This document shows positions 1-64,000 of a stretch of DNA of 64,000 nucleotides, piece after piece. The stretch is from positions 16,574,001 to 16,638,000 of the forward strand of contig CM072343.1 of assembly GCA_036874045.1 (NCBI GenBank). The letters run 5' to 3'. The translations under genes and the position numbers were made by a program. A model generated the notes under the pieces. It worked only from the letters and a program-made list of their open reading frames with translations. It was not told where the DNA came from and searched no databases. Source of the stretch: Cymodocea nodosa. Its lineage: Eukaryota; Streptophyta; Magnoliopsida; Alismatales; Cymodoceaceae. Every line of letters starts with the position of its first letter. Within the stretch, counting starts at the first letter, position 1.

Positions 1-515
1 CTATACAACAACAATAACCCAAGTCATAATCCTCACTACGTAAGGTCTATGACATGAATTTTTTTTCTTTTATGTATTCCTATCTATGGTCAAATGTTCA
101 GTTAAATTACATAAATTTATTTATTTTTCACAATTTCTAACTAAATAGTTTTAAATCTTTGCCTACTTCTAATTACTTCTACTAAATAATTTACCTCTTC
201 AAACTAATGCATCTTATAGTCTTCTAAAAATATGACTAAACTATTTAAATTGATTTTTCCTTATCTTATCTTCAATTAGTGCAACCACTTCTTTTATAAT
301 ATTAACACTGATTCATCTAAACATTCATATATTTGTAATACTAACTTTTTACATATAGTCATGTTTTACAACTCAAAATTCTAAATTATAAAATATAGCC
401 AAACAAATAATAGCTTTATAAAATTTTCCTTTTCATTTTAAGTGTATCATCCTATCACGTAATACTTTAAAAGCATTTCTCTACTCCATCTACCTTGCTT
501 TAATCCTATGAATAA

Positions 516-633
516 GGTGCATTTACACCTACTACCAAGCACTGACTCCTATAAGAACTCTGGAGTTAACTGTGTTTGGGCAGGAGTAGAACCAGGATGG
601 GTGACCACTTGGGAAGTTCTCGTGCAGTGCCTA
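516..633 (+). pseudogene. 5S rRNA-like head of the SINE
   Basis: About 118 bases match plant 5S rRNA from end to end with scattered changes. The stretch AGAACTCTGGAGTTAACTG corresponds to AGAACTCCGCAGTTAAGCG, followed by a box A-like GTGTTTGGGC and a box C-like ACCAGGATGGGTGACC, then GGGAAGTTCTCGTG. It is not a functional 5S gene: it is a single copy in a retroposon. Its internal promoter elements would be the SINE's own Pol III promoter. Confidence 0.85.
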
Positions 634-734
634 TGAGCAGTTGTGTTGGCTCTGCTCAATCATTGGCAAGCTGTAGCTGTGTCCACCACTTACCAAAGTG
701 GGCCTAGCAAGGCCCCCTACAAACTTTCGTCTTC

Positions 735-905
735 TTAGATACTCTTGAGCTGTTTGAATATCCATTGAGACTCACATGTTATCACCTCCATGGATACTTC
801 TGGTGTATACCAAGCTGTTTGAGTGTCCATGAAGGTTCACCTTCTATCACCTCTAAAGATACTCCTGGTGTTCACCAGGCTGTTTGAGTGTCTAAGGAGG
901 ACCTT
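735..905 (+). repeat. Three-copy ~65-bp tandem repeat in the SINE 3' part
   Basis: Three successive degenerate units each contain GATACTCCTGGTG, then CAAGCTGTTTGAGTGTCC, then TATCACCTCCAA or close variants. The first unit is the most diverged. The array sits between the 5S-derived head and the A-tail. Confidence 0.75.
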
Positions 906-1298
906 TGAAAAAAAAAAAAAAAAAAAAAATCAGATTGAAAAAAAAAAAAATCCTATGAATAACATCCTCTTATATATTATAAATCCAAAGTACTTAAAGT
1001 CTTACTTTTATGAATCTCACACAACCATCTACTTATATACTTCCATCATTATTCCTAATTTTATTGAACTTACACTCTATATATTTAATTTTTGATCTAT
1101 TCAATATAAATTGATTCAACCCTAAAGGATCTTTGTATAATTCTAATTTAAAACTAATTTTGTCTTACTTTCATCAACCACAACTATGTCATCAATCAAT
1201 AGCATACACCAAAGCATTTTTCCTTGTATTTACTTAATTATTTCATCCATAATTAAGACAAATAAGTACGGACTTGACGAAGACTCCTAGTGTAACCC

Positions 1299-1424
1299 TA
1301 TATTTATTGGAAATTCCTTAATTTCTTCTCCAATAGTTTTAACATTAGTAACTGCTATTTCTATATTTATTGGAAATTCCTTAATTTCTTCTCCAATAGT
1401 TTTAACATTAGTAACTACTATTTC
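1299..1424. repeat. 63-bp direct tandem duplication inside the LINE RT
   Basis: 1299-1361 and 1362-1424 are identical except for one base (ACTGC versus ACTAC). The unit is a multiple of three, so on the minus strand it repeats 21 residues including KTIGEEIKEFPI in frame. The near identity within an otherwise heavily decayed LINE shows that the duplication is recent compared with the element. Confidence 0.9.
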
Positions 1425-1668
1425 ATGCATATCCTTTATATCAAGATATCTTATGGTACTCCTTTTCTTTTCAAAACTCACCACAATAAATTTCTCAATA
1501 CTCTATCGTAAGTTGTTTCTAAATCAATGACTTATCTCTAGAAACAACTTTCCTTCTACTTATTTGCTTGAACAAAATTTTCAAGTGTCATTCTATTTTA
1601 AAAGTGGTAGTTTCCTTTCCTCAGAAAATTTCATTTCTTAACTTCCACTTGACTAAACTTTTCATTAG

Positions 1669-2007
1669 AGACCCCAAACTCATGAAGAAGATTGGAGCAG
1701 CCACTGCTCTTGAAGTCAGGGTAATGGGCATTCCTTGCACATTTGCTCCTTGTATTGCAGTAAATGTTTTCCTCTTTGTGGACCGCCTCTACTAACCTAA
1801 TCATATCAGCTGACTTGAAAATTTCTTCTCCCATTTATGTTGAATCATTTAGGTTTGCAGAGATACAAGATGGGGTCAATGCCATGAAAGCTACAGTGAA
1901 GATCACACCATTGTCCAGGCAAGGACAGAGATAATTTCTGGTTTACAGGGAGATAATTCTTCCAATTCAACATTTTCAAAAAAGGGTTGTCCTTTTGTTG
2001 CAGGGAA
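1669..2007 (+). pseudogene. GH3 beta-glucosidase gene fragment (two exons)
   Basis: Two open, phase-matched exons of a plant glycoside hydrolase family 3 enzyme (extracellular beta-D-glucan or xyloside hydrolase type). Exon a, 1669-1759, follows acceptor TTCATTAG and reads [16 protein letters not shown] and then FAPCIA. Exon b, 1853-2007, follows CATTTAG and reads [20 protein letters not shown], the hallmark [22 protein letters not shown] block of the (beta/alpha)8 domain, then IISGLQG and FVAGK, ending at a GTAAGA donor. The intron between them is 1760-1852. The expected next exon (AACAKHFVGDGGT region) and the nucleophile region are not found to the right, and LINE sequence lies on both sides. 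It is therefore a fragment, either transduced or left behind by rearrangement. An active gene whose other exons lie left of the window cannot be fully excluded. Confidence 0.75.
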
Positions 2008-2099
2008 GTAAGATAACTGAAACTTTTATTGTTGCTTATTCAAAATTGCCATGTCTTGAATGTATTGCCTACATTTTCTATATTGTTCCAGATGTGGGG

Positions 2100-3540
2100 A
2101 TTTTATCCACTAATAATAGGTTATTATCATTTATTACTTTAACAAACTATATATGTCTCTTTTATTCTTAAATATAGGTATTAAAGAACTCCTTTCACAT
2201 TCATCTAATATATTCTTTGTCTCTAAAATTATATTATAAATTTTAATTAACCACTTAATCCCCTACTTCACCCATATCCTTTACACTTCAATAAGAATAC
2301 CATCTAATCCAATAGTTTTCCCACATTTCATTTTCATAATAGCTTCTTTTACCTTCAAAGTGCTAATTCTTTTAAAATAAATATAATTTATATCCTTTAT
2401 ACTGTTACCCAAATTTTACATGTAAGAGTTTCCTATGATAGGTTCATCAAGAAATTTAATAAAACGCCCACACCATCTATTTTTTATTTCATTTTCTTTT
2501 ATTAAAACTCTTAACATTCTCATCGTTAATATACTTCACTTAAATCTCTATATTTTCTCTTTCTAGCATTAGTTAATTAATATATTCTATTTTCTCCTTG
2601 TTTTACATTCAAATTATCATATCCTTATAGGCTTGATTTTAACTTCACTTATAATTTTCCTAACATTTCTTTTTGATAGCTTATACCTTTTTTTAATTTT
2701 CCTCGTTCCTGCATTTATGATAGGTTTTATAGCATTCTTTCGTTTCTTTTATTATCTTTTGTACATCTTCATTCCACTACCAATTTCTTAACATAGTGAT
2801 TACCTTATAACTCTTAAAATTTCTTTAACAATCTTTTTAATACAAGTAGTCATTTTGTTTTAAAGTTTATTTCTCTCCAAGTAATTCACATATTATTTCT
2901 TTTAACAAGTTATCTCTAATTCATATTTTTATCACTAAATATCATTCTCTTTTCACTTTTTACATTCTAGTACCTAATTCTTGGGTTTTTATGTACTTTA
3001 GTCTTTATCTTTCTAATATTGATATTAACATCTAATACAAACAATCTATGTTGTATAGTTAAGTTTTTTCTCAAAATAACCTTACAATCTTTACACATTT
3101 TTTATTATTTTTCTAGTAAATAAAAAATATATTTGACTAACAGTTAAACCACTTATAAATATAATTAAATGCTCCTCTCTTTTTTTAAAATAAGTGCATG
3201 CTACCAAAAGGTTGCTAATTACACTAAAGACTAAAATTAAATTTTCATTTTCATTTTTTTACCAAAACCAAATCCTCCATAATTTCTTTCATATCCTATG
3301 TTTTACTCTCCTATATGATCATTTAGATTCTCTTGAATAGAGTTTTTCACTAGTAGATAAATTATGAACTAAACTATCCAAATTTCCCCAAAATTTTTAT
3401 TTGATAGCTTCTCCTAAACCTACTTGTAAAGCATATGCACTAATTATATTAACTATCTCATTTCTCATCACAAGCTTAATCATCATTAACTATCTTATTT
3501 TTATTTTTGATAATCATTCAAATAAGCCATCATCTATTAT
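2100..3540 (-). mobile_element. LINE (RTE-like), 5' half: endonuclease and RT N-terminus
   Basis: Minus-strand translation gives an APE-type endonuclease block near 3460-3300 (LVMRNEIVNIISAYALQVGL, family consensus EILNVISAYAPQVGLDEE). Farther on, at about 2335-2165, comes the RT N-terminal block with IGLDGIPIEVW and SLIPIFKNKR (consensus VGPDNIPIEVW, LVPIYKNKG). The order is collinear with the RT half at 1-1560, so both belong to one element. About 60-75 RT residues that should connect the halves are replaced by the GH3 fragment region (about 1560-2095). Heavily mutated and inactive. Confidence 0.75.
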
Positions 3541-3836
3541 GTAGGGTAAAACATCAACAAAGAGTAGAAGAGCCATAGGAATTGGCTATTAGACTCAGCT
3601 TAGCTGCAGAAAGAGAGGAAACGTCTTCAGGATAAACAAGTACACCTACATTTTTAGATTATTCCTATTCATGATGACAATTTTAGGCAACCAATATGCA
3701 AAAAAATAGTGTCATGTACCTTAATAATTTGACATTAAGGAAAAGTAGTATTTTAGAAATAAATTCCACCAATTTTTGCTTCATACTAAATTAAGATTGA
3801 AAATTTCAGAAGTAATGATTTTATGATAATTATTAC
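3541..3836. other. Intron sequence without recognised feature
   Basis: This lies between the LINE 5' end and the RING-like exon, inside the intron that follows that exon. Nothing coding is recognised on either strand. The start of the next JMJ25-type exon (expected to continue from a split Trp codon into a Tyr-Pro pair) was looked for here and not seen. Confidence 0.5.
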
Positions 3837-3967
3837 CACTTGTCAAGGCAGGTGTAGCAGTAACGCTTTTTATTGCAGCTCGAGCAAACAACAATATTGT
3901 TCTTGAAACTATGTTGGCATTGATGGCACATCAAACGTTCTCGCTCCTTATTCTTGCCAATGACATC
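3837..3967 (-). CDS. JMJ25-like: JMJ25/KDM3-type histone demethylase, exon encoding RING-like finger
   Basis: A 131-nt exon: 43 codons plus two bases of a split Trp codon. It starts after TTCTAG at phase 0 with [12 protein letters not shown], followed by [31 protein letters not shown] and W, and ends at a GTAATA donor. The CxxC...CxxC...CxxC pattern is the RING/zinc cluster that follows the WRC domain in plant KDM3-family JmjC demethylases (typical form MCHQCQRNDKGRVVRC), which remove H3K9me1/2 in the nucleus (IBM1/JMJ25 group). All expected cysteines are present and the frame is open. It is phase-compatible with exon 2 at 24441-24325. The catalytic JmjC part should lie left of position 1. 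Family assignment is strong; assignment to the same transcript as the exons at 24.4 and 43.5 kb is inference. Confidence 0.85.
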
Positions 3968-4110
3968 CTAGAACAACATTCTTGTCAGAAATTATTAATA
4001 TATAAGATGGTCCGAATGGTCCTAGAACTTAAAAATTTCCTTTATGAGGCTATTATATAAACTACGTGAAAGGAAGAGAGTTGGTGAAGAACAAGTGGTG
4101 AAGGGGAATT

Positions 4111-4383
4111 TCAGGTTCCATTTGATAACAAACATTTTAATCCAATGTACAAAAATAAATTGACATTTTCAAAAAATTTAAAAACTTAAAAATATTTTCC
4201 ACTCAACATTTTAAATTTAAACTATAGCATTTTGTAAATTGATGCATAGAAATAAAATGTCATTATTGAAAAATGATAGCATGCTTTTGTAAAACAATCA
4301 TTTGAGCTATAATCCTACTATATTAGGTCAGCAATAATAGCATGCTTCCATATGTTGGATAAAATAATTGTTATCAAACACCT
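4111..4383. mobile_element. MITE (hAT-like terminal motif)
   Basis: An AT-rich, non-coding 273-bp unit. The left end AGGTTCCATTTGATAACAA is an imperfect inverted copy of the right end TTGTTATCAAACACCT. The TTTGATAAC end motif is common in plant hAT-derived MITEs. No convincing 8-bp target duplication was found, so the exact ends and the superfamily are tentative. Confidence 0.55.
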
Positions 4384-4637
4384 ATGAAATATTAGCAAGT
4401 CATATGATTTTTCTGAAGACAGGTTCACATGATAACATTTATAACATGCATCTAAGACTGTAGACTAGAAGTTGATCCTTAGTGGAGCAGCACTTATTGT
4501 CTAATGTAAAGCAATACAAAATCAAGGTGACTAAAGCAACTTGATTCATGGAATAACATGCTATAAAAGACTATCATGACAAACACACCACCTTCGTCAA
4601 TCCCATTGCTAGAGGAGGGCCAAGATCTTTTGCTTCC

Positions 4638-5330
4638 TTGTTGGGGGACTCTCTGGTACCTCCTGTGTTCCCAGAGGTTCCTGTTCGGGAAACTACCATG
4701 TGCAATGGTGAACCAGTCTTAGAGGTCAACTTTGATGAAGTTGTTTCCCTTTCCAGTTCTTTCAAGTGGACGCTCGTCAAAAAGTTCGGTACCTCTAGAC
4801 CTGCTCTAAAGATGATTTTGGAGACTATGGAGCTCAACCCCTTAAAACCTTTCTTTCCTGTTGCTTTGAGGTCAAGGTATATCCTTATTAGATTTTTGAA
4901 TCGCAATGATTTTATTAGAGCCTACACAGGGGGTTCTTGGTTCATGGGAGGTAGGCAGATGAGAATCTCTAGATGGTTCCCACATTTTGCCCTAGGTTTC
5001 GAGTCCCCCTAGGCTCCAGTCTAGGTGTACCTCCTGATGCTTCATGCTCACCTTCAGGTGCCTAGTATTATCATGTCCATAGCGAGTGTTCGTGGGAGAT
5101 ATCTGTGCACCCATAAAGATGCTATTAGATTCACTTGTCTAAGGGTGATTGCTATTTGTATGAAGATAAACTTCTCCAAATCCCTACCTTTAGAGATCAA
5201 AATTAGGAATGGAGGAGCTAATCACTCAAAAAGTTGAGTATGGGGATTTCATTCCTAATATTGCAGCTTCTACTGCAAGATAGGGAATGGGTTGGAAAAC
5301 TGCAAGTGTCGGTCTAGGCAATCTATTGGC
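4638..5330 (+). pseudogene. LINE ORF1 (DUF4283 domain, zinc-knuckle remnant)
   Basis: The first open block (4638-5012, 124 codons) reads FKWTLVKKFGTSRPALKMIL, then RSRYILIRFLNRNDFIRAY and GGSWFMGGRQMRISRWFPHF. This matches the DUF4283 domain found in plant LINE ORF1 proteins (pattern LIGKF...GRP, then HVLIQL, then WYIG...MRVFKWTPDF), thought to help bind RNA. Downstream the frame is interrupted and a cysteine-rich piece (YCKIGNGLENCKC, near 5270-5310) looks like a decayed CCHC knuckle. It ends in a Gln/Pro/Lys-rich linker without a clear terminus. Confidence 0.65.
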
Positions 5331-5948
5331 AGCATTCCAGCTAATGAAGAAACCACCCACCAGTCCAAAGAACCTAAGGACCAACCTATTCAAAGTCAGC
5401 AACAGTGATCAAGAGAAAAATGACAGAGCAGATACCCACTCATAAACTCTGAAGGATGCTTTGGCAACTAATGCTCATCACAACAATTTCTAGAATCTTC
5501 CCGCAGGAAACAATCAAGTGGAAAACTTCTCTTCAAGCCTGGAGGCAGGTCCAAACAGAAGAGAAGTTGCTACCCAAAGGACTGATCAGGGTCAAGGAGA
5601 CTTACCAGAAGATAATATAAATTTTCTGAACACCCTCAAATCTACTGCTAAGCTTCAAATACTTGGCAGAAAATCTGTTTCAGAGGAAGAGGAATAGTTG
5701 GAGGAGTTTGAGGAAGATTTCCCCACACCTACGAAACCACCTGACCCTTCCCCTAACAGACCTAGATCTGAGAGCAGAATCAAGAAGCCTAGAATCTTTC
5801 ATATCTATCAAAGGAAGTGGCATCTTTTTTCTGATACTAGCCCACAATCTATTTTCAAGAATCCTGACTGTTCTTCTGACCAGCAAGCAGCTAAGGAAGT
5901 CCCCAACAATAACCAGGTCCCCCCTCGTTCACAATCCAACATTTCTCA

Positions 5949-7412
5949 ATGAAGTGCAACTTCTGGAATTGTAGGGGCCTTGCCAACAAACCTACTCAAT
6001 TACATCTAAAAAATCTTATCAAAAATCACAATGTCCAAGTTGCTGCCATTATGGAGCCGTTTCTTAAGGAGAAAGGTCTACCTATGGTTGCCAAGACTAT
6101 TCACTTACAGGGTTGGATCAGCAATAGAACCTCAGGGAAAATTTGGGTTTTCTGGAGGGATTCTCTAGTTTTGAGTGAAGTTCTTTTGGGGGAGTAATCC
6201 CTAACCTTGAAGATTCAGGGCTTTGGCCCAAAGGTGGTTTTCTTTACTGTTGTTTATGTTGATTGCTGTGTTTCCAGAAGAGATATATTGTGGAAGGAAT
6301 TTTCGTAAGTCAAAGATCTTGTTGAGAATGGCAGCTGGATTCTTAGAGGGGGTTTTAACTCTATTCAGAATGAAGCTGAAGCCATTGGATCCTCAGGCCT
6401 GAATCATCGCAACAGCTCCATTTTTAATGAGGTCAATCATCAACTGGAGCTTGTGGAACTACAGCACATTGGGAATTTTTTTCCTGGTGTAACAAACGCC
6501 AGGGCTTAAACAGAAAATATTGTAGACTAGACAGGATGCTTGTTAGCAATCACCTTGTGGATGACTTTAATATTCTTGCTGAATACTTAACCAAGGAGAG
6601 GTCATATCATGCTCCCATTCTGGCTAAGTCCATAGAGGATCAGCAGAAGGGACCCACCCCCTTTAGATTTCAGCTTATATGGCTAAACTCAAAGGATTGT
6701 AAATCTGTTGTGGAACAAGGATGGAAAAAAGGATGGCACCCCCAGCCACTCATCAACATAAACAGGAAGATTACCAGCCTTAAACAGCACTTGAAACAAT
6801 GGAATAAAGACTCGTTTAGGAATATTTTCTTGGAGGAAGAGATCTAGAAACAGTTGCTTTTAGTAGAAGACTCTCTTCAGGTGGGTTGGAATCATGATGT
6901 GTTCAGGAAAGGGGAGGTATTAAAATAGGAGCTGCTAAGTTTAGAGGTTAGTAAGGAGATATTTTTGGTTCAAAAGGCTAGAATTAGATGGCTTAAAGAA
7001 GGGGACCAAAACACCAAATTCTTTCACCAAGTGGTTGAGATGAGCAGAAGTTCTAATCCTTTAGATCTTTATTGAAGCATCAAAACAGAGAGGAAAATGA
7101 TATGGCTTGGCTTCATAATCATAGTATGGCCTTTTATTCTCAGCTGTTATCCTCTGAAGGATCTTCTTTTTATGGCTAAGAGCTTCTGGAGTCTATTCCT
7201 AGGGTGCTGGATAGTAATGATAATGAGTTACCTTGTGCCATTCCATCTAAGGAGGATATTAAGGGGGTTGTCTTTGCTATGGAGAAAAACAAAGCACCCA
7301 ACCCAAATAGATTCTCTGCTGAATTCTATCAGCACATGTGGAAGGTGGTTGAAGAGGATATGGTGGCTGCTATTCAAGGTGTCTTCAAAGGGACTCTGAG
7401 GAAAAAGATCTA
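5949..7412 (+). pseudogene. LINE ORF2 fragment (APE endonuclease and N-terminal RT)
   Basis: The start at 5949 gives KCNFWNCRGLANKPTQLHLK, the classical WNCRGL beginning of plant L1 ORF2 endonucleases, but a stop follows after 82 codons. Later blocks are SNHLVDDFNILAEYL with the SYHAPIL metal-site-like block (6536-6847) and FRFQLIWL. The RT entry is PSKEDIKGVVFAMEKNKAPN with FSAEFYQHMWKVV (7204-7412; family form SMNPNSAPGPDGF). The reading frame breaks several times. The sequence stops being LINE at 7412, where copia sequence begins, so the RT palm with YADD is absent. Confidence 0.75.
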
Positions 7413-9985
7413 AATTCTCGATCTCAGATGATTGAAAATCCCCAATACACTGTAGACAGGAAGAGAAGAAAAATGATAAATAAACCTTCTTCTCTTTCAT
7501 CAGGTGAGGTAAACCGGCAAATGTAAATGGCTTATATACACTTACAATTGAATCCATGGTAAACGGATCCAACCATTTACCAAATAAACAATCAAAAACT
7601 AACACTCCCCGTTAAACTGGGTAGAAAGGATTATGAATACTCAGCTTACCTAATAAATGAACAAAAACAGTACAAAAAGACTTGGTTAAAATATCTGCAA
7701 CCTGATGAACTGATATAGTAAACTGAAAACGAATATCACCTATTAAAAATTTCTCACGAACATAATGACAATCAAGTTCAATATGTTTAGTATGTTCATG
7801 AAACACCGGATTCTTAACAATGTGAAAGGCAATCGTATTGTCACAATATAAATCTGTGGGTGCTAACTGTTTTACTCCCAATTGCTCAAAAACAGCACGA
7901 AGCCAAACAACTTCCCAAACAGTAGAATTCATAGCCCAATATTCAGCCTCCGCAGAAAAACAAGCAACAGTTGGTTGTTTTTTAGGCTTCCAAGACACTA
8001 ATGAATCACCGAGAAATATTGTATAACTAGTCACAGACCGTCTCATTAATGGACATCTGGCCCAATTGGCATCTGAAAATGCTTGCAGCCTAGGGACTGA
8101 AGTGGACTTGAAAAATATTCCATGACCTGGTGCACCCTTTAAATATTTCACAACTTGAATTAAACCATGAAAATGACTCTGATTAGCACTTTGCATAAAC
8201 TGACTGAAGTGTTGTACAAAATAGGAAATATCTGGTCTTGTTATTGTCAAGTAGATCAACCTTCCAATCATCCTTCTATAAATCATTGGGTCAGGCAACA
8301 ATGGACTGTCATTAACAGGCTGAAATTTTTCTGAAATGGGAACATTCACTGGACAACACCCTAGTAAACTTGATTCATGTAACAAATCAAATGAATATTT
8401 CTGTTGCCAAATAAAGATACCTGCTAGTCCACACATAATTTCTATGCCCAGAAAATACTTCAAGTGGCCTAAATCTTTCAGTTTGAATAAGGAATTAAGT
8501 TCATCCTTTAATGTTTGTATCTCCTGTCCATTATTGTCTGTCACAACTATATCATCAACATAGACGAGCAATAGTAAAATAGAATTTCTAGACTTTCTAA
8601 TAAACAATGTATAATCAACATAAGTGTTAGAAAATCCCAAACTATATAAGGCCTGCTGTAACTTATGGAACCAACTTCGACATGCCTGCTTCAACCCATA
8701 AAGAGACTTCTTGAGAAAGCATACTTGCTCTCCCTTTGCTGCAACCCCAGGTGGGACTTTCATATAGATTTCTTCAGATAAATCACCATGTAGGAATGCA
8801 TTATTTACATCTAATTGATGAAGTTCCCACCCAGCAATGGAAGCAACAGCTAATAGACATCTAAATGTAGCAAATCTCGTAATAGGTGCAAAAGTCTCAT
8901 TATAATAAATACCTTCTTTTTACATGAATCCTTTAACTACAAGCCTTGCTTTGTACCTCTCAACATTCTCATCAGCTTTAAGTTTAACTTTGTACACCCA
9001 CTTGCATCCTATTGGCTTCTTTCCCTTGGGCAATTGTACCAACTGCCATGTTCCATTATCTTCAAGTGCACTAAACTCCTGTCTCATTGCTTCATACCAT
9101 TTGGGTTCATCTTCAGCCTCCTCATAAGTTCGTGGCTCATAGTTGTCACACATGGCAGAAAAATAAACCTGATAGTTTGTAGAAAATCTTTTGAAAGTAA
9201 CATAATTGGCAATTAGATATTCAGTATTTGTAATGCTAGTAAAGCAAACATAATCCTTCAAATAATTTGGTGGACGGACTGACCTACTGGACCTCCTAGG
9301 TGGATATTCACTAGGAGGTCCTTCATTATTTAAATTGCAAAAAATTTCAGTGCTATCAACAATATCTGAACCCTCATCAACCTCTTCATTTTGAGTTAAA
9401 TCAGGAACATCAGAAGAAGCATTTTCATCATTAATAGAGGAAGGTACTAATTGTGAATTCTCATCAGAAGATTCTTCAATTACAGGTAATTCCTACTGCA
9501 AATTATGAATATTCTCATCAAGATATAACATGTCAACATTACTTGAACACTCCCATGTCTTCAGACTATGTATAATTTTTAGCTCTTCAGTAACTTCAGA
9601 AGTATCAATCTATTCATAATTCTTCACAACACCAAAAGGAAATATTCTTTCATAGAATATAACATTCCTACCAACAAACACCTTTTTATCATCTAAATCA
9701 TACAACTTGTATCCCTTTTTATCAAAAGGATACCCAAGACAAATACATCTACGAGCTCTTTTATCAAATTTATGTTTTGTCAAATCATTCAAGGCAAAAG
9801 CCAAGCAACCAAAAACCTTTAATGTGCTATAATCTGATACCTTTCGAAATAACATTTCATAAGAACTTTTCCCTTCTAATATTTTAGTGGGTAATCTATT
9901 TATCACATATGTAGCTGCAAGAATGCAATCAGCAAAAAATATCAGTCTATTTAAGGCGATCTGTGATGGTGTCTGCCTAACCACC
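7413..9985 (-). mobile_element. Ty1/copia remnant: 3' LTR, RNase H, RT, part of integrase
   Basis: A minus-strand copia fossil that replaces the middle of the L1 LINE. From 5' to 3' on the minus strand: integrase C-terminal part (about 9990-9610, with ATYVINRLPTK), the RT region from about 9260 ([20 protein letters not shown]), a long open RT/RNase H block 8763-7612 with LLVYVDDIVV, LGHLKYFLGIEI and ADILTKSF, then a polypurine tract and an LTR beginning TGTTAG at 7604. The gag, protease and 5' LTR are missing. It has few breaks in the part that remains, so it is moderately young. Confidence 0.85.
7431..7604 (-). repeat. 3' LTR of the copia remnant
   Basis: On the minus strand it starts with TGTTAG directly after a purine tract (CGGGGAG) that follows the RNase H stop. 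The downstream end is unclear because the partner LTR is absent; TTCAATCA near 7431 is the best TG...CA candidate end. Confidence 0.5.
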
Positions 9986-9989
9986 ACCA

Positions 9990-10330
9990 ACAGATTTCTT
10001 TTATTTAATCTTATTCCACATATTCATCAAGTTCACAGTTTCAGCCAAGCACTTAGAGAATGTAATCTCCTAGCAAACCTTTTGGCCAAGCTGGGATTCC
10101 AGCACAGTCAGAGTTTGGGGATCTGCTCCAGCTCCCTAGTTATATCCAGACTCAACTGGTTTTAGATGCCCAAGGATGCTCCAACTTTTGGAGATCCTAA
10201 GTTTTGTGGGATTGGCTTTGTAATTGTGGCTCATTTTTGTAATTGTTTTTGGTTGGGCCCCCACCCCACTGATAGATTGGGAAATTATACAATAATAAAA
10301 AACAATGGACCCAAAAAAAGAAAACATCTT
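9990..10330 (+). mobile_element. L1-type LINE, 3' end (RNase H tail and A-rich end)
   Basis: Plus-strand translation gives SQALRECNLLANLLAKLGFQ, the conserved end of the plant LINE RNase H-like domain (pattern REGNRAADKLANLG). A short 3' UTR follows and then an A-rich end at about 10288-10325. Orientation and order make it the missing 3' end of the LINE at 4575-7412. Confidence 0.7.
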
Positions 10331-10389
10331 TATAAAAAAGATTGGTGAAGAAAAACCTCCCTCACTCCCAAGTGAACCCTCAGACAAAA

Positions 10390-11210
10390 AGGAATTTGTA
10401 TTTTTTGAGAAGTTCTATAAGAGGATGAGCTTGTCTTTGCAAAATTCACAATAAAGCAGCAATAATGACCCACCAAGCCAAGAAATCTCCAAAGGGCTTT
10501 GACCAACTTAGGTACTGGTCATCAAACAATATCAGCTATCTTGCTAGAATCCACCACCAACCAGCTGCACTAACGACATGGCCCAGATATGTCACTTTTG
10601 TCACTGCAAACAGGCACTCACTGCACCTCGCATAGAGCTGATGTTTACATGATAAGTGCAAAACTTCTTCTAAAGTATATGTGCATCCAAAGTGGAACTG
10701 TATGTCAAGATGTCATTAAAAAACACTAACACAAATTTTTGTAAGATTGGCTGAAAGACCTCATCCATGAGAGATTTAAATTTGAAAGGGGCATTACAAA
10801 GACCAAATGGCATTATGATAAATGTGCAATGACCATTATGTGTTTAAAAGAATGTTTCTGGACTATCTTCCTCCAGCATACGTATTTGATGATACCCAGC
10901 CCAAAAGTCCATTTTAGAAAACCAAACTGCCCCACCTAACACAACCAAGAGTTCATCTATTTTAGGCATGACATAAACATACTTAATAGTGCTTTGATTT
11001 AGCTCTCTATAATCCACACATAACTGCCTATTGCTTCCTTTTTTCTTAAACAATTAATGCAAGGGAAGCAAATGGACTAGTACCATGTCTAGCTAACCCT
11101 TGCAATAAATAATTAGAAACTTGTTTTTCCACTTCACCTTTTCAAATTATGTACCTATAGGCTGATGACATGTTACCTTGCCTTCAGTCTAATGTGATGT
11201 TGGATCTCAC
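10390..11210 (-). mobile_element. Ty3/gypsy reverse transcriptase fragment
   Basis: The minus strand carries gypsy RT: KKKGSNRQLCVDYRELNQ, then VMPKIDELL and WFSKMDFWAGYHQIRM (11053-10844). It continues into FIIMPFGLCNAPFKF and a FFNDIL active-site block around 10850-10700. No LTRs, gag or integrase are visible, so only a fragment of about 0.8 kb is left. Broken, with several breaks. Confidence 0.8.
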
Positions 11211-11269
11211 ATTAGCTCTATTTCATCAAAAATTCAAAGAGAAATATGCTGGTGTACGCTATTTACTAG

Positions 11270-11690
11270 TGAGATAGTATAAGTTAATGAAAGTTAGTTA
11301 CTAGTTATAAATTATAATTATGGAGAAACATTTTAAAACTCAAAGGATTTTGATAATGTAGGTCAAAAATCAAATATATGAAATGTTGAAATTATAAAGG
11401 ATATTATTCATAGAATTTAAGTAGGATAGATGAAGTGGAAAAATACTTTTGAATTGTTATGTAATAAGAGGATATCCTTAAAATTAAAAAAAAATTCTAT
11501 AAAATCACTATTCGCCTAACTATACTTTATAACTTAAAATGCTAAACTATAAATATGACCATATGTAAAAAATTAAGGTTGTTAAAATATATATACTTAG
11601 ATGAATGTGATACTATAAGAGATGAACTAAAAAATAATTTTACTAAGAATAGAATAGGGGTTGCAACAAATGAATTAAAGGTGCATCCTA
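11270..11690 (+). mobile_element. LINE fragment (RTE-like RT C-terminus)
   Basis: Plus-strand blocks IIHRI, then MKWKNTFELLCNKRISLKL, LYNLKC and IRDELKNNF align in order with the RT C-terminal region of the same LINE class seen at 1-1560 (MKWKSASGVLCDKRVPLKL). Upstream and downstream parts are missing. A dead fragment. Confidence 0.65.
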
Positions 11691-11694
11691 GGTT

Positions 11695-13665
11695 GGGTTG
11701 AACTATGTTGGCCTGGCTCGACACAGTTTGACCATGTCAGTCAATAGCACAGCATAATTTAATTGGTCAAGTTGTGCCATAGTATGAGGCAACCATGCTA
11801 TACCGACACGACATAATGCAATGGGTCATGCTTAATCTAACACAATTTGTCTAGCACAGCCCACACAAGCATGACTACACAAATGGCATATTATCAACCA
11901 TCAAGGCAGTCAAGTAGAGTAGTGAAGCCAACAAGTGGGGTGGCCACACTAGCCAGTCTAGCTGGCCAACCAAGTGGGTGAGCTCAAGGTTAGGACCTAG
12001 AGGCATGAGGTGGGGCATGACCACATGGGCTAAGGTGGGCACAAGTGAAGTCAACTAACTGGTGGAGCGATCGAAGCTAAGCTACTGACTACTAATGGGT
12101 CACAGGGTGTAGGCAACTACAACTTGCCAACTATCATCAAGCATTAGGTAGTCAAGTGGGTTGTTGAATGTTGAGTGCCTTTTAGCTTCTATCAACCTTT
12201 CAAATTGAGACTTTGAGTCTAAGTCAATGTGAGTCATGAGTTCTTATTTCTATCTTTTCAAAGTTTGACTATTTAACAAAGTGAATAGAATTGCAAAAGA
12301 GGGCAATGAGCCAACAACTCTATTGCTCCATGTGGTTGTACAACAGTGCAAGCAAAAGAGCGCATTGGGTAACAAGCAACGATAGAATTAGTCGAATGGC
12401 TCATTGGCTCTTTGCAAACTCTATAGGCATTGGCAATCTAAGTGTCTAGTAGTAGCCAAATGGGTAATGGAAGTCTCAAGGAACATACCAAATGGCATGT
12501 CAATCAACTAGTGTTGCATTGCTGCACACCAAACGACCCTAGCGATGACCAAATGATGGTCAACACTCGACAATCTACTCAATAGGTGGCACTACAACAA
12601 GTTAGATAGGATCAATGAGTAATAGGCCAATAGGCTTGTAGCATGTAGGTCACTAGTCCATCTAGTCGTGGTCATTTAGTCACTAATGGTTAAAGTCAAA
12701 CAAGTTGGCATAGTGGCAATGGCACTTGGTAAACTAACAACCGATAGACTTCACACCTAAACAGCCCAAAGTCCCAATTTGCCTATAAAATCAACCATGT
12801 CCGTGAACTATCCTACTCACATTCATCACAACCACAACGAGTCATTAAAAATCAAAAGTATAGTAGTGCATAAATTACAAATTTGCAATCTTCTCTCTGA
12901 AATTTTCTCCTCTCTAGTCTTTAATTTCTTATTTTCTTTCTAATAATCTTACATTTTTGTTAAGTGTGTGTTGTAATTATTTTTGCAAATTTCAATGACT
13001 CACAACTCCAACTTCCAACTTCAACAATGAAGACATAGATTTTAGATATCTACTAACAAGAACGCAATCTATGGAAACAATAAAATCAAACTGGGACATC
13101 TTATCAACTTCAACCAAATCTCTAACAAGAATTTCAACAGTCAAAATTTATAATAAAGATGAAAACCATAGAGGATGGTATTACAATAGAAATGATTTAC
13201 TATAACATCTACAATGTTGATTCCTCTTATAAAAGTTCAGGTGATACTGATCATTTAAATAAATATTTAACCAATTATAATTTTAAATTTACAAAATATG
13301 AAAAAAATGAAAATATATAAACTCAACTTAGTTTTACTCCAAAGGATAATATTTCTTCTTAGCATTATAATCTTAAAAAAGTTAGAGAATTTCATGTTAA
13401 ATTTGTTGCTATTAATAATTTACTAATTAACTTTGATGATAATCTAAATTTTGATGAATATATTAAAGAAACATATTGTTCACGAAAAAAGTATATATCA
13501 AGGAATATAATCAAATAAGATATTATTGATCAATTTAATATAATTAAAAAAGAATTTATTAATGTTGTGGGCTCTATAAATACATACATTGCTTGTACGT
13601 CATATATTTGAAATAATAAAACAAAAGTTAGATATATTACTATTACTATAAATTTTATTAATAAT
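11695..13665 (+). mobile_element. hAT DNA transposon, 5' part
   Basis: From about 11695 there are degenerate GC-rich words such as GGCTCGACACA, CGACACGAC and CATGGGTC variants, like the subterminal repeats of plant hAT elements. From about 13380 the plus strand encodes a decayed hAT transposase core: REFHVKFVAINNLLINF, then YISRNII, DIIDQFNIIKKEFINV and ACTSYIWNNKTKVRYITITI (family pattern R...I...LPF, then ...LTTDTWTS...Y...TVHFID). The element is cut at 13665 by a copia insertion and resumes at 22704. Confidence 0.7.
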
Positions 13666-13784
13666 AATTAAGTGTAAAAATGAATGATTAATTCACTAAT
13701 CACAAGAGATTACAAGGAATACAAAAACAACATTTTTTTTTTACATATACCCCTGATATTTACATATTTATATATAACTCTGAT
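13666..13784 (-). repeat. 3' LTR of the copia element in hAT
   Basis: 119 bp, pairs with 22580-22698. Target duplication ATAAT lies immediately left. Confidence 0.85.
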
Positions 13785-16104
13785 ACTCTTCCTCGAGTAA
13801 GAGCAAATATATCAAATACATCTAACTTCTTACATGATCCTTGAAAATCACAACTACTTAATCCTTTTGTGAAGATATCCATCAGTTGCTCCGGTATAAG
13901 GTGTTGATAGAATACCACTCATTATGAGATTACTAACATAGTGATAGTCTATTTCAATATGTTTGGTTCTCTAGTGAAAAGTAGGATTATTTGCAATATA
14001 TATTGTCATCTCATTATCACAATACATCTTCATAGATGTAGTAGTAACAAAACCCAATTCAAATAAGAAAGATCTTATCTACATCAACTTACAGCTAGTT
14101 TTAGTCATAAATCGATACTTACTTTTGCAATAGACAATGAGATGGCATTTTATTTCTTACTCTGCCATATCATTAGATTTTTTTCAACATATGTGTAATA
14201 ACCTAAGGTGGACTTTTGATCTATACAATCTCTTTAAAAAAGCTACAACTTAAAGATGTTTATGTGGCCTATAAATTATCCTTTTTCCAAGAGTTCTTTT
14301 GATATAGGATAGAACCCAAATTACACCATCCTAATGAAGTTGCCTTAGGTGTTGTATAAATTGAGAAAGCAACCCAATAACAAAGGTAATATCTAGGCAC
14401 GTAACAGTTAAATAAATCAATTTCCCAATCAATTACCTATATCTTCCTAAATCTTAGAGAAGTTTAATTGTATCATCCTATAAATGAAGATTTTTTTCTA
14501 TTAGAATCTTTTCTGATTTGCATCCCAGAAGATCAACTTCTTGTAGAAAATCTAAAGCATATTTTCTTTGTGAAAGTGATACTTTTTCCTTAGCATAAGC
14601 AAACTCCATGCCTAAGAAATAGTCAAGTTATTTCAAATCTTTCGTGGCAAAATGAGTTGCAAGATATTCCTTGGTTTTGACAATACCAATGAAGACATCT
14701 TCTATCACAAGAATATCATCAACATATATAGCAATGATAATATACTCAATTGAGGTACATCTCACAAAGATTGAGTAATCTATTTGGCACGGAGTGAAAC
14801 CTTCTTGAGTAACAATCCAACTAAACTTATGAAACCATGTTCGAAGGATTTGCTTAAACTGTAGATAGCCTTTTTAAGAAGACACATTATATTTTCTCCT
14901 TGAGCAACATACTTAAGAGATTGTTCCATCAAAATTGTCTCCTACAAATCACTATAAAAAAAGGTATTCTTCATATCAAGTTGATGCATCTCCTAAGAAT
15001 GATTGATAACAATGGAGATGAGGATGTGAATAGAATTAAGATAAGCCACTAAAGAAAAAGTTTCAACATAATCAATCATTTACATCTATATGAATCTCCG
15101 AACAACTAAACAAGTTTTATATCTATCAATAGTATCATCAACCTTATGTTTAATAGTATAAACCTACAGATAGACAACCATATGTGAGCCAAAAGGGTAA
15201 GAGTTGACATGTCCTCATATAAGGCAGGTTTCTAATAAGGTATCTTAAGTGCATTAGAAGAGTTCCTAGGAATGGACTAGGATGAAACATTAAAGGCAAA
15301 ATTCTAAAAACTAGGTGAGAGGTGATCATAGGTAACAAATCCTTACAAAGAGTAATGAGAAGTTCAACAAAGGAGGAAGGACCTACATCTAAGGAGAGAT
15401 TGGAGGGCACTAAGTCAATAGGTGATATGCATGGTTTTCAATGATAAACCTGAAGTTGTGATAGTGTTGGTCATTGATCAAAGGCTGATAAGATCTCATA
15501 CTACTGTCCAGATGGAGGCATTGCTGGTGGAGATGCTATTAGTAGAGACGAATTTGATAATGTCACAATATTTAGAATTGCCATAGGTATAGAAGAAGGA
15601 ACACTTTCAATAGAATCCTTGTTGGGCTCAAAATATGCAAAAGACTCAAAAAAGGGGACATCCGAAGAGACTAGAAAACAACAAAAGGAAAGAAAGTAAC
15701 AATAATACCCCTTTTGAGTTCGAAAATACTCAATAAAAACACACTTCAAAAATTGAAAGGCAAGCTTGTCTCGACTAAGTGTAAGGTTGTAAACAAAGGT
15801 AATATAACCAAACATCTAATGAGTAAAAGGGAATAAGTCATCACCAAGACGTAGGCGACAAAGGAAAATTTCACCTCCTAAGAATAACATCAGACCACAA
15901 GTACAAAGACACATGTATATCCATCATCAAGGATATGTCAATGTTTACATTCAGAAACTTCATTTTATTGTGAAGTGTGTGCACAAATAATTTGATGGAT
16001 AACCTTTAAAGACTTATAGAAATGTTGAAGCACACCTTGTTGAAACTCTAAAGCATTGTCTATGTGGAAAAAGTTGGGAACAATTGAATAATGATTTTGT
16101 ATTT

Positions 16105-16214
16105 TGTTAGATTGTACACTTTGTTAAGGACTTCTCTATAAATACCCCCTCTCCCTGTATATATTGTAAATTTTGATTAGCTAAGAAATTATCTTGGGGA
16201 TTAGTTTCCTAACT
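16105..16214 (+). repeat. 5' LTR of nested copia element
   Basis: 110 bp, starts TGTTAGATTG and ends CCTAACT, with a TATAAATA-type box in the middle. Followed at once by the primer-binding site. Confidence 0.9.
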
Positions 16215-19200
16215 TGGTATCAAAGCCACCTAACCTAATCTTTAATCCCCTCATCGTTGACTCACACACAGACATCCTCCTTAGGCAACTATCAATCTCA
16301 CACACGATCACTATCCTCCTTGCACATGATAGATGAAATCTCACAAGTTGTAATTAGCTCAAAACAACTCTTGGTCTCTCACAAGCATCTTCGTCCATCA
16401 TAATCTTCCCCTCTCTCTTGCAAGGTCCTCCACAACTATACCTTTGTTAGTCTTATCTCTATCTATCATCATTGTCTCTCACGAACCTGTCAATGATTGA
16501 CAAATCAAAGTGGGCTCAAACATTGCTTTCAACAATTTCTCTCCTTCGACAATTCCTATTGTTTGATTTTCTATTTGACAAACACCTCTCCTCTACTGGT
16601 TGATTTTCTATCTGACAAAAAAAAATATTTACTCTGCTATTCCAATTATATATATATATATATATGCTATGAGATGGCATCTTCTAACCCCCTTGTAAAG
16701 AATTTTCCTCTTTAACAATCAACAAGGAGGATGACCTATTCAAGATCATTTCATAGAGTTTTGAACTCTAACTCAAGAGCTCAAGGTACTTTAGCTAGTT
16801 GTTTCTGATGTGCAAACACTCCACCATCATCGTGATGAACTATACATGGTGGCCTTCCTTCATAGTCTAGACTCCAACATCAAAAATAAGATTCGTGCAT
16901 AAATATTAGGTAAAGACATTGTTGTAGACTTGCCAACTACCTTTGCCAAAGCATTGAAAATTCCCCATGCTAGTCAGGGAGTGGTGAATCATCTACAATG
17001 GTCGCTCGTTTTGTATCATCACCAAAAACTAATCGTTAAGTTCCAACTCTAGTTTGTGGTAGTAAAGGAGAACAGAACAAATTTTTGCCATGTATACACA
17101 GTGGTAAAATTAATCATCTTTCGGAAAAATGTTAAAGCAAATTTAACAAACCTAGCATTGCTCATATAATTGTGGGAGTATTTGACACTACTTTGACTTC
17201 CAATATGAACAATCCTCAAAAGAGTATACTGAGCTACTCTAACTAAAAAAACAACATACGGCTACATCCTCAAGTACTATTGCCCATTTAGCCTCCTAAA
17301 ATGATTTTTAAGACTCATCCATTAGTAGTATTATTAAACAATTATCATGTTTAGTTACTTTCTTTCCCTTTCATTGTACTTTTCAACACCTACAGATGAG
17401 AAGGAGACTTGGTTTGAGTTGTAGGACTTAACCAAAAGTGTATACATTGGTCAAAGATATGGTATCCCATAGTTTTGTCTACATGACATTAGATCCATCT
17501 ATCCTTTGACATTATCAACTAAGACATCCCTCTCGTTAAAAGTTTCAACAATCTTTGTCATGATGCTCTGTTTCTCATTTTGGCTAAGTAATGTCAATTA
17601 TGTAAGAACCATCATGCTACTTATCGTTAGTCTTGCTAGTTGTCTAGTTGAAGTCCTTTTTATTGGATTCATTGTAATGTCTAAAGGTCAGCTAGAACTT
17701 CATTTATGTCTGATCACAAGTATTATGTTGTGTTTGTTGATGATTACTTTCATATCAATTAGGTCTACATATTAAAAGATAGATCATGTATTCTAGATGT
17801 TATCAAAAGTTATTTCAATGAAATCTACAATCATTATTCTGTAGTTTTTGTAGTTCCTAAATTCCTAAACCCTAAATTTTTTTGTACTGACAATGTTTTG
17901 GAATTTCAACAAAATATTCTTCAACTTTTCTGTGAATCTTTTAGAATTGTTCATCAGATCACATGTACACATGCCTTACAACAAAATAGAGTTGTAGAAC
18001 ACAAACATCGATACATACTAGATGTTGTTCACACTCTCATGCTACACATGAAAGTCTCATGTACCTATGGTCTAAGGCTATTCTTTTTGTCACTTACCTC
18101 ATCAACAAAATATTGTCTGATGCCTTAAGGGGTGAAATACCCTTACGTCATCTTCATCTTGATAATGAATTGTGCCACCTTACTCTATCGATTTTTGGCT
18201 ATGTTACTTTTGTCCATGATCTTACTTTAAGTCAAGGCAAACTTGCTCCTGGGTCTCTCAAGTATGTCTTTGTTGGATATCTCCACACTGAAAAGGGTTA
18301 TCAATGTTATCATTCATCCACTAGACATTTTTTTGTTTCTTCAAATGTTACCTTCTTTGAGTCTCAATCTTTTTTTAAGCCTGACATAGAAGTTATTGAA
18401 GGTGTTCATTTACCATGCCTGAGATGATGCCAGATCTACATCAAAGACATGCTCACTCAATTAGGCAAGATACTTCAACTATGTAGGCACCACTACCTTT
18501 TTAGGTATATCATCAATGGCTACATATAACACCTCCTATTGTTGCACCATCAATTCTCCCCTTAGATGATAGTCCTCCACTACAACCTTCTACTACTAAT
18601 CTTCCTATTGATCTATGCAAAAGTACTCAAATGTGCACTACTCATCCTATCTAACATTTTGTTACCGATAAACACATCTCACCCAATCTTTATACATTTG
18701 CCCTTAACGTTATCTTTAAGTCTATTCCCAAGAATCATAATAAGGCATTATAATTAACTCAGTGGAAAGCAACTATAGATGAGGAAATGGAAGCATTTGT
18801 CTCTCGTTAGACATGGATATTAGTCCCTCAACCGACAAACACAAGGGTTGTAACTTATAGTTGGGTATACACAATCAAGCACAAGATCGATGGTAGTGTA
18901 AAGCAATACAAAGCTCAATTAGTTGCACATGAGTTTACTCAAACTTATGACATTGATTTTGAAAAGATATTTTCTTTTATTGCTTGTCTTAGCCCAATTC
19001 GAGTTCTTTATCTATTGCTATAAATCAATCCTAGGAAATGCATCAATTTGATGTGAAAAATGTTTTCCTGTATGACAATCCAAAGGAGACTGTATTGATG
19101 GAGCAACCTCCTAGATATATTGCTCAAAGGGAGAATATGGTATATCTCCTTGAAAAGACCATTTATAGGCTAAACCAAAGTCTCAAGGCATAGTTTTAGA

Positions 19201-20257
19201 AGTTTGATTAGGTCATTACTCAAGGAGGGTTCACTAGATGCTAGACTAATCACTTTATCTTCATGAAGCATACTAACGTTGGGCATGTAATTATAATTGC
19301 TTATGTGAATGACATTCTGGTAACAAGTAATGACTCAACTAGTATTGTTACAATAAAGGCACATCTTACAGCTCATTTTACCACCAAGGACTTAGGGTGA
19401 CCTAACTACTTTCTTAGTATAGAATTTGTCAATTCTAAGGGAAAAGTGTTCTTCTCACAAAGGAAATATGTCTTAGACCTGTTACAGGAGATAGGTCTCA
19501 TAGAATGTAAATCAAAGGAGACGCCTATAGCTTAAAATCCACCTATTTGGGACAATTCGTTTGAAATTCTTGAAGACTTAGGTAGATATAAAAGATTGGT
19601 TGGCAAACTAATCTATCTCACCATTACATGTCTAGATATTACATTTGCTATAGAACTTCTATCCTAGTTTATGTAACAACCAAGGAGAGTTCATTGGGAG
19701 GTTGTCATTCAAGTTCTCTCGTATGTCAAAGGCTCTCCTAGGAAAGGGTTAATTTATCAAAACCATAGTTATCTCTAAGTGAAGCCTTCTCTAATTCTAA
19801 ATATGTTATCATGAAGAGAGAAAATCTACCTTAGGTTATTACACATATATTAGTAGAAATTTAACAACATGAGAAAACAAGAAACAGAATGTTGTGGCTC
19901 TCTCTAGTACAAAAGTAGAATATCATATTATAGCTCAAATTGAGTGTGAAATAATGTGGATAAAATTTTTTCTTAGTGAGTTAAGATTTACCATCATTAC
20001 TCTTATAATAATGTATTGTGATAATCAAACAGCTATACACATTGTTAACAACCCTATGTTTCACAAAAGAACTAAATACATTAAAGTTAATTGTCATTAC
20101 ATTTGGCATCTAGTAATGGAGAAGACTATCGCCACTATCTATACTCCATCTCATCAATAACTAGCAGACATATTTACAAAAGGACTAAATGTTAAAGACT
20201 TTCAAAGATATTATAAGCTAGGCATACTTGATATATATGCTCTAACTTAAGGGGGAG

Positions 20258-20370
20258 TGTTAGATTGTATATTTCGTTAGGGACTTCTCTATAAATACCC
20301 CCTCCTCTCTTTTTATATATTGTGCATTCTAATTAGCTAAGGAATTATCTTAAGGATTAGTTTCCTAACT
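20258..20370 (+). repeat. 3' LTR of nested copia element
   Basis: 113 bp, same ends as the 5' LTR, preceded by the purine tract and followed by TATTT. Confidence 0.9.
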
Positions 20371-22232
20371 TATTTCATTAAAGAAAATTTTGATAATATC
20401 CATAACATAAGACCGATCTTTCAATATATATACCCAACTGATACAAAAATAATCATCAATAAAGATAATATAATACTTGTAACTAAACACCAAGAGACTA
20501 CAAGTAGATCCTTAGACATTACAATGAACAAAATAAAAAGGACCTGAACTAATAGACAGACTTGACTAACAATAGGTAGTTTGATAAAGCTTACCCAATT
20601 GGCATAACTCACAACAAAAATGAGAGATAAAATACTAAGAGAGAGTCTGCCAAAGCTTCTCATGAAATGAATGTCTCAAACAAGAATGCCAAAGAATAGC
20701 AATCTCATCAACAAAGGCTAAGCACGTAAAACCACAAGTTAGCACATCACAAACCAACGCATAAATACTTGTCTTCACTTTCGAGCCCAATCCAAGTCTC
20801 CTTCCCATCTACAGATCTTGAAAAATACAATAAAAAGAAAAGAAGATCACAAAACAAGCTAATTGTTTAATAATGACTCTTAGGGAAAGCAAATTTACAG
20901 AAAAATTGAGTACAAAGAAGACATCCTTCAATATCATATTTGAGTCTACATGAACAATCTCTTGTCCAAAGACAAGACAAGAGTGTCCATTAATGATGTA
21001 TAAAGATGACATAATGGTAGGATTGGAAAAAAAATGAAAAAGGTGTTAGGTACCTACCGTGTGAGAGGAAGTACCAAAGTCTATAACCTAGGAATTACTC
21101 GAAAAGGCCAAAAGGACAACAATACCTAAGGAGATAGTCATGACACGAAAGGTAGAGTTGTTGGAGATTTGTCGTTCCTTGAACCATAAAAATTCAACAT
21201 AGTCATCTATTAAAACAAACACAAATTAGGGTACCCCAAGCTAAAAAGGTAGAACACTAGTTATTTTGAAGGTTGAGGACAAACTAACAAATACATGAGC
21301 AACTCCAGACTTACCAAACTTTTTTCAACACTTTTCAAACAAATGATTGGTGCGCCTACAATGAACACATGGAGAAAACTTGTTGTGACCTCTATGGTGT
21401 GACTGTTCCTTTTACCTGTTCCTGTGCAGCCATCACTGAATGGCCATCACCGAATGATCATCTGATGAAACACATATAGACAGGAAAATCTTCAAGGTCT
21501 TAAAGAACATTGATAGTAAATCTAGAATGGGATCTCCTCCTAAAACTTGTGCTTGTAGCTTATCCCCCAAATCAGAATAGAGACCGTGAAGAAAGGCAAT
21601 CACATATAGCTCATCTCAATGCCTACAAAGAGTTTGTAGATCTGTTACAAGCGGTTGTAGGACTTCAGGTTCATCAGTAAGAGTGCAAAAATCAGTAAAG
21701 TGACCCTAAAGTGAATGATCCCCTTGTTTGATTTGGAAAATCTGTTCATACACTTCAAACACTCAAAGAGATTTTTTTCATAGATATAAGTCATCTGTAA
21801 AATATCCTAAATTTTTTTAGCTAGCTTAAGTATTGTAACATTTCAAGCTATAGAGGGTTTCATATTATTAATTAACCAAGCTATGACTGTAGCATCTACA
21901 ACACACCAGTCCTCATAACTTGCATCCTTGAGATCAAGCGTAGGCTAAGTAATATGCTTTAGATGACGATGGGCAAGAAGAAAATTTATGAAACTATTTT
22001 CCCAAAGTATGTAGTTGTGCTCATTCAATCATTCAAGAGTACCATTGAGACCTTTAAAAAAACTGTTTATAGATTCCATTATGTTGAAAGCACAACCTTT
22101 AAGGTAGATAATCTACCCAAAATATGAAAAACAGTGACAACTAAAGGTGAGAAGAGAGACTCGATAGATCTCCCAGAAGATGCAGTACATTATAGCAAAG
22201 GAGGAGGCTTGGTTTGGACATCTATAGAAAAA

Positions 22233-22254
22233 AGAGAGAGAGAGAGAGAGAGAG
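22233..22254. repeat. (AG)n microsatellite
   Basis: Eleven AG units within the gag-leader region of the minus copia element. Confidence 0.9.
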
Positions 22255-22579
22255 CCACACAGGGAGTTTGCATCTCCGATAGACAAACGCATGGGTGAAG
22301 AAATGTGAACTAGCAAGCACACAAGAGTGTTCATCTTCCTTGAGCAGATGCACGCAGAAGAGGGCAAGCTGACTTGACGAACAAAGAATGTGAGTAGCAA
22401 CATGAGATATTGCTAGTGTGTAGGAGCTTGACCTGACCTAGTCACATACATTCAACCGAAGAGCAGTCACCGCACAAGGCCAACAGAAGTTCCAAGAGAG
22501 TTGCCAATGGGATTCCAGTGGCCAAAGAGGAGCTTGTCATCAATAAGGTTAAGGCTTGAGAGAAAAAGTTTTAATACCA

Positions 22580-22698
22580 AGTTAAGTGTAAAAATGAATG
22601 TTTAATTCACTAATCACAAGATATTACAAGAAATACAAAACTAGGGTATTTTTTCACATATACCCCTAATATTTACGTATTTATATATAACTTTAACA
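22580..22698 (-). repeat. 5' LTR of the copia element in hAT
   Basis: 119 bp beginning TGTTAAAG and ending in TTAACT on the minus strand, directly followed by the tRNA-Met primer site. The second ATAAT is at 22699-22703. Confidence 0.85.
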
Positions 22699-22703
22699 AT
22701 AAT

Positions 22704-23480
22704 AATTAAACTTTGCCAAAAAGACTAATAGAACTTAAGAAGATTGCCTATCTTCATATTGCTAAGAATTTTCTTTTAATTATAAATTTTTTTGATTTAT
22801 TGTATATTAAAGATAAAGTAGTTAATATCACTTTCAATAATAATTCAAATAATACTACAATAATTCCTATATTTAAAAGTAAACTAATTCCACCAAATGA
22901 TTTTGATTTATTTCATTAAAGATGTATGTGTCATACAATTAATCTTATATTTCAAATTGGTATCGTAAAAATTAAAAATTTTGTAGAAAATATTAAATCA
23001 ACATTATCTTATATTACAAATTCTAGTAGAAGACAAGAAGAATTTAATTATATGTATGATTCATTTAGTTTGCCTCATAAAAAATTTACTTTTAATGTTC
23101 CTTATAGATGAAATTCTTTATATTCATAAATAGTTGTCTTCTTTGTAAAGAACTTATAATTACTTATTACAATTGCAGTGTAGGTGATTATAATAAAAGA
23201 TTAGATGATAATAACTTTCAAATAATTAATTGTTTTGTTGAATTTTTAAAATTATTTTATGATGCAACATTAAGATTATCTGAAATATATTATTCAACTT
23301 CTATTTATGCATTACATTATATTAGTTTTTAATAAATTAGTGATGTTGAATTTTTTACACCAATTGTAGAAAGAATAAAAGAAAAATTTTTAAAACATTG
23401 GCATAATATTCCTTTATTATATGCATTATGGTTTTGTTTAGATGCAAGGCAGACCTATGGAGCACGACCTATGCATGGTA
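22704..23480 (+). mobile_element. hAT DNA transposon, 3' part
   Basis: Continuation of the hAT transposase after the copia insertion: CMCHTINLIFQIGI and IVKIKNFVENIKSTLSYI, then YMYDSFSLPHKKFTFNVPYR, corresponding to the family's C.AH.LNL, S..R..KF and D..TRWNS blocks. Later come FFTPIVERIKEKFLKHW and IPLLYALWFCLDAR (family IPLLL...LDPR). The C-terminal dimerisation block is missing or too decayed to see after about 23480. Several stops and frame shifts; inactive. Confidence 0.75.
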
Positions 23481-24324
23481 TATTAAAGATTTGATTATAG
23501 ATAAAAATACATAGAAGAAAATGATTCATATAGCCAACATCATATAGTAGAATTATGATTTGGATTGTTATTATTGTTGTTATTATTACTGTTACTGTTT
23601 ATAAGGTAATAAGATAAATCACCCATAAAGAGAGATGGCCATATGGAGGATCTTGAGGTTAATTAAAAGGTCATAGTAAGTATGCATGTCAAAAGGGCAT
23701 GGGATAAGGAAAATTTGAAGATTGCCTAAGGTGGAATAAGAAACTTAAAAATAAAAGCAAAGGACACCAATATCCTTTATTTTGAAAATAGTAATCAAAT
23801 ATAACTAGATAAAGCAAAAAAAAGTACAAGAGACAACTATCAAGGATAGTCAAAAACAACAAAATTAGGATTCCAAAGGACAGATATCCTTACAAGGAAA
23901 AGGAACCCATTGAGATAAAAGGATGCCATTGAGATAAAAGGATGAAGACAAAAAGGTTATAACATTGACACCATTTTTCAATTTGATAACAACCATTAGA
24001 GAACTAAAGAAAAAACTAACCACAATTATAACACATTTTACCAAAATTTGAGGAACAAATGTATCATTTGTGATTTTCAAGCTTCTAGAAATAATACAAG
24101 GAATAGAAAGGGGAAAACCTAGAAAATTTCCTAGAGAAGATGGCTATACATAGAAAAATATGAAAATCCAAAAAAATCATGTACCAGTCCCAATGAAGGA
24201 AAATGTATGGAACTATGGATAATCTAAACCTGAAGGAGACACTTCCATAAGACTAATTATTATATGTTTGAAGAACCAATTGTCAACTATGTTCATCATC
24301 TTAAAAGATATTCCAAACAATTAC
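23481..24324. other. Unassigned intron sequence
   Basis: An AT-rich stretch between the hAT 3' remnant and exon 2. A short near-direct repeat, GATAAAAGGATG, occurs at about 23914 and 23934. No coding signal is recognised on either strand. Confidence 0.4.
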
Positions 24325-24441
24325 CTTTGGTTCAAGCACAGCAACATCCTCACAGGTAGGATTATCTCCTTGCTCATCACTAGAAACCATTCCCCCACTA
24401 TCCTTTTCTCTGGTTTCCATACATTCAAACATCTTTCTTTC
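24325..24441 (-). CDS. JMJ25-like: JMJ25-like gene, short linker exon
   Basis: A 117-nt exon with phase 0 at both ends: acceptor TTTTTTTCTCAG|GAA, then 39 open codons beginning ERKMFECMETREKDSGGM and ending CEDVAVLEPK, then donor AAG|GTAATT. The sequence is acidic and low in hydrophobics, as expected for the poorly conserved linker between the WRC domain and the RING-like finger of JMJ25-type proteins. No domain of its own is visible. It is assigned to the gene because strand, phase, splice signals and position fit between exon 1 (43588-43013, ends phase 0) and the RING-like exon (starts phase 0). It could in principle belong to another minus-strand gene. Confidence 0.65.
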
Positions 24442-24889
24442 CTGAGAAAAAAAATGAGAAACAATAAGGCAAAACATGGTTAAATTTTTGTAGGAAAGAA
24501 GTTTGGTGCTTGTCATGTATAGCCAGATTATATATACTTTTCATTTTTATTCCAAAATATAAAATTGAGCATATCATCTTCATGAGTTACAAAAAAAACT
24601 TTCACGGTACTTTGTGCTTTTTCACCAGTGAAAAAGGAAATTGAAAGTCAATGCCTGAATTTTTTAACAGAACTAAAGAAAAACAAACACAATTGTGAGG
24701 CTCTTAGTGATCTTAATACTGTACCATAAATGAAGAAATTGTTTCTACCATTCAAAACTTTCAAATCACAATGGAGAAGCAAACTTTACTAAAGCAAAAA
24801 AAATCAGATTAGAACTGAAAATTACGTCACTTAAGGACAAGATTACTTGCTTCAATTTCTTGACCAATTTATCATAATGGTTGTTCTTC

Positions 24890-25440
24890 TCCTTTATTGT
24901 AATCACTCTAGGGTGTTGTCAAGGAGTGTGCCATGGTAGGATCCAACTTATTTCCATAATTCCATAAATTATGGAAGAATTTTTTGCATTGTGAATGGAG
25001 AGATTCCTATTTTTTCTGATGTAGGTCTACTACAACAATGACAATCACTTTCCTTGCTGTTACAAAACTAAATGTGAAGAAATCATGATTTAGGCGAAAA
25101 TCTTAGCCTAGAATTTTCATTAATTGATCAAATGGTACATTGCACCCTTTATACATAAAAACTAAGCCCACAAAATGACAAAATGCAGTTCTATTATAGT
25201 TTAATAACAGAACTGTGCTAACCTAATGTACTAATTTATAACGACCTAATAATAGATGACTAGCCAACACTATGAACACCATCTCATCCACATATATCCA
25301 TATCTATTCTACACCCCCTTACCTGGCACCCCAAATGTTGTATAGATCGTGAGCTTCCAGCTTAGATAAAAGTTTTGTGTAAAAAGCCGAAATGAGTGGC
25401 TGCATTAGTATGTCAGCAAAGCATTTTTTTCCTGAGCAGC
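24890..25440 (-). mobile_element. Ty1/copia remnant: RNase H tail plus LTR
   Basis: The minus strand begins with an RNase H end (ADILMQPLISAFYTKLLSKL), then a G-rich tract and a long LTR-like stretch that includes TATAATAGAACTGCATTTTG. That word recurs with small changes at 42670-42690 (minus), so the two stretches are LTRs of one family. Most of pol and the other end are missing. Confidence 0.55.
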
Positions 25441-25489
25441 AGCAAAGTGTTTTTTTCTTAATTTAATGGAATTAGAGAGAAAAAAGAAA

Positions 25490-26850
25490 AATAATGTGTT
25501 ATTCTCTAATGAAAGAGTGCATATAAATTAGGGTTAATGGAACCATAAGATAAATGAATATCCATTTAACCCACTATCAAGAAATACTAAATGGGCTCTT
25601 ATACCCGGCAAAAATGTTGTGGAAGGCACCTACAGGAATTTTTCCTGCAGGTGCTCACATTTTTTACATATTTTATTTCTTAAAAATTTTAAAAAAAATA
25701 CAAAGATAGTTAATCTATAATATAATTTACTATGGATTAAAATTTGAAATTGATCCAAATTCTACGTATTAAGATTTTTGGATTTTCTTTTTTTTTTTTT
25801 CAACCAAAACCTAAGATTTTTGGATTTATCCTACAAAAAAAGAATTTTTAGGTTTGAAAATCTATAGTTGAAAGTGAGCAAAAATTGACCAATTTTAATA
25901 CTTTAAGATCAAGTATCAATATTTATTTAATTTAAATAAAAATTTTATCATATATTTATAGTCATCTAATGATAATATTTAAATAGTTATTTTTACCCCA
26001 CATGTATATATGTAGAGAAATACAACACTTACAAGAAGCTTACCTGCTGGTGTCTACAACATTGTCTTAATACTAATATAATTTAACACTCAAAATAAAG
26101 CAAATAAGTCAATCATACCCAACTTGATATAAAGTATCCCAAAAACTTCAACATTTAGCCCTTTGGTGAAGATATCTATTAATTGCTTAGAGGACAAGGC
26201 GTAGGGAGTAGAATTAAAACCTCTCGTAACCATGTCTCTCACATAACTACAATCCAACTCAAAATGTTGTCTGCTTGTGAAACATAAGATTTTTGGCTAC
26301 AAAAAATGATGGTCAAGTTGTTGCAATGCATGATCATCAATGTCTCTACATTGAACTCCAATTTAATCAACAAAGACCCAAACCACATTATCTCACAAGT
26401 TACTTGAGCCATCGACTAATACCCAACTTCAACACTAAAGTTGGACATGATATTCTACTTCTTGCTTCTACATGTGACTAAACTACCTCCCATGTACGTG
26501 TAAAAGCTTGAAGTAGATTTTGTCACATTTGTCTCTGGCATACACAAAGCTTGAATAAGCCTTGATACAAAGATAATTGTTCTTTTAATAAACTAATTCC
26601 TTTCCAAGGCAATTTTCACATAAACTAAGACACGAAGAGCTCACTACCAATGAATCATTCTAGGTACACATATAAAGGTACCTAATCAATCACCTGATTT
26701 GTAATGAATTGTTAAATAATTCTAAAGAACCATCCTAAAAATGCTAGTCTACTTTATGAGAGTACTCATAAGTTCACATCCCAAGAGATATGTCTCTTGA
26801 AGTAAATCTAAGACATATTTTCTCTATGACAATGGCATTCTCTATGACAA
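25490..26850 (-). mobile_element. Ty1/copia remnant with a MITE in its LTR
   Basis: About 25490-25612 plus 26072-26091 form an LTR-like sequence ending in TTTAACA on the plus strand. From 26092 to about 26850 the minus strand shows the copia RNase H/RT 3' end in decayed form (pattern FTKGL, ADIKAIS..., RRYK region). The 5' part is replaced by the next copia remnant. Heavily broken. Confidence 0.5.
25613..26071. mobile_element. MITE with terminal inverted repeats and subterminal hairpin
   Basis: The left end ATGTTGTGGAAGGCACCTAC pairs with the inverted right end (GGTGTCTACAACAT on the plus strand). Just inside the left end lies a tight hairpin at about 25627-25655: arms GCACCTACAGGAA and TTCCTGCAGGTGC around TTT, with one mismatch. 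Non-coding. The superfamily is not clear; no certain target duplication was found. Confidence 0.6.
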
Positions 26851-26864
26851 CTCCAATGCATGTA

Positions 26865-28850
26865 ATTATCACTTGTGAGTGTGAAGGGAGGAAGTTTCAT
26901 TAACCCTAAAAAGGAGAGACACAAGGGTTTTATAGTGAGTATATGGATATCCTCTAAATGGATAGTTATTTACCCACATTCAATACAATAACATAAAATA
27001 TTACATCTAACACTTCCCCTCAAGCCAAAACATATATATCAAATATGTTCAGCTTGGTACATAAATTTTCAAAAACCCTTACTCCCAAACCTTGGGTGAA
27101 GACAACAGCCAACTGATCTAAAGATTAAGTATAAAGAGTAGAAATAATACCTTTGATCAACATATCTCAAACAAAATGACAATTAACCTCAATATACTTT
27201 GTCCTCTCGTGAAAAGTAGAATTACTAACAATGAAAATGACAATTTGATTGTTGCAATACATAACCATAAGAGTGTTGACAATGAACCCCAACTCTTGTA
27301 CAAAGGACTTTAACTATATCATTTCACATGCAGTCTAAATTATTGATCTATATTCTTCCTCTACATTACATTTAGAGAACACATTCTACTTTTTGTTGTA
27401 CCACATAACAAGATTACCTCTAGCACATGCAAAAAAATAAAGGTAAACTTTCTATCTCCTTTGTCTCCTACATAACTAAAATCTAAGTATCATTTAATAT
27501 TTAAATGTCCCTACTACCCATAGATGAGTCTCTTTCCTAAAGCTTGTTTAACATATACCAGGGCATGGATAGCCTACTGCTAACAAACATCTCTAAGCTT
27601 ATGCATAAATTGACTAAATAGATTCACTACATATGTTATATCTAATCAAGTAACAATTAGATATATAAACTTCTTAATTAAGTTTCTATATCACCTTAGA
27701 TCCTCCAAATACCTTGAAGTGGTGTCCCAAAAAGGAGGATTTAGTTCAATAGGTGTACTTTTTGGCTTACATGCTATCAATCTAGTCTCCTTGAACATGT
27801 CTAGATCATACTTCCTCTAGCACAAGGATAGATTCTCCCTAGCATATGCAAATTCAATTCCCAAGAAGTATTTTAGCTTTCCTACGTTCTTTGTAAAAAA
27901 ATATTTATTCAAATACCACTTTGTTTCTTCAATAACCACCACATTACTCCTTATCAACAAGATATCGTCTACATAAACAACAAGTACAATACATCTAGCA
28001 AATGTCTTTTTATAAAACATCAAATAATCAATAGTGCATCTATGAAAGTCATCATTAAAAGTGACATTGCTAAATTTGTTAAACCAAGCCTTAAGACTTT
28101 GCTTTAAGTCCATATGTTGTCTTCCTAAGCATGCAAACTTAAGTTACCCCCTAAGTAGTATGCCTAAGAGGTTGTTCCTTAAATACCTACTCAACTAAGT
28201 CACTATATAGGAAGACATTTTTTATGTCTAGCTAAAAAAAACTATCAAGACTAGTAGATGACAATGAAAAGGAGAACCTAAATGGAATTAAGATGTGCCA
28301 CTAAGGAGAATGCCTCAAAGTAATCTATACCATATGTCTATAAGAAACCACAAGTTACAATACATAAGATCTCACCTATACTTGATATAGAAACCTCAAG
28401 CTACATCACATATACTTGATGATTATATCTATCAACTATCTCATCTAACTTATACTTGATAATATAGGCCCACCTATAAGAGACAGCACTCACTCGCTCC
28501 TAGACAAGGTACAAGATCCCATGTACCCTTAAACGTAGTGCAATCATCTCCTTGTCCATTGTTAAACAAGGCAAAACTACAAAAGGCAAGGTTAAGTTTA
28601 TCATAAAAAACAAAAATAAATAAAGAATGAGAGGTAGAAGCTCTTTTATCCTTCCATAGTGCAATTGGCAAGTTGAGGCCTAAAGGGATGATATTTTATG
28701 ATTGCTCTATAGGCGTGGTTGAGGAGGTTGGTGTTGGAGGAGTCAATGTTGTCATTGGCAACGTTGATATACCTATAGTGGCTATTGGTCTTGGGTGTCC
28801 AAAATAGATAAGTCATTTTCAGCAAACACTAAAGGAGGATTGTCACACCC
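26865..28850 (-). mobile_element. Ty1/copia remnant (3' LTR, RNase H, RT)
   Basis: The 3' LTR lies at about 26865-27012 (minus start TGTTAGATGT), with the purine tract GAGGGGAAG just before it. RNase H and RT run from 27014 to about 28200, including IVLVVYVDDILLI and LKYFLGIEFAYARE (28113-27817). Linker/integrase-end sequence extends to about 28850. The 5' LTR, gag and most of integrase are absent. Broken, with many breaks. Confidence 0.75.
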
Positions 28851-29104
28851 TAACTTGATGAAATTGTGTTTTCTAGCAAACTAGATTATTTGCATTTTCA
28901 TTCTTTAGATTTCTCATGCTATCACTAGCTCTGACCATACACTACATCTAAGCTTGACAATTGTTTTGCTGAAACATTTTTCTTAGTTATAGTAATCAAA
29001 ATAAAGGATATAAATGTTTTGACCCAATTTCCGGACATATTATTGTTTCTCGTCATGTAGTTTTCTTTGATGACATTTTTTCTTACAACTACATTCTAGA
29101 TAAA

Positions 29105-32100
29105 AGTTAAGGGTTTAACTAGAATGGTAAAAATTGCATTAGCCTTGTAATTAGATTACAAGAGGGGTTTAAATACCCTTTACATGGTTGGATATCCATT
29201 TATGTATATAAATGGATATCCACAAGTCACAAACACATTTTAACACTCCCCCTCAAACTAGAGCATATATATCAAACATACTCAATTTGTTACAAAAAAC
29301 TCAAATACCCATACACCTAATCCTTGGATGAAAATATCTAACAATTTGATCCTCAGAGCGAATGAAAAGTGTAGAAATAATTCCTTTTGCAACATTATCT
29401 CAAATGAAATAATAATCCACCTTAGCATGTTTTGTTCTCTCATGAAGGTATGATTGCTAGCAATATATATAGCCACTTGGTTGTCGCAATACATAGGCAT
29501 AAGAACATTCACTTCAACTCTTAGCTCAAACAATAAGGTCTTGAGTCAAATGAGCTCAAAAGTTGCATTAGACATGTTTTAATATTCTACATCAACATTT
29601 GACTTGAAAATAACATTTTGTTTCTTGTTTTACCACATAACAAGATTCCCCCCAAGATATGTTAAATATCTAAAGGTAAATTTCCTATTGACCTTGTCTC
29701 CTATATACCTAGCATCAGAGAAGTTCATCACCTGTAAATGTCCATGTCTTGTATATAAAAGACTTTTCCCAAAGGCATATTTAACATAGGCAAGAACTCG
29801 GATAGCTCCTAACCAATGAACCTCCTTCAGAGTATGCATGAATTGGCTAAGAAAATTCATAGCATAGCAAATATCTGGTCGAGTAACTGTTAAGTAGATG
29901 AGTTTCCCAATGAGTCTTCTATACTTCCTTGGATTATTATATTCTAAAGAGTCTTCATCCCATAACGAATAATTTTGTTCTATAAGAGTGCTCTCAGGTT
30001 TGCATCCTTTAAGTCCTATCTCTTTTAGTAGATAAGTGCATACTTCCTTTGAGATTGAGATAGATAGCCTTTAGCATAGTCAAATTTAATGTCCAAAAAA
30101 TACCTAGGTTTTCCAATATTTCTTGTGGTAAAGTTACATCGTAGAAACTATTTAGTTTCTTCAATGCCTTGGATGTCATCTCTGATTAGTAACATATCAT
30201 CGACATAAACTGTAAGAATAACAATGTCTCTTGAAATATGTTTAACAAACATTAAATGATCAACTCTGCAGCTATTAAACTCATCACTTCATATGACTCT
30301 ACTAAACTTCTCAAACCAAGCATTTGGACTTCATTTGAGTTTATAAAGTGTTTTATAAAGTAAACAAACCTAGTTCTCCTCCTAAGTAACATATCTAGGA
30401 GGTTGCTCCATGAAAATCTATTCATCTAGATCACCATACAGAAATACATTTTTAACATCAAGTTAAACAAGAGGCTAAGAGTTATTTACCATCATAGAGA
30501 GAATCACCTAGATAGAGTCCAATCATACAACAGGAGAGAATGTCCCAACATAATTAACCTTATACTATTGTATGAAGTCACAAGCCACCAATCGAGTTTT
30601 ATACCTTTCAACATTATCATATAGTTGATGTTTAATGGTGAAAACCCACCTATAGGTGACAACATTTGTATCCACAAGACAATATGTTAATTCTCAAGTG
30701 CCACAAGAGTGAACTCTCATCTCTTCATTCATAGTCATCTTCCAATGAGGAATGTGGAAAGTCTCATAATGATTCTTGAGTAAAGACTCTATGGAAATGG
30801 CTAAAGTAAATTTTTGGAAGATATTAGCAAAGTTAGCATAGTTGATGACATTAGATAAGAGATATTGTGTGTAGGTATGTGTGCCTTTACGAAGTGTAAT
30901 AGGAAGGTCATCTTGGATAAGGTTAAGAGAAGACTCGCCATCAAGGCTAAAGGTTGGTTTAGGGGTAGTTGAAAGACATTGTCACTAATTGTAAACCTGT
31001 AAGGGTTGGTGAGACTGATTATCTTACACTAATTCTATTTTAGGAGAGACAATAGAAGACGATTGGCTGTTACGTAGCTCCACTACCCCTAGAAGAGGAG
31101 TAGATATAGGATTTTCTAATAGAACTATGCCAAAGTATGGTTGCAATTCAAAAAAGGTAACATTCATTGATGTGTAATATTTCCTAGCAGGTAGATGATA
31201 CAAGCAATATCCCTTTTGAGTTCTGAAATATCCAAAAAACATACATTTGATCACTTGAGACAATTTGTCAAGATTAAGGGATAAATCTTAAATAAAGGTA
31301 GTACACCCAAATACCTTTGGAGAGATAGAAAAAAAATCACAATCAAGATAAAGCCGTGCAAGAAGAGTATCACCTTCTAAAGGTGTTGAAGACATCCTGC
31401 TAATAAAATAAACTTCAATAAGGATGGCATCAGACCATAAAAACTTGAGCACATTCATATGTAATATAAGTGTGTAAGCTACAACAAGAATATGACGATA
31501 TTTTCTTTCTGTAACCTTATTTTATTGAGAAATATAAGGATAAGTAGTCTAATAGATGATACCAAAAGATGAACAAATGGATTGAAAATTATTTTGCATG
31601 AACTCAAGTGCATTGTTAGTACATAAAATTTTTAAACAAACAAAAAATTGATTTTGTATTTCAAAAAGAAATTTCTTGAATATATTAAAAACTTCATGAT
31701 GATTTTTCAACAGATACATCTAAGACACTCGAGAAAAATTATCCACAAAAACCACAAAATATTTGTATCTAATAAGGGATGTAAACTCTACTTAGACCTT
31801 AAACATCACAATGAACAATTTTAAACATGGTAGAAGATGACACTAGACATAACTGCTTGAATGAGGCACAAGTATATTTTCCTAGTTGACAAGACTTGCA
31901 CTCAAAAAAAGAAATAGAAATACTAGAAAGAGCTTGACAAAATTTGGTACATAAAGTATGACCCAATCAATAATGTCATAAAATAGGAGAATCAGTGTTC
32001 GACAAACCTGTCACTAGTCCATGAGGAATATGGTCACGAACCAACAAGTAAGTTTTAAAAGTACTCATTTTATGTTCCAAACCAATCCTCCAACCCATCT

Positions 32101-34029
32101 ACAAGTCTTGGAAGATACAATAAAACGAGAAGAAGGTTACAAAGCAATCTAATTGAACTATAATAACACTAATGGATAAAAGGTTAAATGAAAATTTAGA
32201 TACATAAAAGACATTATTTAGTCGTAACTGAAAGGAGACTTGAACCTCCCTTTTACTAATTACAAGGCATAAATGTCCATCAGCAACAATAACAACTGAT
32301 TTGTATAAAAGGTCATATAAATTACGTGTACTTGATATATGAGAGGATGTTCCAAAGTCTTTAATCCAAGAATCATCATGGGATAAGGCAATATCAATAC
32401 TTAGATGAAAAGACATAATCCAAACACTCATAGCATTGGAACTACAACCTTAAGCTTGAGTGAGATGTTCATAATCAACCTGCGAAATTGTGACAGTAGG
32501 GCCAACGAAGGTACCAGTTTTTGTAGTTACCTTCTCTGAACTAACATGAGCAAATTGAACAACTTTTAAACGAGGGAACTTGTCTCAACATTTTTCAAAC
32601 TTGTGTCCCAACTTTTCACACCATTGACATTTAAGGTGTTGACAATCTCCGTAGCCTCTCTCATGACCACAACCACTAGAAGCAATCAAGGCAAACTGAT
32701 CTCCAAAAGAGGCAGTTGTGGAAACATGTAGTACCTTAGTAAATGTTTTAGCTCAATCAAACATCTAATCAGTTCTCAAAACTACACTGCAAATTTGGGA
32801 AGCAATAATGGGGTTGATGTTGACAAGATAAAATGTTACTCCAAGTTCTTCTCTGTATCTCTAAAAAGTAGCAACATCAAAGGTAGGTGATTGATAAATA
32901 TCTAACTTATTCATCAATCCACAAAACAAACTATAATGTTCTTGACAATTTTTATCTCTTTGTCAAAATTGGAATAAGTCTTCATACACCTATAGAATCT
33001 TCGATATATTTTTCTTATGACCATATGTTTTACACAAGTTATCCTAAATTTTCTTTATTGTTTTCATCATAACCACACAACAAGTAATATTAACTTCCAT
33101 GCTTGACAACATCCACAAGCTGATGGTAGCATCATCAATAATCCAATCTCGATATTTTGGTTCTTTAACATCTGAGAGTAGAGAGAAAAGATGTTTTTCC
33201 TAGTGGTGAGCAATAACAATCCATTCAAAACTCTTGAGTCCATATTATGTAATTAGAATCATTTAGTTTTTCTGAAACTTCGAGGAAATTCCTTACAAGT
33301 AGGTCACTACCATGAGAACTTGATTGTCATGATTTTCATTCACAAAAGGAAACAAGGTATGTTACAAGAATAAAGTATTGTTTACTGGTTCACCATGTAA
33401 ACTAGATAAAATAAAATAAAAATTTGTGAGATATCTAGTGTACTCTTTAACAATTGAAGGAGATAAACGACCAAACCATCTACAACCAATGAAGATCTTC
33501 TGGACATTGCAAGGCACCAACTGCACACAAATGATGATCTTGCAATGAGCCAAGCTTCAACCAGGTGAACTCACAAAGATGCGATATGACAATCAAACTT
33601 GAGACTTCTGGGAAGGCGACGGTTTGAATCTAACCAACAAACACGAAAAAAAAGGAGACCTGATAAATAAGGAGAAGAGGCCAACAATTTGAATCCAAGC
33701 CAACTAAGAGGGCACAATCCTCTTCTACATAGACCCGAAGGAAAAATCACCATCGACTACTAGAATTAGTGGTCAACATTGGTGACAGACAATGCCAACC
33801 ACTAAACGCAAGGAGACAAAGTCATTTGTGATAGGGGATGCTCTATCAGGTGAACGAACTTTGGTGGTCAGGCGGCATTGGATTTCGATGGAATACCTTA
33901 ACCTGGCTTTGATACCAAGTTAAGGGTTTAACTAAAATGGTAAAAACTGCATTAACCTCATAGTTAGGGTACAAGAGGGGTTTAAATACCCTTTACATGG
34001 TCAGACCACAAGTCAAACACACTTTAACA
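29105..34029 (-). mobile_element. Ty1/copia element with both LTRs and TSD
   Basis: LTRs 29105-29245 (3') and 33918-34029 (5') on the minus strand; target duplication ATAAA at 29100-29104 and 34030-34034. The primer site TGGTATCAAAGCC follows the 5' LTR, and the tract GAGGGGGAG precedes the 3' LTR. Gag (about 33800-32600), GAG-pre-integrase and integrase (about 32450-31050) and RT/RNase H (about 30700-29250) follow in canonical order. Layout complete, coding regions broken with many breaks. Confidence 0.88.
29190..29221. repeat. Perfect 32-bp palindrome in one LTR only
   Basis: Arms GGATATCCATTTA and TAAATGGATATCC around TGTATA. It lies in the 3' LTR copy but is absent from the 5' LTR (33918-34029), which runs from CATGGTCAG straight to ACCACAAG. 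Confidence 0.9.
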
Positions 34030-35684
34030 ATAAACATCATGACAAGTTAAACAGCTCATCCACAGTTGATAATTATAGTCATATTTTGTCTCTTGATTAC
34101 AAATAGCCCTAGCTGTAATAAATTGTGATAATTCAGTTTTTGAAAATGGAGAGAACAGCATAGCTCTTAGGAACAAGTATCTTCAAGTAAGCAGGACAAC
34201 CAACAGGAACTGCTGCTTCCAAGTGATCAATGTGACCAGCAAGAGGCAACAATAGAAGGACAAAACACTACTGGTCAAGAAACACCTATTGACAGCATCA
34301 TTCCAGCCAACAACCATCCTATGCAAACCCATGTTAAATCAAGAATCTTTATGGACAAGGTACTTGTTTCAAAATTTAAACCCTCTTTGATTTTTAAAGA
34401 ATTATATGAACTAGGTTCATACACTCAAGCTAGCAAATTTCCTAAGTGGCGTGAGGCAATGGATGGCAAAATAATTCATTACTAAAGTAGTACACTTGGG
34501 AACTTGTTTCTTACAATTCAAGTATGAATATAATAGAATATAAATGGGTTTACAAACTAAAGAAAAATGTTGATGGAACCATTACTAGACATAAAGTTTA
34601 TCTTGTTACAAAAGGATTTTTACAACAACCCAAAATTGATTTATTTAAAACTTTCTGTCTTATATTGAAACATACAACTGTTAGACATATTTTATCTATA
34701 GTTGTTACCAAAAGATGGAAATTAAGGCAATTTAATGTAGAGTGTGCTTTTCTTCATAGGGAGCTAAAGGAACGTTTCTATATGCGCCAGCCTCCTGATT
34801 ACAAGGACATATTATCCCAATCAAGTTTGCAAAATAAATAAAGTAATTTATGGCCTAAATTAAGCTCCTAGAACTTGGTATAAAATATTTATCTCTATTC
34901 TGCATGAAATGGGTTTTATTACTTCTACTTTTGATATCTAATTATTTTTTTATCATCAAAATGATACCTCTATTTATATACTCCTTTATGTTGATGATAC
35001 TGTCATGACCAAATCTAATATGAATTGTATTCAACATGTTGTTAATATTCTCAATAAGCATTTTAACTTGAAGGATGTTAGTGATTTTTCATATTTCCTT
35101 GGAATTTCTATTACATATAAAAATGATTGCATAGCATTGTATCAATCTTTACTATATTCAACAACTTTTGCATAAAGCAAATGTTGATTATTGCAAACCT
35201 GTTGGATCTCCTGTGCAAATTAAAAGCTTCCCAGAGAAGATAAAACACCTCTTGAAAACGCAATAGAATATCAGCAGCTAGTTGCAGCCCTTCAATATGT
35301 AATTTTATCCAAGCCTGATATAGCATTTAGTGTCAATCAAGTGTGTCAATTTTTACAAAATCTCATTTACACTTGTATAATAGATGTTAAAAGAATTTTG
35401 TGGTATCTAAAGGAAACTATTAACAATTCTTTGATATTTACTCCTGATCTTATAACTAATTTTGCTTTTAGCAATGACAATTATGCAGGTTCACCATCTG
35501 ATTGAATATCTTTTAGAGGTTTTTGTGTTTTTCTAAGATCAAATCCCATCTCTTGGCATGCCAAGAAACAAGCAATTTTATCTTGATCATCAGTAAAAGC
35601 TAAACATTACAGTTTAGCATCCACAGCAGCCAAATTTTACTAAGTTCTATCATTATTAAAGGAATTAAATATTCTCATGCTAAC

Positions 35685-38600
35685 TATAAAGTTATATGTA
35701 TTTTCTCCTTGTATTGTTTCATAAGATCATGTAGTCTATTATGGTCCAACAGCCTTGTATATATATGTAAAACCCCTCTCTTGTAGAACTCAATTTCATC
35801 AAGGAAGAATTTGGGATTTTCCTGTCATCTTGGTATTAGAGTACCAAGATCTAACTCATCCTTTCTTCCTTTTTTTTAGTTGTTGGAGAATCCATCCTTA
35901 GGCATCTGACATCAATCTGTCGACCTCATCTGGTCGATGTTGTCTCCCATGCATGTGTTTGTCCACATGGTCTCCCAACTCGTTATGATCTCCCGAGCTC
36001 TCCTCAAGTGTGCATCTATCCGCACATACAACTCCCACTCATCCTTACCATTATCACTCCTCAATCCTCATGTGTCTATCAACACATGTGAAATCCAACC
36101 TTTCCTGTCCAAACTCGTCCATGGAAGCTAGCCTTTCTCGTTTGACTGTGCTTCCTTGTTTCTTGTTGTCTATTAGTGCTTCCTTGTTGTTAATCTCCTT
36201 GAAAATCTATCTGATAGACTAAGAGAGAAAAAAACTCCTCTTTTTAGTCGTTGGTCTCCCTCTTCCAACTATTTGGTTGATTGTGTTCTACCAAACAATT
36301 GAAGGTCATATTTGCAAGAATTGTTTGGTAGTGTTTCTTGTCAAGTGTCTGATGGCTTCCAGGGCTTTGTTCAACAAAAATTTTCTAGGCATTTTAGAGA
36401 AACTCAATGGCTCCAACTACTTGTTATGGATTTAAAAGTTTTGATACTATCCCTGAAGGCTACCATCACAAGGATCATCTTTCCCAACCTCCACCAGATG
36501 CAAAAGATGACACTTACAAAAATTGGAAGGTTGACAACACTGATTGTTTCTTGCATGCTTTCCAACATGGAACCCTCTATTACATGAAGAGTAGTCATGT
36601 TATACCTTGCAAAGAAAATCTAGGACAGTTTACGGAAAACCTATGAGCATGACAAGAATATCTCCAAGGTTTTTCAAGTTTATGAACAAATGTTTACCCT
36701 AAAGCAAGGTAATCAAACACGCTAGAAACATTATAGTGTACTTAGTGGATTATTGGAAGAAGTCAACTGTTATCAACCACTCACTACAGATTTAGCTACT
36801 TTTCACTGGTACCGTGAAGAACTTGGAGTCACTAGTTTTCTTGTTAGTATTCACCCTAAGGTTAATTCCTAGATTCATGACTCAATTCTTGGCACTAAAT
36901 TCATGCCTAACTTAAAGGAGACCTTTTGCAAAGCTCTACGTGTCTCCATCCCCTCCTCCAACGTTTCTTCTAACTCTCAGTCTGCCTTTGTTGCTTCCAA
37001 CAGTAGGGGAAGGGTATGCTCCGATCATGGGAGGCAACCTCCCAAATGTTAATGGTGTAGCCATTTTGATCATAAATCAAAGAAATGTTATGACAAATGG
37101 GGCAAACCATCGACCATCACCAATGTTAGTACCGAATCTGCTAGTGCTACCTCTCTAATCACTGATTCATCCAGAGGATCCACTATTACCATCTTATAGG
37201 TCGAGTATGAATGTTTCTTTTAGTCTCAGCACTTTGATTCTATCATCATGACCGCTCGTGCTTCATTGTCTCACACAGGTACTACCCATAGCATTGTCCT
37301 TCTTGCCTTGAGTGGTGACCTTTAAGTAATTAACTTTAAAGCATCCTCTCACATATTAGATAGTCTACCCTTTTTGACCAACTATCTCATCTTCCTAACT
37401 CATCTATAGTTACCATTGCTGATGGTCAATCCTACCCTATATCTAGTAAGGGGGAGGTTCAGGTCTCTTCTCAGATGTAGTTACACACCATCCTATATGT
37501 TCCTAATCTCTCTTTTAACCTTTTGTCCATTAGTGTCATCACTAAACAATTATCCTATTTAGTGACCTTTCTTCCTTATTGTACCTTTTAGAACTCGCAA
37601 ATAGGTCAAAGGATTAGTATAGGGCATAGGCACAATGATGACGTCTACATGTTGGCTTGTGATCGCATTCCTCCTAGTCTGGTTGCCTACATGACACAGG
37701 AGGAGTCCTCCATCCTCTGATACTATCATTTGAGTCATTCATCTTGGGACAAGCTTCATCAAGCTCTTCTATGGACCTTCATGTCTCTTTTTTAGTGTGA
37801 GTGATGTCAGCTAGGGAAGCACACCTATATGACCTTTAAACAATCAAGTCTGTTTAATTTACTTCATTGTGATATTTGGAGTCCTAGTCGTGTCAAGTTT
37901 GTTAATGATCATTATTATTACATTATATGTGTCGATGACTACTCCCATGTATCTTAGGTGTATCTCCTTAAAAATTGTTGTCATATTATTGATGTATTTC
38001 AAACTTTCTTAGCTAAAATCAAAAATTAATTTGATATTTATCCCAAAATTTTGCATGCCAATAATGCATTGGAGTTTATGCATCTTGATTTCCAACTTCT
38101 TCATTCTTCTTGTGGCATCATTCATCAAACCATTTATCCTCACATTTTTGTGCAAAATGAGGTTGTCAAGTGCAAACATCATCACATTCTTGATGTTGCT
38201 TACACTCTCCTTCTACATGTTTATATTTCCAAATTTCTCTAATCTAATGTCATTCTCACTGTTATCTAACTTGTCAACAAAATGTCTTTCTCTTCTTTAA
38301 GTGGTGTTGTTCCTCTTAATTGCCTCTACCTGGATAGGGACTTGTTTCTCCTACCTCTCAAGGTCTTCGAATGTATTACGTTTGTTTAGGACTTTTCCTC
38401 TAATCTTGACAAACTCTCTTCGCACCCTTAAGTGTCTCTTTGTTAGGTATCCTCATTCCTAAAAAGGTTATTGTCTTTATCATCCTCTTTCTTGCAAGTA
38501 CTACACCTTCATGGATGTTACTTTTTTGGAGTCTAATTTTTACTATCTTAACCTAAGTCCTACCTCTAGTGAAGGTCTTGACACCTTTGTCTTTTGTCCT

Positions 38601-40544
38601 CTTTTTGCTCGTGATGACCTCTATATTGTGCTAGATGATCCTCTAATGCTACATATTACTCCTCCACCCTTATAGGTCTACACTCGTCAAGCATAGCATG
38701 CTCCAACTGCCCCACCTTCATCCTTTAACTCTAACTATGATGTCCACTCCATCACCACCATTGATAACTGCCTTATTGCTCTTTGCAAAGGAACTCGTAC
38801 TTATACTCAATATCCCTTATCGACCATTCTTTCCTATGCTAACCTAAACCCCACCTTTTGTAGTTTTGCTCTCTTTTTTTCTATAGAGTCAATTCCTCAA
38901 GATTATCATCAAACGCTCTAAATTCCATATTGGAAAGCTACTATAGATGAGGAGATTATTACACTTCACCTTTGTCGCACTTAGGATCTTGTTCCCTACC
39001 CTCTTGATTCCAACCTTATATCATACCGATGGGTCTTCACCATCAAATGTTATCTTAACGGATTCATAGATAGATACAAGGCTCATCTTGTGGCTTAGGA
39101 GTATGGTGTTGATTATTCCAAGACTTTCTCTCTCATTGCTCGATTAGATTCCATTTGTGTCCTCTCCCTTGTTGTTCATCACTCTTAGTCAATTTGCCAG
39201 CTTAATATCAAGAATGTCTTCTTATATAGTAATCTTAAAGAACTGATTTTTCATAGAACAACCTCCAAACTATGTTGCTTAGGGAGAGTTTAGTGTATGC
39301 AAGCTAAACAAAGTCTTCTATGACCTTAAGCAAAGCCCTAAGGCCTAGTTTTCTAAGCTCAACACAGTTATGTGGAGTGCAGATTTTACAAGTTGAAGTG
39401 TTGATCATTCTGTGATCATTAAAAATGCATCTCATGATACTATTATTCTTGTAGTCTATGTTGATGATATGTTACTCATCGGTGATGACCAACAAAGTAT
39501 TAATGATACAAAACAATTCTTAAACCAGTATTTTGTCACAAAGAATTTAAGCACTCCTTAATACTTTCTAGGAGTTGAATTTGCCTACTCCAAAGGTTGT
39601 TTGTCTTTCTCATAGCAGAAATATGTACTTGATATGCTAAAAGAGACTAATCTTGAAGGATGCAAACTAGTGACAACTCTCATAGAGCAGAATCATTTCT
39701 TTTATAATGATACTTCTCCATTGTTTGAAGACTCAAGGAAATACAAACGTTTAGTAGGCAAACTTATATATCTAACTATTACCTAACCTAATATTACCTT
39801 TACAATTAATCTCCTAAGTCAATTCATGCATGCACCAAGAGTTGTTTATTGGCAATAAACCATTAGAGTTCTTGCCTATCTAAAGAAAACTCCTAAAAAA
39901 TGCATACTTTATAAAAACCATGGACACCTATGAGTAGAAGCAAGAGATAAATTATATAAAAAGTTCACATCAAGCTACTATACTTATCTAGGAGACAATC
40001 TAGTAACATAGTACAATAAGAAGCAAAACATCGTGTCCAAGTCAAGTGCAAAGGTAGAGTATAAGGTCATGTCTCAAGCTACCTCCGAGATGATTTAGTT
40101 AAAGACTATACTCCATAAGTTGAGAGTAGGTGTTGAACTCCTATGTCAATATATTGTGGCAACCAAGTTGTCATCTACATTGCTAGCAATCTGACCATCC
40201 ATGAGTAGACAAAATACATTGAGGTTGATTATCACTTTATTAAAGATAATGTATTAAAGAATATAATCTTAACTCCTTATACTTGTTCCTCAAAATAGTT
40301 TGCAAATGTCTTCACCAAAGGTCTAAGGAATGGGAACTTTGACACTTTATGTAACAAGTTGGGCATGTTTGATACATAAACTCTAGCTTAAGGGAGAGTG
40401 TAAAGTTATATATATTTTCTCCTTGTATTATTTTGTAGGATCATGTAGTCTATTGTGGTCCAACAACCTTGTATATATATGTAAAACCCCTCTCTTGTAG
40501 AATTCAATTTCATCAAGGAAGAATTAGGGATTTTCCTGTCAATT
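35685..40544 (+). mobile_element. Ty1/copia element with both LTRs and TSD
   Basis: LTRs of 146 bp at 35685-35830 and 40399-40544, target duplication CTAAC at 35680-35684 and 40545-40549, primer site TGGTATTAGAG at 35831 and purine tract AAGGGAGAG before the 3' LTR. Gag spans about 36390-37200 with a zinc knuckle (CSHFDHKSKKC), integrase about 37700-38500, RT/RNase H about 38930-40380. Layout complete; broken, with many breaks. The LTRs are still similar, so it is younger than the element it entered. Confidence 0.9.
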
Positions 40545-40869
40545 CTAACCATCCCTCTTATTTTATATGATAATTCTTTAATCATTTCTCTAGCATCAAA
40601 TCCTATTTTTCATGCTAGAACCAAGTACATCAAAGTTGATTTCCATTTTGTTAATGAAAAAGTTACTTAAAGGTGACTTAATGTTGAATATGTCAGCACT
40701 AAAGACCAGATTGCTAATATCTTCACTAAAGGATTGCATTCACGATGTATTTAATTCCTCAAGACCAAGCACCATATTTGTGACAGCACCCTTGTCAAGC
40801 TTGCAGGAGGGTGTTAAAGTTTCCTCACAAAGTTCCCATGTGATATATATATTTGTTTTTTTTATAGTA

Positions 40870-41700
40870 TGTCCCTGTTCTATTTATGAGGCAGGGTCCC
40901 AAAACAACTCAAAAACCAAACTAAAAGAATAGAAACAAGACAAAAGCTCTTAAATGGCCCTACAACTAAGTATATTCTATCTATCTAGCAAAATTTGGCA
41001 CTTTACATCCAACAGAAGTTCCTCAATTATGTGGAAAACAGTTCTCCCTTTGGAATAAAGGGCCTCATTGGCTAAGCTGTCAACAACTCCATTAGCTTTT
41101 CCTATAAATGTATGTAAAGGACCCTACCTCCACCAAAAGTTTTAATAGGTCATACCAGAAATTGGTAATATAGTATAAAGGGCACTCTTGTTTCTTAATG
41201 ACTATGTAGATCTGTAGGGAATCTATCTCCACATCAATGCTATCAAGCTATAAATCACTAGCTCAACAGAGACAAAGACAATCATAAAGAGCTCTTAATT
41301 CTGCATTAATAGTATTGCAGTCATTATAGTAGTCCATCTTGACTAAGATCATCTCCCCTTCAATAGTATGAATAATGTTGCCACTTATACCTTTCTGATT
41401 TCTGCATTTCCCATCTGTATTTAGTTTCAACCTACCCTTGTGAGGTTTCATTCAACACAACCAAAAAAACTTGTTTCCCATCCTCTTGCATATTCTTCAT
41501 CCCATATGTTCTTTTAAAGTCTCTAAGACATTCCTCCTAGTTTCAGCAAAAGAACCCTCTTTTCTGTCATACAAAACTGAACAACTTGTCACAAAACAGA
41601 ATGGCCACAGCAAACTTCTGGATGCGTCATAATTTCCTTTTACTCTATCTTTGAAGGGTGGATTAAATCCATTTTCACCACTCATCTTGATTTCTAATAA
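40870..41700 (-). mobile_element. LINE fragment (RNase H-like domain)
   Basis: Minus-strand blocks KPHKGRLKLNTDGKCRNQKG, INAELRALYDCLCLC, then IDVEIDSLQ and VVDSLANEAL follow the order of the RNase H domain at the end of plant L1-type ORF2 (PPxGxxKLNxDG, NxAELxAL, ADxLAxxG). The 3' end is near 40870. The upstream RT is not seen. Frames are broken in the second half. Confidence 0.7.
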
Positions 41701-42399
41701 TTAACTAGAAAGGACAGCAAAACCAATTCCTTCCTAATTGTGCCCATTCACCTTCAAAACCTATGTGGTCAAAATAGTCTTAAGTCTTTAATGGTCTTAC
41801 AACAAACACACATGGTCGCAAGAAAGTAGCCCCATTTCTTGGCATTTTCACCTATTGAAAGAGCTTTGTTATACCAACACCACAAAAAGAAAGAGATTTT
41901 AGTGGGTATATACGGCTTCCAAATGTTGAGATTCCACTCCCTACATTCTACCTTGTCTCTAGTTAATTCTCAAGCAAATTTAACTAAGACTTTTGTTAAG
42001 TACGAAGACAATCAATTAAACCACTAAAAACAATCAATCTTGATTGAAGAGTGTCGATCAAAACCAAAGAAAGGTTTCAGTAAAATCAAAGGCGAATCCT
42101 GATTACACCAAAGGAGAAGTGATGATTGAATAGTGAACAAGAGACGATCAAACCGAGATAAGTATCAACTAAATTGGTGGCTAGAGTTGGCAACTGTAGT
42201 AGTATTCAATAGGAGTGCAAGACCAAATATCAAGTATGAGGGACTAGATGTCTAATGCTACAATAGACTTATTAGAGTCTTCAATAATCAAACATTGAAA
42301 GTAGTAGGAAACTTTAAAGTTACAGAGGACATTATCAAAGCGATTTGTATAATGGTAGTGCACTAAATGTCCAATGATTGCACTCTCCATTTGCTTGAC
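41701..42399. other. Unassigned intron sequence
   Basis: No domain recognised on either strand. It may include leader sequence of the LTR family at 42400-42830 or a decayed upstream part of the LINE. Confidence 0.35.
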
Positions 42400-42830
42400 A
42401 CAAAGATGTTCAATCTTTGACTAGAGGAATGCCTCCTCTTTTACCAATGAAATTGTGGTTTTCTTCTGTCAAACAGCAATCACCAATCGTTGGAAGGAAA
42501 AACCCACACTGCAAGCAGTAAACTTTAAAAGTTTGTCTGCAAGCAACACCTCGAATTGTGGCACAGACTGGATGAGAGAACTGGATTGTTGATACTTGGG
42601 AGTTGGTGATGATGGAAGTGAGCAATCCCTTTATATTACAAAGCTAAACATTCAAAAAAACAAAATACAGTTCTATTATAACAGAAATAATGGAACTGAG
42701 CAAGCTAACAAACTAATGATCATTCTGCAACAATGAAACGACAGACAATTAACCAACAAAAGAAAAAACTAACATCATTCAAATAAATTTCAAATAGAAA
42801 TTCAAAAGTGTGATCTTGGAAGATGCTTAT
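42400..42830 (-). repeat. LTR-like sequence related to 24890-25310
   Basis: The minus strand shares a run around TATAATAGAACTG, preceded by CAGTTCC and followed by ATTTTGT, with the LTR-like stretch at about 25170-25220, as well as the general layout. A 71-codon cysteine-containing open frame here has no recognisable family. Possibly a solo LTR or a 5' LTR remnant of a copia element. Confidence 0.45.
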
Positions 42831-43012
42831 CACACTATGAGGACACGCTAACATTGTTTCGTGCAAGGAAGCCTAGGCTATAATATACTTCTTCAGAAGT
42901 TATTATGGTTTTTTTGTGAAACGAACTCCATCTCAGTGAATTGCCCTCCAAAATTCTAAATAAAAAGATCACCAAAAAAAGAAAGATAAGAGACAATGCA
43001 ATGAAAACTTAC

Positions 43013-43588
43013 AGGCACGCCCTGCTTCGGCGTCCCCGTTGCAAAACTCCGTTTCTTCCTGCAGATTAAGCTCCTCTTCCTCCCAACTGCAGGATTAACA
43101 CCACCTAACTTTCCACCGCCACCCAAAATACTCCTCCCAGAAGAAACTCTCCTCTCATCCCCGAAACCCGCCATTCTCCCACGGGAACTCCACTTGAATT
43201 TCCCCGTTTCCCTCTCCTCCTCCTTGCTAGAACCCCATATTTTCTTCTCTAACTTCTGCAGGGACTTCACCCTCTCATGCGCCCTTGGCAGCAGCTGGTT
43301 CATGTAATTCTCCGCCTCCCTCACATCTTTCTCGTCTTTCTCCTCCTCGTTATCCTCTTCATCCTCCTCCTCCTCCTCCTCCTCTTCCTCCGATTCACTC
43401 CCGAACTTCTTCCCCCCGTCGTCACCCGCCCTGAACCTACTCCTCTTTCGGTCCCGCTTCCGCTCGTTCCGCCGTCTCTGCTCCAGATAGTGCTTCTGGC
43501 AGTAACTCCTCCCCGGTGCCGCCATCGCCTCGCACCGCCAGTTCCCATTGCCGGTCCTCGTACACCGGAGGAAAGGTGGGAAATCCAT
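43013..43588 (-). CDS. JMJ25-like: JMJ25/KDM3-type histone H3K9 demethylase, exon 1 (WRC domain)
   Basis: Exactly 192 codons from ATG at 43588 to a GTAAGT donor at 43012, ending phase 0. The protein begins MDFPPFL and then carries a WRC zinc finger at residues 8-33 (CTRTGNGNWRC, then YCQKH: C-x9-C-x10-C-x2-H), followed by the basic stretch YLEQRRRNERKRDRKRSR (nuclear-targeting type). Next come a Glu/Asp run of about 30 residues (residues 66-95), a helical stretch (MNQLLPRAHERVKSLQKLEK) and a Gly/Arg/Lys-rich end. An N-terminal WRC plus a downstream RING-like exon defines plant KDM3/JMJ25 proteins rather than growth-regulating factors, which carry QLQ before WRC. Reading past the donor adds 18 unrelated residues and a stop, supporting the splice site. 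Host codons look intact. Confidence 0.85.
43362..43391. repeat. (TCC)n trinucleotide repeat coding for the Glu run
   Basis: About ten TCC-type triplets on the plus strand (GGA/GAG on the coding strand) within exon 1. They encode the longest part of the acidic tract and are likely length-variable between alleles. Confidence 0.85.
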
Positions 43589-44574
43589 TGTATTGACCTC
43601 TTCCTTCTTCAGGGATCTACAGAGACGCCATTAGAATCGCTTACCTCTCACGCAAATCCCATGCATTCGATGATGGAACTCGCGGAGCAGGAGGGAACGA
43701 TCCGGTGCGATTCGTAAGCGTAGAGCCCGTAGGCGTCTCCGTAGGCCTTGACGATAACGATTGGCAACGTGCGTATTTTGGACGGTGACGATGTTGCCAT
43801 CCTTACGCGGTAAAAAAGAGCTGTTACTTTAATAAAAAGAGTTTACCTTCGTCAATAATTAAAACTACCGTAGAGTTGTATTTTAGACGAAGGATTCACA
43901 TAATTTCTTACAATTTACATGTTAGAGGTAGGACTTATATTTAGATGATATTCTGACGTAGAGTTTGTATATTTAGTATTAGATAGAAATAAATTTAAAT
44001 TCTATTCAATTTCTAACAAATAGTGGTTGTATATTTAGAATTTTAAAAAAAAAATTCTGAATTACAATATAAACATAAAAATGTGAATTTTAGATATTTG
44101 AAATTGAATTTTATCTTAAAAATTTCTAATATATTATTCAATAAATTATATATGAACGTTGAATAATATAATTATATAATATGTCAACTGATTAATCTAA
44201 TAAATTTATTAATTAATTATATTTTTAAATTAATTAATTAAAAATAATTATATTATATTATTATCATACATAACTATAAGATTCTAATTTTATCAAATTT
44301 CATGCTATATGTAAATATTTGAATTTCGATTTTCATCGAATTCTTAAATATGTACGAATAATTATATTTTAAATTTTATTTACAAGTCCTTCACGTGCAA
44401 CGTCGACGATGCAAGTCCTTCGTGCTTTTTAAAAGAAAATCCAAGGGTATATGCGTCAACTTCTCTCTGTATTTTACCGCAGATGAATGATAGTTGGCGC
44501 AAAACTCAACGTTAGTTACGTATACGCCTTGGGGGCATATTTGGGAAATAACCAACAACTCGTTGCTAAGAGCG
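43589..44574. other. Upstream region of the JMJ25-like gene
   Basis: 5' leader and presumed promoter for minus-strand transcription. GC content is higher up to about 43830 and then drops sharply to AT-rich DNA. No clear TATA box was settled on. A G10 homopolymer lies at 44576-44585, at the border with the repeat mosaic. Confidence 0.4.
43617..43631 (-). promoter_or_regulatory. Short upstream ORF (Met-Ala-Ser-Leu-stop)
   Basis: On the minus strand ATGGCGTCTCTGTAG ends 28 nt before the main ATG of the JMJ25-like gene. If the leader includes this region, ribosomes would meet a four-codon reading frame first. The transcription start is not known. Confidence 0.45.
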
Positions 44575-45737
44575 CGGGGGGGGGGCGAGGAGCCACTTAT
44601 AAAGTTAAAAAAATTAAAAAATTAAAAATTAAAAAAGTTAGAAATTAAAAAGTTAGAAAGTAAAATTTTTTCTTCTTCTTATTTACAAGATATAAGATCC
44701 ACAAAAATAGACTCTTTACACTTTTTTGTAAAAAATTTTAACTCTTGTTTAGCTGTTGGGGTCATATGTTATACTTTTTTTTATATATTTTATTCTTGCT
44801 CCTTTTCTTTGGAGGATAATAAACCTATAAAGCTAGGCTCTATATGTCTCCTTACCAAAATTTCTGGCTTCTTCATTGTTGGAGCCATTTGTTGTACTTT
44901 CTTTTTTTACTGTTACAAGCCTTGAAGGCCTTACTTCTTAGTCTTTAGGTGCAGCAACTAAGATTATTCATATTATTGCATGATATTATTCTATTTTAAT
45001 TTTGTAACAAGCTTTTAATTGTTCTTCTATCTTTTTCTTTTTCATTGCATCATATAAAATACTAGCTTTAGCTAAAGCCATTAGTTCATCTATCCCTGCT
45101 CTTCGTAGAGTTAAACCAAACTGTTAAATTCTTTTTTTTCTTCCTCAAACTCTAGATTACAAAATTTAATATTCTCTCCCAACTCTTATTGTATTGATGG
45201 TGCTAGTTGTTCCTACTCTTCCCTATTCACATACTTTTCTACATAATAAGATATATGGTGAAGGAACCAAAACTTTGCCTTCCTCTTTATTAGTTGTTCT
45301 AGGGCAACTTTATTATTAGGTCTAATCTTTCTTTCTCTATTAACTATTGTTTCAATTGCTACTTTCATTCTCGTTTTAAATATGCTTGGAATTTTAACAT
45401 TTAAATCCACAACTTTCTAAGTAAAACAAAAAATTTGTTCCTCTACTTCTTGAAGTTCTTTTTCCCTAGTTGTATTTTGTATCTTCTTTCATGAATGTTA
45501 CGCTTCGGATTGGTTGAGGAAGTTTGTTGTATTGATTTTGTCCTACCAGTTCTTCTCCATCTTTAGCTTTGTGGAGTTATTGAACAAAACAAAGGTTGTT
45601 CTCTCAATATTGTTAAGTTTCTAATGATTTTTGCTGATACTTTTTCCTAAACCATAATTTTAAGGGTTAAATAAGCCTTAAGTTTTTGGCAAGTTATCGG
45701 GTACTTTTCTACACAAATTTATGCATAACTTACCCTT

Positions 45738-45893
45738 ATTACTCTGTTAAGGGAGTTACACATTAACTCAATAGATTAAGTTCGTGGACTTATGCTAGTA
45801 CTCCATTGAGTTACACGTTAACTTAATGAATTAATTTCGTAGACTTACCCGAAGGCTCTACAAAGTAAGTCTATTGAATTAAGTCAATGAACA
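45738..45893. repeat. GTTGAGTTA-type hairpin cluster
   Basis: Several degenerate copies of the arms (GGAGTTACACATTAACTC; TTGAGTTACACGTTAACTTAA; TTGAATTAAGTCAATGAA). Worn relatives of the sharper clusters in the LTRs. Confidence 0.65.
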
Positions 45894-45959
45894 TCCTCAA
45901 AGGTTATATCTTATATAAATATTATATATATATATATATATATTCTTATAATTTTTTTT

Positions 45960-46345
45960 ATAATAATAATTATTATTATCTTAGCTTCAACCGACCTAGT
46001 AAATTTCTAGCTTGACCGAACTCCAACATGTAATAATTTTTTTAAAACTTTGGTTGAACCAATACTAAGTTTCAGTTGAACTGAATTTATTTTTCTCTTT
46101 TTTTTCCTTTTATTATTTAACTTTCCGTTGAACCAATAATACATCTTGATCTAACCGATATAGTTGTTGTTTTATTTTTTTTTTAACCTTCAGTTGAACC
46201 AATAATACATCTCGGTCTAATCGATGCAATTATTTTTTTTATATAATTTTTAGTCAAACTGAAGTTGAACTTCAATTGAATCGAAACCTTATACTTTGTT
46301 TTCATTTCAACCTCAATTGAACCGATGGATTTCTAGTTTGATTGA
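45960..46345. repeat. Degenerate tandem repeat containing GGTTGAACC palindromes
   Basis: Units of about 66 bp share TTGAACCAATAATACATCT and then a C-rich word ending in CGAT; the clearest pair begins near 46126 and 46192. The core GGTTGAACC / CGGTTGAACCGA is itself palindromic. The same motif family starts again at about 63945 and runs to the window edge. Confidence 0.7.
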
Positions 46346-46517
46346 AATAGAATATATATATATATTATTATTATTATTTTATATATAAATATATATAATA
46401 ATATATATTTTTTATATTAAGTAATGAGGTTTGGGTAATCTTTCACTCTCACTTCCTCTCTAATTCCAAATACACTTTTTGGAAATCTAAGGATTGGTCG
46501 CAATCTTTGTCCATTAA

Positions 46518-48275
46518 TGTTTAGAATGAAAAAGTACATAATATTAATAGTCAATAAATGGTTAATTACATAATATTTAACTTACCATATGAGAATTAAG
46601 TCATTATGTTATAATTACACGATTACATGCCTTAATTAAAGAGTATGCATAATTTCATGGAATTAATGTTAATTAAATATCATTTTTGAAAGATTAAAAA
46701 CTTGGTTTACATGTGATTTTATAGTATTAAAAATGATATGTTTTATTTGTAAATATTTATATCATGTATAGGTGCATAGTAACAACTCGTTGAGTACAGG
46801 TTTAAAAGTAAAAAATTATTATGTATCAATTTGTAATGTTATGCTAGTAAGTTTACAAACTTTCCTAATATATGCAAGTAAGTTTATGGAACCTCGTAAA
46901 GTTAGGAATTATTGCATAAGTCAACTATTAAATGATAAAGAACTACTTCTTTTTCATATTAAATGAATGTTATAAAAATATTTGTTTTATTAAACTACAA
47001 TGCTAAAAAAGGTCATTGAGTTAAGCTTAACTCAACGAGGTAAGTCTGTTGAGTTATAGTTAAGTCAACGAAGTAAGTTTGTTGAGTTACATTAACTTCA
47101 CGGACTAATTATTTTCTAATATTCAAATGTGAATAGTTGTAGAAATAGGAAATTCAAAGGAAAGCCACGATTGCATGTATCTCACAAGATTTAAATTATG
47201 AAATGAAGAAGAAATCACTATCGTTGATAAGAATGAAGAAGATTCAATTGATCATTTAGGTAGAAGTAGTTACTACTAAAAGAAGTATAAAAGAAAAAGA
47301 AAAAGAATAGAGAATGAGATGGAGAACCACGCTAACTATCGGAAATGTCAATAGTTCCCTAAAGCTCCACAACACTACCACTAACCACCACTCATCGGAG
47401 GTCAGTAAGGATACTTTTGGGATGTTAGGTCGATTTTGAGCCAAACATGGTAACTGACAACTACTATGAAGAGTAATTACGTTGCAAGAAAAGAAGTCAT
47501 TTTCACCAAACATCGAATCATCTCTCAAGAGATAGTAAAGCTACTAACCTTGGTTTTGGATTGATGCCAATATACTGAAGAGGAGATTAACTTACAAGTC
47601 TTAGTTCGTGATTCTATAGGAAGAGAGACGCATGACAGTAATTGATTAAGTTTTTAGTGGTGTAATCGCATTGCATGCAGTGACGAAATTTTTTACTATC
47701 AATAGAGAATTTTACATTCCACTTTTCGTTCATCTTTAGGAACATATCATAACAAAAACAAACCAAAAACTCATTATATATTTTTATATTTATTAAATTA
47801 GTGTTGTATCATTTGTTTTGTATTGTTAGTATTGTTGAATGTTTTATGTTTATTTCATTCCAGAAAAAAAAAAATAGTTTTACCGATTACTGAAACTAGT
47901 TTATATGCAATTCTAAAATCTTGATTAATATGGTTACTATTTGAAATATTTGAATGTTAGTGTTTATTAACGATAAATATTGTAGAAACTAATATTAAAA
48001 GCTCAATGAATGTTGTTTACATTTTGTAGAACCGTCCAATGGATGGTCGAATACCTCTATGAACAATAAATTTAATTGAAAGTTACTAGTGAGGCTCGTG
48101 GGGTTAATTTAAGTCTACGAGGGTAGTTTGTTGAGTTAACTATAACTCAATGAACTAAGTCTGTTTAGTTAGTAGTAAGTCAACGGAGTGAGTAATTCAA
48201 CACACATAAACCTATGGTTGTAAAAATCAAAATAGTATGAAATTTTTACTCAATCTCTATAAGATCGACCTGTAT
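46518..48275 (+). repeat. LTR copy A of the Athila-like family
   Basis: Starts TGTTTAGAATGAAAAAGT like copies B, C and D. It carries the shared LTR body, including CATCGGAGGTCAGTAAGGAT and hairpin clusters at 47015-47105 and 48085-48195. It ends within the GATCGACCTGTA motif, where it abuts copy B in opposite orientation. It is more diverged from B and C and shares some sequence only with D (for example CCCTAAAGCTCCACA), so A and D form an older subfamily. Confidence 0.7.
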
Positions 48276-48282
48276 GTTTGGG

Positions 48283-50135
48283 TTTTCCCAGCACTACACT
48301 AGAAAAACTTGGATTTGTTACTTCTATTTTTTTACTTAGTTAATTTATCTTTATACCTATTCTTTCTTTTAGAAGTAAACAAACAACCTTTAATACACTT
48401 TAGATATTAATTCCAATTTGTACTTTAACTGCAAGTGCACAGTATCTATTGTATCAGTGTGCAAGTACAGGTCGATCCCACAAGGAATTGCTGACGAATT
48501 TAAGAAATGTTTGATTGTGAACAATTCAAATTTATATTCAATAAGCACTCCGTTGAGTTACAGTTAACTCAATGGACTAAGTTCGTTGAGTTATGGCTAA
48601 CTCAACGGACTATCCTCGTGGACTTAAGTTAACTCCACGAGCCTATCTCTTCTTTATAATACTGCTATTTACAAAAGAATTCGGCCAATCATTGGGCGAT
48701 TCCACAGATTGTAAATAACATCAATTAAGCTTTTTAATGCTAGTTAACATTAGATTTATCATTAAGCAATATTAACATTCAGATGATTCAAACAGTAACC
48801 ATTAAAATCTTTAAGTTGTTTTGTACGAACCAATTTCAGTAAATTGTAAAATTAAAACTAACATGAAACAATCATAAAACTGCTACAAATAACATTAATC
48901 ACGATACAACACAAACAATACAACACTCAAATACAACATACAAACAAAGATAAATTGTTTTTGGTATTTTTGTTTTGATGAAATGGGCGAAAGGTGAAAT
49001 GTAAAGTAATCTCACTTGACAGTAAATACTTCCGACACTACTTGCAACGCGATTACACCACTGAAAATTTAACCACTTACAATTCTGTCTCCTCTCCCTA
49101 TAGAATCGCGAGTCCAGAATTGCAAGATGATCTCCTCTTCAACATATAGACATCAACCCGAAGCCAAGGCTAAAAGCTTTACGATCTCCTGAAATATGAG
49201 TCGGTGCTTAGTGAAAATGTCTTCCCTTCCTGCGACGCGATCACTCCACAAAGTGGTTGTCAGGCACTGTGTTTGGCTTGGAATCAACCCGACATCAGGC
49301 AAGTATCCTCACAGACCTTCGATGATTGGTGATTATGGTGGTGATACCAATGGTTGGTGTGATACTTCGGAGAATCGTCGATACTGTCTACAGAAAGCTC
49401 GATGCTCCTCCTCTGTATACACTGGCCGTCCATCGATCACACACACTTCTTCTTCTTTTTCTTCTTTTCTTTTATATTTCTTCAGTAGTAACTGCTTCTA
49501 CTTGAATGGTCGGTTGGATTTCCTTCCTTCAGATCAACGACGATGATTTCTTTCTCCCTACGCGATTGAATTCTTGCGTGATACGTGCAAACGTGGTTTT
49601 TCCTTCCAACTATCTGTTCCTGCAACCGCTACAGTGGCATATTAGAAAATATATAGTCCGTGGAGTTACAGATAACTCAACGGACTTCCTTCGTTGATTT
49701 AACTATAAAACACGTGCAAAAATAACAACTTAAGTTTATAACGCTAACCTAACGCGTTGCCTTAGTGTATTTTCATGTAACTCAACGCGTGTAGTTATAC
49801 TAACTTAAAGAGTTATAACGTAAGTAAATCTACCAGCTCTCAACACGTGTCAGTAGCAGTTTAAACATAAAATAACATTTCGAAGAGTTACAGGTATAAC
49901 TATCCGATGCTCAGATGCATTTTCGGATACTTAAGAATTTCACAGCCTGCAATTTACCAACAGTTCATAAATGTACTAAATTAACATTAATTCCCCAAAA
50001 TTAAGCAGATTCTTCAATTAAAGCATATAACAGTGCAATTATAACATAATGGCTTAATTCTCATATGATAAGCTAAATATTATGCAATTAACCATCATTT
50101 AACCGTTAATAATATGCACTTTTTCATTCTAAACA
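48283..50135 (-). repeat. LTR copy B (3' LTR of the left unit)
   Basis: About 1.85 kb on the minus strand from TGTTTAGAATG at 50135 to GCTGGGAAAAC near 48283. It is nearly identical to copy C in inverted orientation. Close to its end is the motif GGGATCGACCTGTACTTGC, of a type I recall from LTR ends of plant Ty3/gypsy elements. A purine tract precedes it at 50136-50144. Confidence 0.8.
48545..48645. repeat. Hairpin cluster in LTR copy B
   Basis: Three adjacent hairpins: CCGTTGAGTTACAGTTAACTC; CGTTGAGTTATGGCTAACTC followed by AACGG; CGTGGACTTAAGTTAACTCC followed by ACGAG. Arms of about 9-11 bp with loops of 3-6 nt. Confidence 0.85.
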
Positions 50136-50144
50136 CTTCCCCAT
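50136..50144 (-). promoter_or_regulatory. Polypurine tract before LTR copy B
   Basis: The minus strand reads ATGGGGAAG directly before TGTTTAG, the expected plus-strand priming site of an LTR element. It fixes B as a 3' LTR and the left unit as minus-oriented. Confidence 0.75.
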
Positions 50145-51913
50145 ACCTAAATTTTGCTAGTCACTTAGCAAACTAAGATCTAATTAATTAGTCTTTCAAA
50201 AAGTGCTAGAATTAATTCTTCCCCTTTTGTTTTTTTTTTTTTCTTCTGTTTAGCATAAACATATATTTTGTATGTTTCAGTAATCAACCTGCAAAGATAT
50301 TTAGAATATATGTAAATTACATACAAAGTATATCATCTTCATATAGGTGTTAATTATATTATCGTTTGTTCTTCTTTTCATCATCTGTAATCCTGAATTT
50401 TCCAATAAGTTTTTCTAAAAGAAATTTCAACAACATACAAATTAAAGTACAATCCAATTCAATCTGATTAAGACAAGTAGAATAAAGAATTGTATTTCCA
50501 TTAAACAACTTCAAAAGTCAATTCCAGATTCATATTTCAGCAATTCTAGATAACAGAAAATATACTCAATTCATAAGATATCTATATTTCACAAAACACT
50601 TGTATCTTTTAAGAACAGTATATGTTTTTTTCTTTTTCTTTTTTTTTCTTTGTGTACTTTAAAAGTTAATTTGACAAGCTTGAATCATACAAGAGCTTTC
50701 TAATGTACCCATGTAACGAGCTTTCAGTCAACAATCCAAGATCTGATTAGGATCTTAGGTTGCCAGATTTTCAAAGTCCTTTTTCAGGTCAACAATCCTT
50801 ACATACCTATATGCTCAAGTACAAAAGGCTCGAGATCAAACAAGTCAATAAACTCTCAAAGTTTTTTTTTTTTTTTCTAGAAATAAATGCACACACAAAA
50901 CAAAGCATTAATCACATACTGTATATGCACGTATTTCATTAATACAGATGTAGTAAAACACCAATCTCATATAATCTTGCTTCTATAATTTACTAAAGAT
51001 ATGAATTCATAACAATAAGCTCATACTTTATCTATAGTTTAATAAGATCTACACATAAATCATTCTACAAGTTCAATTAGTCAAAGTAAATGTATCTTTC
51101 ATCATATGTGTTTCATTTAATCTAGAATTAATATCTCAGCTCATTCAGGACTTCAGATAATTTTCTGATTAAGCATTAAATATTCTGATTTCATTTTAAA
51201 ATCGTGAAACTGTTAAACTCATGAAATTCAGAAAAATCATAAGATACTATATCTAGATTTACATAAATAATAAATTCTATAGCATCTTCTATAGCCTTCT
51301 AAATATAACATTCAAGCAGTTTATAAAAATTTTACAGTCTCAATTATCGGATAGTTACAGCAAGTTCATAAAAATTTTCAATTTCCTCAAAACTTTGCAA
51401 TACCATTTTAATTCCTTTAATTAATAAACTTACATGGCTGTTACTTTAATTACCTCCCCCCCATACCTACATTTTGCATTGTCCTCAATGTAAAAGATTT
51501 GACAATAAGTACAGTAATTGTAGCAGACATGAATAAAGTTTTGTTTGATTTAAAATTCAGGATAAGTAATTGGTTACATACCTTGTTCCATTTGTATCTC
51601 TTTCTGCATATTCTGATTTTTGATTCTGAAAAACTTTTCATTCCCAGATAAAGACAAAATATAAAACAAAATAACATTTAACAGATATTAATAAATCAGG
51701 GTCTTGTGTGGAACCCATGCTTCTATGTCTTTGGTGGCTCACAAGCAAGCCAGTTGGTTTCCCAGAACAGATACCAACAAACTGGATTGATATTTTGTTT
51801 CGTTTGTTTTTTTTTTTTTTTTTAAATGAACATGAAAACTTCAAAATTCTTTTTTTTTTTTTCTTTCTAAAAAAAATGCAGAATACACAACATTAAACAC
51901 ACAAAATCACAGC

Positions 51914-53079
51914 TTAAGAACATGATTGAAAAGTAGAAACAAATGGAATAAATGTATTAGTCCAAGCAAACTTTTTAGGCATAGTTCTTCTTGCTATTAA
52001 TTCTGTTTTAATGCAGTTCTTGTTCCTTTTTAATTTGTAAACATGCAATATATTATAAATTTCAAATACGAGTGTATTGCCATTAATGATATGTAATGCT
52101 GAAAGTGATCCTTTTTGGTTCCAAGGTAATGTAGTAGTTTCTATTTCTACATCTATTTCAATATACTCCTCTTCCCACTTCCATTCATTCATGTCTTCCA
52201 TAATCCATATTTAAAATTTCATCAGTTCATCCCACAATCTTATCAGACATAAAGTAGGATCATCTTCTTCATTATACCACATTCCTATTTGAATTTCATT
52301 AAATTTTTCAGATGGTGATTTAGCTATTTCACTCGGTACAGGTAAAATTTCTATATAATCATCATAACTGTCTATGCTCACTATGTATAAATCAGAACTA
52401 TATGCTATTGATATCTCCGTGACTAAATAGATATAACCATCAAGTATGACATGTGTTTGGTTAATTAATGATTTCTGTCCTAGATATATTATAATGTTTT
52501 CATTCCAAGATCTGTTCAGAAAATTATACACACTTAAGCGTAAATCTTCACCCCAATTTCATGTAGGTCTCCAATAATATAATTTTCAGGAATTGCAGAA
52601 TTTTTATCAGAAAATATTAAAGCTGACCCACAATTTTCAGTTGGTGCTTCAAATATATTAGGTCTTCCTATATTACATTCTTCTCCTATTATAGGATTTC
52701 TTATCAAAATCTCAGGTAATGATAAACTTGCATACCTTGGTCTCGTCTTGTATATGATTAATCCTTCATCTATCCCCATAATATGACTCATTCCTTCTAA
52801 TGTATTGGGTGGAATTCCAGTAGTTTCTTCCATAGCAAGATATCCATGGGTATTTGAACTACGATTAAATAACCTCCATATGAATCCATCTCTAATCTTA
52901 GTCATTTTTGCAGCTTGTAGTCCCTGAAAATATTTTTCTTCAATACAGTCTTTAATTTCCTTTGATACACAACACAGCCTGCACAGATCTTTAGCTGACA
53001 AGTTACTTAGTATTTCCCTTTGTGCATCCAACGGTAATTGCATCAATTCCATTTGTCGATTCAGTCCGAAGCTTTCCAT
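51914..53079 (-). pseudogene. F-box/FBA-type gene carried by the left unit
   Basis: The N-terminus shows a clear F-box, LPLDAQREILSNLSAKDLCR followed by CCVSKEIKDCI, the Skp1-binding motif of SCF ubiquitin ligase substrate receptors. Downstream blocks follow an F-box-associated (FBA) domain: IDEGLIIYKT (like CNGLLCL), ILIRNPIIGE (like WNPATGE), VYNFLNRSW, HVILDGYIYLV, YIEILPVP, LCLIRLWDELMKFQIWIM (like LCLV...DIWVMKEY) and MNEWKWEEEY. About 350-390 residues in all, normal for the class. The frame is broken about twice. It starts at an ATG that lies across the splice-like junction. It occupies the env position of the element and is interpreted as a captured host gene. Confidence 0.7.
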
Positions 53080-53352
53080 TCTATAAATATTTATTGTCGG
53101 ATGAAGGTTGAATCAGCTGCTTCTCCTTCCAGTTCCTCCAACGCTTTCTCCTTTCTCTTAAAAGTACTAGTAACTCGTAAATAACATTCTGTTTCATATA
53201 TATACTGCACATCCATAAAGTGAATAAATCTCGTTACAAGAACGTGTCTTGCACCGTGCATCGTGTTTCCTATTTTTATGGGTACGTGTACCACTACTAA
53301 TCTCAAATTTTGGTAACCGCTAAACCGACGAAGTTTCGTTTGTGGTTAAAAG
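53062..53352 (-). other. Leader exon with a small conserved ORF
   Basis: The minus strand holds a 71-codon frame (53306-53091: HVPIKIGNTMHGARHVLVTR ... ALEELEGEAADSTFIRQ) ending just before the F-box ATG. The right unit has a homologous leader at about 59690-59392, with matching segments such as LMDVHY and ELEGEAVD, directly before its donor site. No family recognised. Confidence 0.5.
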
Positions 53353-53358
53353 AATAAC

Positions 53359-55208
53359 TGTTTAGAATGAAAAAGTGCATATTATTAACGGTTAAATGAT
53401 GGTTAATTGCATAATATTTAGCTTATCATATGAGAATTAAGCCATTATGTTATAATTACACTGTTATATGTTTTAATTGAAGAATCTGCTTAATTTTGGG
53501 GAATTAATGTTAATTTAGTACATTTATGAACTATCGGTAAATTACAGGCTGTGAAATTCTTAAGTATCCGAAAATGCATCTAAGCATCGGATAGTTATAC
53601 CTATAACTCTCCGGAATGTTATTTTATGTCTAAACTGCTGCTGACACATGTTGAGAGTTGATAGATTTACTTACGTTATAACTCGTTAAGTTAGTATAAC
53701 TACACGCGTTGAGTTACATGAAAATACACTAAGGTAACGTGTTAGGTTAGCGTTATAAACTTAAGTTTTTATTTTTGCACGTGTTTTATAGTTAAATTAA
53801 CGAAGGAAGTCCGTTGAGTTATCTGTAACTCCATGGACTATATATTTTCTAATATGCCACTGTAGCGGTTGCAGGAACAGGTAGTTGGAAGGAAAAACCA
53901 CGCTTACACGTATCACGCAGGAATTCAATCGCGTAGGGAGAAAGAAATCATCGCCGTTGATTTGAAGGAAGGAAATCCAACCGACCATTCAAGTAGAAGC
54001 AGTTACCACTGAAGAAATATAAAAGAAAAGAAGAAAAAAAGAAAGAGTGTGATCGATGGATGGTCAGTGTATACAAAGGAGGAGCACCGAGCTTTCAATA
54101 GACAGTATCGGCGATTCTCCAAAGTATCACACCAACCATCGTGTCACCACCATAATCACCAATCATCGGAGGTCTGTGAGGATACTTGCTTGATGTCGAG
54201 TCGATTCCGAGTCAAACACAGTGTTTGACAATCAATGTGAGGAGTGATCGCATCGCGGGAAGGGAAGACATTTTCACCAAGCGTCGACTCATATTTTAGG
54301 AGATCATAAAGCTTTTAGCCTTGGCTTCGGGTTGATGCCTGTATGCTGAAGAGGAGATCATCTTGCAATTCTGGACTCGTGATTCTATAGGGAGAGGAGA
54401 CAGAATTGTAAGTGGTTCAATTTTCAGTGGTGTAATCGCATTGCAAGTAGTGTCGGAAGTATTTACTGTCAAGTGAAATTACTTTACATTTCACCTTTCG
54501 CCCATCACATTAAAACAAAAATACCAAAAACAATTTATCTTTGTTTGTATGTTGTATTTGAGTGTTGTATTGTTGGTGTTGTATCGTGATTAATGTTATC
54601 TGTATCAATTTTATGATTATTTTATGTTAGTTTTAATTTTACAGTTTACTGAAATTGGTTCGTACAAAACAACTTAAAGATTTTAATGGTTACTGTTTGA
54701 ATCATCTGAATGTTAGTATTGCATAATGATAAATCCAATGTTAACTAGCATTAAAAAAAAGCCTAATTGATGTTATTTACAATCTGTGGAATCGCCCAAT
54801 GGTTGGCTGAATTCCTCTGTAATTAGCAGTATTATAAAGAAGAGACAGACTCGTGGAGTTAACTTAAGTCCACGAGGATAGTCCGTTGAGTTATCCATAA
54901 CTCAACGAACTTAGTCCGTTGAGTTAACTGTAACTCAACGGAGTGCTTATTGAATATAAATTTGAATTGTTCACAATCAAACATTTCTTAAATTCGTCAG
55001 CAATTCCCTGTGGGATCGACCTGTACTTGCACACTGATACAATAGACACTGTGCACTTGCAGTTAACTTACAAATTGGAATTAATATCTAAATTGTATTA
55101 AAGGTTGTTTGTTTACTTCTAAAAGAAAGAATAGGTATAAAGATAAATTAACTAAGTAAAAATAGAAGTAACAAATCCAAGTTTTTCTAGTGTAGTGCTG
55201 GGAAAACA
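53359..55208 (+). repeat. LTR copy C (inverted relative to the units beside it)
   Basis: Begins TGTTTAGAATG right after leader sequence of the left unit (GAATAAC) and ends GCTGGGAAAACA at about 55208, about 1850 bp. Nearly identical to copy B in inverted orientation. On its right it joins the truncated 3' part of the right unit. No matching 5-bp target duplication is seen, so it is not a simple solo-LTR insertion. Confidence 0.8.
54848..54952. repeat. Hairpin cluster in LTR copy C
   Basis: Three adjacent hairpins: CTCGTGGAGTTAACTTAAGT with CCACGAG; TCCGTTGAGTTATCCATAAC with TCAACGAA; TCCGTTGAGTTAACTGTAAC with TCAACGGA. They mirror the cluster in copy B. Confidence 0.85.
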
Positions 55209-56214
55209 CGAACACTAATCTATATTCATACTTTAGTAATCATAGATAATAGAAAATATACTCGATTCAAAAGATTTCTGTATTTTCATAAAACACTTTT
55301 ATCTTTTCAGAACAGAATTTGCATATTTTTACTTTAAAAGTTAATTTAAAAGGCTTGAATCATACAAGAGCTTTTTAGTGTACTCATGTATCGAGCTTTC
55401 AATCAACAATCAAAGATCTGATCAAGATCTTAGGTTGCCAGATTTAAAGAGTCTTTTTTCAGGTCAACAATCCTTACATACCTATCTACTCAAGTACAAA
55501 AGACTCGTGATCAAACAAATCAATAAACTCTCAAAGTTTTTCTCTTTTTTTCCTTTTCAACATGGTATATATAAGTATTTCATTTATACAGATGCAATAA
55601 AACACAAATCTCATATAATCCTACTTCTATAATTTACTGAAAACATGAATCCATATCAATAAACTTATACTTTTTCTGTAGTTTAATAAGATTTATACAT
55701 AAATCATTCTACAAGTTTAATCAATCAAATTAAATGTATCCTTGATCATATGTATTTCATTTAATCCAAAAATCAACATTTCAGCTCTTTTAGGATTTCA
55801 AATCATTTCCTAAGTTACAGTTAAGCATTTTAATTTCTTTAAAATCATGAAACTGTTAAACTCATAAAATTCAGTAAAAACATAAGATATTATATCCAGA
55901 TTTGTATTAATAGTAAAATTTGCAGCATCTTATATAAGATTCTAAATATAACATTGAAGCAGTTATAGTTCTTAAAAATTTTACAATTTCAATTATCGAG
56001 TAGTTATAGGAAATTTCGGTTAGTTACACCAAATTCATAAAAAAATTTTGGTTTCCATAGAAATTTGCAGCACAATCCTAGTTCCTCTAATTAACAAGGT
56101 TACTTAGATTTAATCTAATTACCTCCCCCCATACCTACATTTTGCATTATCCTCAATGTAAAAGATTTACAATAAATACAGAAAATATTAGCAGACATGA
56201 ATATTGTGTCGTTG

Positions 56215-56275
56215 ACTTAGCACCTAACTCAACGAATTAAGTTCGTTGAGTTAATGAATAACTCCACACACTGTG
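56215..56275. repeat. Hairpin cassette present only in the right unit
   Basis: CACCTAACTCAACGAATTAA and TTCGTTGAGTTAATGAATAA lie between GCAGACATGAATA and GTGTTTGA. At the homologous place in the left unit (about 51525-51545) the same flanks are joined by only a few bases. Confidence 0.8.
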
Positions 56276-56639
56276 TTTGAATGTAAATTCAGAATTAGTA
56301 ATTAATTACATACATTATTCTTTTGTATCTCATTAAACTTCTTTCGACTTTTGATTTTGAAAAACTTTTCATTTACAAATAAAAGTAGAATATATAACAA
56401 GATAACAACTTAACAACAAAACATAAATTGTTAAATCAGTGTCTTGTGTGGAACCCAGACTCCTATGCCTTTGGTGACTCACAAACAAGCTAGTTGGTTT
56501 CCTAAAACATATACCAACAAACTAGATTGATATTTTGTTTTTCTTTTCTCTTTTTTTTCTAAAGATAAATAAAACAGAAACTAAAAGTTTTTTTTTTCTA
56601 AAAATAAATGCAGCATACACACAACATTAAAAGTACAAA

Positions 56640-57789
56640 ATCACAATTTAAGAACATGATTGAAAAGTAGTAACAAATGGAATAAACATGTCAATCCAAG
56701 CAAACTTTTTAGGCATAATTCTTCTTGCTATTAATTCTGTTTTAATGTAGTCTGCTCTCTTTTTTAATTTGTAAACTTGTAATATGTTATCAATACTAAA
56801 TATAAATGTATTACCATTAATGAATTGAAATACAGAAAGGGATCCTTTTCTGTTTCAAAATAACGTAGTTATTTCTATTTCTACATATATTTGAATATAT
56901 TCCTCTTCCCACTTCCATTCATTTAGGTCTTTCATAATCCATATTTGAAATTTCATCAGTTCATCCCACCATCTTACTAAACACAAAGTAGGATCATCAT
57001 ATTCAGTATACCATATTCCTAATTGAATTTTATCATATTCTGTAGATGGTGGTTCAACTATATCACTAGGTATAGGCAATATTTCTATAAAGTCATCATC
57101 ATAATTGTCTACGCTTACTATGTATAAATCAGATCTAAATACAACTGATATATCTGTGACTAGATATATATATCCATCAAGTATGACATATATGTTGTTA
57201 ATTAATGTTTTTTGTCCTAGATATATCATAGTATTTTTAGTCCAAGATCTAGTTAGAAAATTATACACACTTAAGCATAAATCCTCGTTCCAATTTCTAA
57301 TTGGTCTCTAGTAATACAATTTTTCAGGAATGGTTGAATTTTTATCAGAAAATGTTAATGCTGACCCACAATTTTCAGTTGGTACTTTAAATTTATTAGG
57401 CCTTCCTATATTCCATTCTTCTCTAGTGATAGGATTTTTAATCAAAATATTGAGTAATAGAATTGCATACCTTAGTTTGGTTCTGTAAATAATTAATCCT
57501 TCATCTATCCTCATAATATGATTTACTCCTTCTAATATATTGGGTGGAATTCCAACAGTTTCTTCCATATTCAGATATTCATAGCTGATTGAACTACGAT
57601 TAAATGACTTCCATAAAAATCCATCTCTAATATTAGTCATCTTTACAGTTTGTAGTCCATGAAAATCTTTTTCTCTAACACATTCTTTAATTTCCTTTGA
57701 CACATAACACAATTTGCACAGATCTTTAGTTGATAAATTACTCAGTACTTCCCTCAATACATCTAGTGGTAATTTCATCTACTGTGATT
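56640..57789 (-). pseudogene. F-box/FBA-type gene carried by the right unit
   Basis: Paralogue of the left-unit gene: the F-box LPLDVLREVLSNLSTKDLCK followed by CYVSKEIKECV, then IDEGLIIYRT, LIKNPITREEW, VYNFLTRSW, YVILDGYIYLV, ILPIPSDIV, LCLVRWWDELMKFQIWIM and LNEWKWEEEY. The upstream boundary is an acceptor-like TTTTACAG at 57790, directly in front of AATCACAG. Its frame has a few breaks. Strong protein-level similarity to the left copy despite decay suggests the sequence was once maintained as coding. Confidence 0.65.
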
Positions 57790-59391
57790 CTGTAAAATAT
57801 AAACAAAATTTAGTAGAGATAAAATTAACATAGCTACTCACATATCCTCGTGGAGTTAGGTCATAACTCAACGGACTAAGTTCGTTGAGTTCAATAATAA
57901 ATCTACGATATTACTAACTATAATTAAACTTACTTTTTTTTCTTTTTATATTTTTCTACTTACTATATTATATATAGTTGCTTCAGTTATACTACTTCAT
58001 TCAGCTTCCCTCCCAAAGGAGGTATCAATTTCATTAATAGTTCTATTGATAGGGTTAGTCACTACTTGCATTGACAATCCTCCAGTAGGTCTAAATTCTA
58101 TTGATTACTTTTGTCTAGAGGGTATATTTCTATTCATATTATGATTCTAAATGGTGGCATTTACAAATACATGGTCTAGACGATTGTTTAATTGTTGAAT
58201 TATGATTTCTAACTTCTATATTCTAGATCCTTATTCAATTAATGCTTCATAACTTCTATTTTTGTCATTTATATTTTCTCCTCCTTGGAAATTGTTATTT
58301 CTCCAAGATAGGTTCGGGTGATTTCTCCAATTAGGGTTATAAGAATTTCCAAAGTTATCTTTCTGGTTTCTAGTATAAATAATATCTAAGTCATTAATAT
58401 TTGCATTCTTTTCTGCTAGCTTTTGATTTAATGATAACTTTTCTATTTTCTTTGTTAAATCAGTTAATTTAACATCAAGCATAGTGCTTGAATCTATTTC
58501 ATGCATTCCCCTTGGCAATATTCTTTTATTTGTAAGAGCTTCAACCGAGTTTTCCCACTAAGCAATTCTTTTTGCAAAGTTTTCTAAGAAAATGCCCATG
58601 CTTTTTCACTACACAATTTTAAAAATTCATTATGACAAGTAGATTCTAATAAAGATTTAGTTGAAACATCGATGCCTTCATAAATTATACCTATTAATTG
58701 TGCTTTACTCATTACATGATGAGAACATTGAATCAATAAATCCTTAAATCTTTCAAAATATTTCTAGAATGATTCTCCCTATTTTTGGCTATACATTAAT
58801 ATTTCCTTTTTCTTTTTAATGGTTTAATGTGTTGGATAATATTCTTCTAGAAAAATAGAGTAAAATTTAGTCCATGCAAAAATTTAATCAGGTGACAAAG
58901 TATATAACCATTTCTTAGCTATCTTTTAAAGCAAAAGTAATATATCTAAGTTTAATAGCATCAATACTCATGTTTGGCATTTTCATCATTTGACAAACTT
59001 CGTTAAATTCTCTAAGGAAATAATAGGCATATTCTCTTTCTAATCCATGAAAGTGTGGCAATTGACTAATATAATAAGATTTCAGTTCAAACCTATCTCC
59101 CTCAAAGTTTGGCAATTGAATACATAAAGGTTCGTCAACTAATTCAGGATACAGAATTTCCCCTAATGGTTTTTCTACTAAAGTACTCATATCTTCGTTC
59201 TCCTTTAAACAAAAGGTTAGCTATACCCCTAAGGATTTCGTTAAAGTCTAATTCAGAAAATATTTCAGTACGCCTCTATGTTGAATAATCTTATGTAGGT
59301 GTTCTTACTAATCATTTAGTGCTAGGAGAATGAGTCCATATGCTCATAAACTCTTAACATAAAGTAAAATTACAGAAAATTAATTACATAC
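57790..59391 (-). other. Intron-like GT-AG segment containing gag
   Basis: The minus strand reads GACTG|GTATGT at 59392/59391 and TTTTACAG|AATC at 57790/57789. The left unit has the fused form GACTG|AATCG at 53062/53061 without this 1602-nt segment. The comparison is direct evidence that the segment was removed as an intron in the lineage of the left unit. It includes the gag frame and a hairpin cluster at 57845-57897. Confidence 0.8.
58231..59190 (-). pseudogene. Ty3/gypsy (Athila-like) gag remnant
   Basis: The minus strand reads ILYPELVDEPLCIQLPNFEG, then FELKSYYISQLPHFHGL, FLREFNEVCQMMKMPNMS and LRYITFALKD. These match the gag of plant Athila/Tat-type elements (pattern QPLCIQYP...FELK...LLPKFHGL...HLKEFHVVC). 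Toward the 3' end lies SYNPNWRNHPNLSWRNNNFQ, the usual NPGWRNHPNFSWRNN block. It is fossil capsid-type sequence, broken, with a few breaks. Confidence 0.75.
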
Positions 59392-59699
59392 CAGTCTAAA
59401 GTTTTGTTCTAAGTAAATAGTTGTTGACGGATGAAGTTAAATCAACTGCTTCTCCTTCCAATTCCCCAACGAATTTTCTTTTCTTTCCTCAAGTGCTAGT
59501 AGCTAGTAAATAACAAATTTTCTTTGTTCTATATTTATAATGCACGTCCATAAGGCAAATGAGTCTCGTTGCAAGAACGTGTTTTATAACATGCAGTACG
59601 GTTCCTATTTTCATGAGTACATATTCTACTTCTAATTTCAAATTTTAGTAGCCGCTAAACCGACGAAGTTTTTGTTCATGGCTAAAAGAATAACCATTA

Positions 59700-59768
59700 C
59701 ACTAACTCCACGAACTAACCTCGTTGAGTTACTGATAACTCAACGTACTAGCCTCATTGAATTAACAC
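59700..59768. repeat. Hairpin cluster upstream of the leader
   Basis: AACTCCACGAACTAACCTCG, then CGTTGAGTTACTGATAACTC with AACG, then CATTGAATTAA. Same family as the LTR clusters. Confidence 0.75.
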
Positions 59769-60195
59769 TTAGCAAATTTTTTCTAAAAACTTACTTTTCA
59801 TCTTAACTTCAATATTTCTTTTTCTATATGTCATCAACTCAAATAAAGTTAAATATAAAAGTTAGAATATGAAATTAGTGTTTTATATTTAACTTTTAGT
59901 TCAATACCAGCAATGTAGAAATTAAATTCTTCTTTTTAGTATATAGATATGTTCAAATATTATCCAATCATCGTGCATTTAACTATGTCATTCATAAATT
60001 TTTTTAAAAAAAACTTCAAATAGTTTTAACATACATATATATATAATATTTTCATTCAGTACAGTTTTGAATTAAATACTGCATTCCTATTAGAAAAATT
60101 CAACAACATATTGCTTCAAACATTTATATATATATATTGAAATGTTTTACATTACAACAAACAAATTTTATAATATAAGTAGATGGTTGATACAT

Positions 60196-60795
60196 TTAAT
60201 CTTTTTTTCTTAATTCATCTACTTCCTTCTGGAGTTTTTCTAATTGTTGCTCCAACTGATTTATACACTCTACAACTCCAATAATTTCTCCAGAAGATCC
60301 TACAACAAATGTTTCAACAGCAGCAGTCAAATAATTCCTATATTCCTTCACTGAGATGGCCTTGGATTTCGTCTTTTTGGTTGTCCATCTAGTGAAGTCA
60401 ATACTGTTTACCATCAGCAGTGGAATCAGATCTCCATAGAATAATTTTTTCTATGTTGCTCTCAACTTGGAGATAAAAACTACAGACCAGTTTAATTGAA
60501 TTCTGTTCACAACTGCATATATGGCTCATTTAACAAATTGACTTAATTCTATATTATGGCCTTGTCGTTGGTAGACATTTTTAATCAAAATGGTAGCTAT
60601 CATGTGTGCTTTACCATTTAAGTACTTCAATCTGTTTAATAATGGTACACCAGGATTGATAGCTAAACAGTTTTTTATTTCCTGATCTGTCCACTCGACT
60701 GTAGTTGTGCTCTTTAGAATTTCTTTTCCTTCATTTCTTAGTATAAAAATATTGTGGAGAAGCTCTTGTGTTATCAGTACATCAACTTGCTCCAT
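60196..60795 (-). pseudogene. Unrecognised ORF remnant just inside LTR copy D
   Basis: Two minus-strand blocks, 60795-60526 (with VEWTDQEIKNCLAINPGVPL and LKYLNGKAHMIATILIKNVY) and 60414-60196 (with FTRWTTKKTKSKAIS and a C-terminal coiled coil LEQQLEKLQKEVDELRKK). The middle block has the feel of the 'putative plant transposon protein' region found in Athila-type elements, but this is a weak recollection. Broken, with few breaks. Confidence 0.45.
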
Positions 60796-60829
60796 TTATT
60801 GTTGTGAAAAGTTAAATCAGAAACTTGTG

Positions 60830-61942
60830 TATTAGGCGATACTAGAAAACTTGTTTGATTTGTTTTTGTGCTTATATTAATAAATTCTTTTAGAAGTAAA
60901 CAAACAACCTTTCACACAAATTAGATATTAAGTTCAATTTGTATTTTAATTGCAAGTGCATAGTGTATATTGTATTTGTGTGCAAGTACAGGTCGATCCC
61001 ACAAAGATTGAGTAAGAATGGTGATTTTGGTGGTGGTGTGGAGCTTTAGGGAACTTACGATGCTTCCTGCAGTTAGCACGGTTCTCTACCTTCACACACA
61101 CACTTTTCATCTTTCTCCTCTTCTTTTATATTTCTTTCAGTAATAACTACTTCTGTTTAAATGATCGGTTGGATTTCCTTCATTTATATCAACGATGGTG
61201 ATTTCTTCTTCCGTCCACGAGTGAATTCCTACGTGATACATGCAATTGTGGTTTTCCTTCGAATTTCTTGTTTCTGCAACTACTACAGTGGCATGTTAGA
61301 AAATAAATGGTCCGTGGAGTTAGTGTAACTCAACGGACTTACTTTAGTGATTTAACTATAAAACACGTGCAATAAAGAAATAACGAGTTCAGATGTTTCA
61401 GATAGTTACAACTATAAGTATCTGAAACTTACATGCATTTTGGATAGTTAGCACCTAACCTTCCGAAAAATAACCTAAGTCAAGTTTCCAAATCATGACA
61501 CGTGCCCTTAGTAAGTTTTATGATAAAAAGATATTACGAATACTTGCAAACCTAACTATTCGATGCTTAGACACATTTTAGATAGTTAGCAGATAACTTA
61601 CCAAAAATCTACTTAAGTCATGCATTGATGTTTCAACACGTGTACTCTAGGAAATAATAAAATATTTTTAAGCATTTAAAACATAACTGTCTGGTACATA
61701 AAATGTAACCCTTTGAAATAATAAAAAATTCCGATACCTAGGAATTAAAAAGCTTATAATTCACCGATAGTTCAGAAATATACTTAATTAACGTTAATTT
61801 CCTGAAATTATGTAGATTCTTTCATTAAAGCACATAACAATGCAATTATAACATAATGGCTTAATTCTCATACGATAAGTTAAATATTATGTAATTAACC
61901 ATCATTTAACCATTAATATTATGCACTTTTTCATTCTAAACA
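60830..61942 (-). repeat. LTR copy D
   Basis: The minus strand starts TGTTTAGAATGAAAAAGTGC at 61942 and runs to about 60830. It shares the family's end motif (GGTCGATCC on plus at about 60992) but is shorter than B and C. In position and orientation it is the 5' LTR of the right unit. It contains palindromes of the related CGGATAGTTA type (GTTTCAGATAGTTACAACTA with TAAGTATCTGAAAC). Confidence 0.65.
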
Positions 61943-64000
61943 CTCCACATTGGAAATTAATCTTCTTTCCTCATCTCTTAAATTTGCATAAAAACAGGGT
62001 ACTAGATTTTTATACACTACATGCCCTTTCTGTTGAGAAATAAATTGTAATAAACCCTAGAACTCAAATAATTTTTTAATATCCTCCATACCGTCCTAGT
62101 TTACTGGTCTACTATATATAATATCAAACCCCTTTACTTCTTGATACATATTCATTGCTTCCTGACTCCATAAATGAATTTCATTCAAAATAGTTACTTC
62201 TATAGGGTTAGGAATTTAGATTTGTTACTCTAGATGGGTTTATTCTTGAATTTCCTCTTCAAGTTGCTAAGGTTGTTGTTGAAAATAATCTAGAGATTCC
62301 TATTCTTCTACTCTAAATTATTGTCGAGAGCTTGCATAACTTTCCACATTTTTATCTTGAATTCTCTCCATAAGTTGTTGAAGAGTTTCATTCTCTTTAG
62401 AGGAATTTGTCGAATTCTTTTCTTCTTGTTCAGCTTCCTGCTCAACTTCTTCTCTTTCTTCTTCCTCCTGACTACCAATCTACATTGTTACTATTCTTTC
62501 TGATTCTATGGCAAATTAGGATGGAGTCTCGGGCACTATATATTCTGCCCTAACTTCAGTTTCTAATTCTGTAGGCTGTAGACTAATTTCGGCCTGTTTT
62601 TCTTCTCCTCTTTACGTTTGCTGTTGTTGCTTCTACTCCTTAGATTCAGATAGCAGATTAATAAAAATAGTCTCTTTAGGCCTTATTGATAGTATAAGCT
62701 CAGATGTTACAATCTCCTCAGCCTCAGGCACTTTTTCTTTTCCTTTTCTTCTAATTAGTTGTATCTGTTCTTCTTATTCTTCCTTTGAGACTAAGTCTAC
62801 AAAACTAGGCATTCCAAACCCTCGAGCCACAGGTACTAGCTCTTCCTACTTAATAGTTACTGGTCTGGAAGGACTAGCTTTAGTTTCTCTTACAACTAGT
62901 GATCTAGCTACTTTATAATGCTGTTCTACTTTAATTTTATATAAGGCCTTCAACTTATCTTCAGCTCTTTTCTTGTAGAGTGCATCATAAAGTAAATGAG
63001 TCTTTGCCACAACCATATCTTTAGAATTTCCTTGGCTCCTAGCAACTTTAACAAGCTCTGTGAATTCTCTCCATTTCTCTAGCATCGATGGCCCCAAAAA
63101 TGCTGCTCTTTCTAACGGCCTTGGCGGTGGAATGGATGGTCTTAACTACTATTCCTCTATAACAGGTTTTTCAACAACCGACTCTTCAATTGCAGGTTCT
63201 TCAACTGCTTTCTTTTGTCGCTCCTAGATGTCCCACCAGGCGTGTCTTACAATATGTCTTACAAATCATAGTCATGACTTACGCCAGATCAACTCTAGGG
63301 CAACCTCATTATTTCGTCTTATTGTCCTTTCTCGATTCACAACTATCTCTATTGCTACTTTGATTCTAGTTTCTACTATCTAAGGTATTCTAATATTTAA
63401 ATTAACCAAAACTTTTCTCTAATAGAAAATATCATATTCTACCTTTTCTAATTCTTTTTCTCATGTCGTGTTCCTGATCTTCTATTGTGTATGTCATTCC
63501 TCTGATTCCTTGAGAAATCTTGTAGTGTCCACTGCTTCCTAGAATTCTGACGTCATCTTGTATCTTTGTGGCATTACTGAACAGAACGTAATAGTTTTCC
63601 GTGCACTAAGTGCTAGATGGTTCTGTGGATAATGCCCCTAATTCCTATGTTTTAGCTTAAATAAACCCTAAGTTTATGTTGGGTAATCAGGTCATTTTCT
63701 CGCATAACCTATCGCTTCTTATGTATACTACTTCGTGGAGTTACGGTTAACTCCACGAACTAACTCTGTAGACTTACCTTAAGTACTTCATTGAGTTACA
63801 GTCAACTCAACAGACTAAGTTCGTTAACTTATCTTAGACTCAACGAAGTAAGTTCGTTGAGTTAAGCATAACTCAATAGACTTCCTATAAAGTTATAACT
63901 AATAAAAATACTTATAATAATAATTTTTCAACTTTCTAGAATTTCGGTCAAAACCATTATATTTCCTCGGTTGAACCGAAATTAACATAAAATTTTTCTT
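61943..64000 (-). mobile_element. Athila-like family, second internal segment with ORF remnants
   Basis: Homologous to 44600-46517. Minus-strand frames include 63097-62846 (MLEKWREFTELVKVARSQGN, then MVVAKTHLLYDALYKKRAED) and a piece near 63420-63280 with TRIKVAIEIVVNRERTIRRN. Between 62200 and 62800 the plus strand is TC-rich, giving Glu/Gln-rich minus frames. A hairpin cluster follows at 63728-63890. No family recognised; broken, with several breaks. Continues past the window. Confidence 0.45.
63728..63893. repeat. Hairpin cluster near the right edge
   Basis: CTTCGTGGAGTTACGGTTAA with CTCCACGAA; TTGAGTTACAGTCAACTCAA; CTCAACGAAGTAAGTTCGTT with GAGTTAAG; GTTGAGTTAAGCATAACTCA. Four units, the densest array in the window. 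Confidence 0.8.

Follow-up and report, generated by a model that had tools for sequence, protein, structure and literature searches.

Two copies of an F-box gene, here called L and R, lie among LTRs of one family in a 64,000-nt stretch of Cymodocea nodosa DNA (GCA_036874045.1, contig CM072343.1, 16,574,001-16,638,000, forward strand; "the window"). R carries a gag-bearing segment between its leader and its F-box frame, and L lacks that segment. How did the two forms arise? We consider it probable that they belong to a decayed, non-autonomous Ty3-type LTR family in which a spliced RNA lacking gag served the F-box gene, and that L came from a reverse-transcribed spliced RNA.

Two diverged copies of an LTR family

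The features on which the argument draws are as follows.

48275..50135, minus strand: 3' LTR of L, TGTTTAG...CCCAAACA, 1,861 nt
50136..51911, minus strand: 3' region of L, ending in GGTATGGGGAAG (polypurine-like), adjoining the LTR
51912..53061, minus strand: F-box exon of L; aligned ATG at 53043; the aligned frame contains one frameshift and two stops
53062..53358, minus strand: leader of L, joined straight to the F-box exon at 53062/53061
53359..55214, plus strand: LTRinv, a complete, oppositely oriented LTR that separates L from R; flanks ATAAC / CTAAT
55215..56648, minus strand: 3' region of R, ended at 55215 by LTRinv
56649..57778, minus strand: F-box gene of R, one frame of 375 codons with two internal stops
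57790..59391, minus strand: intron-like segment of R, 1,602 nt, GTATGT...TTTTACAG, with degenerate gag inside
59392..59695, minus strand: leader (5' exon) of R, with TATAAAT at 59539
60199..60795, minus strand: ORF1 of R, 199 codons with two in-frame stops
60802..61942, minus strand: 5' LTR of R, internally shortened, starting TGTTTAG at 61942; its 3' end is uncertain (~60802 or 60827)

Both copies are on the minus strand and have leader, F-box gene, and 3' region in common, at 75 to 90% identity by part. Pairwise alignment agreed with the first-pass annotation, which had described two paralogous units of this composition: identity was 75.1% in the leader (293 positions; L 53062-53355 versus R 59392-59695), 83.1% in the F-box coding region (1,104 positions), and 82.0% in the 3' region (1,320 positions; parts, 79.1 to 90.1%). 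They are not the matched copies of that description but rather diverged paralogues, ~17 to 19% apart in most parts. The most conserved block is noncoding, at 90.1% identity, and the 3' region of R contains an internal polypurine-like GGTATGGGGGGAGG near 56130.

The LTR start TGTTTAGAATGAA occurs at four places with differing flanks, namely 50135 (-), 61942 (-), 53359 (+), and 46518 (+), and the LTRs have TG...CA ends, starting TGTTTAG and ending CCCAAACA or CGAACA. At the 3' end of L, GGTATGGGGAAG stands directly before TGTTTAG and is purine-rich yet includes two Ts. An LTR of the same family and strand lies 1.1 kb upstream of the leader of R; this 5' LTR gave local matches of 81 to 90% to LTRleft and LTRinv and 75% identity over 970 to 972 gap-free columns. 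No primer-binding site was recognised by eye after it, in an old copy whose LTR end is uncertain. An opposite-orientation LTR stands in place of the 5' end of L and the 3' end of R. The annotation as an LTR element is borne out by an LTR family that includes gag and an F-box gene, but neither copy is a complete element, a 5' LTR being missing from L and a 3' LTR from R. LTRinv was ruled out as L's own 5' LTR by its opposite direction, complete ends, and unlike flanks, which give no target duplication. Our best guess is that elements on opposite strands recombined, deleting the 5' end of L and the 3' end of R. The anatomy of the whole element, which joins the 3' half of L to the 5' half of R, is inferred from these two copies.

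The intron-like segment of R holds a degenerate Ty3-type gag at about 59190-58003. Retrotrans_gag (PF03732) matched one frame of the segment, written with X at stops, at an E value of 1.8e-13, and matched an uninterrupted piece at 7.6e-4, below the cut-off. None of the eight ORFs of at least 150 amino acids in the window proved to be a pol frame (protease, RT, RNase H, or integrase) inside R or L. Since no pol was seen in the copies, the family probably moved in trans. No RT by which to classify the copies was seen either, and membership in the Athila clade, suggested by a resemblance of the gag, is at most putative. ORF1 matched no Pfam family above the cut-off and had only a sub-threshold TolA_bind_tri match, and Rfam at gathering scores gave no match in 42000-64000.

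The F-box gene

An N-terminal F-box domain (PF00646) was found in both copies (E values of 1.7e-10 for L and 4.5e-10 for R). The gene had been called FBA-type, captured, and in the env position, and none of these labels held up well. FBA_1 was sub-threshold in R (E = 0.034 to 0.043; 14.1 to 14.5 bits versus a cut-off of 21.1) and absent from the pieces of L; the protein searches turned up no donor or other relative; and the env position is a formal description, with no pol seen in either copy. The F-box protein had no match at E ≤ 0.01 among 1,428 candidates, and an alignment of it had none at E ≤ 10 among 5,026 candidates, in searches that reach a relative only if it shares short words with the query. 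In a control, the Ty1/copia frame of the window matched 6,575 of 7,955 scored candidates, and named plants were among the 120 matches listed, so the protein database includes plants. Scans of viral_contigs and genome_contigs with the F-box protein gave 1 and 13 pattern matches, respectively, and no relative. One PDB search gave two weak unrelated matches (E = 0.5), and a second gave F-box only protein 4 at E = 1.2 beside an unrelated chain at 0.66. An AlphaFold model made for a C-terminal piece of R reached a pLDDT of 31 and was too poor to use.

The segment missing from L has GT-AG borders

R reads GACTG/GTATGT at 59392/59391 and TTTTACAG/AATCA at 57790/57789; L, in which the 1,602-nt stretch is absent, reads GACTG/AATCG at 53062/53061. 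Alignment placed the junction at the very base given in the first-pass annotation, which had claimed a loss exactly at GT-AG borders. The left border is sharp. The right border is the weaker one: four bases (AATC) match, then L carries 7 nt more before homology resumes at the F-box start. One G at the junction is ambiguous.

Both leaders have a TATA-like motif ~145 nt upstream of the donor. R has no ATG between TATAAAT and the donor (146 nt) and five ATGs upstream of TATAAAT, while in L two ATGs follow the TATA-like motif at 7 and 17 nt, and then come ~106 nt free of ATG up to an in-frame ATG at 53079, within the leader; 4.7% (R) and 10.6% (L) of windows of these lengths lack an ATG. The F-box start codon of R lies 11 nt into the acceptor exon. 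With the segment spliced out, and only then, no other ATG stands between the TATA-like motif and this codon; an unspliced RNA meets five other ATGs before gag. Counting against the spliced-RNA reading, an RNA begun in the LTR of R would meet ORF1 and the five leader ATGs before the F-box ATG, so that efficient F-box translation needs the internal TATA-like motif or other means. L keeps sequence from ~150 nt upstream of that motif through into its 3' LTR, and its RNA template would thus have been long.

Could L instead have undergone an ordinary genomic deletion whose GT-AG borders arose by chance? Plant LTR elements often suffer deletions, the junction has one base of microhomology, and, at the loosest chance rate, any GT with any AG bordered 8,613 of 124,000 random segments (6.9%) when the right border was free within 8 nt. 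However, GT..AG at the equivalent placement bordered 607 of 124,200 random 1,602-nt segments (0.5%), and a strong donor with YAG bordered 9 of 124,200 (0.007%), or 103 of 124,000 (0.08%) with the slipping right border. T also fills 12 of the 20 nt before the acceptor AG, a count that 2.1% of 7,802 AGs reach. We rate such a deletion as very unlikely. The reverse event, in which the short form is ancestral and the gag-bearing segment was inserted in R, gains from the fact that parsimony with two copies leaves the direction unfixed, but an insertion should bring a target duplication, and the borders of the segment have none, only a single G in common; a donor and acceptor at the ends of inserted DNA would be rare, and gag is normal content of an LTR element. 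We give it next to no credence. A further reading makes the F-box gene a host gene with its own promoter and 5'-UTR intron, around and inside which LTR elements of one family landed and whose duplicate, L, lost the intron via cDNA. Plant F-box genes are mostly host genes, and a TATA-like motif ~145 nt before the donor, followed by an ATG-free stretch, resembles the promoter and 5' exon of an ordinary gene. We also count in its favor an F-box "LTR-gene" mentioned for Thlaspi (PMC8764390). It is nevertheless improbable: the 3' region of L continues straight into the polypurine-like tract and LTR, a same-strand LTR of the family stands close upstream of R's leader, gag fills the intron, and L holds sequence upstream of the TATA-like motif that a retro-copied host mRNA would lose. 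The sequence evidence is best explained if reverse transcription of a spliced RNA gave rise to L or its ancestor.

A signal of selection on the F-box frame

The F-box frames of L and R gave a dN/dS of 0.41 over 370 scored codons (bootstrap, 0.30 to 0.58) against a null mean of 0.69, and a ratio this low came up in 1 of 1,000 null draws. In-frame stops number 2 in L, against an average of 9.3 gained under the null (minimum, 2), and the coding region has 3 internal indels in 1,104 nt, two of them of 3 nt, versus ~17 in 1,320 nt of the 3' region (P = 0.006). These values, obtained from a single pair of sequences under a simple null, indicate that the F-box frame was kept under constraint. In R, disabling changes number 11 in 396 gag codons versus 2 in 376 F-box codons (P = 0.022) along a gag frame path picked by eye; stops alone number 9 versus 2 (P = 0.065), or 9/28 versus 2/21 per codons one transition from a stop (P = 0.087). 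Greater decay of gag than of the F-box frame is only suggested by these counts.

There is a modest chance that the family is as we propose and that the F-box frame was nonetheless inert cargo, with the selection signal a fluke of that one comparison. Both present copies have stops, no relative is known, the test involves two sequences and a simple null, and the noncoding block is even more conserved. On the other hand, the constraint falls on divergence between element copies with a common leader and 3' region and hence postdates entry of the F-box gene into the element.

Proposed history and relation to known elements

In the history that we favor, a full-length RNA would have carried ORF1, gag, and the F-box gene. 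Splicing from the donor in the 5' leader to the acceptor just before the F-box start codon would have removed gag and set the F-box frame close behind the leader. This spliced RNA would have been packaged, reverse transcribed, and integrated by enzymes supplied in trans, yielding L or its ancestor, with R retaining the unspliced form. Selection would have maintained the F-box protein through much of the family's history, and its most likely role, we infer, was that of an SCF-type adaptor in host cells. It is conceivable, if rather doubtful, that it was an accessory factor expressed from spliced RNA like a retroviral env or accessory gene and selected despite the decayed gag and missing pol. 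By analogy with the polerovirus F-box protein P0, which targets ARGONAUTE1 via an SCF ligase, it may have directed the host SCF ligase at a factor for silencing or restriction. Manipulation of ubiquitylation is a strategy of viruses; provided that selection acted on the F-box gene within the element, the family would be a case of a plant retrotransposon doing the same.

Plant LTR elements are already known both with spliced extra genes and with acquired genes. Among the matches listed in our literature searches (titles and abstract openings), none described an F-box gene expressed through a splice that removes gag, with genomic copies of the spliced and unspliced forms side by side. Env-class Ty3 elements of the Bagy-2/Athila type resemble L and R in having an extra sense gene downstream (of gag-pol there, of gag here), with splicing reported for Bagy-2; they differ in having an env-like ORF and pol, whereas the present family has an F-box gene, no pol seen, and a splice that removes gag (PMC7264820). 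For soybean Diaspora, the authors propose gene loss through packaging and reverse transcription of wrongly spliced RNA; there env was lost and the splice is hypothetical, whereas here it is gag that was lost, and the GT-AG borders can be seen in the sequence (PMC1142308). According to that 2005 paper, introns upstream of gag were unreported by then, and Ogre is described with a 550-codon ORF before gag, the same place as ORF1 of R (PMC1142308). Ogre, EVADE, and BARE1 are plant LTR elements with functional introns, and splicing in EVADE and BARE1 favors Gag production, whereas the splice proposed here would remove gag (PMC12786077, PMC3735527). TR-GAG elements, like the L/R family, have gag without pol domains but are described as having a GAG domain only (PMC11728184). 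An orchid Gypsy lineage with an m6A demethylase, like the L/R family, has kept an additional cellular-type domain in plant Ty3 elements (PMC9289625). The same source reports a screen for acquired domains in 121 genomes, and F-box is not among the nine of 15 domains named in its section 12. That screen used reverse transcriptase as a marker (PMC9289625), and pol-less elements of the L/R type would escape screens of this design.

Two related units differ by a segment with splice-like borders

The window is AT-rich (33% GC) and holds two related units on its minus strand, R on the right, which carries a 1,602-nt gag-bearing segment, and L on the left, which does not. The first-pass annotation had described them as paralogues with a common leader (the 5' exon upstream of the junction), F-box gene and 3' sequence, all of which were seen in the alignment.

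Features of R, L and the neighboring LTRs
Start 61942, minus: LTR of R, begins TGTTTAG
60795-60199, minus: ORF1 of R, the frame before gag (199 codons, two stops)
59695-59392, minus: leader of R
59391-57790, minus: intron-like segment of R (1,602 nt)
57778-56649, minus: F-box frame of R
End 55215, minus: 3' region of R (1.4 kb)
53359-55214, orientation opposite to L and R: complete LTR between the units (LTRinv)
53358-53062, minus: leader of L
From 53061, minus: F-box exon of L, joined directly to the leader
Following the exon, minus: 3' region of L (1.8 kb), then polypurine-like GGTATGGGGAAG, then LTR
50135-48275, minus: 3' LTR of L, terminus CCCAAACA
46518-48274, plus: older LTR of the same family, truncated where the 3' LTR of L begins

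In L the leader runs directly into the F-box exon, whereas in R the two lie apart. Pairwise comparison placed the junction at the base that the annotation had named, with L reading GACTG/AATCG and R showing GT-AG borders (GACTG/GTATGT on the left, TTTTACAG/AATC on the right). The left border is sharp; at the right, AATC matches, and L is then 7 nt longer until homology returns at the F-box start. Among 124,200 equal-length segments of the window, GT..AG occurred at one or another equivalent placement in 607, and a combination of YAG with one of a set of five strong splice donors in 9; when the right border was free to slip 8 nt, these counts were 8,613 and 103 of 124,000. The acceptor AG is preceded by 12 T in 20 nt, a number reached by 2.1% of 7,802 AGs. 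Both the anatomy of the units and the absence from L of a segment with splice-like borders are solid.

Insertion of the gag-bearing segment into R with a target duplication is not supported, since a single shared G is the sole microhomology at the borders. The description of "matched spliced and unspliced copies" fits the two forms and fails for the matched pair: given that L is well diverged from R (75.1% identity in 293 positions of the leader and 83.1% in 1,104 of the coding region), L represents the spliced form within the family rather than the spliced copy of R.

A likely LTR element with a putatively spliced F-box gene

Both units likely belong to a decayed, non-autonomous Ty3-type LTR family with a spliced RNA for the F-box gene. 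Of the "Athila-like gag" assigned to the segment, the gag part was borne out by a Retrotrans_gag match (E=1.8e-13 for a single frame whose stops were read as X; E=7.6e-4, below the cut-off, for an uninterrupted piece). ORF1 of R matched no Pfam family above the cut-off, and its position resembles that of the ORF which precedes gag in Ogre. Of the eight open reading frames of at least 150 aa in the window, none in R or L was a pol frame; the named parts of R are separated by at most ~0.5 kb, and no ORF of 150 aa occurs in the 3' region of R (1.4 kb) or of L (1.8 kb). Since no pol was seen and L also lacks gag yet terminates in an LTR, the family probably depended on a related autonomous element for mobility in trans.

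The splice would be retrovirus-like in form, with the donor in the leader and the acceptor right before the downstream gene, and a spliced RNA, once packaged, could give rise to a copy of the L type. The "env position" of the annotation would apply literally if pol had once stood between gag and the F-box gene. Gag starts at 59190, ~200 nt past the donor, with five ATGs ahead of it inside the segment. R has a TATA-like motif at 59539; with the segment removed, the first ATG past this motif would be that of the F-box frame at 57778, which lies 11 nt inside the exon. In L, the TATA-like motif begins at 53204, ATGs lie 7 and 17 nt past that start, and the next one is in-frame at 53079. Given that 4.7% of 146-nt and 10.6% of 106-nt minus-strand windows are ATG-free anyway, the ATG-poor stretch between motif and F-box start lends mild support to spliced F-box expression. 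A simple scheme meets the difficulty that an LTR-started RNA of R would cross ORF1 and five leader ATGs. A short motif-started transcript was not the RNA that was reverse transcribed, since L retains ~150 nt upstream of its TATA-like motif and extends to the 3' LTR.

The F-box gene diverged under apparent constraint

The F-box gene called in both units was recovered by domain search (E=1.7e-10 in L and 4.5e-10 in R), and an FBA_1 match was sub-threshold in R and absent from the pieces of L. A search reaching relatives that share short words found no homologue among 5.8 billion proteins, plant proteins included; capture from the host is therefore no more than plausible. F-box proteins have an established role as substrate adaptors of SCF ligases, which is also the role predicted for this protein.

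Between L and R, dN was 0.148 and dS 0.363, a ratio of 0.41 (bootstrap, 0.30-0.58; 374 of 376 codons aligned gap-free, and 370 were scored after exclusion of four with stops). When the same substitutions were placed at random, the mean ratio was 0.69, 1 of 1,000 draws reached ≤0.41, and new stops averaged 9.3 (minimum, 2), versus two in-frame stops found in each unit. The coding part has 3 internal indels (of 3, 1 and 3 nt) versus ~17 in the 3' region (18 in the list, one an edge effect; P = 0.006). Both copies are now dead, but a large share of the differences between them seems to have built up under constraint on the protein.

Comparison with known systems

Splicing has been reported for Bagy-2, whose downstream ORF is env-like (PMC7264820), whereas that of R and L is an F-box gene. 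Gene loss via reverse-transcribed spliced RNA was proposed for Diaspora, whose authors describe introns upstream of gag as unreported (PMC1142308). F-box is not among the nine of 15 domains named in section 12 of a 121-genome screen for extra domains in plant LTR elements that used RT as marker (PMC9289625), an F-box "LTR-gene" has been mentioned for Thlaspi arvense (PMC8764390), and the Caenorhabditis case runs the opposite way, a transposase domain having entered F-box genes (PMC12062965). Among the literature matches listed, which covered titles and abstract starts and few subscription journals, none concerned an LTR family that bears an F-box gene and has a copy of the spliced form.

Neighboring elements and conserved noncoding sequence

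LTRinv is 94.8% identical to the LTR of L, and its flanks (ATAAC and CTAAT) are unlike, hence there is no target duplication. It looks like a scar left when two elements on opposite strands recombined, with loss of the 5' end of L and the 3' end of R. The older LTR gave 69% identity across its long match and 84% in a stretch of 173 nt. Elsewhere, Ty1/copia pol frames occur at 7612-9492; the longer is 48-53% identical to the best 120 proteins listed, none of them a close relative.

A noncoding 223-nt block (50655-50877 in L, 55330-55552 in R) is 90.1% identical, gap-free and more conserved than the F-box gene; element conservation is therefore not limited to coding sequence. An additional polypurine-like tract inside the units, GGTATGGGGGGAGG preceded by TTGAGGAYAATGCAAAATGTA, lies in a 44-nt block that is 98% identical between L (51457-51500) and R (56125-56168), and in L it is 1.3 kb ahead of the LTR-proximal tract. 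A near-palindromic motif of ~33 nt, about TAACTCAACGRACTNAGTYCGTTGAGTTA, is repeated at seven places (47016-47089, 48551-48639, 54850-54959, 56209-56267, 57848-57906, 59703-59766 and 63788-63897), which include the LTRs, the stretch immediately preceding the leader, the vicinity of the splice acceptor and the 3' region of R, where L shows a gap of 64 nt.
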